DNA from: Deltaproteobacteria bacterium
GTDB lineage: Bacteria; Desulfobacterota; Desulfobulbia; Desulfobulbales; Desulfurivibrionaceae
DNA length: 50,063 nucleotides
Assembly: GCA_021822005.1 (NCBI GenBank)
Contig: JAJZSH010000001.1
Location: 9,592-59,654 of the forward strand
Reading direction: 5' to 3'
Shown here: one piece after another, positions 1 to 50,063 of the stretch
Numbering within the stretch: position 1 is the stretch's first letter
Layout of the letters: each line of letters starts with the position of its first letter
Notes under the pieces: model-generated
The model's input: only the letters and a program-made list of their open reading frames with translations
Databases searched by the model: none
What the model was told of the DNA's origin: nothing
Translations under genes and position numbers: made by a program

Positions 1-157
1 GTCGGAAAAGTAATTCCAATTCCAAATCATTCGTATAACTTCGCCGCTTCGCTGCTGTCGGCTTCGCTGCGCGGCTGCTCGCCCGCCTTCGCGTTCTACT
101 CTTGAAGAGAAGCCCGGAACAACCGCAGAGAATCATGCACCCGGCGACGGCTTCTCC

Positions 158-433
158 TCACTCCCTCCTTCTGGGGCATTGCGGGGCAAGCACGCACTCG
201 ATCTTGCGCTCCATGATTTCCTGGACTTCCTCTTCGCTTAAGGCGGCGCTGTTCTCTTTTGAAATAAAAACAATACAATCCTTGCAGACATTGAGCGCGC
301 TGCGGTAATCGTCCAGTTCCAGGGCAACCTCCCAGCACGGCCTGTTCTCGAGGCCCTGCTTCCAGGCAAGACAGCTGTCCTCGCTCCCGCAATGGGTAAT
401 CTGCCAACAGTGCCATTCATCCTGTGCCATCAT
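158..433 (-). CDS. small Cys-rich 'two-CW'-like domain protein
   Basis: MMAQDEWHCWQITHCGSEDSC...RPCWEV...NVCKDC; two Cys-Trp pairs and a CxxC. Start chosen at the internal ATG of the 115-aa ORF. Confidence 0.6.
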   Translation of the reverse strand: MMAQDEWHCWQITHCGSEDSCLAWKQGLENRPCWEVALELDDYRSALNVCKDCIVFISKENSAALSEEEVQEIMERKIECVLAPQCPRRRE

Positions 434-521
434 GGTTTGCCTCCTCACACTTCCTGAAAAGAGAGCCGCCCCCGGCCAGGCCGGCGGCATTGTCATCACG
501 ATCAAGACCGGAAAAAAGATT

Positions 522-628
522 AGGAACCGTTACGGAATAAAAGTTGTTCCGTTACGGCTCCTTACGCCGCTAGCGCTGCTGCCGTTCTTTCCATTCAGAC
601 GGCAAGGTTGTTTTGCCACGGCGGCCTA
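522..628. repeat. palindromic intergenic repeat, copy A (AGGAaCCGTTACGGAATAA...TTCCGTTACGGCTCCTTACGCCG), extended homology to copy C
   Basis: Inverted arms visible at 522-562; downstream tail resembles 18676-18757 and runs into the engB stop codon. Confidence 0.75.
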
Positions 629-1222
629 CCCCAGAAAGGTGGCGATTGCCGCCATTAAATCATCCTTTCCTTCCCCTGTTTTCGCGGAAAACAGCACCCG
701 CTCATGCTTGCCCAGGCCGAGAGCGGCATCGAGGCTCGCGGCCTGCCTGGCCTGCTCGTTGTTGGAAAGCTTGTCCCGCTTGGTATAGACGATGAGAAAA
801 GGGCGGCCCCGGCTCCGGAGCCATTCGACCAACTCCCGGTCCTGGGCCTTGAGGAGATGCCGGAGGTCAATCAGCACCACCACGCAGCGCAGGGTTGGGC
901 TGGTGGACAGGTATTCGGTAACCAGCTCCTGCCAGTCGTCCTGGAGTTTTTTGGAAACCTTGGCAAAGCCGTAGCCCGGCAGATCGACCAGATAAAGCTT
1001 GCCGTCCACCAGAAAATAGTTGAGGCTCTGGGTCTTGCCCGGCCGGGCACTGACCTTGACCAGACCCTTGCGATTCACCAACCGGTTGATCAGGCTTGAC
1101 TTGCCCACATTGGAACGCCCGGCAAAGGCGATTTCCGGCATGGGTTCCTCTGGCAGCTGCGCCATCTTGAAGGCGCTTTTCACAAATTCGATCTTCGCGT
1201 AATTCACGGCAGAGTCGGTCAC
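626..1222 (-). CDS. engB: ribosome biogenesis GTP-binding protein EngB/YsxC
   Basis: GRSNVGKSSLINRL (G1), ARPGKTQ (G2), DLPGYGFA (G3), TKRDK (G4). Confidence 0.95.
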   Translation of the reverse strand: MTDSAVNYAKIEFVKSAFKMAQLPEEPMPEIAFAGRSNVGKSSLINRLVNRKGLVKVSARPGKTQSLNYFLVDGKLYLVDLPGYGFAKVSKKLQDDWQELVTEYLSTSPTLRCVVVLIDLRHLLKAQDRELVEWLRSRGRPFLIVYTKRDKLSNNEQARQAASLDAALGLGKHERVLFSAKTGEGKDDLMAAIATFLG

Positions 1223-1283
1223 ATTTTCTCCTTGGCGATCCAGCCGCCCGATCCTTAATTGACAGCCCTGTCCGGATGAAATT

Positions 1284-1344
1284 TAGGAGCCGTTACGACA
1301 TAACTACTACATTCGTGACCATTTCGTTACGGCTCCTTATGCCG
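1284..1344. repeat. palindromic intergenic repeat, copy B
   Basis: AGGAGCCGTTACGacataa...tttCGTTACGGCTCCTtatgccg. Confidence 0.75.
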
Positions 1345-1380
1345 ATGGGAACCAATGCTCTTCACATTGTGAACGACGGC

Positions 1381-2253
1381 TCAGATAACCTTGTTCAATG
1401 AATATTCGATGATGCCTTCGGCGCCGTTCTTCAATAGCCTCGGGATAAGATCCCGCACCTCATGCTCGGAGATGACCGTTTCCACCGAATACCACTCCGT
1501 CTGGTACAGATGCGCCACCGTGGGCGCGTTCAGGCTGGGCAGGATACCGATCACCCGGTCAAGATGCGTCTGGGGCACGTTCATCTTGAGACCGACGATT
1601 TTGTCGGCCCTGAGCGCCCCCTGCAACAGCAGGGCGATATTTTCGATCTTCTCCCGCTTCCAGGGATCGGCCCAGGCAGCCTTGGAAGCGATGAACTGGG
1701 TGTTGGAGGTCATCAGCTCGTGGATGATCCGCAGGCCATGGGCCCGGATGGTGCTTTCCGTCTCGGTGACCTCGACGATGGCGTCGGCCAGCCCGGAAAC
1801 GACCTTGGCCTCGGTGGCGCCCCAGGAAAAAGAGATGTCGACGTTGATGCCCTTTTGAGCGAAGAATTTCCGGGTATAGCCCACCAGCTCGGTGGCGATC
1901 TTCTTGCCTTCCAGATCCTCAAGCCGCTGGATGCTGGAGTCCCCCGGCACGGCGAGAACCCAGCGGGTCGGCCGCTTGCTGACCTTGGAATAGATCAGAT
2001 CGGCCACCACCACGATGTCGGATTCATTCTCGAGCGTCCAGTCCTTGCCGGTAATCCCTGCGTCCAGCACTTCCTTTTCCACATAGCTGGACATTTCCTG
2101 GGGCCGACAGATGGAGCAGGACAACTCGGGGTCATCCACCTCCGGGAAATAATTGCGGGAGGAGAGCCTGATCCGCCAGCCCGACTTTTCAAAAAGTTCA
2201 ATGGTCGCCTTTTCCAGGCTGCCCTTGGGAATACCCAGTTTCAAGATGTTCAT
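1381..2253 (-). CDS. hisG: ATP phosphoribosyltransferase, long form
   Basis: [17 protein letters not shown]..., [19 protein letters not shown]..., [29 protein letters not shown]; overlaps hisI stop by ATGA. Confidence 0.95.
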
Positions 2254-2627
2254 TTTTTATAAACCTCCCCGGGATCAAATACCGGCGTATCGTTCACCTC
2301 GAGCTCGCTGCCCCGCGCCTTTCTGAAAAAACAGCTCCGGTAGCCCTTGTGGCAGGCGGCGCCGCCCAGTTGTTCCACCAGAAAGACCACGGTGTCCGCA
2401 TCGCAGTCAACCAGGATCTCTTTTACCAGCTGCACATGCCCGGAGGATTCTCCCTTGAGCCAAAGCTGGTTGCGGGAGCGGCTCCAGTAATGGGCCTTGC
2501 CTGTTTTCAGGGTCTTCTGCCAGGCCTCTTCGTTGATATAGGCAAGCATGAGAACCTCCCTGGTCAGGTGGTCCTGGGCAATGGCCGGCAGCAGGCCGCC
2601 TCCCTTGTCAAATCGCAGCACACTCAT
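2250..2627 (-). CDS. hisI: phosphoribosyl-AMP cyclohydrolase
   Basis: [46 protein letters not shown]..., [18 protein letters not shown]. Confidence 0.96.
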
Positions 2628-2827
2628 AATTCTCCCACAACGGCAGGCATTGCTTGCTTGCCCTCTCCGTCCATGTCCTCAGCCTCTTTTTTCTCCTCTC
2701 CGGCTTTTTCCCTGGCCAGGAAATGAAGCAGGCAGGCGCTCCTGAATTTGCAGTATTCCGTGGGCCTCCGGCAGACAGCCTTTTCGGAATCAACCTTTTC
2801 CTTGTATTTTTCACAGACCAGTTCCAT
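2624..2827 (-). CDS. small Cys-containing hypothetical protein upstream of hisI
   Basis: [41 protein letters not shown]...; stop overlaps hisI start. Start chosen at an internal ATG. Confidence 0.5.
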
Positions 2828-3061
2828 GGCGGCCACCTGAAAAACACGCAAAATATGCCTATCTTTTTATCTTGTCAAGTAGTTGCGGCAATGGCAGGCA
2901 GCCAAAAACACCTGGCCTGGGAATTCACAAAAAAAATTAAGGTAGCATATCCTTGGGAAAAAGACTATTTTTTTAGGTTTCCTGCGCCGCGCTGAAAAAT
3001 CGTCCCTGGCACAACAACCTTTCATTTTTCTTTGTTTTTCAACCGGATAAAGCTACAATCC

Positions 3062-4564
3062 ATGATCACCCCCGTGCCCTTTGCCTCCATGCAGCCAAAA
3101 CTTGACCAGCCCCCCGTGGGGACACCCCAAGACCAGTCTGCCACGCTTGCCCAGGCCGAAGGCGTTATCAGCCAGGCCAAAGAGGCTCTGGCCGCGCAGA
3201 AAAAGGAAACTCTCACCCTCTCCGCCGATCCCCGCGTAACCCAGTGGCACGGTTGCAATTTCCACAACTACGCCCACATCCTGGGCTTTCTCGGCCTGCC
3301 GGACACCATGGCCGAGGCCAGGGATCAGCACCCCGCAAAAGCAGCGAAGATCCTCAAGCATATTGAAAAATGTGAAAACGAGCTGGGCGCTCTGGATATC
3401 GATGTCCGCCGCAAAACCATCCAGCCCCTCAAGGCTGTCAGCCAGGCGCAAAAAATCGTGCGGGAATGCGCCACCTATCAGAACACCGTGAAAAACTGGC
3501 GAGGCCAGATCACCCTTTTGACCGGAGCGGATAAAACCCTTCGGGAACGGCTCTCGGTACGCGCCCTGCTTCCCCTGGCCAAGGAGCTTAGCAGGCGAAC
3601 CTCGGCAATGATAGATGAGGGCTACAATTTTTACCGCATGGTCAAGGACGAAAGCGGGCAGAGCGACCCCCCAACTCTGCACGACTATCATGCCCAGGCC
3701 ATAGATCTGAAAAAAAGGATTCGCCATATCGACCTGAGCAGCCTCTCCGGACTTGCCCGGGCCATCATGGATCACAATCTTCAGGTGGCAATGGCCGCCA
3801 CCGATCAACTCAAGGAATTCATTGAATCTTTTTTGAAAAATCTTCCGGGGGAGATCAGAGTGGTGGACAAGGTCCAACAGGAGCTGATCAGCCTGCGGAA
3901 CACACCGGCCCCGGCGATCCTGGCAAAAATCGAGCCTATCACTACCAGCCTGGCCAGAAACCTGGTCGGCCTGCGGAATAAGGCCGAGGGCCTGAAGCAG
4001 ATCCTGTTTCTCCCCATAGTCCTTGAAGAAACCCGGACTCTCCATTACACCATGAAAAACACCATCATTCCGGAGATGAAACGCCGGATCAGCGAGCCAG
4101 GCTCGCCGGTAAACCCCAACACGGTTGCCGCCGAGAAAACCGCGGATTTCTTCATGGGGCTGAAGGGTTTTGTGCGGGCCATCAAGCTGCTTTTCAGCGC
4201 CGCAGGCGGCCAGAAAGCCATAAAATCCGAGGACCTGCACCGTGTTCTCATAGATCTTCTCAACACCTGCGACACCTACTATGGCAACACCAAGGCGGAT
4301 GTTGCCAGACTGCACAAATTCATCGACGCCAAGCTCTGCGACTTCGAACAGCCCTTTCCTTACGAAAGCCTCTACCTGACGGCCAAAGAAGCCATCAGCA
4401 TCTACGGCTCCCGGCTCGAAAAAATGTTATACAGCTTTGAGACAACCGATTTCAGCACCGACGACAAGGACGAGAAGCCCACCCCGGCGCACAAGACCAC
4501 GGTGGGACGTCTTGTCACCAAACTGGAAGTGCGCACCGCAAACCTGGAAAGCGCCAGAATCTGA
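3062..4564 (+). CDS. hypothetical, largely helical protein (~500 aa)
   Basis: Long ORF with normal composition, no recognised domain; the track start at 3032 is TTG, first ATG at 3062. Confidence 0.75.
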   Translation: MITPVPFASMQPKLDQPPVGTPQDQSATLAQAEGVISQAKEALAAQKKETLTLSADPRVTQWHGCNFHNYAHILGFLGLPDTMAEARDQHPAKAAKILKHIEKCENELGALDIDVRRKTIQPLKAVSQAQKIVRECATYQNTVKNWRGQITLLTGADKTLRERLSVRALLPLAKELSRRTSAMIDEGYNFYRMVKDESGQSDPPTLHDYHAQAIDLKKRIRHIDLSSLSGLARAIMDHNLQVAMAATDQLKEFIESFLKNLPGEIRVVDKVQQELISLRNTPAPAILAKIEPITTSLARNLVGLRNKAEGLKQILFLPIVLEETRTLHYTMKNTIIPEMKRRISEPGSPVNPNTVAAEKTADFFMGLKGFVRAIKLLFSAAGGQKAIKSEDLHRVLIDLLNTCDTYYGNTKADVARLHKFIDAKLCDFEQPFPYESLYLTAKEAISIYGSRLEKMLYSFETTDFSTDDKDEKPTPAHKTTVGRLVTKLEVRTANLESARI

Positions 4565-4566
4565 CC

Positions 4567-4788
4567 ATGCTCCAATTCCTCGACCAACTTCCGTTTCCGG
4601 TTCTGATCGTTTTTACGATCTTCATGCTGCTGGCGCCGTTTCACCCCATGCCGCATGTGGTGGAAAAGATCATCATGTTGAAAAACGGTCAGCTCCACCG
4701 GCCAATTGACATCTTCGACCTCTTGTTTCATCTGGCCCCGTTGCTGCTGCTTGCCCTCAAGTGGTGGCTGTTCCATGGCCGATCTTGA
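4567..4788 (+). CDS. small conserved membrane protein (two hydrophobic segments)
   Basis: MLQFLDQLPFPVLIVFTIFMLLAPF...HVVEKIIMLKNGQLHRPIDIFDLLFHLAPLLLLALKWWLF. Confidence 0.7.
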   Translation: MLQFLDQLPFPVLIVFTIFMLLAPFHPMPHVVEKIIMLKNGQLHRPIDIFDLLFHLAPLLLLALKWWLFHGRS

Positions 4789-4853
4789 CCCCGAGCCCCT
4801 TCGCGGAATATATGCAACCACCACTACCGCTACAGATAGAGGAGTAACACACC

Positions 4854-5381
4854 ATGCAGCGAGTTTCTGAAAACGACTCCGTCACCATTATCTACGATGG
4901 GCTTCTGTCCACCGGTGAAAAATTTGATTCCTCCCAGGATACCGGCCCCTTGCAATTTCAGCTGGGAACCGGCACTGTGCTGACCGCCCTTGAGCAGGCG
5001 GTGCTGGGCATGGCTGCCAAGGAAACCAAGAGCATCACGGTTGCGGCCAAGGATGCCTATGGCCTGAAAAATGAAGACCTGATCATGACCGTGAGCCGCC
5101 GGAGTTTTGCCGGCCAGCCCATCGGGCCGGGAATGATCCTCGGCATGAATATGGAACAGGATGGCCAGCAGCACAAGGTTCCGGCCACGGTGCTCTCGGT
5201 TGAGGCGGAAACCGTGACCGTTGACTTCAATCACCCGCTGGCTGGTCAGGATATCACCTACCAGATCACCCTGCTTTCCATCGACACCCCTGTCGCCAAT
5301 GGAGCGGGCTGCGGCTGCGGCGCGAGTAGCACGGGCAGCAAGGACGGCTGCTCCCCGAACCGCGGCTGCGGCTGCGCCTGA
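4854..5381 (+). CDS. SlyD-type FKBP peptidyl-prolyl cis-trans isomerase with Cys-rich C-terminal tail
   Basis: VTIIYDGLLSTGEKFDSS...PLQFQLGTG...LEQAVLGM; VDFNHPLAGQDITYQI; tail GCGCGASSTGSKDGCSPNRGCGCA. Confidence 0.92.
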   Translation: MQRVSENDSVTIIYDGLLSTGEKFDSSQDTGPLQFQLGTGTVLTALEQAVLGMAAKETKSITVAAKDAYGLKNEDLIMTVSRRSFAGQPIGPGMILGMNMEQDGQQHKVPATVLSVEAETVTVDFNHPLAGQDITYQITLLSIDTPVANGAGCGCGASSTGSKDGCSPNRGCGCA

Positions 5382-5397
5382 ACCGGCCTTTCGCCCC

Positions 5398-6252
5398 ATG
5401 ACCACGGAAGTCAGCCTCCCGGATCGGCATGCCTCGCAGGCAATCCTGAGCATCGCCGGCTCCGATCCCTCAGGCGGGGCCGGGATTCAGGCCGATCTGA
5501 AAACCTTCACCGCCATCGGGGTTTATGGAGGGGCGGCGATCACCTGCCTCACCGCCCAGAACAGCCTCGGCGTCGCCTCCTGCCTGCCTATTGCCCCGGA
5601 GTTTGTCAAGAAACAGATCCAACTGGTCCTGGCCGATCTGCCCGTCAGCCACATCAAGACCGGCATGCTTGGTTCCGACGAAATCGCCGGGGCCATAGCT
5701 GAAGCCCTGCGCGATTTTTCCGGCGAGGTCATCTGCGACCCGGTGCTTACGGCAAGCGACGGACACGAACTCTTCCGAAAAACCAAGAGCAATACAGGCC
5801 TCGAAGCCCTGCTCCACACCGCCACGGTCCTTACCCCCAACCTCCCTGAGCTGGCAACCCTGACGGAGCGGAACCTCGAAACGGTGCAGGAAGCGGTGGA
5901 GGCGGCGACCGCCTTGCTTGCCCGCTATCCCAAGCTGCGGGCCATTGTGCTCACCGGGGGGCATATCCGGGAACAGGCCGGGGAAGTGGAAGATTTCCTG
6001 ATCCTCAGGCACAAATCAAGCCGGGAGATACTCACGGCCAAACATGCGCGGCTCACCACCAAAAACACCCACGGCACCGGCTGCACCTTTGCCTCGGCCT
6101 TTGGTGCCTACCATCTGCTCTGCGGCAACGACCAGGAGGCCTTTTTCAAGGCGGTGGCCTTCATGGATACCGTCCTGCGGCAGAGCGCCGGCCTTGCACT
6201 CGGCAAAGGCAAAGGCCCGCTGGCGCATCATCTCTTTCGGGACAAGGCCTGA
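5398..6252 (+). CDS. thiD: hydroxymethylpyrimidine/phosphomethylpyrimidine kinase
   Basis: AILSIAGSDPSGGAGIQADLKTFTAIGVYGGAAITCLTAQNS...; GTGCTFASAFGAY. Start set at ATG 5398, inside the longer ORF 5221-6252. Confidence 0.93.
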   Translation: MTTEVSLPDRHASQAILSIAGSDPSGGAGIQADLKTFTAIGVYGGAAITCLTAQNSLGVASCLPIAPEFVKKQIQLVLADLPVSHIKTGMLGSDEIAGAIAEALRDFSGEVICDPVLTASDGHELFRKTKSNTGLEALLHTATVLTPNLPELATLTERNLETVQEAVEAATALLARYPKLRAIVLTGGHIREQAGEVEDFLILRHKSSREILTAKHARLTTKNTHGTGCTFASAFGAYHLLCGNDQEAFFKAVAFMDTVLRQSAGLALGKGKGPLAHHLFRDKA

Positions 6253-6428
6253 TTCCGTGGGGCGATCAAGCTGGCGCCTTGCTCTCCTCTCCCCGGGTGC
6301 GGCCGCCACAAAAAAAACTCCCCTGTTTTTTCGCAGTTGACTTCCGGCCTGCCACGGGACACAATACAATCATTTTGAGAGTGTTGTCCGGGTAGGTTGC
6401 GAGACTCAACAATCATGAGGAAGACACA

Positions 6429-6884
6429 ATGAAAAAAGAACATGGGTTACAACTGGCAACGCTGGCTATTGTTTTCATGCTGATCACCTCCGGGTGCGCC
6501 ACCAATACGAAAGGGACAAGCGGCGCGGCTATCGGCGCGGCAGCCGGCGCCATCGCTGGCCAGGCCATCGGCCATGACACCAAGGGAACCCTGCTCGGCG
6601 CTGCGGTGGGCGGGCTGCTGGGCTATATCGTCGGCAACGAGATGGACAAATACGACCAGGCGCGGCTCAACCAGGTCTACGAGACCTCGCCTTCCAATCA
6701 GCGCACCCAATGGGTCAACCCGGACACCAACCGTTCGTACACCGTGACGCCCAAGCCCGCTTACACCCAGCCGTCCGGCCAGGTATGCCGGGAGGCGGAA
6801 ATTCTCGCCACCGTGAACGGCCGCCCGGAAAAGGTGCTATCCACGGCCTGCAGGGACAATACCGGCAGGTGGGTGATCCAGTAA
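6429..6884 (+). CDS. glycine-zipper lipoprotein
   Basis: Lipobox LITSGC; AAIGAAAGAIAGQAIGHDTKGTLLGAAVGGLLGYIVGNEMD. Confidence 0.85.
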   Translation: MKKEHGLQLATLAIVFMLITSGCATNTKGTSGAAIGAAAGAIAGQAIGHDTKGTLLGAAVGGLLGYIVGNEMDKYDQARLNQVYETSPSNQRTQWVNPDTNRSYTVTPKPAYTQPSGQVCREAEILATVNGRPEKVLSTACRDNTGRWVIQ

Positions 6885-6997
6885 TAATCCCCGCAGATGG
6901 TTTCGGCCGTTTTTCCAGTGATGACGCCGAGCCAGGTGACCGGGCTTGAAAAGACAAGCTCTGACACAACTGTTACCATTACCGAAAAGGAGACAGC

Positions 6998-7186
6998 ATG
7001 GACCCGGAAAAAATCATGGATGGCTTGGCAAAGGAATTGAGCGGCGCTCTCAAGGCAATGGCAAAGGCCAAGACAGTTGAGGAAAAACTGACGTACAGCC
7101 AGATCGTGAAGAATCTCTGCGATTCACTGGGAGTTTTTCTCGGGCTGGCCAATGATATGATGGAGTTCGACATGGTGGAAGATTGA
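6998..7186 (+). CDS. small hypothetical protein
   Basis: 62-aa ORF preceded by AAGGAGA; MDPEKIMDGLAKELSGALKAMAKAKTVEEKLTYSQIVKNLCDSLGVFLGLANDMMEFDMVED. Confidence 0.6.
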   Translation: MDPEKIMDGLAKELSGALKAMAKAKTVEEKLTYSQIVKNLCDSLGVFLGLANDMMEFDMVED

Positions 7187-7246
7187 CAACGGCCTGCGGG
7201 AAAAGGGGCGGGCTTTTTCCGCAAATCGGAAGGAGCAGCTCAGCTC

Positions 7247-7708
7247 ATGCGCATTTGGATTGACGCCGATGCCTGTCCCGGCCCGATAAAGGAGATCCTG
7301 TTCCGGGCCGCGGACCGTATGCGGGTAGAGAGTATCCTGGTGGCGAACCACTGCCTGAAAATCCCACGATCACCCTTTATCAAAGCCGTGCAGGTCAAGG
7401 CGGGCTTCAATGTCGCAGACGCCCGGATCATCGACAGCCTTGCCCCAGGCGATCTGGTTATCACCGCAGATATTCCCCTTGCGGCCGAGGTGGTCGCGGT
7501 CTCGGCAACCGCCCTGAATCCGCGCGGCACCCTCTATACACCCGACACCATCCAGGAACACCTGGCGCGCCGGGACTTCATGGACGAGTTGCGCTCAACG
7601 GGCGCCATTACCGGCGGACCATCGGCCTTGAGCAAGGTTCATCTTCAGGCGTTTGCCAACCAGTTGGACAGATACCTGACCCGATACGCAACTGCCGCGC
7701 CGCAGTGA
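7247..7708 (+). CDS. YaiI/YqxD (DUF188) family protein
   Basis: [24 protein letters not shown]..., [23 protein letters not shown]..., NPRGTLYT. Confidence 0.92.
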
Positions 7709-7773
7709 CGAGATAATGCAGCGCAACGCAGTAGCTGGCGACTTTTCGAAGTCTGCGCTTATCTGCGACGCCA

Positions 7774-8151
7774 TCATTTTTCCAGGGAAAACTGCCTGAT
7801 AAAACGAGCCAGGATTACGACCTGCTCCGGAACAAGATCCCCAAAGGCCATCCCCCGGCGTCTGACCTCGCCCGCTCCTCCTCCAGCCTCTGCATCCATG
7901 CCAATGTCACAGACATTGGTGAGGGGGATATTTTCAAAAAAGAGCTCCTCCCCGCCAAAGATGATGCCGAACTCTGCAGGCTGCGTCTGCGTGGTCATGT
8001 CGTCATAGGCCGTGTACCTAAAAGACAATCCGCCGAAGCTCACGTCAATGATTTCGCCATACACGGAATCAAGGGCGATCACCCCGTCCTTCACCGGAAA
8101 CCTCCGGCACCGCCTGCTCTCCCGCTGGTTATCCATACTCATTCCCCCCAT
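7774..8151 (-). CDS. PilZ domain protein
   Basis: RRCRRFPVKDGVIALDS...GEIIDVSFGGLSFRY. Confidence 0.75.
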   Translation of the reverse strand: MGGMSMDNQRESRRCRRFPVKDGVIALDSVYGEIIDVSFGGLSFRYTAYDDMTTQTQPAEFGIIFGGEELFFENIPLTNVCDIGMDAEAGGGAGEVRRRGMAFGDLVPEQVVILARFIRQFSLEK

Positions 8152-8194
8152 TTTTTCAGGACACCCCCTGTCCTGTACCCACTGCGGACAAAAA

Positions 8195-8401
8195 TCACAT
8201 CATCCGTATCCTGCCGCAGTCCGGGCAGACCCAGGTCGGGCCGTTGCTGATGGTCCACATGTTTTCCCTGAAGCAGTCATCGCAGATCTGAAAGCCGCAG
8301 GGACAGTTCCAGCAGAAGGGCAATTTCCGCCGACAGCAATGGCACTGGAACTCCTTGGGGCCACGGCGACGGCCCGCCTTTTTCGGCTGCACCCCGTCCA
8401 T
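8195..8401 (-). CDS. small zinc-ribbon-like Cys-rich protein
   Basis: CHCCRRKLPFCWNCPCGFQICDDCFREN...WVCPDCG; starts 2 nt downstream of the cutA stop. Confidence 0.65.
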   Translation of the reverse strand: MDGVQPKKAGRRRGPKEFQCHCCRRKLPFCWNCPCGFQICDDCFRENMWTISNGPTWVCPDCGRIRMM

Positions 8402-8403
8402 GC

Positions 8404-8736
8404 TCAGGAAGGCTCCCTGACCTCGGCGGCCAGCCAGGCCAGATACTCCTTGCTCCCGGCAATTACAGGCATGGCGATAATCTCCGGAACTTCATAGGGA
8501 TGGATCGCCTTGATCGCCGCCTCAATCTCAGGATAAAGCGCGGCACGGCTTTTGGCAAGGCAGAGATATTCCCCAGCCGTTTCGATCTTCCCCTGCCAGC
8601 GGTAATGGCTGGTCATGGGGCCGACCACCTGGACACAGGCGGCCAGCCGCTTTTCGACCAGCAATCTGGCAATGGCCCCGGCCTCCTCCTCGGTGGCGAC
8701 CGTGGTGGCAACCTGAATATATTCGCTCATTCGCAC
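8404..8736 (-). CDS. cutA: divalent-cation tolerance protein CutA
   Basis: ATTVATEEEAGAIARLLVEKRLAACVQVVGPMTSHYRWQGKIETAGEYLCLAKS...HPYEVPEIIAMPV. Confidence 0.95.
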   Translation of the reverse strand: MRMSEYIQVATTVATEEEAGAIARLLVEKRLAACVQVVGPMTSHYRWQGKIETAGEYLCLAKSRAALYPEIEAAIKAIHPYEVPEIIAMPVIAGSKEYLAWLAAEVREPS

Positions 8737-8918
8737 GCTCCTTAAGACACAGACAGCACGTCAAAACTATTCTTGTTCCCCGCCCGGCGTCTGTCAACCC
8801 CTCTAGCCAGACAAAGTTTTTTGCAGAGGCGACCAAGAGCATGGACAGCCTGCCCCGATCTCTGGTACATTTAAAAGATTCGTAACAGCTTTCCTCACCA
8901 CAATCAGGGAGTCGCCCC

Positions 8919-9692
8919 ATGCTGCTGGCGGTTGATATCGGCAATACCCACATGGTGATCGGGGTTTTCACCGGATCCACGCTTCGCTGCCACTGGCGGG
9001 TGAAAACCGACAAAGGCAGCACGGTTGATGAACTGGCCGCCATCTTCCACACCCTCTTTGCCATGGAAGGGCTCCGCTTCAACGATATTTCCGACACGAT
9101 CATTTCCAGCGTGGTGCCGGCGATGCAGGCCGCCTGGGCAGCCTTTGCCACCCGATACCTGAACACCGCTCCGCTGGTGGTCGGCTCGGATACGGTGCAG
9201 ACCACCATGCCGGTCCTCCTCGATAACCCCGCGGAAATCGGAGCCGACCGTCTCGTCAATGCCGTGGCGGCCTATGACAGGTTCAAGTGCGCCCTCATTG
9301 TCGTTGATTTCGGCACAGCCATCACCTGGGACTGTGTTTCCGCCACCGGAGAATACCTGGGCGGCGCCATCGCCCCTGGACTGTCCATTGCCATGGAGGC
9401 GTTGGGCAGCCGCACGGCCAAACTGCCCCAGGTTGACATCTCCACCCCGCCTGCCGCCGCCATCGGCACCAATACCGTGGCCGCGATCAAGTCGGGCATC
9501 CTCTTCGGCTATGGCGGCATGGTGGACGGCCTTATCCGGCGCCTGCGGGAGCAGATGGCCCCGGAGCTGCCGCAGGCGGTGGCGACCGGCGGCATGGCCT
9601 TCCTCATCGCCCCGTACACCACAAGCATCGATCATGTTGATCCCATGCTCACCCTCAACGGCCTGCAACTGCTCCATGAACGCAACGCTTAA
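8919..9692 (+). CDS. coaX: type III pantothenate kinase
   Basis: MLLAVDIGNTHMVIGVF...; ADRLVNAVAAY; VVDFGTAITWD; GGAIAPGL. Confidence 0.95.
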   Translation: MLLAVDIGNTHMVIGVFTGSTLRCHWRVKTDKGSTVDELAAIFHTLFAMEGLRFNDISDTIISSVVPAMQAAWAAFATRYLNTAPLVVGSDTVQTTMPVLLDNPAEIGADRLVNAVAAYDRFKCALIVVDFGTAITWDCVSATGEYLGGAIAPGLSIAMEALGSRTAKLPQVDISTPPAAAIGTNTVAAIKSGILFGYGGMVDGLIRRLREQMAPELPQAVATGGMAFLIAPYTTSIDHVDPMLTLNGLQLLHERNA

Positions 9693-10593
9693 GTCCCTCC
9701 TCGCCGCCCCCCTGAAAAAAGGGGATACCATCGGCATCATCGCCCCGGCCGGACCGGTGCGCAACGAAAACGATTTCAGCGCCGGCTTGAAAATTCTCAC
9801 CGATCTGGGATTCAAGGCCAGATACCAAGGCGACATCCTCCGGCACAACGGCTACCTGGCCGGGACCGACCAGGAACGGTTGGCCGAACTGCACGGCCTC
9901 TGGCGCGACCCGGAGGTAAAAGCCATCCTGGCTGTGCGCGGCGGATACGGCTGCCTGCGGCTCCTGCCGGACCTGGACTTCACCCTTATCCGTCAGCAGC
10001 CGAAAATACTCATCGGTTTTTCCGACCTCACCGTCCTGCTCTCCGCAATCCAGCAACAAACCGGGCTCATCACCTTCCACGGCCCCATGCTCACTACCCT
10101 GGCCCGGAGCGACCGCGATTCGCAGGAGGCATTTTTCAATCTGCTCACGGGCCGGTCACGACCGGAGATCAAAATAAAGGGGTTGGAAATCCTCAAAGGA
10201 GGCCAGGCCCGTGGGAGGCTTTTGCCCGGCAACCTGACCAGCCTGGTCCATCTGCTCGGCACCCCCTTTGAGCCGGACTGGCAAAACACCATTCTCGTGC
10301 TGGAAGACATCGGCGAAGCGCCCTACCGCATCGACCGGCTGCTCACCCACCTCTGGGCCGCAGGCCGGCTGGAACAGATCGCCGGGCTTATCCTGGGAGA
10401 CTTTGACCAGTGCGGAGAGCGTGAATCCATCTGGCAGCGGGCGCTGGAGCTGCTGGCCCACCGGCCCATCCCGCTCTGGGCCAACTTCCCCTGCGGCCAT
10501 GGCAGCCGAAACCAGATCCTGCCTCTGGGCGCAGAAGTACGGCTCGACTCCGCCGCCGGCCGTCTTGTTTTTCCGCAGCCCACGGGACGGTAA
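9676..10593 (+). CDS. LD-carboxypeptidase, peptidase S66 family
   Basis: DTIGIIAPAGPV..., AVRGGYGCLRLLPDLDF..., IGFSDLTVLL, HGPM. Start set at ATG 9676, overlapping the coaX 3' end. Confidence 0.9.
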   Translation: MNATLKSLLAAPLKKGDTIGIIAPAGPVRNENDFSAGLKILTDLGFKARYQGDILRHNGYLAGTDQERLAELHGLWRDPEVKAILAVRGGYGCLRLLPDLDFTLIRQQPKILIGFSDLTVLLSAIQQQTGLITFHGPMLTTLARSDRDSQEAFFNLLTGRSRPEIKIKGLEILKGGQARGRLLPGNLTSLVHLLGTPFEPDWQNTILVLEDIGEAPYRIDRLLTHLWAAGRLEQIAGLILGDFDQCGERESIWQRALELLAHRPIPLWANFPCGHGSRNQILPLGAEVRLDSAAGRLVFPQPTGR

Positions 10594-10604
10594 CTCGGCG
10601 GAAG

Positions 10605-10964
10605 TTATCCAGCCAGCACCCGGCTCACCTTCTCTTCCAGCTCGGCCTTGTCAAGCGGCTTCACACAATAGTCGTCGGCCCCCAGCCGCAGGGACTCCCG
10701 GGCGCTTTCCATGGTGGGATAGCCGGTGAGCATGATCACCCGCCCGGCCGGATTTATTTTCTTCAACTCTTCCAACACCTCAACCCCGCTCATTTTTTTA
10801 AGCTTGATATCAAGGATCGCCAGATCAACCGCATTGGTTTGCGCATAATCGAGCGCCTCTTCCTCTTCGGTGAAGGTGGCGATATCATGCCCCTTCTTTT
10901 CCAGGATGCGCCTGATCATGCTCAAGGCGTCCGGCACATCATCCAGCACAAGAATTCTGGCCAT
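10605..10964 (-). CDS. single-domain response regulator (receiver only)
   Basis: MARILVLDDVPDALSMIRRILEKKGHDI...DLAILDIKLKKMSGVEVLEELK...VIMLTGYP...GADDYCVKPLD. Confidence 0.9.
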   Translation of the reverse strand: MARILVLDDVPDALSMIRRILEKKGHDIATFTEEEEALDYAQTNAVDLAILDIKLKKMSGVEVLEELKKINPAGRVIMLTGYPTMESARESLRLGADDYCVKPLDKAELEEKVSRVLAG

Positions 10965-10986
10965 TATGCAGCACTTCTCCTCTCGG

Positions 10987-13023
10987 TCAATTTTTCGGGA
11001 TCCTCTGTTCTTCGTGGCGATACACCGTTGGCAGGTGGACCAGAAAGGCCGCGCCCCTGTTCGTTGTCCTGTCGCAGGCATGGTCGGCCCCGGGAGGACT
11101 TTCAACGGTTATCCGTCCGCCGTGCTCCTGAATAATCCCGTAGCTGACAGATAATCCGAGACCGGTCCCCTTGTCCACCGGTTTTGTCGTGAAAAACGGA
11201 TCAAAAATCCTCCCCTGATCTTCCCTGGGGATACCCTGACCGGTATCGCTCACCGTCATCACCAGGTCGCCGCTCGTGGCATCAAGAAAGGTCGTGATAC
11301 AAATACGGCCGTCTGTACCGATGGCATCGTGCGCGTTGTTGAGCAGATTCACCAGAACCTGCTTGAATTTGTCCCTGTCGCCAAAAAAACCGGGAAGCAA
11401 CGGATCCAGCTGGCATTGTATACTGACCCGATCGAGATTGAAGGTGTGTTCCATAACGGAAACGATCTCCTCGATCACCTCGTTTGGGTCAAAGAAGGAA
11501 TACGTGCTTTCGGACCAGCGCGAAAATTTGAGCAGGTCGGCCACGATTTTTCGGCAGATCTTGCCCTGTCGGTTGATAATCTCAAGATCCTTGTGCCGTT
11601 GATCATCTTCAGGGATCTCTTCGAGAAGCAACTGGGCATAGCCGAGAATGATACCCAGCGGCGTGTTGATCTCATGGGCAACCCCGGCGGCGAGCTGACC
11701 GACCGACTCCATCTTGCGGGCCTGCACCATACGCGCCTCCATTTCCTTGAGCGCCGTGATGTCCCGCCCGCTCCAGAGGATGCCGCTGATCGCGCCCTCC
11801 GGGTTGCGGACCGGCATCCGCACCACGTGACACCATCTGTGGCCCGAGCCGCTCTCGATGGATTCCTGTTTCTCAAGGGGAGTGCCGCTCCGGAGCACCC
11901 CCTTGTTTTCCTCGATATTTCTTCCGGCCCTGTCCGGCGGGTACAGATCATGATCAAACCTGCCGATGATCTCCTCTTCCTCCTTGCCGAGCAGATGACA
12001 GAAAGCCCTGTTCACCGCCTGGTACTTCCCTTGACAATCCTGCAGATACACAAATTCCGGCGTGGCGTCCAGGATGGTTTTCAGCAGCATACGCTGCTCC
12101 CGCATGGTCTTTTCGGCGTCCTCCAGCTCCTGCATTCGTTTTTTCAGGGAGAGCGTCATGTAATCAAAGCTTTCGGCCAGACTCTGAATTTCATCTCCGG
12201 CGGATTTTTTGTACATGGGGCAGTGCCGGCAGGTTTCGATCTTGTTGGCATAATCACCGGCAATGCAGTTGGCGCACAGGGTTCCGGCCAGGTACCAGCA
12301 GCGGTGGTAAAAATTTCCGTAAGCCGGGCACCGGGCTTTGTCGCAGTGCATGACCTCCCAGCAGTTTTTCCTCAGGCTGGGCGCGGTATGGGTGTCCAGA
12401 TCGCCGCGCACCACCTTTTCCGCCGACTGTTGCAACAGCTTGATCCGCCGGGTGACGGAATTGGCCAAAACAGCCCCCATAAATCCTGCCGCCAGGGTCA
12501 CGATGCTGGTAATCAGAAAAGCGATGCGAAGCAGACGTTTGATGGCCGTTTCCACCCTGGTCCTGAGCAGACCGACCCGCACGGTGCCGATCCGCTCCTC
12601 GCCGATGATCACAGGGGCGGCATAATCATAGACCAGTCCCTCGCCGGTATCGAGCAGACGGCTGCTGAATTGCTGATGATTCTCCACCGTGTTGGCGCCT
12701 TTCAGCTCAACGGGGAAACCACCCTTGAAGGTATGAACGAGGATCTCCCCTTCGGTCCCGAGGATGAAACCGTAAGAGATGTCATTGTTCAACAGGGTGA
12801 TCTCATCAACCAGATTCTTCAGGCGCAGGAAGTCGATGGTCAGGATGGGTTCGACAGCCCGGGCCGCCAGGTTGGCGGCGATGGAAATCCCCCGGTTTCT
12901 GTTTTCCTCAAGAAGGGCCTCGCGCATGATCCTGGCAACCATGGAAAAAATCATCACGCTGAAAAAAAACAGCAACAAAAAAAGACCCAGGTAGAGCTTG
13001 CCGCGAAGACCGGATTTCAGCAT
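10987..13023 (-). CDS. membrane sensor histidine kinase (periplasmic domain, split HAMP with Cys-rich insertion, PAS, HisKA, HATPase)
   Basis: Two TM segments; AAGVAHEINTPLGIILGYAQ (H box), LVNLLNNAHDA (N), DTGQGIP (G1), GTGLGLSVSYG (G2). Start at ATG 13023 behind GGGAGAGGA. Confidence 0.93.
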   Translation of the reverse strand: MLKSGLRGKLYLGLFLLLFFFSVMIFSMVARIMREALLEENRNRGISIAANLAARAVEPILTIDFLRLKNLVDEITLLNNDISYGFILGTEGEILVHTFKGGFPVELKGANTVENHQQFSSRLLDTGEGLVYDYAAPVIIGEERIGTVRVGLLRTRVETAIKRLLRIAFLITSIVTLAAGFMGAVLANSVTRRIKLLQQSAEKVVRGDLDTHTAPSLRKNCWEVMHCDKARCPAYGNFYHRCWYLAGTLCANCIAGDYANKIETCRHCPMYKKSAGDEIQSLAESFDYMTLSLKKRMQELEDAEKTMREQRMLLKTILDATPEFVYLQDCQGKYQAVNRAFCHLLGKEEEEIIGRFDHDLYPPDRAGRNIEENKGVLRSGTPLEKQESIESGSGHRWCHVVRMPVRNPEGAISGILWSGRDITALKEMEARMVQARKMESVGQLAAGVAHEINTPLGIILGYAQLLLEEIPEDDQRHKDLEIINRQGKICRKIVADLLKFSRWSESTYSFFDPNEVIEEIVSVMEHTFNLDRVSIQCQLDPLLPGFFGDRDKFKQVLVNLLNNAHDAIGTDGRICITTFLDATSGDLVMTVSDTGQGIPREDQGRIFDPFFTTKPVDKGTGLGLSVSYGIIQEHGGRITVESPPGADHACDRTTNRGAAFLVHLPTVYRHEEQRIPKN

Positions 13024-13037
13024 GGAGTCCTCTCCCG

Positions 13038-13967
13038 TCAATCCAGATGGATGCCGACCTGGGTCACCAGGTTTCTGATCGGGTCATAATCCCGGTCCTG
13101 CGCCGGGACAAAGCCCATGATATGCGCCGCATCCAGGATGCGGCGCTGTTCCTTGTCCGCGGAGGAAAGCTTGAGCAGGGCACTGGCGATGCGGGCCGTC
13201 ACCTCCGGGTCAAGCCCCGCCCTGGCCGAATAGACCCAGCCGGGATACCAGGGGGTGGTGGCGATCACCCGGATCTCGTTCAAATCGATCTTTTCCCCCA
13301 CCACATTCAGGGTGCCTTCCCGGATGGAGCCGATATCGTATTTGCCGGCCCAGACCGCCAGGACCACCTTTTCCTGCTTGCCGCCGGGCCCGGGCGCAAA
13401 GGCGATCTCCGCGAAATCCTCGGGCCGCAGGCCCTGGCTGTAAAAGAGTCCGAGCGCGTACAGGTAGCCGGCGGCGGAGTTCGGATCAACGGCTATCCAG
13501 CGCTTGCCCCGGCAGTCCGCCAGGGTGGCGATGGCGGGGTTGTCCGCCCGACAGATTATCTGCCCCCGGAACCTGCTGCTGCTGTCAGGCCCCTCGACCA
13601 CGGAGGCAAAAACCCTTGAACCGTAACGGTGGGCCAGGGTGACATAAACAAAGGGGTTGACAAAAGAGATATCGATCCTGCCTTGCCCGACCATGTCCAT
13701 GTGCTGATCAAAGGTGTCAGGGAAGACCTGCTTGATATTGTACCCGGTCTCCCGGCGCAGGAAATCCACCAGCAGCCGATGCCGCTCGTAAGAGACGGTG
13801 TGGGAATACTGCGGCAGATAGGCGTAAGTAATGACGTTTACCGGGGCCTTGTGCAGAACCTGTTCCTTTTTCCCCAGGTCCACCTTGACCAGGGCCTCTT
13901 CCTGGTCGCAGCCCGGCAACAGAAGCGCCAGGGATAACCAGATCAGCGGAAGAACTGTTTTCAACAT
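13038..13967 (-). CDS. PhnD-like phosphate/phosphite/phosphonate-type substrate-binding lipoprotein
   Basis: Lipobox LLPGC; RHRLLVDFLRRETGYNI...GRIDISFVNPFVY...; the 404-aa ORF start is too far upstream, internal ATG at 13967 used. Confidence 0.88.
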   Translation of the reverse strand: MLKTVLPLIWLSLALLLPGCDQEEALVKVDLGKKEQVLHKAPVNVITYAYLPQYSHTVSYERHRLLVDFLRRETGYNIKQVFPDTFDQHMDMVGQGRIDISFVNPFVYVTLAHRYGSRVFASVVEGPDSSSRFRGQIICRADNPAIATLADCRGKRWIAVDPNSAAGYLYALGLFYSQGLRPEDFAEIAFAPGPGGKQEKVVLAVWAGKYDIGSIREGTLNVVGEKIDLNEIRVIATTPWYPGWVYSARAGLDPEVTARIASALLKLSSADKEQRRILDAAHIMGFVPAQDRDYDPIRNLVTQVGIHLD

Positions 13968-14037
13968 TGGTTGCCGCTCCTTGGAGGCCGTGGATGGCGC
14001 CGGCCTGCAACCCATTGCCGAGGTCGGCATTTTTTCC

Positions 14038-15096
14038 TCACAGCGAGGAGAGATAATGAAAATAAACCTGGATAAACCTGCCGGAAAGCGCATCATGGCA
14101 AGGAAAAAGCAGCTCGCTTTTTCCGGGAAAAACGCCGGAAAGGGCGAAAAAAACATCTTTCGAAATATTTGAGAGCATCTCCTCAACCAGGGCGGCGTCC
14201 AAGGCCTCCGGCGGAAGCCCCCAGGTACGGCATCGCAGCGGCCGGTGTTCATACAGAAGGCATTTCCCCCCCACAGACAAAGGGCAGAGGAGCTCCTCCG
14301 CCGTGTATATCCGATCGATCTCCTCTTCAGGCCCCGCCGGGGACACCTGCCCCGCTACCAGCCGCAATCTCCGGGAAACCGCCACAGCCCGGTTGATCAC
14401 CTCCTGGCGTTCATTGCTGGTCAGATGCCGGTTGATCCTGTTGTTCAGAAAAACCGCCTCAATGAGCGACATCTCGAAATAATGGCGGCAACAGCCATCG
14501 GAGCCCAAGCCGCAATCGCACGCCGGGCCCGAGCTTCGCGCCGCGGCTGCGGCCTTTTCCTCCACCTCCCGGATCAGGGCCTCGTACTCGGCAAAAAAAA
14601 CACTCAAGTCAACGACATTACGACTTTCCAGGGAGGGCTCCCGAATGCTCAGGGTCCCGGACTTCTTGCCGTATTTTTTCAGAAGCCGCCACTGACTGTA
14701 ATTTGCCGGGGTGGCCCGGCTGTGCCGGAGTTTTTTTTCCGCCACCTTGAGGCCAAGCCCCCGGCGCAGCAGGTAGGCGGAAACAAAGGTGCCGGTGCGG
14801 CCGATGCCGTGCCGGCAGTGCACCAGAATCTTCTTCCCGAGATAGATGGCCTCATCAAGCCAGGCAAGAGCCTGCTCCATTGCCTCGAGATCCGGAGCGC
14901 CTTCATCCGGAATGGGCAGGTAGTACACCTCAAAACCGCTTTGCGCCTCAATCTCGTGCAGATCGCAGAACTCGGCGCAGAGGTTGACGATGGCATCGAT
15001 GCCCATTTCCTTGATGCGATCGAGATCCGTAAAGGACATGGGTGCATAGCCCACCGCCAGTTGGCTGGTTATCCAGGTTATTTCATATGCGGTCAT
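14038..15096 (-). CDS. dual-specificity phosphatase domain fused to CxxCxxCC (YkgJ-like) domain
   Basis: PTP loop VHCRHGIGRTGTF; C-terminal CDCGLGSDGCCRHYF...CPLSVGGKCLLYEHRPLRCRTWG. Confidence 0.85.
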   Translation of the reverse strand: MTAYEITWITSQLAVGYAPMSFTDLDRIKEMGIDAIVNLCAEFCDLHEIEAQSGFEVYYLPIPDEGAPDLEAMEQALAWLDEAIYLGKKILVHCRHGIGRTGTFVSAYLLRRGLGLKVAEKKLRHSRATPANYSQWRLLKKYGKKSGTLSIREPSLESRNVVDLSVFFAEYEALIREVEEKAAAAARSSGPACDCGLGSDGCCRHYFEMSLIEAVFLNNRINRHLTSNERQEVINRAVAVSRRLRLVAGQVSPAGPEEEIDRIYTAEELLCPLSVGGKCLLYEHRPLRCRTWGLPPEALDAALVEEMLSNISKDVFFALSGVFPGKSELLFPCHDALSGRFIQVYFHYLSSL

Positions 15097-15126
15097 GGCG
15101 ATATGCTCGAAGCCTGTTGCCCTTTT

Positions 15127-17607
15127 TTATTGTTGTTTCCGGAAATGATAACGGCCCGCAAGGAAATCATCCGCCAGACGAACAACCATTTCCTCATCTT
15201 TCAACTCCATGTCCAACAGCTTGGTCGCCCCAAGGAGACGACCGACCAGGTCAAGTTTTCCCTGCAACGCATCCCCGGCAAGACCGATCACCCTGGCATC
15301 AAGCAGGTCAGCCTCCCTCTCGACCACAAAGCCAAGGCGCTCCAGAATGCGAGCCAGAAAAGCAACCCGAAGCAGCCGCCCTGCATACTCGCCTCCGCCG
15401 CCGACAAAACGCAGCCCGCAGTAATTTTCCGCAGGGGCGCCGCCGCAGAAGGCGTCGACGATGGTGAAATGATACCCGAATCGGATGTTGATATTCAAGT
15501 AATCCTCCCCGATGATCGCATAGCTCGCCAGGGAGGCGGAATTCGGGCTGGCAATGCCGCCTCCCATGAGAATCGCCTCATATCCCTGCCAGTCGAAGTG
15601 TTGCCGCCCCTCCCATTTGACTCCCGGATGGCTGAGTCCCTGCCAGAGGGCTCGCAGCGGCAGACAGCGCACCTCCGCCGGAGAAACTTTCCTTTTCCCC
15701 GCCGCATCAGGATGCAGCCCTCCGCCGATATCCAGCACAAAGAGTTCAAAAGGCAGATCGGACTTCAGCTGCTGGGCGCAACCTCCCCGGGAAAAACCTC
15801 GGCCGGAGAGAACAAACATCTCCTGCATGGCCTTTTCATGGGAAAAACGGACGATGTCATGCAGGGAGCGACAGGCTTCCGGCCTGAAATCCCGGGCCTG
15901 CGGATCCAACAGACTGAGGGAAGAAACAAGCTCCATCACCGGTTCCAACCGCTTCAGACAGAAAGCGGCGGCCCCTGTGCCGGCAACCCGTTCCGTGAGC
16001 AGTTCCGCCACCCGGCCCGCATAGATCCTGCCTTTTTCCGCGTCAACGGTGATCTCCATGCCGGCGACCAGCGTGTCGATGGCTCCGGGAACCCTGACCA
16101 GCACCGGCACCTCGAATTCCCGGGCAACCGTGGCAAAATGGCAGGCCTGGCTTCCCTGTTCCGCCACTACGGCAGCGAGGCGACCCAGCACCTTGACATA
16201 GGCAGGGGGCGTATCCCTCGCCACCAGCACCGCACCGCCGGGCATGGCCGCCAGAGGGGTGTCCGGGCCGAGGGTGTAGACCCGGCCGCAGGCAACCCCA
16301 CCCGCAGCCTGCTCTCCGCCGGCGAGCAGCAGTGGCGCCGTAATTTGTTCGGCTGCGTCCGGACCGGGGGCAGGGACGACTTGCCGTCTTCCGAGCGGTC
16401 TGGCCTGTAGCACATACAAATATCCTGCCCTGTCCAAACTCCATTCGACATCCTGGGGCGAACCGAAATAGCGTTCCAGTTCTAAGCCCCAACGGAACAA
16501 CTGCAGGGCCTGCGGCTCGGTGAGGAGAGAGACTCCGCCCTGCTGGACGACAACCGGCGTACCTTCCCTGGAAATTCTAAAAACCTCCGGCGCCACCGCG
16601 CCGCTCACCAGGGCCTCTCCCTGTCCCTGCACAGCATGCAGGGTAAGTTCCCTCCCCCGGTTATCGCCCAAATCCCGCACCGCATCGGTGTACATGACCC
16701 CGCCGACCTCGGTCTCGACCATCTCCAACACCAGGACCGACATGGCGGTCTCCGTGTCGGTAAGGCCATAGCGGCTCCGGTAGTAGAGGGCCTCCGGCGC
16801 ATATTTGCTGGCCAGCACCTCTTTGTAGGCCTGAAGGACATCCTCCTGTTCGACGTGGAGCACGGAGCGGTACTGGCCGGCAAAGGAGGCCGCCTCATCC
16901 TCGCCCAGGGCGCTGCTGCGCACCGCAACCCGCACTGGCCGCTCGCGCCGCGCCTCCAGCGCCGCAAGGGCTCCGAGTATTTCAGCGGCAAGAGCCGCCG
17001 GAACCGGAGCCGCCAAGATCAAGGCAGTCAGCCGACCGGAAACCGCCTGGAGACTGTCGAGGGATTCGATGTCCAGTCCGCAGAGAAGATCGTCAATTCT
17101 CGCTCTCAGACCGTTTTCCGCCAGAAAATGATGAAATCCGTTCACGGTGATGGCAAAACCATCGGGCACAGGCAACTGCAGCTGAGTGGCCAGCAAGGCC
17201 AGCGCCCTGGTTTTATGGCCTACTTCAATGGAATTCGCGGGAATGCTGTGCAGGGACAGGATATATGGAGGGGCGGCGCTGGCCGCGGGAGGGGCGAGAA
17301 GAGTCCTAGCCCGGGAGTCAATCCCGTGGAAGGAAAGGCGCAGACTCTCATAGGCGCCTGGGGCCAGACGGCAGAGAGACTCGATCATCTCCTCCACAGC
17401 CCGGGCCAGCTGATCGTAGCGGCGAATAATCCGGCAGAATTCCTCATGACGCCTGCCGTAATAAATCTCCTCAAGTCCGGCCAGCAGATCATGGGCCGCT
17501 TGATCGTGGCGCAGCACTTCCCGGAATGTTTCATATTTTCCCAGCGCCGTCTTTTTTTGCGAGGAAAAACAGGACGTCAAACTCCTGAACAAGGTGCGCA
17601 ATAACAT
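15127..17607 (-). CDS. PEP synthase/PPDK-like phosphotransferase (ATP-grasp plus phospho-His domain) with non-canonical N- and C-terminal regions
   Basis: VAVRSSALGEDEAASFAGQYRSVL; DVEWSLDRAGYLYVLQARPL; VAEQGSQACHFATVAREFEVPVLV (catalytic His). No recognisable PEP-binding TIM barrel. Confidence 0.85.
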   Translation of the reverse strand: MLLRTLFRSLTSCFSSQKKTALGKYETFREVLRHDQAAHDLLAGLEEIYYGRRHEEFCRIIRRYDQLARAVEEMIESLCRLAPGAYESLRLSFHGIDSRARTLLAPPAASAAPPYILSLHSIPANSIEVGHKTRALALLATQLQLPVPDGFAITVNGFHHFLAENGLRARIDDLLCGLDIESLDSLQAVSGRLTALILAAPVPAALAAEILGALAALEARRERPVRVAVRSSALGEDEAASFAGQYRSVLHVEQEDVLQAYKEVLASKYAPEALYYRSRYGLTDTETAMSVLVLEMVETEVGGVMYTDAVRDLGDNRGRELTLHAVQGQGEALVSGAVAPEVFRISREGTPVVVQQGGVSLLTEPQALQLFRWGLELERYFGSPQDVEWSLDRAGYLYVLQARPLGRRQVVPAPGPDAAEQITAPLLLAGGEQAAGGVACGRVYTLGPDTPLAAMPGGAVLVARDTPPAYVKVLGRLAAVVAEQGSQACHFATVAREFEVPVLVRVPGAIDTLVAGMEITVDAEKGRIYAGRVAELLTERVAGTGAAAFCLKRLEPVMELVSSLSLLDPQARDFRPEACRSLHDIVRFSHEKAMQEMFVLSGRGFSRGGCAQQLKSDLPFELFVLDIGGGLHPDAAGKRKVSPAEVRCLPLRALWQGLSHPGVKWEGRQHFDWQGYEAILMGGGIASPNSASLASYAIIGEDYLNINIRFGYHFTIVDAFCGGAPAENYCGLRFVGGGGEYAGRLLRVAFLARILERLGFVVEREADLLDARVIGLAGDALQGKLDLVGRLLGATKLLDMELKDEEMVVRLADDFLAGRYHFRKQQ

Positions 17608-17872
17608 GGCGGCCTAACCCCTCCCCGGTTGCGGTCAACGGCAGACTCTCCGGACAACAAAGAGAAGGCTGTCACCTCGGCAAGCAATACACTACACACT
17701 ACTGCTTTTCAGGATTTTTTGACAAGGAGATTTTCTGGAAAACCCCGCCGCAAAGGCTTCGAAAAACAAGACCCCACCGTGACCCAACACCAGCCACTGA
17801 TAAATGGAGATTTCCATCGAATCCGCAGAGCCGTGCGGATTCGGCCTCCGGAGGGCTTGGGCGGACAGTCTG

Positions 17873-18586
17873 TTAACTCCCCAGCAATTCCGCCACCTTG
17901 CCCTGCAACCGCTCGGCCAGCTCCTGCTTCTGCTTGACGGTGTACTCACTGGTGGCAATGGGCGTGCCCACCCGGATCTCCACCCGGCCGGGCCTGACCA
18001 TGAGCCTGCCCTTGGGCAGAACCTGATGGGTGCCGATAATGGCCACCGGCACCACCGGCACCCCGGCCTTGATCGCCAGAACCATGGCCCCGGCCTTGAA
18101 CTGCCCAAGCTTGCCGTCCGGACTTCTGGTGCCCTCGGGAAAGATGATGACCGAGGTGCCGCCGGCAATGCGCCGGGCCGCCTCGTCCAGACTCTGGAGC
18201 GCCTTGCGGCCGTGGGCCCGGTCCACCGGAATATAGCCGGCCAGCTGCATGGCCTTGCCGAATACGGGAATCTTGAACAGCTCCAGCTTGGCCAGCCAGC
18301 GGAAATCACAGCCCAGGTAGCCCTGGAGCACGAAGATGTCAAACTGGCTCTGGTGGTTGGCGGCAAAGATATAGGGGTGCCCCTGCTCAAGAAAATCGAT
18401 CCCGCTCATGCTGACCGAAACCCCGCTGAGCCGGGCAACAATCCTGCCCAGGGCGCGGGGCAGAAACTGAACATCAGCCGCTGACCGCCGGAAGATGAGA
18501 ACCATGATGATGGCCACGATGCTGACCACCCCGGTGAGCATGGGGGCGAGCATCAGAACCAGAACGCCTCGTAATAGAGTAAACAC
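17873..18586 (-). CDS. plsC: 1-acyl-sn-glycerol-3-phosphate acyltransferase
   Basis: AANHQSQFDIFVLQG (HX4D-type N-H-Q-S-X-X-D), FPEGTRSPDGKLGQFKAGA, VPVVPVAI. Confidence 0.93.
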   Translation of the reverse strand: MFTLLRGVLVLMLAPMLTGVVSIVAIIMVLIFRRSAADVQFLPRALGRIVARLSGVSVSMSGIDFLEQGHPYIFAANHQSQFDIFVLQGYLGCDFRWLAKLELFKIPVFGKAMQLAGYIPVDRAHGRKALQSLDEAARRIAGGTSVIIFPEGTRSPDGKLGQFKAGAMVLAIKAGVPVVPVAIIGTHQVLPKGRLMVRPGRVEIRVGTPIATSEYTVKQKQELAERLQGKVAELLGS

Positions 18587-18606
18587 TTTGAACTCCCCGG
18601 TATGTT

Positions 18607-18757
18607 CAGGAGCCGTTACGGAATAACCATCGCCGTTAACACTGCTGTTTTCTTGAATATTCCGTTACGGCTCTTTACGCCGCTATCAGCAGTGTAAGCG
18701 GCGCTGCTGCCGTTTTGGCCATCCAGATGACGATATTGTTTTGTTACAGCGGCTTAT
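18607..18757. repeat. palindromic intergenic repeat, copy C (extended form)
   Basis: AGGAGCCGTTACGGAATA...TATTCCGTTACGGCTCtTTACGCCGC plus tail similar to copy A. Confidence 0.75.
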
Positions 18758-18887
18758 GATATCGTGTCGGAGAAATGGCCTGTTATTTTTACTTTTGTTT
18801 TTCCTCAGGCCTGGTATCTTAGCATTCCCTCGTGCTCCTGCCAAGCACTGACCTCAGACACCGGACAAGTGCCCGTCGGGTTGAGCG

Positions 18888-19856
18888 ATGATACGCATTA
18901 CCGATACGCCAAAACCGCGAGACAGATTTGGTTCCATCCCCATCCGCGATGGCAGGCCGATGAACAGCTCCCCGCCGGGGCCGCATCTGCCCCGGCGGCC
19001 AAAGACATCTTCCCTCTGGATCTGGCTTAAGAGAATCGTGGGCGTTCTGCTCGGGTTGGCGCTCCTCCTGGGGCTTGGCAGCCCCCTGCTGGTTCCCTAT
19101 CTGGCCACCACCCTCCTGGCCGAACAGCTGGCCTCCGCCCTGAACCGTCCGGTAACCATTGCCAGGGGCGAATTCAACCCGCTCACCTGCACCCTGACCC
19201 TGCACCATCTCATTGTCGGGCCAAAACTTTCCAAACCCGATGACCCGGTGGACCCGCTGCTCTCCGCAGGCAGGATATCCATTGATTTTGAGCCTAAACG
19301 CCTGCTGGACGGAGAGATCGCATGCAATCTGGACGCGGAACACTTCTTTCTGCACCTGGTCCGCCAGAAGGACGGCGGCTACAACCTCGGCCAGGCCATG
19401 GACGATCTCCTGCCCGGCAAGCCTCTACTCCCTCTTCGTTTCTCCTGCAACACCATTGCCGTCAGCAACAGCCGTCTTGTTTTTGACGATGGGCAGACCG
19501 GCAAAACCCATCTTGCCGAGGAGATCACCCTGACCATCTCCCCCAGCGCCGATGGCCCCGGCCAGGCCAGCCCCTTGAGCTTGCAGGCCAGAATCAACGG
19601 CGCCCCGATCACCCTGAACGACACCGCAAGCCTGACCGCCAGTCCCGCCCAGGCCCCCAACCCGCTTCCTGCCAAGCCTGAGCCAGCGGAACACGGAGGG
19701 GACGGCAGCGAGGAGCCAGGCAGGCCTGATGACCCCGCAGCGAAAACGGCAGAGGCGATCTCTCTTGTCCAGGATCTTGCCCAAGCTGTCAGACAGTCCC
19801 TGCAATACCCCAGCACTCCGCCGGTCGAGCCCCGGCCGGAAAACCCCCTCCCCTGA
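18888..19856 (+). CDS. DUF748/AsmA-like protein, short form
   Basis: N-terminal TM then LASALNRPVTIARGEFNPLTCTLTLHHLIV...FDDGQTGKTHLAEEITLTI; alternative ATG at 18960. Confidence 0.65.
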   Translation: MIRITDTPKPRDRFGSIPIRDGRPMNSSPPGPHLPRRPKTSSLWIWLKRIVGVLLGLALLLGLGSPLLVPYLATTLLAEQLASALNRPVTIARGEFNPLTCTLTLHHLIVGPKLSKPDDPVDPLLSAGRISIDFEPKRLLDGEIACNLDAEHFFLHLVRQKDGGYNLGQAMDDLLPGKPLLPLRFSCNTIAVSNSRLVFDDGQTGKTHLAEEITLTISPSADGPGQASPLSLQARINGAPITLNDTASLTASPAQAPNPLPAKPEPAEHGGDGSEEPGRPDDPAAKTAEAISLVQDLAQAVRQSLQYPSTPPVEPRPENPLP

Positions 19857-19870
19857 CCCGGATACCGCCC

Positions 19871-20377
19871 ATGCTCCGCCCGCCCTATACCCGTTACAGC
19901 CGCCTCTACACCTACCATCTCGGCCTCGAGAATCTTCCGGCCATCAATGATCCGGATCTCATCGGCACCTGGATCGAGGACGAAACCGCCATCCTCTTTT
20001 TCCACCGGCCCAAGGAGCGGCTGGTCAGAAACCTCTGCGAGGCATCAGGGGCCGAGGTTATCTATGAGGCGGATCTGGATTATACGGATTGGGAGGCGGG
20101 CCGGCAAATCGCCATCAACACCGCCCTTGATCTGGGCTGCGGCACCGGGCTGTTAGCCATTGCCGCGGCCAAACAGGGGGTGGGCCGGATTACCGCCTGC
20201 GACAACAACCAGCTGGCCTGCCAGATGGCCCGCGCCAACTGTCAGGCCAATGGGGTGCAGGACCGGGTTGCCGTGCTGGAGGCCGACCTCCGCCGACAAT
20301 GCCCGGAGACCAGGGTGGACCTGGTGATGGCCAATCTGTATAAGGGCGGCATAAATGCCATCTTGATGGCAACTTAA
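19871..20377 (+). pseudogene. degraded ribosomal protein L11 methyltransferase (PrmA-like)
   Basis: N-terminal PrmA-like region runs from DYTDWEAGRQIA directly into INTALDLGCGTGLLAIAAAKQG with no central GTGxHPTT segment; stops shortly after DLVMANLYKG at a palindromic repeat. Confidence 0.7.
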
Positions 20378-20379
20378 AA

Positions 20380-21201
20380 TCACAGCACCTTGTCCAGCGC
20401 ATCAGACAGATAGGCAAGATGCGCTTTTTCCTCGTCGGCCAGGCGCAGGAAAAACGCCCGGACCTCCTGCTGTTCACTCTTTTGCCCCATGCGGCTGTAC
20501 AGGTCAAGGGCCTGGGTCTCAAGGGCCATGGCCAGCTCCAGGATATCCCGTTTACCGTGCAGATAGGCCTCGGCCTGGGCGAGAAAATCCTGCACCCTGC
20601 CGCCGCCCTCCATGAGTCCGGCCATCCCCTTGTCCGGCATGGCCTCCGGCCCGTGCGCCTGCCGGTATTCGGCAAGAAGCCGGACCTTGTGCTGGTCCTC
20701 AAAGCCCATGAGCCGGGTGTAGAGCGTCCGCTCCTCCTCATCCCCAGCCCGCCCGGCCATGAGCCGGTAGAACTCCCGCAGGCCATCCTCCATGGCATAG
20801 GCCAGACTCACCCCATCCTCATACTCTTCCCGGCCGGTAAAAAACTCGAGCCCGGCCTCTTCCGGCCCCCTGGCCTGACGCCCCTGCCAGGCCTTGATGC
20901 CCCCGGCCATATTGTAAACGCTCGCAAAATCCTTGCCAGCAAGCAGCTGGGCCGCTGCCTTGCTTCTGCCGCCAACAGCGCAATAGACAATGACCGGCTT
21001 TTCCTTTTCAAGCTCACCAAGCCGGCCCGGCAACTCCTTGAGCGGGATGAGGATGGCCCCGGCCAGATGCCCCTCCTCATACTCCTTGGGCTGCCGGACA
21101 TCCAACAGCTGATACCCATCCGCCCTCCGCGCCTCCATGTACTCCTTGGCCTGGGCCACACTGAAATTCTTCCCCGGCACAAACAGATTTTTCCAATTCA
21201 T
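20380..21201 (-). CDS. rhodanese domain fused to ferritin/rubrerythrin-like domain
   Basis: LLDVRQPKEYEEGHLAGAILIPL...VIVYCAVGGRSKAAAQLL; C-terminal ExxH-type helices (GFEDQHKVRLL, ADEEKAHLAYL). Confidence 0.85.
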   Translation of the reverse strand: MNWKNLFVPGKNFSVAQAKEYMEARRADGYQLLDVRQPKEYEEGHLAGAILIPLKELPGRLGELEKEKPVIVYCAVGGRSKAAAQLLAGKDFASVYNMAGGIKAWQGRQARGPEEAGLEFFTGREEYEDGVSLAYAMEDGLREFYRLMAGRAGDEEERTLYTRLMGFEDQHKVRLLAEYRQAHGPEAMPDKGMAGLMEGGGRVQDFLAQAEAYLHGKRDILELAMALETQALDLYSRMGQKSEQQEVRAFFLRLADEEKAHLAYLSDALDKVL

Positions 21202-21246
21202 CGCTCACTCCATTGTTTTATATTTCCCGCCGCGATCATCCTGCAT

Positions 21247-22032
21247 TCACGGAGTGTTGCGCGTGAAGGGCATGACCAGCAGCCGCCAGAATCCCAGGTG
21301 CTCGATTTCCCGGTGCGAACCGATGCCGATGACGATTTCTTCCTGCTCCACCCCGGTGGTCAGGGTGCCCAGCATCCGGTCCCAGATGGAAAGGATCACC
21401 CCGTAATTGGAATCCCGCTCCCTGATCCGCACCGAATGGTGAATGCGGTGCAAAAAAGGCGGGACCAAGAGGATCACCCACAATTTCTCAAACCAGGCCG
21501 GCACCCTGATGCTGCTGTGGTGGAACTGCACGGAGAGGTTCACCAGAATCTCAAAAAGGATATAGGCTGTGAGGCCGATGCCGAAGGTATGGATCACCGC
21601 CAGCCGGATCAGGCCGGTGAAGAGAAACTCGCCCAGATGAAACCGGTTGGCCGTGGTCACGTCCATGTTCAGGTCGCTGTGGTGGACCCGGTGGAACCGC
21701 CAGAGGAAGGGCAGCACATGGGTGAGCAGATGCCAGAGATAGATGAAAAAATCCAGGATCAGGATGCCTGCGACAATCTTGAGCCAGTCGGGCAAGGTCC
21801 AGACATTGAGCAGGCCGATATTTTTCTCCTGCCCGGCGAGAATCAGGGCGACAATGGCGCTGGTGTACAGCAGGTGGTAGATCGTGCCGTTCATGACGGA
21901 CAGGGGCAGATTGGCGAGCCAGCGCCGGGTCCGGGCAACAGTTGGCTCACGGTAGGAACAGCCCTGTTCGCACAGCAGAAAGATAAAAACCCCGGCCCAG
22001 TACAGGTAGGGTTTGACCGCATACAGTTCCAT
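21247..22032 (-). CDS. sterol desaturase/fatty acid hydroxylase family membrane protein
   Basis: His boxes HLLTH, HRVHHSD, HRIHHSV with multiple TM segments. Confidence 0.92.
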   Translation of the reverse strand: MELYAVKPYLYWAGVFIFLLCEQGCSYREPTVARTRRWLANLPLSVMNGTIYHLLYTSAIVALILAGQEKNIGLLNVWTLPDWLKIVAGILILDFFIYLWHLLTHVLPFLWRFHRVHHSDLNMDVTTANRFHLGEFLFTGLIRLAVIHTFGIGLTAYILFEILVNLSVQFHHSSIRVPAWFEKLWVILLVPPFLHRIHHSVRIRERDSNYGVILSIWDRMLGTLTTGVEQEEIVIGIGSHREIEHLGFWRLLVMPFTRNTP

Positions 22033-22227
22033 GACAACTCCTCTTTTCCCTGTTCGCCTTATATTATATGGTAATTACCGGATAGCCTGCTTCCGGATAC
22101 GGGCCATGGCGTCCTCCGTTCAGACACAATATATGGATGCGGTTTCTGCTTCTTCCGAAAAATTACCACGCTTTTCCCAAAAAACGGAAGAAAATCATGT
22201 TGCGACAGGGGAAAGAGGGGATCAGCC

Positions 22228-24108
22228 CTAAGCCAACATCTTACGGAGCTTGATGGCAAGTTCGCCAGGAGAAAGCGGCTTGCTGATGAAATTGGCGTGC
22301 GTTCGGGAAACGCCGTGTTCCTCGAGCATGGAATCGGTGTAGCCCGACATGAACAACACCCGTATCCGGGGATCAGCCGCCTGCACCCTGGCGGCCAGCC
22401 CGTGCCCGGTCATCCCCGGCATGACCACGTCGGTCAGCATGAGGTCGATCTTTTCTCCGCCCCCTTCAACAAGGAGCAAGGCCTCCCCGGCGGATGCCGC
22501 CGCAAGCACGGTATAGCCCATGGCCTCCAGGGAATGACGGACAACGGCGAGTATTTCCGGCTCATCGTCAACCACGAGAATGGTCTCGCTCCCCTGCAAT
22601 ACCTCCAGGGCCGCGCCGGTCACCGCGGCCTCCACCGGAGCCTCCACCTTGGGGAAATACAGGCGGAAGACAGTTCCCTTGCCAGGCTCGCTCTGAACCA
22701 CGATATAGCCGCTGTGCTGCTTGACAATGCCGTAGGCCGTGGCCAGCCCAAGGCCCGTTCCCTTGCCCTGGGCCTTGGTGGTGAAAAAAGGTTCGAAAAT
22801 ATGCTCCTGCACCTCCTTGGCCATGCCTTCCCCGGTGTCACTCACCACAAGGACCACGTACCGCCCCGGCGCGATATTGTCAAAATTGGAAAATTCGTTC
22901 TTCTCCAGAACCTCCTCGATACAGGAAATGGTCAAAACACCCCCGTCCGCCATGGCGTCCCGCGCGTTGATGGCCAGATTCAGCAACACCTGCTCGATCT
23001 GGTGCTGGTCGGCAAGAATCCTGCCCTGTCCGCCGGGCGCGACCTCCACCGTAAAATGAATGCCGGGCTGGATAAGGCGCCGGATCATGGCGCTTAAACC
23101 CGAGACAACGCTGTTCAAGTCGATAACCCGGACATCAACAACCTGATGCCGGCTGAAGGTAAGCAGCTGGCGGGTCAGGGCCGCCCCCCTGATTCCGGCG
23201 TCACGGATGGAGCGCAGGGCGTCCGCCAGAGGGTCGCTGTCCGGCAGACGCCTCAGATACAGCTCGCTGTAGCTTAAAATCGTGGTGAGAAGGTTGTTGA
23301 AATCGTGGGCCACGCCGCTGGTCAGCCGCCCGATGGCCTCCAGCTTCTGGGATTGCAGCAATTGGGCCTGCAACCTTTTTTCCTCGCTGACGTTCCGGAA
23401 AATACAGCGGGCAAACTGGGGCTTGCCGTTTTCGTACCGGCAGTTGACCGCGCCCTGGATCATGATCTTGTCGCCGTTTTTCGCGACAAAGGTCGTTTCG
23501 ATCCTGTCGGTCCGTCCATGCTCCAGAACATGCTGGAAGATCTCCATGCAGTGATCCGTGCAGTCCGGGTCGATGAGATCAAAGATGGTAAGCTGCTCGA
23601 CCTCTTCCGCCGAATAGCCAAAGGTGGCCCGCCAGGCCGGGTTGACCAGGAGAAATCTCCCGTCCGGCCAGACGAACTGAATGAGATCGCTGGCGCTTTC
23701 AAAAAGATCGCGGTATTGCTCCCCGCTTTCCCGCAGGGCCGTTTCCATGCGCTTGCGCCCGGTGATATCCCGGACAAAGGCGCAGATATAGTCGGTCGCG
23801 CCAAGGGTGACGCAGACCGCGTCGACTTCTTTCTGGACAATCTGTCCGCTCTTTGTCCGATGGGTGGTCTCAAGCTGCAAGCCGCCCTGCCTTTTCCACT
23901 CGGGCCAGAGCTGCCTGAGCCTGGAACCAAGATCGGGGTCAATATCGGCAAGGCTTAAGGCAAGAAGCTCCGCCTCGGAATAGCCAAGGTTTCTGGCCGC
24001 GGCCTGATTCACATAAGCAAACCCGCCCTCGGCGTTGATCAGATAAAACTCCACGTTTGCCGCATCGACAACGCGCTTGAATACTGTGTTCAATTCCTGA
24101 TTATCCAC
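22228..24108 (-). CDS. hybrid histidine kinase, PAS-PAS-HisKA-HATPase-REC
   Basis: [50 protein letters not shown]-terminal [10 protein letters not shown]...[11 protein letters not shown]. Start uncertain (GTG 24108 or upstream). Confidence 0.88.
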
Positions 24109-24241
24109 GCTGCATCCGACTTTCTTGCTCCATTGATAATACCCTGACCGGGAGGGGATCAGCTTGCCATTTCCCCAGCAGGATGTGCATCTTTTCGTGA
24201 AGCAGCAGGCATAAGCCCGCCGGCCCGACAAAGCCCTTTTC

Positions 24242-24850
24242 TCAGCCCTTGGCCCGGATGAGCGCCTCAAGCTCCCGCCAGTCCACGGAACTTTGCCGAC
24301 AGTTGCAGTCCTTGAGCAGACACACCTGGGGAATCACCTTAAGTCCATGCCCTCCCAGCGAGCCCTCCGGCGAGACATTGGCGGAGCGCAGATATTTCTC
24401 CCGCAGGTCACGGGTGCACAGGCAGCCCACCACCGCTCGCGGCCGGCGCTGCCCGATCTGACGCACCAGAAAATCCCGGCTGCGCAGCACCCCATCCTTC
24501 TTATGCAGCCTGCCGCTCACCACCACAAAAACATCCCGGTAGCCCAAGGCCAAAGCCATCTCCCGCATCTCCCGCAGACGGCAGGGAATGCGGCAACCGG
24601 TCGGGCACAACAACCCCTTTTCCCGGTCGATAGCCGTGGCGCACCCTTCGGCCCGCAAGCAGTAGGGCAGAAAAAGCATCCTTTCGGCATAGGGTGTCCG
24701 GACAAACCTCTGCTGAAAGAAGCGGTTCCCCGCCGCCACGACCTTGCGGACATAGGCATCCTTGTCCATTTTCGGAAAAACCCGGGCCAGGGGCCTGTAG
24801 AAAAAAACCAGAACGGGAAGGGTAAGCCAGGAAGGAAGGGATAGTGTCAT
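24242..24850 (-). CDS. DUF116 family protein
   Basis: LFLPYCLRAEGCATAIDREKGLLCPTGCRIPCRL...VGCLCTRDLREK...KVIPQVCLLKDCNCRQSSVDW. Confidence 0.85.
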   Translation of the reverse strand: MTLSLPSWLTLPVLVFFYRPLARVFPKMDKDAYVRKVVAAGNRFFQQRFVRTPYAERMLFLPYCLRAEGCATAIDREKGLLCPTGCRIPCRLREMREMALALGYRDVFVVVSGRLHKKDGVLRSRDFLVRQIGQRRPRAVVGCLCTRDLREKYLRSANVSPEGSLGGHGLKVIPQVCLLKDCNCRQSSVDWRELEALIRAKG

Positions 24851-24920
24851 GATCTCGATGATTGTAAGCCGTTGTTCAAAAATAACTGTAACATTGAAAT
24901 ATCGTGATCGGCAGCAGCGA

Positions 24921-24982
24921 AACGGCGTAAGGAGCCGTAACGAAACGGTAAGGAATGTAATGGTTGTTTCGTTACGGCTCCT
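24921..24982. repeat. palindromic intergenic repeat, copy D (reverse orientation)
   Basis: AACGGCGTAAGGAGCCGTAACGAAAC...GTTTCGTTACGGCTCCT. Confidence 0.75.
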
Positions 24983-25573
24983 GATGTTTTTTCTTGCGGA
25001 CGGACGACGGGAATTTTCAACAGCCCTGCCATGTTCAGCTTACCATAATATCCCATCTCCGGCAGACAGTTTTCAAAGGCTTGGTGGTCCCGCCTGGCCC
25101 TGATTTCCGCTGTTGGCCATACTCAACTGGGCCAGGATCATCTGGTAGCTGCCGCGCAACGACGGCGCAGCTTCCGGCTCGGTGGCATCAAGGGCGTTGT
25201 CCTGCCCATCTCTTCCCTTGCCTCTGCCTGGGGATCCTCCCCGCGCCTCTCCCCCATCGTTCAATTTTCATCCTCGCATATCTGGCCGAGATTCCATAGC
25301 GCCTTTTTGTAAAAAAGTCGAGCCGCTTGCAAAACTCCGAAAACACCCTTCGACAATCTCAGGGCGAGCGGTGTCAACGGCGACGGTAGTCATGTTGAAA
25401 TCCTTGACCTTTTTCCGGCTTCCCCGTTTTCAAAACTCCACGAAGATATTCGTGCCAGCGGACAATGGGATTCACGGAAAGCCTGCAAATATGGTATCCT
25501 GTTCCGGTGAACAACGGGTTTGCCTTTACACGGCCAGCCCCCGGAAAACCACCCTCCATTAGCGGGAGCAGAC

Positions 25574-26656
25574 ATGCTGAAGCTTGTTAAAACCACCTCG
25601 CGGAAAGCCGGGCTTCCTCCGGGCAGCCCCGTGTTCATCGGCGAAAAAGTCACTGAAAAATTCGGCCTGGACATGGTCGATTACGATGCCGAGAACCTTT
25701 CGGTCAGCACCCCCGTCCGGCTTGACGAGTTCCACCTGCTGAAAGAAACCCCCAGCAACACCTGGATCAGGGTCCACGGCCTGCACGAGGCCGAGGCCGT
25801 GGACAGGTTCTGCCTCAGTTTCGGCCTGCACCCCCTGACCATCGAGGATATTCTCCATACCGGCCAGCGTCCGAAGATTGATCACTATGACGACTATCTG
25901 TTCCTGGTCATCAACCTGATCAACTATGACGACGCCACCAGGGAGATGAGCATGGAGCAGATCAGCTTCGTGCTTGGCCCCAGCTACCTGCTCACCTTTC
26001 ACGAAAAGGACGACGATATTTTTGACGGTGTGCTGGCCCGTCTCCAGAACAACAAGGGCCGCAGCCGGAAAATGGGGGTCGATTACCTGCTCTATTCCCT
26101 GCTCGACAGGGTGGTGGACAATTTCTTTTCCGTGCTCGAAAAGATCGGCGAGGAAGTCGAGGATCTGGAAGAGGAGCTGATTGCCGCGCCTTCCCCGGAA
26201 ACCCTGCAGGCCATCCACTTCCTGAAACGGGAAATGATCCTGCTCCGCAAATCGGTCTGGCCGCTCAGGGAGGTCATCAACGGCCTGCAACGGGATGAGA
26301 CCGCGTTTCTGGGGGAATCCATCCGGGTCTATCTCAAGGATCTCTACGACCATACCATCCAGGTGCTTGACACGGTGGAAACCTTCCGGGACATCATCTC
26401 GGGCATGATCGACATCTACCTTTCCTCGGTGAGCAACCGGATGAACGAGGTAATGAAGGTGCTGACCATCTTCGCGGTGATCTTCATCCCCCTTACCTTC
26501 ATCGCCGGGCTGTACGGCATGAATTTCAACACCAGCCAGAGCCCCTTCAACATGCCGGAACTCAACTGGTATTTCGGCTATCCCTTCGCCCTCTTGCTGA
26601 TGGCGGCGACAGCCATCGCCATGCTGATCTATTTCAAAAGGAAGAAATGGTTCTAA
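25574..26656 (+). CDS. corA: CorA magnesium/cobalt transporter
   Basis: HPLTIEDILHTGQRPKIDHYDDYLFLV...; C-terminal TFIAGLYGMNF and two TM helices. Start ATG 25574. Confidence 0.96.
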   Translation: MLKLVKTTSRKAGLPPGSPVFIGEKVTEKFGLDMVDYDAENLSVSTPVRLDEFHLLKETPSNTWIRVHGLHEAEAVDRFCLSFGLHPLTIEDILHTGQRPKIDHYDDYLFLVINLINYDDATREMSMEQISFVLGPSYLLTFHEKDDDIFDGVLARLQNNKGRSRKMGVDYLLYSLLDRVVDNFFSVLEKIGEEVEDLEEELIAAPSPETLQAIHFLKREMILLRKSVWPLREVINGLQRDETAFLGESIRVYLKDLYDHTIQVLDTVETFRDIISGMIDIYLSSVSNRMNEVMKVLTIFAVIFIPLTFIAGLYGMNFNTSQSPFNMPELNWYFGYPFALLLMAATAIAMLIYFKRKKWF

Positions 26657-26889
26657 AAAGCCCGCCAGCCGGAAAAATACCCTTGCTCCCCGGCCATTCC
26701 TCCATGATATAATGACCTGCGGCCCCACGGCGTCACAAAGAGCCCTTTCCTCCGCGACCGTGCTGAAAAAAACCGGACGAAAAAAAATTTGTGGCAGACA
26801 ATTCTGTTTGTAATTATATAATTAAATACTGAATACTTTCCGGTTCAAACCCTGTCCCCGGATGGATTTGAAAAAGAGACCACGGAACC

Positions 26890-28299
26890 ATGGCCCATCG
26901 AACAAAAAATACCGGGCGTTGCCATGCCTCTCCGCACGGGATCGGCCTCCTCTGCGCCTGCCTCCTGCTTCTGGCCGGTTTTTCCCATGCCGCCGAGACC
27001 AATGGCGCCATGACGACGCCCGAGGTGTGGACGGTCCGCAATGCGGTGCGCTTTGCCGTACGGAACAACCCGGACAGCCGGATGGGCCGGAATCGGATCG
27101 AGGCGGCCCAGGCCGCCATCACCATGGAAAAATCCTCGTTTTACCCGAGGCTTGACCTGAACTCCCGATACGACCAGACCAACAATCCCATGTACTCCTT
27201 CGGCAATATCCTGAACCAGGGTGCCTTCAACCCCGGCATCGACTTCAACAGTCCCGGCCGCACCGACACCCTGAACATGGGGGTACGGCTTGGCTACCGG
27301 TTTTTCAACGGCGGCCGCGACCTGGCCGGAATGAAGGCCGCCGAGGCCCAGACGGTTTCTTCACAGATGGAGCTTGCCGCAGTGCAGGCCCAGCTTGCCT
27401 TTGAGGTGATCCGGGCCTTTCAGTTCATCGTCCAGGCGGAAGGGCTCGTCAAGGCCCGGCAGGCGGCGGTGGCAGCGGGCACCGCTTCACTGGCCGTGGC
27501 GCAGGCCCGTTATCAGGAAGGGGTTCTGCTGAAGGCCGACCTCCTCGATCTGGAAGTGCAACAGTCGAAGGCGCAGGAAGGCCTGAGCCAGGCCCGGCAC
27601 GGCCTTGAGGTGAGCCGCAGGATCTTCCTCAGCCTGCTGGGGCTTGACGATGGCCCGGTGGTCCTCGACCCGGCGCAGGGCGGCGCCCAGGAAATTCCGC
27701 AGTCCGCCGCCCATGACCAGCGGTATGAGCTGAAAAGCATGGAGGCCCTGATCCTGGCGGCCAAGGCCCGGGTCCGGCAGGCCCAGGGCGGCTATTACCC
27801 CTCCCTGGAAGGATATGCCGGATACGACGTTGACAAAGGCTATGTCACGGACGGCTCCGGCGACTCGTGGCAGGCCGGAGTCAGATTGCAGTACAATCTT
27901 TCCGAGGGCGGCCGGACCGCAGCCGAGATTGCCAGGGCCTCCGCCATGCTTGCCGAGGCGCAGGAGCGGAGGCGCAAAACCGAGCTGGCCATCACCCTTG
28001 AGGTGAAGCAGGCGGAGTTTGCCGTACAAGACGCCAGGGAGCGTTTGCAGGTTACGGAAAAAAGCGTGGCCCAGGCCCAGGAAAGCGCCCGCATCAACCG
28101 GCTCCGCTTCGCGGAAGGGACGCTGCTTTCTGCCGATCTCATCGGGGTGGAAAACCGCCTGACCGACGCCCAGGTGCGGCGCATCGTGGCGGAAACCTCC
28201 CGGCACATTGCCGTTGCCGACCTGCGGCGCGCCCTTGGCCTCCCTCAGTTCCCGGAAATATCTGGCGAACCCCAGGCTGAAAAAATGACGGCCAAATAA
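26890..28299 (+). CDS. TolC family outer membrane efflux protein
   Basis: Signal peptide, two repeated coiled-coil segments (AEAQTVSSQMELAAVQAQLAFEVIRAF..., VKQAEFAVQDARERLQVTEKSVAQAQESARINRLRFAEGTLLSADLI). Confidence 0.92.
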   Translation: MAHRTKNTGRCHASPHGIGLLCACLLLLAGFSHAAETNGAMTTPEVWTVRNAVRFAVRNNPDSRMGRNRIEAAQAAITMEKSSFYPRLDLNSRYDQTNNPMYSFGNILNQGAFNPGIDFNSPGRTDTLNMGVRLGYRFFNGGRDLAGMKAAEAQTVSSQMELAAVQAQLAFEVIRAFQFIVQAEGLVKARQAAVAAGTASLAVAQARYQEGVLLKADLLDLEVQQSKAQEGLSQARHGLEVSRRIFLSLLGLDDGPVVLDPAQGGAQEIPQSAAHDQRYELKSMEALILAAKARVRQAQGGYYPSLEGYAGYDVDKGYVTDGSGDSWQAGVRLQYNLSEGGRTAAEIARASAMLAEAQERRRKTELAITLEVKQAEFAVQDARERLQVTEKSVAQAQESARINRLRFAEGTLLSADLIGVENRLTDAQVRRIVAETSRHIAVADLRRALGLPQFPEISGEPQAEKMTAK

Positions 28300-28306
28300 G
28301 ATGGCC

Positions 28307-28450
28307 TCGCAAAAAGTCGTCACACCGGTGAAAACCGGTGTCCAGCCTTTCCGCAACTCTTCGAAAACACTGGATCGGAGTCTCACTCCGCTCGCTTACC
28401 TCCGGCTTTCGCCGGAATGACGGGATATCGCGATTTTTGGCTTTTTGCGA
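28307..28450. repeat. MITE-like repeat, terminal inverted repeats TCGCAAAAAGTC / GGCTTTTTGCGA
   Basis: Terminal arms at both ends, internal ACCGGTGAAAACCGGTGTCCAG and CCGGCTTTCGCCGGAATGACGG palindromes. Confidence 0.65.
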
Positions 28451-28486
28451 ATGCATCACTAAACCCTGAAACAGGAAATTGAATCC

Positions 28487-29521
28487 ATGCCTTACAAGCT
28501 TCTTCTTTCCACGCTTCTCTTGTCTTTGCTCCTCACCGCTGCCGGGTGCAAGGAACCCGCCCACAACGGCGCGGCCGGGCAGCCGCTCCCCACCGCGGAA
28601 GTGCGGGTGATCACCGTGGCCGGCCAAGCGGCCCAGCGGCAAAACGAGGTGGCTGGCGCCGTCGAGTCGGTCCAGAGGGCGACCATCGCCGCCAGGATAA
28701 CCGGGGCCATCGAGGAACTGCCCGTGGCCCTTGGTTCGGTGGTGAAAAAAGGCGCGCTTCTGGCAAAAATCAGCGCCGGAGAGATTACGGCCCGGCTGTC
28801 GCAGGCCGAGACGCAACTCGCCCAGGCACAAAGAAATTATGAGCGCGAAAAACGATTGCTGGAAAAAGACGCCTCCACCAGGGAAACGGTCAAATCCCTG
28901 GAAGACGCCTGCCGGGTGGCGGCGGCCGGCGTGCGCGAGGCCAGGGCCATGCTCGGCTACACCCTGATCACCGCCCCCTTTGCCGGAATCATCTCCCAGA
29001 AAATGGCCAACGCCGGTGATCTGGCCACGCCCGGAATGCCTCTCCTGGTACTGGAAAACACTGAGCAATTGCAGGTGGTTGCGGCGGCGCCGGAGGCCCT
29101 GGCCCTGAAAATCAGGAAGGGGGATACACTGCCGGTAATCGTCCCGGCCGCCGAGTTTTCCCGGACCGGGACCGTGACCGAGATCAGCCCGGCGGCGGAC
29201 ACCGCCTCGCGCACCGCCCTGATAAAAATCCGGATCGACGGCACCGCCGCTTTGCGGCCCGGGCAGTATGCGCGGGTGGCCCTCCCCGGCGGTGCTGGTG
29301 TCAGTACCTTCCTGGTGCCGGAAACGGCGCTGCTCCGCTTCGGCCAGATGGAGCGCCTCTTTGTAACGCAGAACGGTACGGCCCATTTGCGCCTGGTGCG
29401 CAGCGGAGAACACCGGGAAGGCCAGGTGGAGATCCTTGCCGGTCTCAATGGAGGAGAGCAGGTCGTGGTCCAGGGCGGCGAACGGCTCGTTGACGGACAA
29501 CCCCTGCACATCGTGCCGTGA
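28487..29521 (+). CDS. RND efflux periplasmic adaptor (membrane fusion protein)
   Basis: Lipobox [37 protein letters not shown]...; [25 protein letters not shown]. Confidence 0.93.
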
Positions 29522-32500
29522 TGAATCAGCCATCCCACAGCCACGGTTTTGCCGGCAGGCTCGCCTCGGTTTTCGTTGAATCCAGGCTGACCCCCATCAT
29601 GATCATCGCTTCCCTGCTTCTCGGGGTCATGGCCGTTGTCATGCTGCCAAGGGAGGAAGAGCCGCAGATCAAGGTGCCGATGATCGACGTCATGGTCGCC
29701 ATGCCCGGCGCCACACCCAAGGAGGTGGAGGAACGGGTTTCCATCCCCATGGAAAAGCTCCTCTACGAAATTCCGGGGATCGAATACATCTATAGCACCT
29801 CCATGCCGGGCCAGTGCCTGCTCATCGCCCGCTTCTACGTGGGCGAAAAGATGGAGGACGCCATTGTCCGCCTCAACCAGAAGCTGGCCACCAATTTCGA
29901 CCGCATCCCCCACGGCGTCGTGCCTCCCCTGGTCAAGCCGCACACCATCGACGACGTGCCGGTGCTCGCCCTGACCCTGCACAGCCCGCGCTATGACCAC
30001 TACACCCTCCGGCGTCTCGCGGCCCAGCTCGACGACGCGGTCAAGAACATCCCCGAGGTGGCCGAGACCAAGCTCATCGGCGGGGCCCGGCGGCAGGTGC
30101 GGGTTCTCTTCGATCCCGCCCGGCTTGCCGCCCGGCGGCTGACCGCGACGGAGATCGTTCCCCGGCTGCAACAGGCCAACCTGCAATCGTACTCCGGCAC
30201 CCTGCAATCCCTGAATCGAGAAATCCTCCTGCAAACCGGCCGGTTTCTTACCTCGGCCCGAGAGATCGGCCGCATCGTGGTGGGCGTTTACGGCAACCGG
30301 CCGGTGTATCTGGACGAGGTGGCCAGCGTGGTCGATGGCCCGGAAGAGGTGACCAGCTATGTGCTTTTCGGCTCAGGCAAGGGGCAACCGGAAGAGGCGG
30401 CCGTTACCCTCTCGCTGGCCAAGCGGCCGGGGGCGAACGCCGTGCAGGTGGTGGAAACGGTGCTGGCCAAGATCGAGACCCTCAAGGGCACCCTCATCCC
30501 CGGCGACGTCACCGTGAGCGTGACCAGGAATTACGGCGAAACCGCGGCGGAAAAATCCAATGAGCTGCTGCTGCACATGGGTATCGCCGTGTTCGGGGTG
30601 ACCCTGCTCATCCTCTTCTTCCTGGGCTGGCGGGAGTCGATCATCGTCATCCTCGCCATCCCCTCGACCCTGGCCCTGACCCTGCTGCTCTTCTACCTGT
30701 ACGGCTACACCCTGAACCGCATCACCCTGTTCGCCCTGATCTTTTCCATCGGCATCCTGGTGGACGACGCCATCGTGGTGGTGGAAAACATCGTCCGTCA
30801 CCTCCGGTTGCCGAAAAACACCAAGAAGCCGATGCTCACCATCGCCATCGAGGCGGTCAACGAGGTGGGCAACCCGACCATCCTCGCCACCTGGGCGGTG
30901 ATCGCCGCCATTCTGCCCATGGCCTTTGTCGGCGGCCTGATGGGGCCGTACATGCGGCCGATCCCCATCGGCTCCTCCGCGGCGATGATCTTTTCGCTGA
31001 TCATCGCCTTCACCGTTACGCCCTGGGCCGCCGTCCGGGTGCTGAAAAAGAAAATCTCCTCAAACGGCTCTGCCACGAACCAAACGACCTTGGCAGACCA
31101 TGACCACGCTCCGGTGGATTTCTTTACCCGCCTCTATCATCGGATCATGGACCCGCTCCTTGCCCAGGCCCGCTGGCGGTTGGTCTTTTTCCTGAGCATC
31201 GTCGGGCTGCTCCTCGGCTCCTGCGCCATGGTCTATTTCGGGCTGGTCAAGGTCAAGATGCTGCCCTTTGACAACAAGAGCGAGTTCCAGATCATCCTGG
31301 ACCTGCCCGAAGGCTCCACCCTGGAAGAGACCACCCGGGCGGCCAGGGAAATGGCCGCGGTTGTCGGCCGGGAACCGGAGGTCATAGACTACCAGGTGTA
31401 CGCCGGGGCAGCCTCGCCCTACAATTTCAACGGATTGGTCCGCCATTACTACCTGCGCAACAGCGCCCACCTGGCGGACATCCAGATCAACCTGCTGGCC
31501 AAGGGCGAACGCAAGGCCCAGAGCCATGAGATCGCCAAACGCATCCGGCCTAAGGTTGCGGCCATCGCGGCAAAATACGGAGCCACCGTGGCTGTGGCCG
31601 AGGTCCCGCCGGGGCCGCCGGTGCTGCAAACCCTGGTCGCCGAGATCTACGGTCAGACCGATGGTCAGCGGCTGAAGCTGGCCACCAGGGTCAAGGAACT
31701 CCTGACCGCCACGGAAGGGGTTGTCGATGTGGACTGGTACCGGGAGGCCCAACGATCCCAAACCGTCATCGCGGTGGACAAGGAAAAGGGTGCCATCAAT
31801 GGTATTTCCGAAGGCGAGATCAGCCAAGCCGTTGATCTGGCAGTCAAAGGGTTGGCCATCGGCCTTTTCCACCGGCCCGACGACAAGGAGGGGATCAGTA
31901 TTGTGCTGGAGCTGCCCCGCGCGCAGCGGGCAAGGGTTGAAAGCATCTTGAACATCCAGCTCCGCTCCGGCCTGAACCCCTCCGGGCCGCTGGTGCCCCT
32001 GCGGGAGCTGGTCACGGTCAGCGAGGCGCCCATTGACCAGCCCATTTACCGCAAGAATCTGAAGCCGGTTATTTATGTGACGGGCGACGTGGCCGGGGCG
32101 GCGGAAAGCCCGGTGTACGCCATCTTCGCCCTGAACAAGAAACTTGCCGAACTCGATGGCCGGGAATACGGGGCCGACCGGAAAGCAATCACGGTCTACA
32201 ACCTCAAACAGCCCTTTTCCGATCTGGAACCGGCGATCAAGTGGGACGGCGAGTGGCACATTACCCTGGAGGTCTTCCGGGATCTGGGCCTCGCCTTCTG
32301 CGCGGTGATGATCCTCATCTACATGCTCATGGTGGGCTGGTTCAAGGATTACGCCGTGCCGCTCGTGGTGATGGCCGCCATCCCCTTTTCGCTGATCGGC
32401 ATTCTCCCGGCCCACTGGGGTTTCGGCGCCTTCTTCACCGCCACCTCCATGATCGGCTTCATGGCCGGGGCAGGGATCGTGGTGCGCAACTCCATTATCC

Positions 32501-32799
32501 TCGTGGACTTCATCGAGCTGCGCCTCAGCCACGGCCTGCCGCTTAAGGAAGCGGTGGTGGAAGCCGGAGCCATCCGCTTCCGGCCCATGCTCCTAACGGC
32601 GCTGGCCGTGGTGGTCGGGGCCTCGGTGATCCTGGCCGACCCGATCTTCCAGGGGCTCGCCATCTCGCTGATGTTCGGGGAGATCGCCTCGCTGTTGATC
32701 AGCCGCATGGCGGTGCCGGTCCTCTACTTCATGCTGCGCACGCACCGCCATTCGCCAGCGGATGCTGCGGCAAGCCGGATCGCCGGGGAGAACCCATGA
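29518..32799 (+). CDS. RND efflux transporter, AcrB-type
   Basis: 1093 aa; [21 protein letters not shown]; two repeated TM blocks; overlaps upstream and downstream genes by 4 nt. Confidence 0.96.
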
Positions 32800-33440
32800 C
32801 ACTTCTGGCCCTTGAAATAAACCCGTTTACGGCGGCGTCCTTTCTGCTGCTGCTCGTCTATCACCTGGGGTTGCTGGCCGTGAAACGGAGTTTCCCGGAA
32901 GCAACGATCTATGCCCGCAACGCCAGAACCAGGGCGGCCTGGGTCCGGGAAATGATGGAAAAAGGGCGGGACATCCTGGCGGTGCAGACCTTGCGCAACT
33001 GGACCATGGCCGCAAGCTTTCTGGCCTCCACGGCAATCCTCATCGCCCTGGCCCTGCTCAATATCGTCCTGACCACAGGCCACCCGGCCGACGCCGTCAT
33101 GCAGATGTTCAGTTTCATGGGCAAACGAATCGAGAGCCTTCACCAGATCAAACTGCTCATCCTCTCGGTGGATTTCTTCTTCACCTTCTTCAATTTCACC
33201 ATGGCCATCCGCTACTACAACCATCTGGGCTTCATGATCAATGTCCCCCCAGGTGCGACCTCCCCGGCACCTGCCTCGGTGGTCGAAACAGTCCAGTACG
33301 GCGCGGCCCACTATACCCTGGGGATGCGGGGCTATTACCTGTCCGTGCCCCTGGCCCTGTGGCTTTTCGGGCCGGGCTGGCTGCTGGTCGGCACCCTGAT
33401 CATCATCGCCACTCTCTGCCATGTGGATCGAACCGGATAA
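32796..33440 (+). CDS. DUF599-like integral membrane protein
   Basis: [33 protein letters not shown]...[25 protein letters not shown]; several TM segments. Confidence 0.75.
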
Positions 33441-33516
33441 TTTTTTTGCCAGCCACAGGCGAGCGCTTATTTTTTTGCAGGCGAGCAAGGCAGTCTTCGG
33501 TATAATTTCCTTTAGG

Positions 33517-33663
33517 TAGTGTCCGTCCGGAAACGAGCAATTTCGTTCGAGAGCAAGGCGCGAGGGAGACGAAAAAGCGGAGCGTACATAGGGTACGTGA
33601 GCATTTTTCGGCGACTGAGCAACGCGGCAATCGGGCGAAAGGGCCGTTTCCGGATGGGCACTA
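33517..33663. mobile_element. MITE-like element type 1, copy a (forward)
   Basis: TAGTGtCCGTCCGGAAACG...CGTTTCCGGAtGGgCACTA termini; near-identical inverted copy at 34728. Confidence 0.8.
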
Positions 33664-33857
33664 GGTAACCCCCCGGCTTTGCCTGTGGTAATTTAATTTT
33701 ATACTGGCAAATACCTCGAATTTCTGGTATCGGGGCTGTGCAGGAATTGATTCGCCCGGCTCCCGTAAAATCAAAGGGTTACAGAGACCAGACCCACACC
33801 TTCCCATTGTTTGGGACTACACCAACCATTGTGCCCATACCGCACACGGAGGAAATC

Positions 33858-34712
33858 ATGAAAAAAATCGCCCTGGCCCTGCTGCTCGTAACAGCGATAA
33901 CCGGTTGCGACTCCGGACCCTCGCAACAATCCGCGCCCGTCCAGACCCTTTCCATCAAGGGTTCCGACACCATGGTCCACCTGGTCAGTTCCTGGACGGA
34001 AGAATTCATGAAAACCCACGCCGAGGTTGACATCTCCGTAACCGGCGGCGGCTCCGGCACCGGCATCGCCGCCCTGATCAACGGCACCACCGATATCTGC
34101 GCGGCCTCCAGGGGCATGAAGGAAAAAGAGCAGAAACTCGCCGGGGAGAACAAGGTTTTCCCCGTGGAAATCCCGGTGGCCCGCGACGGCATCGTCCTGA
34201 TCGTGCATCCGGAAAACCCGGTGAACAGCCTGACCATTGACCAGCTGCGGCTGATCTACACGGGTAAAATGACCAACTGGAAGGAGGTCGGCGGACCCGA
34301 CGCCCCCATTCTCCTGTTGTCCCGCGAGTCCAGCTCCGGCACCTTTGTTTTCTTCCAGGAGCATGTCCTGAACAAGGAGGATTTCAGCGCCTCCGCCCGC
34401 CTGCTGCCCGGCACCTCCGCGCTGGTGCAGGCCGTGGCCGCCGACCGCGGGGCCATCGCCTATGTGGGGTTGGGCTTTGCCGCGGAAGCGAAAGGCACGG
34501 TGAAAACCCTTGGGGTTCAGGCCAGTGGCCAGCCCAGCCCGGTGCTCCCCAGCGAGGAGACTGTCCGTTCCGGGGCATACGCTGTTTCCCGGCCGCTTTT
34601 CTTCTATACCAACGGCGCGCCAAAGGATACGGCAAAACAGTTCATCGATTTCTGCCTGAGTCCGGCAGGTCAGAAGATTGTGGGAGAAACGGGATATGTC
34701 CCGGTCTCCTAA
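33858..34712 (+). CDS. pstS: phosphate ABC transporter substrate-binding lipoprotein PstS
   Basis: Lipobox ITGC; IKGSDTMVHLVSSWTEEFM...VTGGGSGTGIAALINGTTDICAASR; GSS-type SRESSSGTFVFF. ATG 33858 after AGGA. Confidence 0.94.
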   Translation: MKKIALALLLVTAITGCDSGPSQQSAPVQTLSIKGSDTMVHLVSSWTEEFMKTHAEVDISVTGGGSGTGIAALINGTTDICAASRGMKEKEQKLAGENKVFPVEIPVARDGIVLIVHPENPVNSLTIDQLRLIYTGKMTNWKEVGGPDAPILLLSRESSSGTFVFFQEHVLNKEDFSASARLLPGTSALVQAVAADRGAIAYVGLGFAAEAKGTVKTLGVQASGQPSPVLPSEETVRSGAYAVSRPLFFYTNGAPKDTAKQFIDFCLSPAGQKIVGETGYVPVS

Positions 34713-34727
34713 GCCGTTGTCCATAAA

Positions 34728-34873
34728 TAGTGGCCGTCCGGAAACGGCCCTTTCGCCCGATTGCCGCGTTGCTCAGTCGCCGAAAAATGCTCACGTACCT
34801 GGTGTACGCTCCGATTTTTCGTCTCCCTCGTGCCTTGCACTCGAACGAAATTGCTCGTTTCCGGACGGCCACA
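34728..34873. mobile_element. MITE-like element type 1, copy b (inverted)
   Basis: Reverse complement of 33517-33663 with about ten mismatches by eye. Confidence 0.8.
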
Positions 34874-34920
34874 AAACAACCTTGACCTGAAAATGACATG
34901 AACGGCGTAAAGGGCTGTAA

Positions 34921-35835
34921 ATGAATAAACTGAAAAGCACATTTTATCCATCAACAGCCCCTAAATTGCACATAACCGACAAGCTGATGCGGCTGCTGCT
35001 GGTCGGCGCCGCCTCGACCAGCGTCCTTATCGTCTGCCTGATTTTCCTCTTCCTGTTCAAGGAGGCCGGGCCGTTTGCGTTTAAACCCGGGCTGGACAAA
35101 CTCCTGGACAGCCAGTGGATTCCGGTCTCCTTCCAGGAGGAACATTTCGGCGTTGGCCCTCTGCTTTCCGGCTCCGCCCTGGTAACCGCCCTGGCCATGC
35201 TGGTCACGGTGCCCATCTCCGTGCTGGTGGCCATCTACATCGCGGAGATCGCCCACCCCGCCGAACGGGAGTTCCTCAAGCCGTTCATTGAAATCCTGGC
35301 CAGCATCCCCTCCGTGGTTCTGGGATTTTTCGGCCTGCTGGTGGTGGCCCCTTTGATCAAAATAATCTTCGGTCTCAGCACCGGTCTCACTGCCCTTACC
35401 GGCGCCCTGCTCCTCTCGCTCATGGCCATCCCCACCATCATCTCCCTTTCGGAGGATTCCCTGGTCAGTGTGCCCTACGCCCTGAAAAACGCCTCCCTGG
35501 CCCTGGGCGCCAGCCACCTGCAGACCATCTTCCGGGTTACCTTGCCCGCGGCCCTGCCAGGGATCGTGGCCGCGGTCATGCTCGGGATAGGCAGGGTCAT
35601 CGGGGAAACCATGGCGGTGCTGATGGTCACCGGCAATTCGGCTATTCTCACCTTTTCCCCCCTGGCGTCGGTGCGGACCATGACCGCCACCATCGCCGCG
35701 GAGATGGGCGAGGTGCCATTCGGCAGCATACATTATCAGGCGCTTTTCTGGATAGGGATCATCCTGCTGGTCATCACCTTTGCCCTCAACATCGTTGCCC
35801 AGCGCGTGCTGAAAAAATACGGCATGATGAAATGA
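34921..35835 (+). CDS. pstC: phosphate ABC transporter permease PstC
   Basis: Six-TM permease; IEILASIPSVVLGFFGL, ALGASHLQTIFRVTLPAALPGIVAAVMLGIGRVIGETMAVLM. Confidence 0.95.
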   Translation: MNKLKSTFYPSTAPKLHITDKLMRLLLVGAASTSVLIVCLIFLFLFKEAGPFAFKPGLDKLLDSQWIPVSFQEEHFGVGPLLSGSALVTALAMLVTVPISVLVAIYIAEIAHPAEREFLKPFIEILASIPSVVLGFFGLLVVAPLIKIIFGLSTGLTALTGALLLSLMAIPTIISLSEDSLVSVPYALKNASLALGASHLQTIFRVTLPAALPGIVAAVMLGIGRVIGETMAVLMVTGNSAILTFSPLASVRTMTATIAAEMGEVPFGSIHYQALFWIGIILLVITFALNIVAQRVLKKYGMMK

Positions 35836-36680
35836 ACAACACCGCGGATAAATTCATCCTTTTCTCGTTACGGCTCATCACCTACGCCATTGTCCTGGTG
35901 ATCGGCTATATCCTCTTCGACATCATCAGAAACGGGGCCTCGGCCCTCAACTGGCAGTTCGTCAGCAGCTTTCCCCGGAGAAGCGGGGCTGCGGGCGGCA
36001 TCTTTCCGGCCATTGTCGGCACCCTCTATCTGGTGGTGGGCACCATCGCCGTTTCCCTGCCCCTGGGGATTGGCGGGGCGATTTATCTTGCCGAATATGC
36101 GGACCAGAGCAGGTTCAACACCCTGATCCGGTTGGCCATTATCACCCTGGCCGGGGTCCCTTCCATTGTCTTTGGCCTCTTCGGCCTGGGCCTCTTTGTG
36201 CTCTTCTGCGGCTTCGGTCCCTCCATCCTGGCGGGCAGTCTGACCCTGGCCTGCATGGTCCTGCCCACCATTATCGTGGCCAGTGAAGAGTCGCTGCGCG
36301 CCGTGCCCAAGGGATTCCGCGATGCAAGCCTGGCGTTGGGGGCCACCAAATGGGAAACCGTCCGCACCAATGTCCTGCCCTATTCCCTTTCCGGCATGAT
36401 AACCGGCTCGATCCTGGGCATTGGCCGGGCCGCCGGGGAAACCGCCCCCATCCTCCTGACGGTGGCCGCCTTTTTTCTCCCCAGGCTGCCCAAGTCTGTT
36501 TTTGATCAGGTCATGGCCCTGCCCTACCATCTCTACATCCTTGCCACCCAGCATCCGGAGGCGGACCGGATCCGGCATATGCAATACGGCACCGCCCTGA
36601 TTCTCCTCCTGCTGGTTTTGGGCTTAAGTCTCGGCGCGATACTCATTCGAACACATTTCAGGAAAAAATTCCGATGGTAG
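35832..36680 (+). CDS. pstA: phosphate ABC transporter permease PstA
   Basis: [43 protein letters not shown]...[16 protein letters not shown]. Confidence 0.95.
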
Positions 36681-37459
36681 AACAGTCTATTTATCCCAAA
36701 GATCAGGAGATGGTCATCACCACCAGCCAGGTCAACTTTTTCTATGGGGTCACCCAGGCGCTTTTTGACATCTCCCTCCTGATCCCGGCCAAGCAGGTTA
36801 CTGCCCTGATCGGGCCATCCGGCTGCGGCAAGTCCACTTTTCTCAGATGCCTGAACCGGATGAACGACACCATCCCCCACAGCCGGGTGGAGGGGAAAAT
36901 CTTCATCAACCGGAAAGATATCTATGCGCCGGGCACCGATGTCGTGGAGCTGCGCAAGGAGGTGGGGATGGTTTTCCAGAAATCAAACCCCTTCCCCAAG
37001 TCCATCTTCGACAACGTTGCCTACGGCCCCCGGATTCACGGCGAGAAAGACCCGAAACGCCTCGCGGAACTCGTGGAGCAAAGCCTGCAGCAGGCGGCCA
37101 TCTGGGACGAGGTCAAGGACCGGCTGCACGCCAATGCCATGGGCCTCTCCGGCGGCCAGCAGCAGCGACTCTGCATCGCCAGGGCCCTGGCTGTCGGGCC
37201 GAAGATCCTGCTCATGGACGAGCCGGCCTCGGCCCTTGACCCCAAAGCAACCACGCGGATCGAGGATCTGATCGGCGAGCTGCGCACCAACTACACCATT
37301 GTCATCGTCACCCACAATATGCAGCAGGCCGCCCGGGTTTCCGACTACACCGCCTTTTTCTATGAAGGTAGCCTGATTGAATGTGATGCAACCCCGAAAA
37401 TCTTTACCAACCCTCGGCAGAAACAGACAGAAGATTACATAACCGGCCGCTTCGGATGA
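36674..37459 (+). CDS. pstB: phosphate ABC transporter ATP-binding protein PstB
   Basis: GPSGCGKST Walker [29 protein letters not shown]. Confidence 0.97.
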
Positions 37460-37475
37460 GCGTGGAGTAAACATC

Positions 37476-38144
37476 ATGGCAAAACACATGCAGCACGACA
37501 TCGACAAACTGAAGGCAAAGATCATCAGCATGGGCGAAGCAGTGGAAGACCGGGTCTATCAGGCCACGCTTTCCGTGATCAACCGTGACCCGGCCAAGGC
37601 AAACGCGGTGATCAAGGGGGATCGGGAGATTGATGACATGGAGGTGGAGATCGAGGAGGATTGCCTGAAGATTCTCGCCCTGTATCAGCCGGTGGCCATC
37701 GACCTGCGGTTCATCGTGGCGGCGCTCAAAATCAACAGCGATCTGGAGCGGATCGGAGATCTTGCGGTCAATATCGCCGAACGGGGGTTATTCCTCGCCG
37801 GACAGCAAAAGTTTGAAATCCCCTTTGACCTGTCGGCCATGGTCCATCTTGCCGAGAAAATGGTCACGGAAAGCATTGACGCCCTGATCAATCATGATGT
37901 GCGCCTGGCCCACCATATCCGGGCGGCGGACGACACCATGGACGCCATGAATCGGGAGATGTACACCCAGCTCAAGGGGATGCTCACCACCGATACCGAG
38001 CATGTGAACAACCTCCTGCATGTCCTCTCCGTGGGACGGCACCTGGAAAGGATTGCCGACCATGCGACCAACATTGCCGAAGATGTCATCTATCTGGTCG
38101 ATGCCCAGATCATCCGGCACACGCCCGAGCTCTACGACGAATAG
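37476..38144 (+). CDS. phoU: phosphate uptake regulator PhoU
   Basis: MQHDIDKLKAKIISMGEAVEDRV..., LALYQPVAIDLRFIVAALKINSDLERIGDLAVNIAE, HLERIADHATNIAEDVIY. Confidence 0.96.
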   Translation: MAKHMQHDIDKLKAKIISMGEAVEDRVYQATLSVINRDPAKANAVIKGDREIDDMEVEIEEDCLKILALYQPVAIDLRFIVAALKINSDLERIGDLAVNIAERGLFLAGQQKFEIPFDLSAMVHLAEKMVTESIDALINHDVRLAHHIRAADDTMDAMNREMYTQLKGMLTTDTEHVNNLLHVLSVGRHLERIADHATNIAEDVIYLVDAQIIRHTPELYDE

Positions 38145-38171
38145 GGGTGCGGATCAGCAAGCCGGGATGCC

Positions 38172-38276
38172 CTGCCTTATTCCGGTTTGCCATCAAGATG
38201 GCAGCAGCTTTACTTGCTTGTCTCCCATCACTACTCCTTACTGCCTTATTCCGGTTTGCCATCAAGATGGCAGCAG
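38172..38276. repeat. two 36-bp direct repeats (CTGCCTTATTCCGGTTTGCCATCAAGATGGCAGCAG) separated by 33 bp
   Basis: Copies at 38172-38207 and 38241-38276; core palindrome GCCATCAAGATGGC. Confidence 0.9.
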
Positions 38277-38350
38277 TGTTAACGGCGTTTACGCCGCCCT
38301 TCGACAAGCTCAGGGCGAACGGAGTGTGTCGCCTTGAAAATAACTTGGAA

Positions 38351-39097
38351 TTAGGACGAGATGTCGATGGCGCCCTTTTTCTTGAGAATGCGCAGACCGA
38401 TGTAAAGGGGGAGCAGCACGACCACGATGCCTGCGGCGTAGGGAGCGTACGCCGATTCCCACACCGTGGTGCCATGGAGAAAATACTCCCGCCACAACGG
38501 GATCAGCGCCAGGGCGACAAAGGTCCAGAAGGCGGTGCCGCTGTCCTTGATCAGGGCACGCCACCAGTGGAAGCTGAACCCGGACAAGGTCTGCCCGATA
38601 TTGGCAAACGACGGCCATAGCCGATGCGTCCTGCGACAGAAGGCTTCGTATTCTTCGCCGAATTTCCCCTGTAAGAACTTCTCCTCCGTGGCCATGATCG
38701 CATAGTAGAAAAAGACGAAGAAAGGCAGCACGGTGACAAAGGCCAGGGGCGCGCCGCCATACAGGCCGATGCCGATGGCGATCAGGATATTGCCGAGATA
38801 CATGGGGTTGCGGACATGGTTGTAGATGCCGCCGGTAACCAGACGGCTGGCGTAGACCTTGCCCTCCTTGCCGCCCCGCTCGATGTAGTCAAAGCCAATG
38901 GTAAAGAAACGCAACCCCTCGCCCAGCAGGGTCACCACCAGCCCCAGCCGGATCAACCAGGTGGAGACGGTCTCGCTGACGATCACCTGCGGCCTGAAAA
39001 CAAAGAGCATGACGATGAAGATGACCGGGAACATATAGGCCCGGTAGCGAAAGAAAAAGTTCCCGGCCCCGACCATGAAGGGGTTGCTCAGTCTCAT
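38351..39097 (-). CDS. isoprenylcysteine carboxyl methyltransferase-like membrane protein
   Basis: LVTGGIYNHVRNPMYLGNILIAIGIGL...EEKFLQGKFGEEYEAFCRRTHRLWP; ATGA overlap with cmoA. Confidence 0.85.
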   Translation of the reverse strand: MRLSNPFMVGAGNFFFRYRAYMFPVIFIVMLFVFRPQVIVSETVSTWLIRLGLVVTLLGEGLRFFTIGFDYIERGGKEGKVYASRLVTGGIYNHVRNPMYLGNILIAIGIGLYGGAPLAFVTVLPFFVFFYYAIMATEEKFLQGKFGEEYEAFCRRTHRLWPSFANIGQTLSGFSFHWWRALIKDSGTAFWTFVALALIPLWREYFLHGTTVWESAYAPYAAGIVVVLLPLYIGLRILKKKGAIDISS

Positions 39098-39828
39098 TTC
39101 GCCCCCTTGCGCACGATATATCCGCAGAAATTGTACCACTTGAAAAAAATCTCGCATTCGCTGAAGCCGTTCTGCAAGACGAGTTCCTCGTTTTCCTGCA
39201 CCCGGTAGGGGATGAGGACATTCTCCAGGGCCTCGCGTTTCTGGCTGATCTCAAGCTTGCTGTAGCCGCTTGCCTCCTTGAAGTCATAGTAGTACTTGAT
39301 GAAAAACCGGTTGAGCAGCGAATCCCGGCTCAGCACCTTCTCGATGAGGATCAGGCAGCCGTTTTCGTTGACCCCTTTGGCTATACTCTGGAGCAGACGC
39401 TCCCGGTTCAGGGGCCGGACGAACTGGAGGGTGAGGTTCATGATCACCACCGAGGCGTTCTCGATCCCCACCCCGTTGTTGAGATCCATGCACTCAAGAT
39501 GGTAATCATGCTGCATGCCGTGGGTCTTCAGCTTTTCCCCGGCCTTCTTCAACATTTCCTCGGAATAGTCGCAGCCCACCAGTCGCGCCCCTTTGGGCAG
39601 GATCGGGTCGAGCTGGATCAGGGTCGTTCCGGTGGAGCAGCCCAGGTCGTAAACGTTCGTCCCCGGCACGGCGAAATCCCGGGCCAGCTCGGACATCATC
39701 CGTTGCACTTCAAGATAAAAAGGAACCGACCGAACCAGCATGTCGTCAAAGACGGACGCGGTTTTCGCGTCAAAACTGAAATCGGCCACCGTGCCCTGTG
39801 GTGTTGCGAAAATTTTATCCTTACCCAT
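39094..39828 (-). CDS. cmoA: CmoA-like carboxy-S-adenosyl-L-methionine synthase
   Basis: FDDMLVRSVPFYLEVQRMM...VYDLGCSTGTTL...VIMNLTLQFVRP...EASGYSKLEISQKREALENVLIPY. Confidence 0.85.
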   Translation of the reverse strand: MGKDKIFATPQGTVADFSFDAKTASVFDDMLVRSVPFYLEVQRMMSELARDFAVPGTNVYDLGCSTGTTLIQLDPILPKGARLVGCDYSEEMLKKAGEKLKTHGMQHDYHLECMDLNNGVGIENASVVIMNLTLQFVRPLNRERLLQSIAKGVNENGCLILIEKVLSRDSLLNRFFIKYYYDFKEASGYSKLEISQKREALENVLIPYRVQENEELVLQNGFSECEIFFKWYNFCGYIVRKGAK

Positions 39829-39933
39829 GGGAACTCTCTTCTTCTGCCTCCGATAGTATTCTTGAACCAGCCATGGGCGTGCGCCACAGGCCGGATGCTT
39901 CGCGCGGTTGTTGCAAACCAGCTTCCTTCATTA

Positions 39934-42015
39934 TCACAACGCGTGGCGGAAGTCCACGGTTATCCCCTCTTTTTCAGGCCCGGATCGGGATACCGTGGCC
40001 GCTGCCTGGCTGATCCGGGGGAGCCTGGGCTCTTTCCGCGACCAGCGATCCAAGCCTCTCTGGTAGAGCAGGCTGGCCCCCTGATAGGAACAGATGGCCT
40101 TGCCGCTCAGTTCCTTTTTCTCCGAAACCGGGACCAGCACCGCATCCTGCATGGTTTCTTTGACCACCTGATACTGGGAAATCCCCTGCCGTTCATTGAG
40201 GATGGCCAGATAACCATCCTCCAGATAGCCAAGCCGCTGGTAGTTCCCGATAAAGGCGCGGGGCGTGAAATCAGGCGCCAGGATATCCTTGCCAAAGAAT
40301 TTGCTGTGGTATCGCCACTTAAGAAGGCCGAACAGGGTGGGCCCCAGGTCCACCTGGCTTGCCAGGGTGGTGTTCACGCCCGGCGCAATGATACCCGGTC
40401 CATAAAAAATCAAGGGGATATGGTAGCTATGCACCGGAAGTTCCTGCCGACCGGCGCTGCCGGCACAATGGTCCGCGACAATAACGAAAATAGTGTCGGC
40501 AAACCAGGAATGGTGCCGCGCCTCGTCAATGAACCTGCCGATGGCGTAATCGGTATATTTGACTCCCCCTGCTCGCCCGGTTTTTGAAGGGATATCGATT
40601 TTTTCCTCGGGATAGGTGAAAGGCCTGTGGTTTGAGGTGGTCATCACATACCCGAAGAATGGTTTCTTCCTCCTTGCTGACTGGTCGAATTCCCGCAGGG
40701 CCCGGCCCAGGATGTCCTCATCGCACACGCCCCAGATATTGGCAAAGGTAATCTCTGCCGCGCTGAGATCGCCGCGATCGGTAACGTCAAAGCCGTTGCC
40801 GCCGAAAAAGGCGTTCATGTTGTCAAAATACCCGTAACCGCCATAAAAAAATCTGGTGTCATAGCCTTTGTCCCGGAAAACGAAGCCCAGGGAAAAGAGA
40901 TTGGCGTTATTGGGCCGCTTGACAATGGACTGCCCCGGCGTCGGCGGCACGGAAAGCGTGACCGCCTCCATCCCGCGAACGGTCCGGGTGCCGGTGGCAT
41001 ACAGCCGATTGAACAGCAGACCGTCCCTGGCCAGGGCGTCAAGATTGGGGGTGAGACCCGCGGTGTTGCCAAAGGCGCCGAGATACTCCGCGCTCAGGCT
41101 TTCCACCATGATCAACACGACATTATGGCGTTTTTCCGGAGCCACGGAGGCAAGCACCCGCTCTATGTCCGTGGGGTTATCATCGACATAGCGGCTGTTT
41201 TTGGTCGCAAGCAGGGCGCGCAGACCGGTGAACGCGGCTTTTTCATCCATGTTTTTATAGAAGGTCGCGTAGTCCAGGCTGTTGTTGCGGAAGGCGGAAA
41301 ACAGCTGGTATATCCCATTTTCCGCCAGCTCTTTTTCATAGCGGTTAGCAAAGACCTCGCCGGGAAGGGCGCCATCCACGGTCAGGAATACAAGTACGGG
41401 TAAGAGCAGGAAAACTGCTCCAGCGCCCAGGCGGGCGGCAAGCCCGGAGGCTGGCGGAGCCAACGGCCCCTGTTGTCGCACCGAGGCGATGGCGGCTTCA
41501 ATCCGGGGCCGGATGACGACAAAAATCAGCGCTGCCGCAACGCCAACGATGGCGAGAAGCAGGGGCACCGGATAGGATTCACGGATATTGCCGATTACCT
41601 CATGGGTATAGACCAGATAATCCACGGCGATGAAGTTGAAACGCACGCCGAACTCATCCCAGAACAGCCATTCAGCCAGGGCGGAGAAGGCCAGACCATA
41701 ACACAGGGCAAAAACAAGGGGGTAGAGGACAACCCTCTGCCACCGGCTGACAAAAAACCGGTGGGGCATGACCATCAGATACAGGACAATGGGAATGGCG
41801 AAATACACGGCATTGACCAGATCATACAACAGGCCGATCAGAAAAATGGTGCCCACGGTCAGGGGCGAATGCCCGATCTGTGGCCAACTGTGGCTCAGTA
41901 ACGCCAGGCGTACCCCAAAGGCATACAGGCTGTACCAGATGAAGAAAAGACGGAGAAGCTGAAAACGGGGAAGGCAGGAAAGTCGGGGAAACACGGAAGG
42001 TATGATCTTTGACAT
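39934..42015 (-). CDS. LtaS-like membrane sulfatase/phosphoglycerol transferase family protein
   Basis: N-terminal TM helices; NVVLIMVESLSAEYLGAFG...ATGTRTVRGMEA (catalytic Thr region), FVIVADHCAGSAG. Confidence 0.9.
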   Translation of the reverse strand: MSKIIPSVFPRLSCLPRFQLLRLFFIWYSLYAFGVRLALLSHSWPQIGHSPLTVGTIFLIGLLYDLVNAVYFAIPIVLYLMVMPHRFFVSRWQRVVLYPLVFALCYGLAFSALAEWLFWDEFGVRFNFIAVDYLVYTHEVIGNIRESYPVPLLLAIVGVAAALIFVVIRPRIEAAIASVRQQGPLAPPASGLAARLGAGAVFLLLPVLVFLTVDGALPGEVFANRYEKELAENGIYQLFSAFRNNSLDYATFYKNMDEKAAFTGLRALLATKNSRYVDDNPTDIERVLASVAPEKRHNVVLIMVESLSAEYLGAFGNTAGLTPNLDALARDGLLFNRLYATGTRTVRGMEAVTLSVPPTPGQSIVKRPNNANLFSLGFVFRDKGYDTRFFYGGYGYFDNMNAFFGGNGFDVTDRGDLSAAEITFANIWGVCDEDILGRALREFDQSARRKKPFFGYVMTTSNHRPFTYPEEKIDIPSKTGRAGGVKYTDYAIGRFIDEARHHSWFADTIFVIVADHCAGSAGRQELPVHSYHIPLIFYGPGIIAPGVNTTLASQVDLGPTLFGLLKWRYHSKFFGKDILAPDFTPRAFIGNYQRLGYLEDGYLAILNERQGISQYQVVKETMQDAVLVPVSEKKELSGKAICSYQGASLLYQRGLDRWSRKEPRLPRISQAAATVSRSGPEKEGITVDFRHAL

Positions 42016-42222
42016 GATGGGGGCTGGCCTGATCCGTTGCGTAAGCCCTCCCCTTGTTTGCGATCGAAATGACTGCGGATTTTCCCCGGGGGAAGAGCAC
42101 TGCTTTGCCTGAATCTAGCATGCCAATAATTACCAGAAGATTGCATGGACCTTACAAACGTGAAAGGTTGGGTGCTTGGGGGCTCATGGGCAGGCGCAAC
42201 GCGCATGCGCTGAGGAGGCGGA

Positions 42223-43644
42223 TCAGGACAGCAGTGAAGAATCGGCAGGAAGCAACAGGATGAAAGTCGAACCCTGACCGGGCGCGCTTTCCACCTCAAT
42301 GGTCCCTGCATGGGCATGGATGACCGCTTTGACAAGGCTCAGGCCGAGACCAAGGCCACGCTGGCTGCGGCTGTGATCTCCCCGGTACAGCCGGTCAAAG
42401 ATCAGGGGCAAATCATGCGATGGGATGCCTGCCCCGGAATCCCGCACCCGGATTACCACCTTGTCAGCCTGACGGTCACAGTTAAGTTCTATGCGGCCAC
42501 CGGTCGGCGTATGTTTCAGGCTGTTGTCCAGCAGATTGCCGATAACCTGCCGCATCCGGTCGATATCCGCCATCACCATAAGACCAGACGGGCCGGAAAC
42601 AGAAACCGCAACCCCTTTTTCCTCCGCCACGTATTGGTACAGATCGACCACCCCGGCAAGAAACGAAACGACCTCAATGGGTTGCCGATGCAGCTTCATC
42701 ACCCCTGTCTCCGCCTCGGAGATGTCCATCAGGGCGTTGAGCATGGTGATGATCCGCTCCGACTCTTCGGCGCAGTCCAGCAGGGCCTCGCGCAGAACCT
42801 CGGCCTTGTTGCCGGACTGCAAGGCGGTTTCGATCCCGGCCCGCAGGCGGGTCACCGGGGTGCGCAGATCATGGGCCACATTATCCAGAGCCGCCCGCAT
42901 GCCGGTAATCAGCTGCTCGATCTTTTCCAGCATGGTGTTGAAGAGGCGGACCAGCTCGTCCAGTTCATCGCCGGTCTGCCGCAATGGCACCCTGGCGTCC
43001 ATTTTGCCGATATCGATGCTGCGCACGACCTGAATGAGGTCGCGCACCGGCCGCAGGGAGCGGAAGGCCAGGAAGAAACCGCCGGCAAAACCAAAGATGA
43101 TCATCGGCAGCATGATTCCCGCAAAAACCTCCCCGAAATAATCCAGGATTTTTTGCCGTTCCCCGGAACCCCTGCCGATCTGGAGCAGATATCCGCTCTT
43201 AAGCCGTCTGCCGGCAATCTCAAGGACATCGCCCCTTCCCTTCGCAGGAAGGGCGACCCAATCATCGCCGGCCCCCCCGCCCCCGCCGCGGAACAGCGGG
43301 GAAAAACCGCCGGCCAGATGACGCCATTCCGGCGGCAGGGTGACAATGAGCGACTGACCGGTGGGGTCGGCAACCCGCACAAAAAAACCCGCCTGGCTGT
43401 TGGCGGCATCCTCAAGACGGATCTCGGTTAGCAGGGACTGTAGCCCGCGCTGCTGCTCATGCAGGGTGTATTCATTGAGCCTGCCCAGGATGATGTTCCG
43501 ATCCTTTTCCAGGATCGCGGCGCGCAGGGGGAAGTAGAGCAGGGCAAAAAGCAGGAGCGAGCTTGAGATAAAGATAAGGGAATACCACAGGGCCAGCCGG
43601 AAGCCCGTGGTTTTTGCCAGGCGTTTAATCGTTGCCAAGGGCAT
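42223..43644 (-). CDS. sensor histidine kinase (HAMP-HisKA-HATPase)
   Basis: DNVAHDLRTPVTRLRAGIETAL, IGNLLDNSLKHTP, DSGAGIP, RGLGLGLSLVKA. Confidence 0.94.
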   Translation of the reverse strand: MPLATIKRLAKTTGFRLALWYSLIFISSSLLLFALLYFPLRAAILEKDRNIILGRLNEYTLHEQQRGLQSLLTEIRLEDAANSQAGFFVRVADPTGQSLIVTLPPEWRHLAGGFSPLFRGGGGGAGDDWVALPAKGRGDVLEIAGRRLKSGYLLQIGRGSGERQKILDYFGEVFAGIMLPMIIFGFAGGFFLAFRSLRPVRDLIQVVRSIDIGKMDARVPLRQTGDELDELVRLFNTMLEKIEQLITGMRAALDNVAHDLRTPVTRLRAGIETALQSGNKAEVLREALLDCAEESERIITMLNALMDISEAETGVMKLHRQPIEVVSFLAGVVDLYQYVAEEKGVAVSVSGPSGLMVMADIDRMRQVIGNLLDNSLKHTPTGGRIELNCDRQADKVVIRVRDSGAGIPSHDLPLIFDRLYRGDHSRSQRGLGLGLSLVKAVIHAHAGTIEVESAPGQGSTFILLLPADSSLLS

Positions 43645-44299
43645 AGCCGACCCCGCGGATCGTCTGAATCAGCTTGCGCCCGAAATCCCGGTCGATTTTA
43701 TTGCGCAGCCGGCAGATGAGCACATCCACCACATTGGTCTGGGGATCAAAATTATAATCCCAGACATGCTCCAGAATCATGGCCTTGGAAATGACCCGGC
43801 CCTGGTTGCCCATGAGATATTCGAGGAGGGAAAACTCCCTGGGCTGGAGATCAATCTTGCGGTCGTCCCTGTAAACCTCCCGCTTCAGTTTGTCCAGGGA
43901 CAGATCCCCTACCCGCAGGGTCGTGGCTTCCGGCGCACTGCCTGCCCGGCGGATCAGGGCCTGCACCCTGGCCAGCAGCTCGGAAAAAGAAAACGGCTTG
44001 GTGAGATAATCGTCCCCTCCGGCCTGCAAGCCCTTGATCCGATCCTCAACCGAACGTTTGGCGCTGAGAATGATCACCGGCGTATTGACCTGCCGACGGC
44101 GGAGCTGATCAAGCAGGGCAAGGCCATCAAGCCTTGGCAGCATGATATCAAGAACAGCAAGGTCATAGGCGCCATCCAGCGCCCGGACAAGGCCATCCTC
44201 GCCATTGTCGGCGACATCAACGGAAAAACCCGCCTGCCGGAGCCCCATACTGATGAAGGAGGCAATTTTAGGATCATCTTCGACTACGAGTATGCGCAT
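43625..44299 (-). CDS. OmpR-family response regulator
   Basis: MRILVVEDDPKIASFI...DLAVLDIMLPRLDG...KPFSFSELLAR; winged helix QPREFSLLEYLMGNQGRVISKAMILEHVWDYNFDPQTNVVDVLICRLRNKID...IRGVGYAL. Confidence 0.96.
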   Translation of the reverse strand: MRILVVEDDPKIASFISMGLRQAGFSVDVADNGEDGLVRALDGAYDLAVLDIMLPRLDGLALLDQLRRRQVNTPVIILSAKRSVEDRIKGLQAGGDDYLTKPFSFSELLARVQALIRRAGSAPEATTLRVGDLSLDKLKREVYRDDRKIDLQPREFSLLEYLMGNQGRVISKAMILEHVWDYNFDPQTNVVDVLICRLRNKIDRDFGRKLIQTIRGVGYALGND

Positions 44300-44601
44300 G
44301 GCCGCCTTATCCTGAAAAAATCCCAGTCGGCTCTCACCATCTGACAGCCGAGACCGCGGGTTCTGTCCATTGTCCGCTCACCCGGCGGGCCTGGACCTCA
44401 GCCGGAAACCTCTCGTAACAGTAGCAGGCCTGTGCCCAACCGGCAATCAGAACTTTGCCGGGGGAAAGAAGAGAACGGACGCCTTCCGCAAAAAGAATAT
44501 GTGCGGGCAGGTCGGGCAGTATGGTATAGTCCTTGCCTTGTTGTTCCTCTTGTCCGGAACATGCCGGGATTCCCGTCGGCGAGACCTCTTTTCCCCACAC
44601 A

Positions 44602-46362
44602 ATGACCATGCCCCCAACCTTGCGCCCATATTTCTCCCGGCTGAAATCCCTTACGATAAACCGCTATGCCGCATTCCTGCTCTTTCTTCTCGGCTATACG
44701 GAGATTCTCCAGCAGCACGGCGGCCTGCCTTCATTGTTGCCGGCCTGGCGCCTGGAAATCCCCCTGCTCCTCTATCTCTATTTCTTTCTCAATCAGCTTC
44801 TCCGCAGATCACGCCTGCAACCGCTGGTGGCCGCGGCGCCGCTCGTCCTGTTTTACGGAGTGTTCGATGCCTACTACATCATGTTTGGCCGGATGTTGCG
44901 CATCACCGAAATAACCGAACTGCCGGAGATGTTTCAGGTGCTCCCCCCCCTGGCCATCGCCCTGATCGGGGCGCTGATCGGCCTTCCCCTGCTGGCCTTT
45001 CTCGCTTCCCTTGAATTGCGCACACGACGGGCGACCATGGCCATGGCCTCGCTGCCTCTCCTGGCGCTGTTGTTGATGGTGGAAATGACCCCGAATTTCT
45101 TCATAGCGGCTTTCCAGGAAAGCCAGCAGGAGATCGTCTTCTATTCCGACACGGCCAGCGCCCGCAACAACGGTCGCCTGAGCATGATGCTGTACAATGA
45201 GGCCAGGCGGAAAAGCTGCCGTGGAAAAATTGCCGGACATCAGATGAACCCCGCTTCCCTGATTGATTTCGACAAAGTGGTTGCCGGGCTCAAAGCCCAG
45301 CAGAAAAAAAGGAATATCCACCTGATCGTTCTTGAGAGCTTTCTGGACCCCGGGCTTTTGAAGGAAGCCCGATTTTCCCGCAACCCTGCCCATCCCGCCT
45401 TCAGCAAACTGCTTGCAAAAAAAGGGGGTATTTCCATCTCGCCGGTGTTTGCCGGGGGCACTGCCCAGGCCGAGTTCGAGGTTCTCTGCGGGGCTCCGGC
45501 CCTGCGGGAGTTTTCCGGCATTGAGTTCGATGTGTTCACCGGGGCCAAGACCACCTGTCTCCCCCATATTCTCTCCCAGGGCGGCTACGAGACCAACGCC
45601 ACCAACTCCTACAAACCTGATTTCTTTAACTCAACCAACGCCTATACCGGGATTGGCTTTGAGAAAAGGTACTACCCGCAGGAATTCGCCGCAGGCTACG
45701 ACACGTATTTCTCCACGGGGGATGTGACGGAGGAGGATTATATGTTCGATGGGGTGCTTTTCTCCCAGAACCTGGAATTCATCACCAGACGGATCAGGGA
45801 AAACCCGAAGCTCCCCATCTTCAACTATGTTATCGGCATGTACGGGCACAGCCCCCACGACCTCAACCTCGGCAAACGGCCAAAGATCATCGAAATGCTC
45901 GGGAAATTCCGGGACGAGGGGCTGGAGAAAGCCGTCAACCAGTACTACTACCGCACCGAGGCCATCGCCACCTTTGTAAAGGGGTTGATCGCGGCAGACC
46001 CGCAGTCGCTGATCATCCTGGTGAGCGACCATCTGCCAAGCCTCTCGGGAAGCCAAACCTACAAGGAACTCAACTATCTCGGCGGAACCGTGGAAGCCAC
46101 CTTTCTCAACCGGATATTCATCATCGAAAACGGCCGCCCTGTGCGGCAGAACACCATCCATCATTTCGACATTCCCCGCATCATCCTCAACTACGCGACC
46201 AGGGGGAAATACTGCCAGGAACATGACTGCAACTTCACGACCCACGACACCCCGGTTGCCAGAAACGCTTACCGGGACGACTACCTGGACATCATGTCCC
46301 AGGCCATGGACGCCGCCTCAGCCATCCGCATGATCGGCTCAAAGACGCAGTGCGTGCAATAA
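44602..46362 (+). CDS. LtaS-like membrane sulfatase/phosphoglycerol transferase family protein
   Basis: N-terminal TM helices; NIHLIVLESFLDPGLL...FAGGTAQAEFEVLCG; IGMYGHSPHDLNL; ILVSDHLPSL. Start ATG 44602. Confidence 0.88.
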   Translation: MTMPPTLRPYFSRLKSLTINRYAAFLLFLLGYTEILQQHGGLPSLLPAWRLEIPLLLYLYFFLNQLLRRSRLQPLVAAAPLVLFYGVFDAYYIMFGRMLRITEITELPEMFQVLPPLAIALIGALIGLPLLAFLASLELRTRRATMAMASLPLLALLLMVEMTPNFFIAAFQESQQEIVFYSDTASARNNGRLSMMLYNEARRKSCRGKIAGHQMNPASLIDFDKVVAGLKAQQKKRNIHLIVLESFLDPGLLKEARFSRNPAHPAFSKLLAKKGGISISPVFAGGTAQAEFEVLCGAPALREFSGIEFDVFTGAKTTCLPHILSQGGYETNATNSYKPDFFNSTNAYTGIGFEKRYYPQEFAAGYDTYFSTGDVTEEDYMFDGVLFSQNLEFITRRIRENPKLPIFNYVIGMYGHSPHDLNLGKRPKIIEMLGKFRDEGLEKAVNQYYYRTEAIATFVKGLIAADPQSLIILVSDHLPSLSGSQTYKELNYLGGTVEATFLNRIFIIENGRPVRQNTIHHFDIPRIILNYATRGKYCQEHDCNFTTHDTPVARNAYRDDYLDIMSQAMDAASAIRMIGSKTQCVQ

Positions 46363-46378
46363 GGACGCTCACCCCACG

Positions 46379-46760
46379 GTCGGGTAGGAGGCGGGGGCAC
46401 CCCGCCGTTCTCCCACACCACCGGACGTGCGGTTCCGCATCCGGCGGTTCATGAAAAACACTGGAATCGTCGCACCATATCGAGCAGCGACACCAGACCC
46501 CAAACGATCATGGGCCACGCACCTTCTTCCTGCAACCCCGCTTTCATCGGGTTCATCGCGCGGACATGGGCGCGTTTCCACTGTCGCCACAAGCATGCAG
46601 CGCAGTTTGCGCCGCAGCCGGCCATCGAAGTCCTCCAACACGCCCTTGGTCTGGGTCAGCTTGAAGTAGGCTGCCCGACCGCGGAGCACCGGATTCAACT
46701 CCCCGATGGCGCCAGCCACACTGCGCCCACGCGCACCTCTTCGTCAGGCCAGCGCTTCGG
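46379..46760 (-). mobile_element. group II intron 3' remnant: maturase C-terminal fragment plus domain V/VI-like sequence
   Basis: GELNPVLRGRAAYFKLTQTKGVLEDFDGRLRRKLRC then frameshifted; GAACCGCCGGATGCGGAACCGCACGTCCGGTGG hairpin followed by GGCGGGGTGCCCCCGCCTCCTACCCGAC. Confidence 0.75.
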
Positions 46761-46921
46761 GGTCTCGCGCTGCTCGCTTACCTGCCTTCGGCCTCCTTCA
46801 GATCCGCAGTCACCCGCGACACCCTCGGAGTCTGCGCTTACCTGCCGTTCGGCCAACTCTTCCCCTTGCCGGGCGAGGAGAGGACTTGCATCTCCAACTG
46901 AGTGCGCCCTGCCGGGCGCAC

Positions 46922-46957
46922 CAAAAAAAAGGGAGGCCCGGCAACCGGAAACCTCCC
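46922..46957 (-). terminator. intrinsic terminator for the cytochrome transcription unit
   Basis: Minus strand GGGAGGTTTCCGGTTGCCGGGCCTCCCTTTTTTTT. Confidence 0.8.
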
Positions 46958-46999
46958 CTTTCATTTCTCAGATATGGTACTGCTTACTGCTCTTACTGC

Positions 47000-47176
47000 C
47001 TAGTACACATGTAACGTTTTTCATTTCGCATCCCCCTCCCTTGACGGGAGGTGGTTAGGGGGTGGGTGAAGCAACAATTGGGCGCCTACATGACGACTCC
47101 CCCCCCACCCTAACCCTCCCCCCCAAGGGGGGAGGGAAGTAATTTGAGTGTCGATTTAAGTGTTACAAGGTACTAG
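47000..47176. mobile_element. MITE-like element type 2, copy a
   Basis: CTAGTACACATGTAACG...GTGTTACAAGGTACTAG termini, CTAG at both ends, internal G/C-rich inverted repeats; direct repeat of 49424-49597. Confidence 0.85.
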
Positions 47177-48846
47177 TACACATGGCAGGTCGTGCAGACG
47201 TAGCCCTTCGGGAGATGCTTCTTATGCACGCTCGCGGAACTTGCAGATTCCAGACTGTGGCAGGTCTTGCACAGAGTCGAGGTCGGGCTCTTCAGGCCAA
47301 CCGGGGTTTTGCTATGACACGTCCAACATTTCAACTTGCTCCGATGCTTGGAATGCGCCGACTCCCAGCTCAGCGATTTTTTGCTGTGACACATGGTGCA
47401 GGCTTTCGCCGAGGTCGGAAGCTCGTGGTAGCCCAGACTGGTAAAAGGAACCATCAGGTTGTTATGGCCGTTTAAAGTGCCATGACACTCAGCGCATTTC
47501 GGCGCCAAGGTCTTCGGATCAACACCGTGGGTGACGAGCATCTCGGCATTAGCGTTCACATAGGTGTAGCTGCCGGTCATGCCCTGGGCCTCCATGCCTT
47601 TCTGCACGGCCTGGTTATAATCGCCGGTCATGAACATCCAGAGGATCGCGGGCGGAACCATCCGGCCGTCCGCCATGATGGGCATGATCGTCTTGTGATT
47701 TTTGATGGGCACGATCTTGGACTTGCCATCAAAGATCTTCCCGTTTGCCCTGGCCATGGTGTAGCTGCCGTCGGCATTGGGGACGATGGTTTCGCCGACA
47801 TTGTACACATAGGAGGTGCCGTCAAAGAAACGGTACTCCGGTTTCACGTTGGAGGCCTTGACCTCCTCGCCGATAAAGCCACCCTGCCCGCCAAGCTGGG
47901 CCGGATTCCATACCGGGATACGGAAATCGCGGGACATCTCCGTGGCGCCGCCCTTGCCAAAGGTCTTGATATGGCAAGTCTGACAGGCTACCTGGCCTGC
48001 AGCGTGGCGGTTCATATTGGTACCGGTGGTGGAGCTGCTGTGCGGCGCGGTGCCATGGCAATCCGTACACTTCGGATCAGATGCCTCGGTCTGGCGCAGG
48101 TCAATACCACGGCCGGCAATCTTGTGTCCGCTGACGGCATGGCAGGAAGAACAGGTGAGGTTTCCACGGGTCGTGGACATATGCACATCCTGGGTGTCGG
48201 TGGGAGCCGAAGTATTCAGGCCGATATCGCCGCGCTTGGTCCAGTCCGCGCCCCCGGCCGTGGCATGACAGCGCAGGCAGGATTTCCGGGTGGGTTTATG
48301 GACGTTCTGGGCGACGTCAACCATGGTGGTGCCTGCCGGCATGGCCGCATAGTTGGGCTCGGTGAAAAAATTGCCATCGGCGTCGGTCAGGCCGAAGATA
48401 TAGGTCTTGATCTGGCCCAGGATGTTGGTCACGGTCAGGGTCTTGGTCGGGTCCATGGTGAATTTCCGCATATAGGTGTCGCTATGACACATGAGACAAT
48501 CCACATCATTTACCGAAGGCGCATGCGGGGCATTGCCGTCGGCCCGCACGTGACAGATGAAACAGGTATTCCCGGAAGACATGGCATAGGTGCAGAAGGT
48601 GTTGATTCCCTTCACCGCCTTGCCCAGCGTCTGGTTGGGGGCGTTGGTCAGCTCCGGAGTGGGGCCGGACCATTTCATGTGCAGGCTGTTGAGCATGTCC
48701 TGGGCCTGCACAGGATGGCAGGCGATACAGGTGGACGGTCCATTGTATGACGTGATGCCCGCGTGGGCCGGAAGGACCACCGCCTGGGCCTGTGTGACTC
48801 CGCACAGGATTGCCAGTGCGGAGGCCGCAAACAGAAATTTCTTCAT
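47173..48846 (-). CDS. multiheme c-type cytochrome, 12 CXXCH motifs
   Basis: Signal peptide; CIACH, CFICH, CLMCH, CLRCH, CSSCH, CTDCH, CQTCH, CAECH, CTMCH, CWTCH, CKTCH, CTTCH; SD GGGGAGA before ATG. Confidence 0.95.
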   Translation of the reverse strand: MKKFLFAASALAILCGVTQAQAVVLPAHAGITSYNGPSTCIACHPVQAQDMLNSLHMKWSGPTPELTNAPNQTLGKAVKGINTFCTYAMSSGNTCFICHVRADGNAPHAPSVNDVDCLMCHSDTYMRKFTMDPTKTLTVTNILGQIKTYIFGLTDADGNFFTEPNYAAMPAGTTMVDVAQNVHKPTRKSCLRCHATAGGADWTKRGDIGLNTSAPTDTQDVHMSTTRGNLTCSSCHAVSGHKIAGRGIDLRQTEASDPKCTDCHGTAPHSSSTTGTNMNRHAAGQVACQTCHIKTFGKGGATEMSRDFRIPVWNPAQLGGQGGFIGEEVKASNVKPEYRFFDGTSYVYNVGETIVPNADGSYTMARANGKIFDGKSKIVPIKNHKTIMPIMADGRMVPPAILWMFMTGDYNQAVQKGMEAQGMTGSYTYVNANAEMLVTHGVDPKTLAPKCAECHGTLNGHNNLMVPFTSLGYHELPTSAKACTMCHSKKSLSWESAHSKHRSKLKCWTCHSKTPVGLKSPTSTLCKTCHSLESASSASVHKKHLPKGYVCTTCHVY

Positions 48847-49064
48847 AAATGTCTCCCCTTGCTTTTTTTTTTACAAAAAATTTTCCTTCCTCTTTTCCGC
48901 TACAACCCTGCGCCTCACCTCCTTATTTATCTCTTGGCGGCTGTGTTGGCGGGGCAGAATCGGCCTCAATCCTCATGGCGGGAAAGCACGCATTACGCCC
49001 CAACCGTATTGGGAAATATACCCAACCAGGTAATTGATTACCATCCGCGCCATTTTGCCGCAAC

Positions 49065-49107
49065 AAAAAAAATAGGGAGAGAACCTGACAACCGGGTTCT
49101 CTCCCTA
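49065..49107 (-). terminator. intrinsic terminator downstream of cytochrome fragment
   Basis: Minus strand GGGAGAGAACCCGGTTGTCAGGTTCTCTCCCTATTTTTTTTG. Confidence 0.75.
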
Positions 49108-49109
49108 TC

Positions 49110-49290
49110 ACTGCTCAGATACGGTACTGCTTACCGCCTGGAACACATGGCCGGTCGTGCAGACGTAGCCTTTCGGGAGATGTTTCTTATGCACGCTCGC
49201 AGAGCTTGCAGACTCCAGACTGTGGCAGGTCTTGCACAGAGTCGAGGTCGGGCTCTTCAGGCCCTTCGGGGTTTTGCTATGACACATGGC
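49110..49290 (-). pseudogene. duplicated 3' fragment of a multiheme cytochrome
   Basis: MCHSKTPKGLKSPTSTLCKTCHSLESASSASVHKKHLPKGYVCTTGHVFQAVSSTVSEQ*, near-identical to the end of the 47173-48846 product; last CXXCH is CTTGH. Confidence 0.85.
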
Positions 49291-49351
49291 CGTGGCCGGG
49301 TCAGCCGTTGTTTTCCTCTTAACAGTTGGCGACAGGAAAATCCCCTCCGCA

Positions 49352-49391
49352 TAAAAAAAGAGGGACGCGCCCAGCCGCCCTCTTTTTTTTT
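49352..49391. terminator. bidirectional intrinsic terminator
   Basis: AAAAAAAGAGGGACGCGCCCAGCCGCCCTCTTTTTTTTT. Confidence 0.8.
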
Positions 49392-49423
49392 ACCCATCTA
49401 TAAATGGCTGTAACTACCTGCCC

Positions 49424-49597
49424 CTAGTGCCATGTAACGTTTTTCATTTCGCATCCCCCTCCCTTGACGGGAGGGGGTTAGGGGGTGGGTGAAGCAACAA
49501 TTGGGCGTCTGCATGACGACTCCCCCCCACCCTAACCCTCCCCCCCAAGGGGGGGGGAACTAATTTGAGTGTCGATTTAAGTGTTACAATGTACTAG
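49424..49597. mobile_element. MITE-like element type 2, copy b
   Basis: CTAGTGCCATGTAACG...GTGTTACAATGTACTAG; long near-identical direct repeat of 47000-47176. Confidence 0.85.
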
Positions 49598-50063
49598 TAT
49601 TGTATCAATCAGCTCCTCGCTCACCGCATCGGTGATGACAACCTTGCCGATCTCCGTGGGCAGCACAAAAAATGGCCGTCCTCCCACGGTTTTCTTGTCT
49701 GTTTTCAGGAAGGACTTGATCTGTTGCGGAGAAAATTCCGGCGGAATCTCCGTTGGCAAGCCGTAATCGGCGATGAGCCGACATACCGTCTCGGCCTGAT
49801 CCTTGGCGAAAATCCCCTTGCCCGCCGCCAGCCGACAGGCAGCCACCATCCCCAAGCCAACCGCCATACCGTGGGCCATGGCATAGTTGGAGGCAGCCTC
49901 CACCGCATGCCCCAAAGTGTGGCCGAAATTCAAAATCCGCCGCAAATCGGCCTCGCGCTCGTCGGCAGCCACCACCGCGGCCTTGATCGCACAACAGCGG
50001 GCGATCACCTCTTCGAGCACAGCCAAATCCCTGGCCAGGATGGCCTGCCGCTGTTCGGCAAGA
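49577..50063 (-). CDS. aroB: 3-dehydroquinate synthase, C-terminal part (5' end beyond window)
   Basis: LNFGHTLGHAVEAASNYAMAHGMAVGLGMVAACRLA...LKTDKKTVGGRPFFVLPTEIGKVVI. Confidence 0.92.
   Translation of the reverse strand, partial: LAEQRQAILARDLAVLEEVIARCCAIKAAVVAADEREADLRRILNFGHTLGHAVEAASNYAMAHGMAVGLGMVAACRLAAGKGIFAKDQAETVCRLIADYGLPTEIPPEFSPQQIKSFLKTDKKTVGGRPFFVLPTEIGKVVITDAVSEELIDTILVHCNT

Follow-up and report, generated by a model that had tools for sequence, protein, structure and literature searches.

A conserved five-gene cluster of Desulfobacterota related to the Desulfovibrio nitrate cluster, with a candidate oxyanion-sensing system beside a PPDK-like phosphotransferase/phosphatase pair

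In the present study, we analyzed a stretch of desulfobacterotal DNA of 50,063 nucleotides (the window). A minus-strand run from 17607 to 10605 consisted of five co-directional genes separated by gaps of 30, 70, 14 and 22 nt. The ORF calls confirmed this layout as originally predicted, and domain matches likewise bore out the predicted PPDK-like protein, PhnD-like lipoprotein, histidine kinase and lone receiver. The genes and the features within them were as follows:

15127-17607, minus strand: gene of a candidate PPDK-like His-phosphotransferase, 826 aa, with an N-terminal helical domain (residues ~15-105), an ATP-grasp domain, PPDK_N (residues 128-404), and a phospho-His domain (residues 456-526) with H490 as predicted catalytic residue
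16138..16140, minus strand: codon of the predicted phospho-acceptor H490, an invariant alignment column
15130..15987, minus strand: C-terminal domain of the PPDK-like protein, residues 541-826 (~285), in place of the PEP/pyruvate barrel
14038-15096, minus strand: gene of a dual-specificity-type phosphatase, 352 aa, with a DSPc match
14797-14820, minus strand: phosphatase P-loop HCRHGIGR (HCxxxxxR)
13038-13967, minus strand: gene of a PhnD/PtxB-family lipoprotein (solute-binding protein), 309 aa, start ATG at 13967
10987-13023, minus strand: histidine kinase gene, 678 aa
12214..12363, minus strand: two-CW domain of the kinase (NCBIfam NF045718, 41.4 bits, cut-off 35)
10605-10964, minus strand: stand-alone receiver gene, 119 aa, with a Response_reg match

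Judged by the spacing, a single transcript for the five genes is likely. A promoter/terminator scan gave 9 promoter-like sites versus 2.5 in shuffles, but the sites were scattered; thus, the scan was uninformative on the operon question. The flanking genes are unrelated to the cluster: an acyltransferase gene (17873-18586) lies upstream, and the downstream side has an ORF for a type III pantothenate kinase (8919-9692) and, after it, another plus-strand ORF that ends at 10593 and is convergent with the cluster. No ABC genes were found among the five cluster genes and the acyltransferase and pantothenate kinase flanks. It was also observed that a hybrid histidine kinase-receiver gene overlaps a DUF116 gene at 22228-24850, 4.6 kb upstream of the cluster.

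The lipoprotein matched Phosphonate-bd (5.3e-61) and carried a lipobox (LLPGC, Cys20); Cys20 and the pocket-region motifs YLPQY, NPF and SAxG were conserved in sets of 27 and 48 homologues. Its closest solved structures were PtxB, HtxB, ArrX and AioX. The histidine kinase exhibited a TM-sCache_3_2-TM-HAMP-two-CW-PAS-HisKA-HATPase_c architecture, with conserved H450 and N, G1 and G2 boxes. The kinase had been described at the outset as Cys-rich, and the Cys-rich insert was identified as the two-CW domain, whose eight Cys residues (C221, C227, C232, C242, C250, C253, C265 and C268) were at least 93% conserved in 46 kinases. The receiver (Response_reg, 1.2e-27) contained the full set of catalytic residues (D8, D9, D52, T80 and K102) and had no output domain. 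It belonged to a discrete subfamily, with at least 51% identity versus at most 42% for other full-length receivers among the matches listed.

The PPDK-like protein matched PPDK_N (2.8e-67) and PEP-utilizers (7.5e-18), and it gave no match to PEP-utilizers_C, the PEP/pyruvate barrel. In an alignment of 29 PPDK-like homologues, paralogues included, K132, R230, E388, Q401, R403 and H490 were invariant or nearly so; homology with PEP synthase and PPDK indicates H490 as the predicted phospho-acceptor. The C-terminal domain yielded no Pfam or NCBIfam family match, nothing significant in a PDB sequence-profile search, and no match in a plasmid collection. The AlphaFold model of this domain was confident (mean pLDDT 88.6), and its comparison with the PDB by Foldseek revealed no convincing fold match (best E 0.026). 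The Foldseek hits were weak, for example DR_1245 (E 0.04, TM about 0.3), and were not interpreted as homologues. The full-length model matched PEP synthase, rifampin phosphotransferase and PPDK (best E 2.5e-22). These three enzymes have the ATP-grasp and phospho-His domains and conserved residues in common with the PPDK-like protein; unlike them, it has an extra N-terminal helical domain and an unrelated C-terminal domain where the acceptor domain would be. This replacement of the barrel is among the new points of the analysis. At two other loci (L051 and L080), the PPDK-like proteins reached about 1070-1080 aa, exceeding that of the window by some 240 residues, and the adjoining phosphatases were 71-75% identical to the window phosphatase.

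The second gene had been described as a phosphatase-YkgJ fusion. The phosphatase part was upheld by the DSPc match (9.7e-14), whereas the YkgJ label is weak, as Pfam CxxCxxCC (PF03692) had no match in the window protein and weak matches in 6 of 28 relatives, with a best E of 0.002. Across 28 homologues, C94, R100 and the general acid D64 were invariant, as were C203, C271, C279 and C289 of the Cys-rich C-terminal domain. Bacterial dual-specificity phosphatases such as ShufPTP (9e9l) have the CX5R P-loop and the general acid in common with the window phosphatase. Unlike phosphatases of the ShufPTP type, the window phosphatase is fused to a Cys-rich C-terminal domain, and its family occurs in a near-obligate gene pair with the PPDK-like gene.

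The five genes did not prove unlinked in relatives, the outcome named by the original prediction as counting against it. In Desulfobacterota, all five were found together at 38 of 123 phosphatase loci, a count that takes in a few organisms twice (L121/L191, L122/L193), so that the distinct loci are slightly fewer. Four gene orders were observed (HK, kinase; RR, receiver; PTP, phosphatase): PhnD-HK-RR-PPDK-PTP (21 loci), PPDK-PTP facing PhnD-HK-RR (13 loci), the window order PPDK-PTP-PhnD-HK-RR (3 loci besides the window), and PPDK-PhnD-HK-RR-PTP (1 locus). The PPDK-like gene lay directly upstream of the phosphatase gene in 89 of the 95 loci examined, and in 30 loci the PPDK gene came immediately after the receiver gene, at a median distance of 21 nt. 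The phosphatase was present in 33 of 97 genomes of the window's order, in 42 of 395 genomes of the phylum sample, and in 135 of 247 genomes of the class around genome G363, which was taken as Desulfovibrionia from gene content. Since the five-gene unit recurs in dozens of genera, the clustering exceeds chance, and the five genes form a real, conserved and functionally linked set. Loci without PhnD-HK often carried another kinase/sigma-54 regulator set. Among 43 long-flank loci, 19 had the PhnD-HK module, 15 had the other sensor set (a sigma-54 response regulator and/or the kinase 'c5'), and 1 had both (Fisher p = 0.0003), a near-exclusion that is partly phylogenetic. On the receiver tree, which was built on few columns, the PhnD-type label changed 11 times, compared with 26.1 times in shuffles, none of the 500 shuffles reaching so low a number, a kind of count that near-copies inflate; the window receiver grouped with the PhnD-type receivers. 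The phylum-wide spread and the differing sensor sets are new points on the cluster. Two more PPDK-phosphatase pairs were seen on short contigs of the window genome (L078 and L079; C131 and C213); as contamination of the assembly is rated at 6.9%, another organism may be the source of these pairs.

The genomic context of the PPDK-like family was then related to TauE/SafE permeases. Twelve near-complete genomes contained 41 genes with the PPDK C-terminal domain, of which 26 lay within 10 kb of a TauE/SafE gene, compared with a mean of 1.5 and a maximum of 7 for random positions in 2,000 draws, the 26 of 41 being non-independent because of tandem paralogues. This linkage of the whole PPDK-like family, paralogues included, is a new point. 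On the 60-kb contig of the window cluster (C313), no TauE match was found. Elsewhere in the window genome, at three loci of PPDK paralogues, the gene rows TauE-Alph_Pro_TM-PPDK-RR (C70, L039), TauE-Alph_Pro_TM-PPDK with the PPDK gene cut by the contig end (C12, L043), and HK-RR-TauE-x-PPDK-RR (C287) were present; a sigma-54 regulator gene was observed near the two rows containing Alph_Pro_TM (PF09608). Related loci also carried a molybdopterin oxidoreductase whose best NCBIfam match, the thiosulfate reductase PhsA, fell below the curated cut-off (3.1e-176), accompanied by a ferredoxin gene. A second locus in the window's genus (L240 at 13-19 kb, L241 and L242; C99 and C24 of the window genome) contained no PPDK or phosphatase gene. 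It comprised the kinase 'c5' divergent from a sigma-54 regulator, TauE split into two genes, a lone receiver with 66-69% identity to the window receiver, and the PhsA-like oxidoreductase with ferredoxin.

The original prediction did not recognize this gene combination as a named system, and a precedent was found in Desulfovibrio. Korte et al. (2014) described a poorly annotated 'nitrate cluster' (DVU0251-DVU0245 / Dde_0597-0605) containing a TauE permease, a hypothetical protein, a PtxB-like lipoprotein, a histidine kinase, a lone receiver (360 bp), a PPDK/PEP-utilising protein and a tyrosine/dual-specificity phosphatase (PMC4001038). The same five families as in the window are thus present together with TauE. 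The kinase is of the HAMP-PAS type in both, the receiver is CheY-like, and DVU0247 and its window counterpart are genes of equal length. The two clusters differ in gene order (PhnD-HK-RR-PPDK-PTP versus PPDK-PTP-PhnD-HK-RR) and in the TauE/SafE and DVU0250-type genes, which are part of the nitrate cluster and unlinked in the window. In addition, DVU0246 (2235 bp) is shorter than the PPDK-like homologues found here, and the kinase DVU0248 is called a pseudogene in D. vulgaris Hildenborough (DvH). Genomes of the class around G363 exhibited the order TauE-(x)-PhnD-HK-RR-PPDK-PTP, as in DVU0251-0245, with TauE beside many Desulfovibrionia copies, and a Desulfonatronum locus (L157) had the order PhnD-HK-RR-PPDK-PTP. 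Based on the published annotations, family content, order and gene lengths, the five window genes are a rearranged relative of the nitrate cluster.

Loss of function of the nitrate cluster has been shown to confer nitrate resistance in DvH and D. alaskensis G20 (PMC4001038). Transposon mutants in DVU0246, DVU0247, DVU0250 and DVU0251 grew equally with or without 100 mM nitrate, whereas the DVU0245 phosphatase mutant was still inhibited by nitrate (PMC4001038). The phosphatase mutants differed, with fitness of -6.04 in DvH and +2.08 in G20 (PMC4001038); as the value in G20 is positive, the phosphatase result is inconsistent between strains. Korte et al. suggested a leaky thiosulfate transporter, cited unpublished data in which G20 cluster mutants were mildly sick on thiosulfate, and stated that the roles of the cluster were not obvious (PMC4001038). 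A later paper cites the mutants as affecting putative thiosulfate transporters (PMC9723548). Price et al. (2014) did not discuss the nitrate cluster, and the literature yielded no biochemistry for any cluster member. The present survey makes this ten-year-old phenotype directly testable, and the domains to focus on are the His-phosphotransferase with its novel C-terminal domain and the partner phosphatase. Dosing with nitrate serves to control souring, and one route by which Desulfovibrio escapes this treatment is the loss of nitrate-cluster genes.

Previous studies have reported related sensor systems. AioX-AioS is a precedent for a PhnD-like periplasmic protein signalling to a kinase (PMC5908839). 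The AioX-AioS-AioR, ArrX and ArxX systems combine a PhnD-like periplasmic protein with a kinase and a response regulator, and in the window the PhnD-like gene similarly adjoins the kinase and receiver genes. Those systems often lie beside a molybdoenzyme, and the DNA site bound by AioR is located upstream of an RpoN promoter, whereas the window receiver stands alone and the window has the PPDK-like/phosphatase pair. PhnD-like domains also serve TtrS and ThsS in the detection of tetrathionate and thiosulfate (PMC5408782). In TtrS/TtrR and ThsS/ThsR, the domain that senses these sulfur oxyanions lies inside the kinase, whereas in the window it forms a lipoprotein of its own, encoded next to a kinase that contains sCache and two-CW domains.

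Collectively, we lean toward the interpretation that the cluster encodes an oxyanion-sensing three-component system, probably for a sulfur oxyanion, that feeds a His-phosphotransferase/phosphatase pair. The periplasmic lipoprotein would bind an oxyanion, with thiosulfate or another sulfur oxyanion as the most likely ligand, and in its ligand-bound form would signal to the two-CW histidine kinase in the manner proposed for AioX and AioS; phosphorylation of the lone receiver by this kinase would follow. Because it has no DNA-binding domain, the receiver would work through protein contact. Two findings make the PPDK-like protein the leading candidate for its target: the receiver lacks an output domain, and in 30 loci the PPDK gene comes right after the receiver gene. 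The PPDK-like protein would charge H490 from ATP and hand the phosphate on to an acceptor that its C-terminal domain selects, and the adjoining phosphatase would remove or limit the phosphate passed on, a predicted role of this kinase-like/phosphatase pair as the output arm that is plausible. The outcome may be control of anion uptake or use via TauE-type permeases and PhsA-like reductases, which are linked in other genomes and unlinked in the window. The five-gene linkage in four orders, the tracking of sensor type by the receiver, and the invariant catalytic residues support the integrated sensing and phosphotransfer module first proposed.

The PhnD-HK-receiver and PPDK-phosphatase genes might instead be independent units that serve the same transporter without direct receiver-PPDK contact. 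We consider this possible, although rather unlikely. It would agree with the occurrence of PPDK-phosphatase pairs with the different sensor set, and of the receiver subfamily with TauE and a PhsA-like gene where PPDK and phosphatase are missing, but the receiver gene lies immediately 5' of PPDK in 30 loci at short distance, and the DvH receiver and PPDK mutants were alike nitrate-resistant. A bolder form of the coupled reading would be a new class of receiver-coupled phosphotransferase. A stand-alone receiver would act on a phospho-His protein that is charged by ATP and carries a novel acceptor domain; this protein would phosphorylate a TauE-type permease or some other protein, and the paired tyrosine-type phosphatase would undo the modification. 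This proposal is speculative and, in our estimation, unlikely; if true, sulfate reducers would control their anion transport at the post-translational level.

As for the ligand class, a sulfur oxyanion is more likely than phosphate or phosphonate, given the TauE and PhsA-like neighbors, the thiosulfate phenotype, and the use of PhnD-like domains by TtrS and ThsS. Sensing of a phosphorus oxyanion (phosphate, phosphite or phosphonate), in which case the PPDK-like protein and the phosphatase would act on a phosphorylated metabolite, appears improbable. The best PDB relatives of the lipoprotein, PtxB and HtxB, do bind phosphite and phosphonate; however, its family also takes in arsenic-oxyanion sensors, the thiosulfate and tetrathionate sensors have PhnD-like domains, and the recurrent neighbors were TauE and PhsA-like oxidoreductases, with no ABC permease or Phn gene among the neighbor families examined at related loci. 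A phosphonate operon was therefore not favored.

It is very improbable that the PPDK-like protein is an ordinary PEP synthase/PPDK of carbon metabolism merely lying beside a two-component system. Its ATP-grasp and His domains matched PpsA with E values of about 1e-71 to 1e-75, and it retains the active residues, but the scores were far under the equivalog cut-offs (252.9 versus 598; 240.9 versus 739.75), the barrel is missing, the C-terminus has no PDB sequence match, and multi-copy PPDK-like paralogues are found with receivers and TauE. The identity as an ordinary PpsA was rejected on the missing barrel and the low scores. No evidence was found to favor chance adjacency of five unrelated genes, which is practically negligible in view of the linkage at 38 loci in four gene orders and many families.

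Several minor observations were made at related loci. At L225 and L231, a PhnD-HK fusion (Rosetta stone) was considered and rejected, as the extra N-terminus of the kinase was not alignable with PhnD and resembled, in composition, a shadow frame that overlies the PhnD gene. One stretch of the window genome (L042, C328) contained three PPDK-like paralogues together with MshEN/DUF202 proteins, histidine kinases and receivers. At L055 and L070, small membrane proteins (m209/m211) with weak similarity to EMC3/TMCO1 (E about 0.001) were recurrently encoded beside TauE and PPDK genes.
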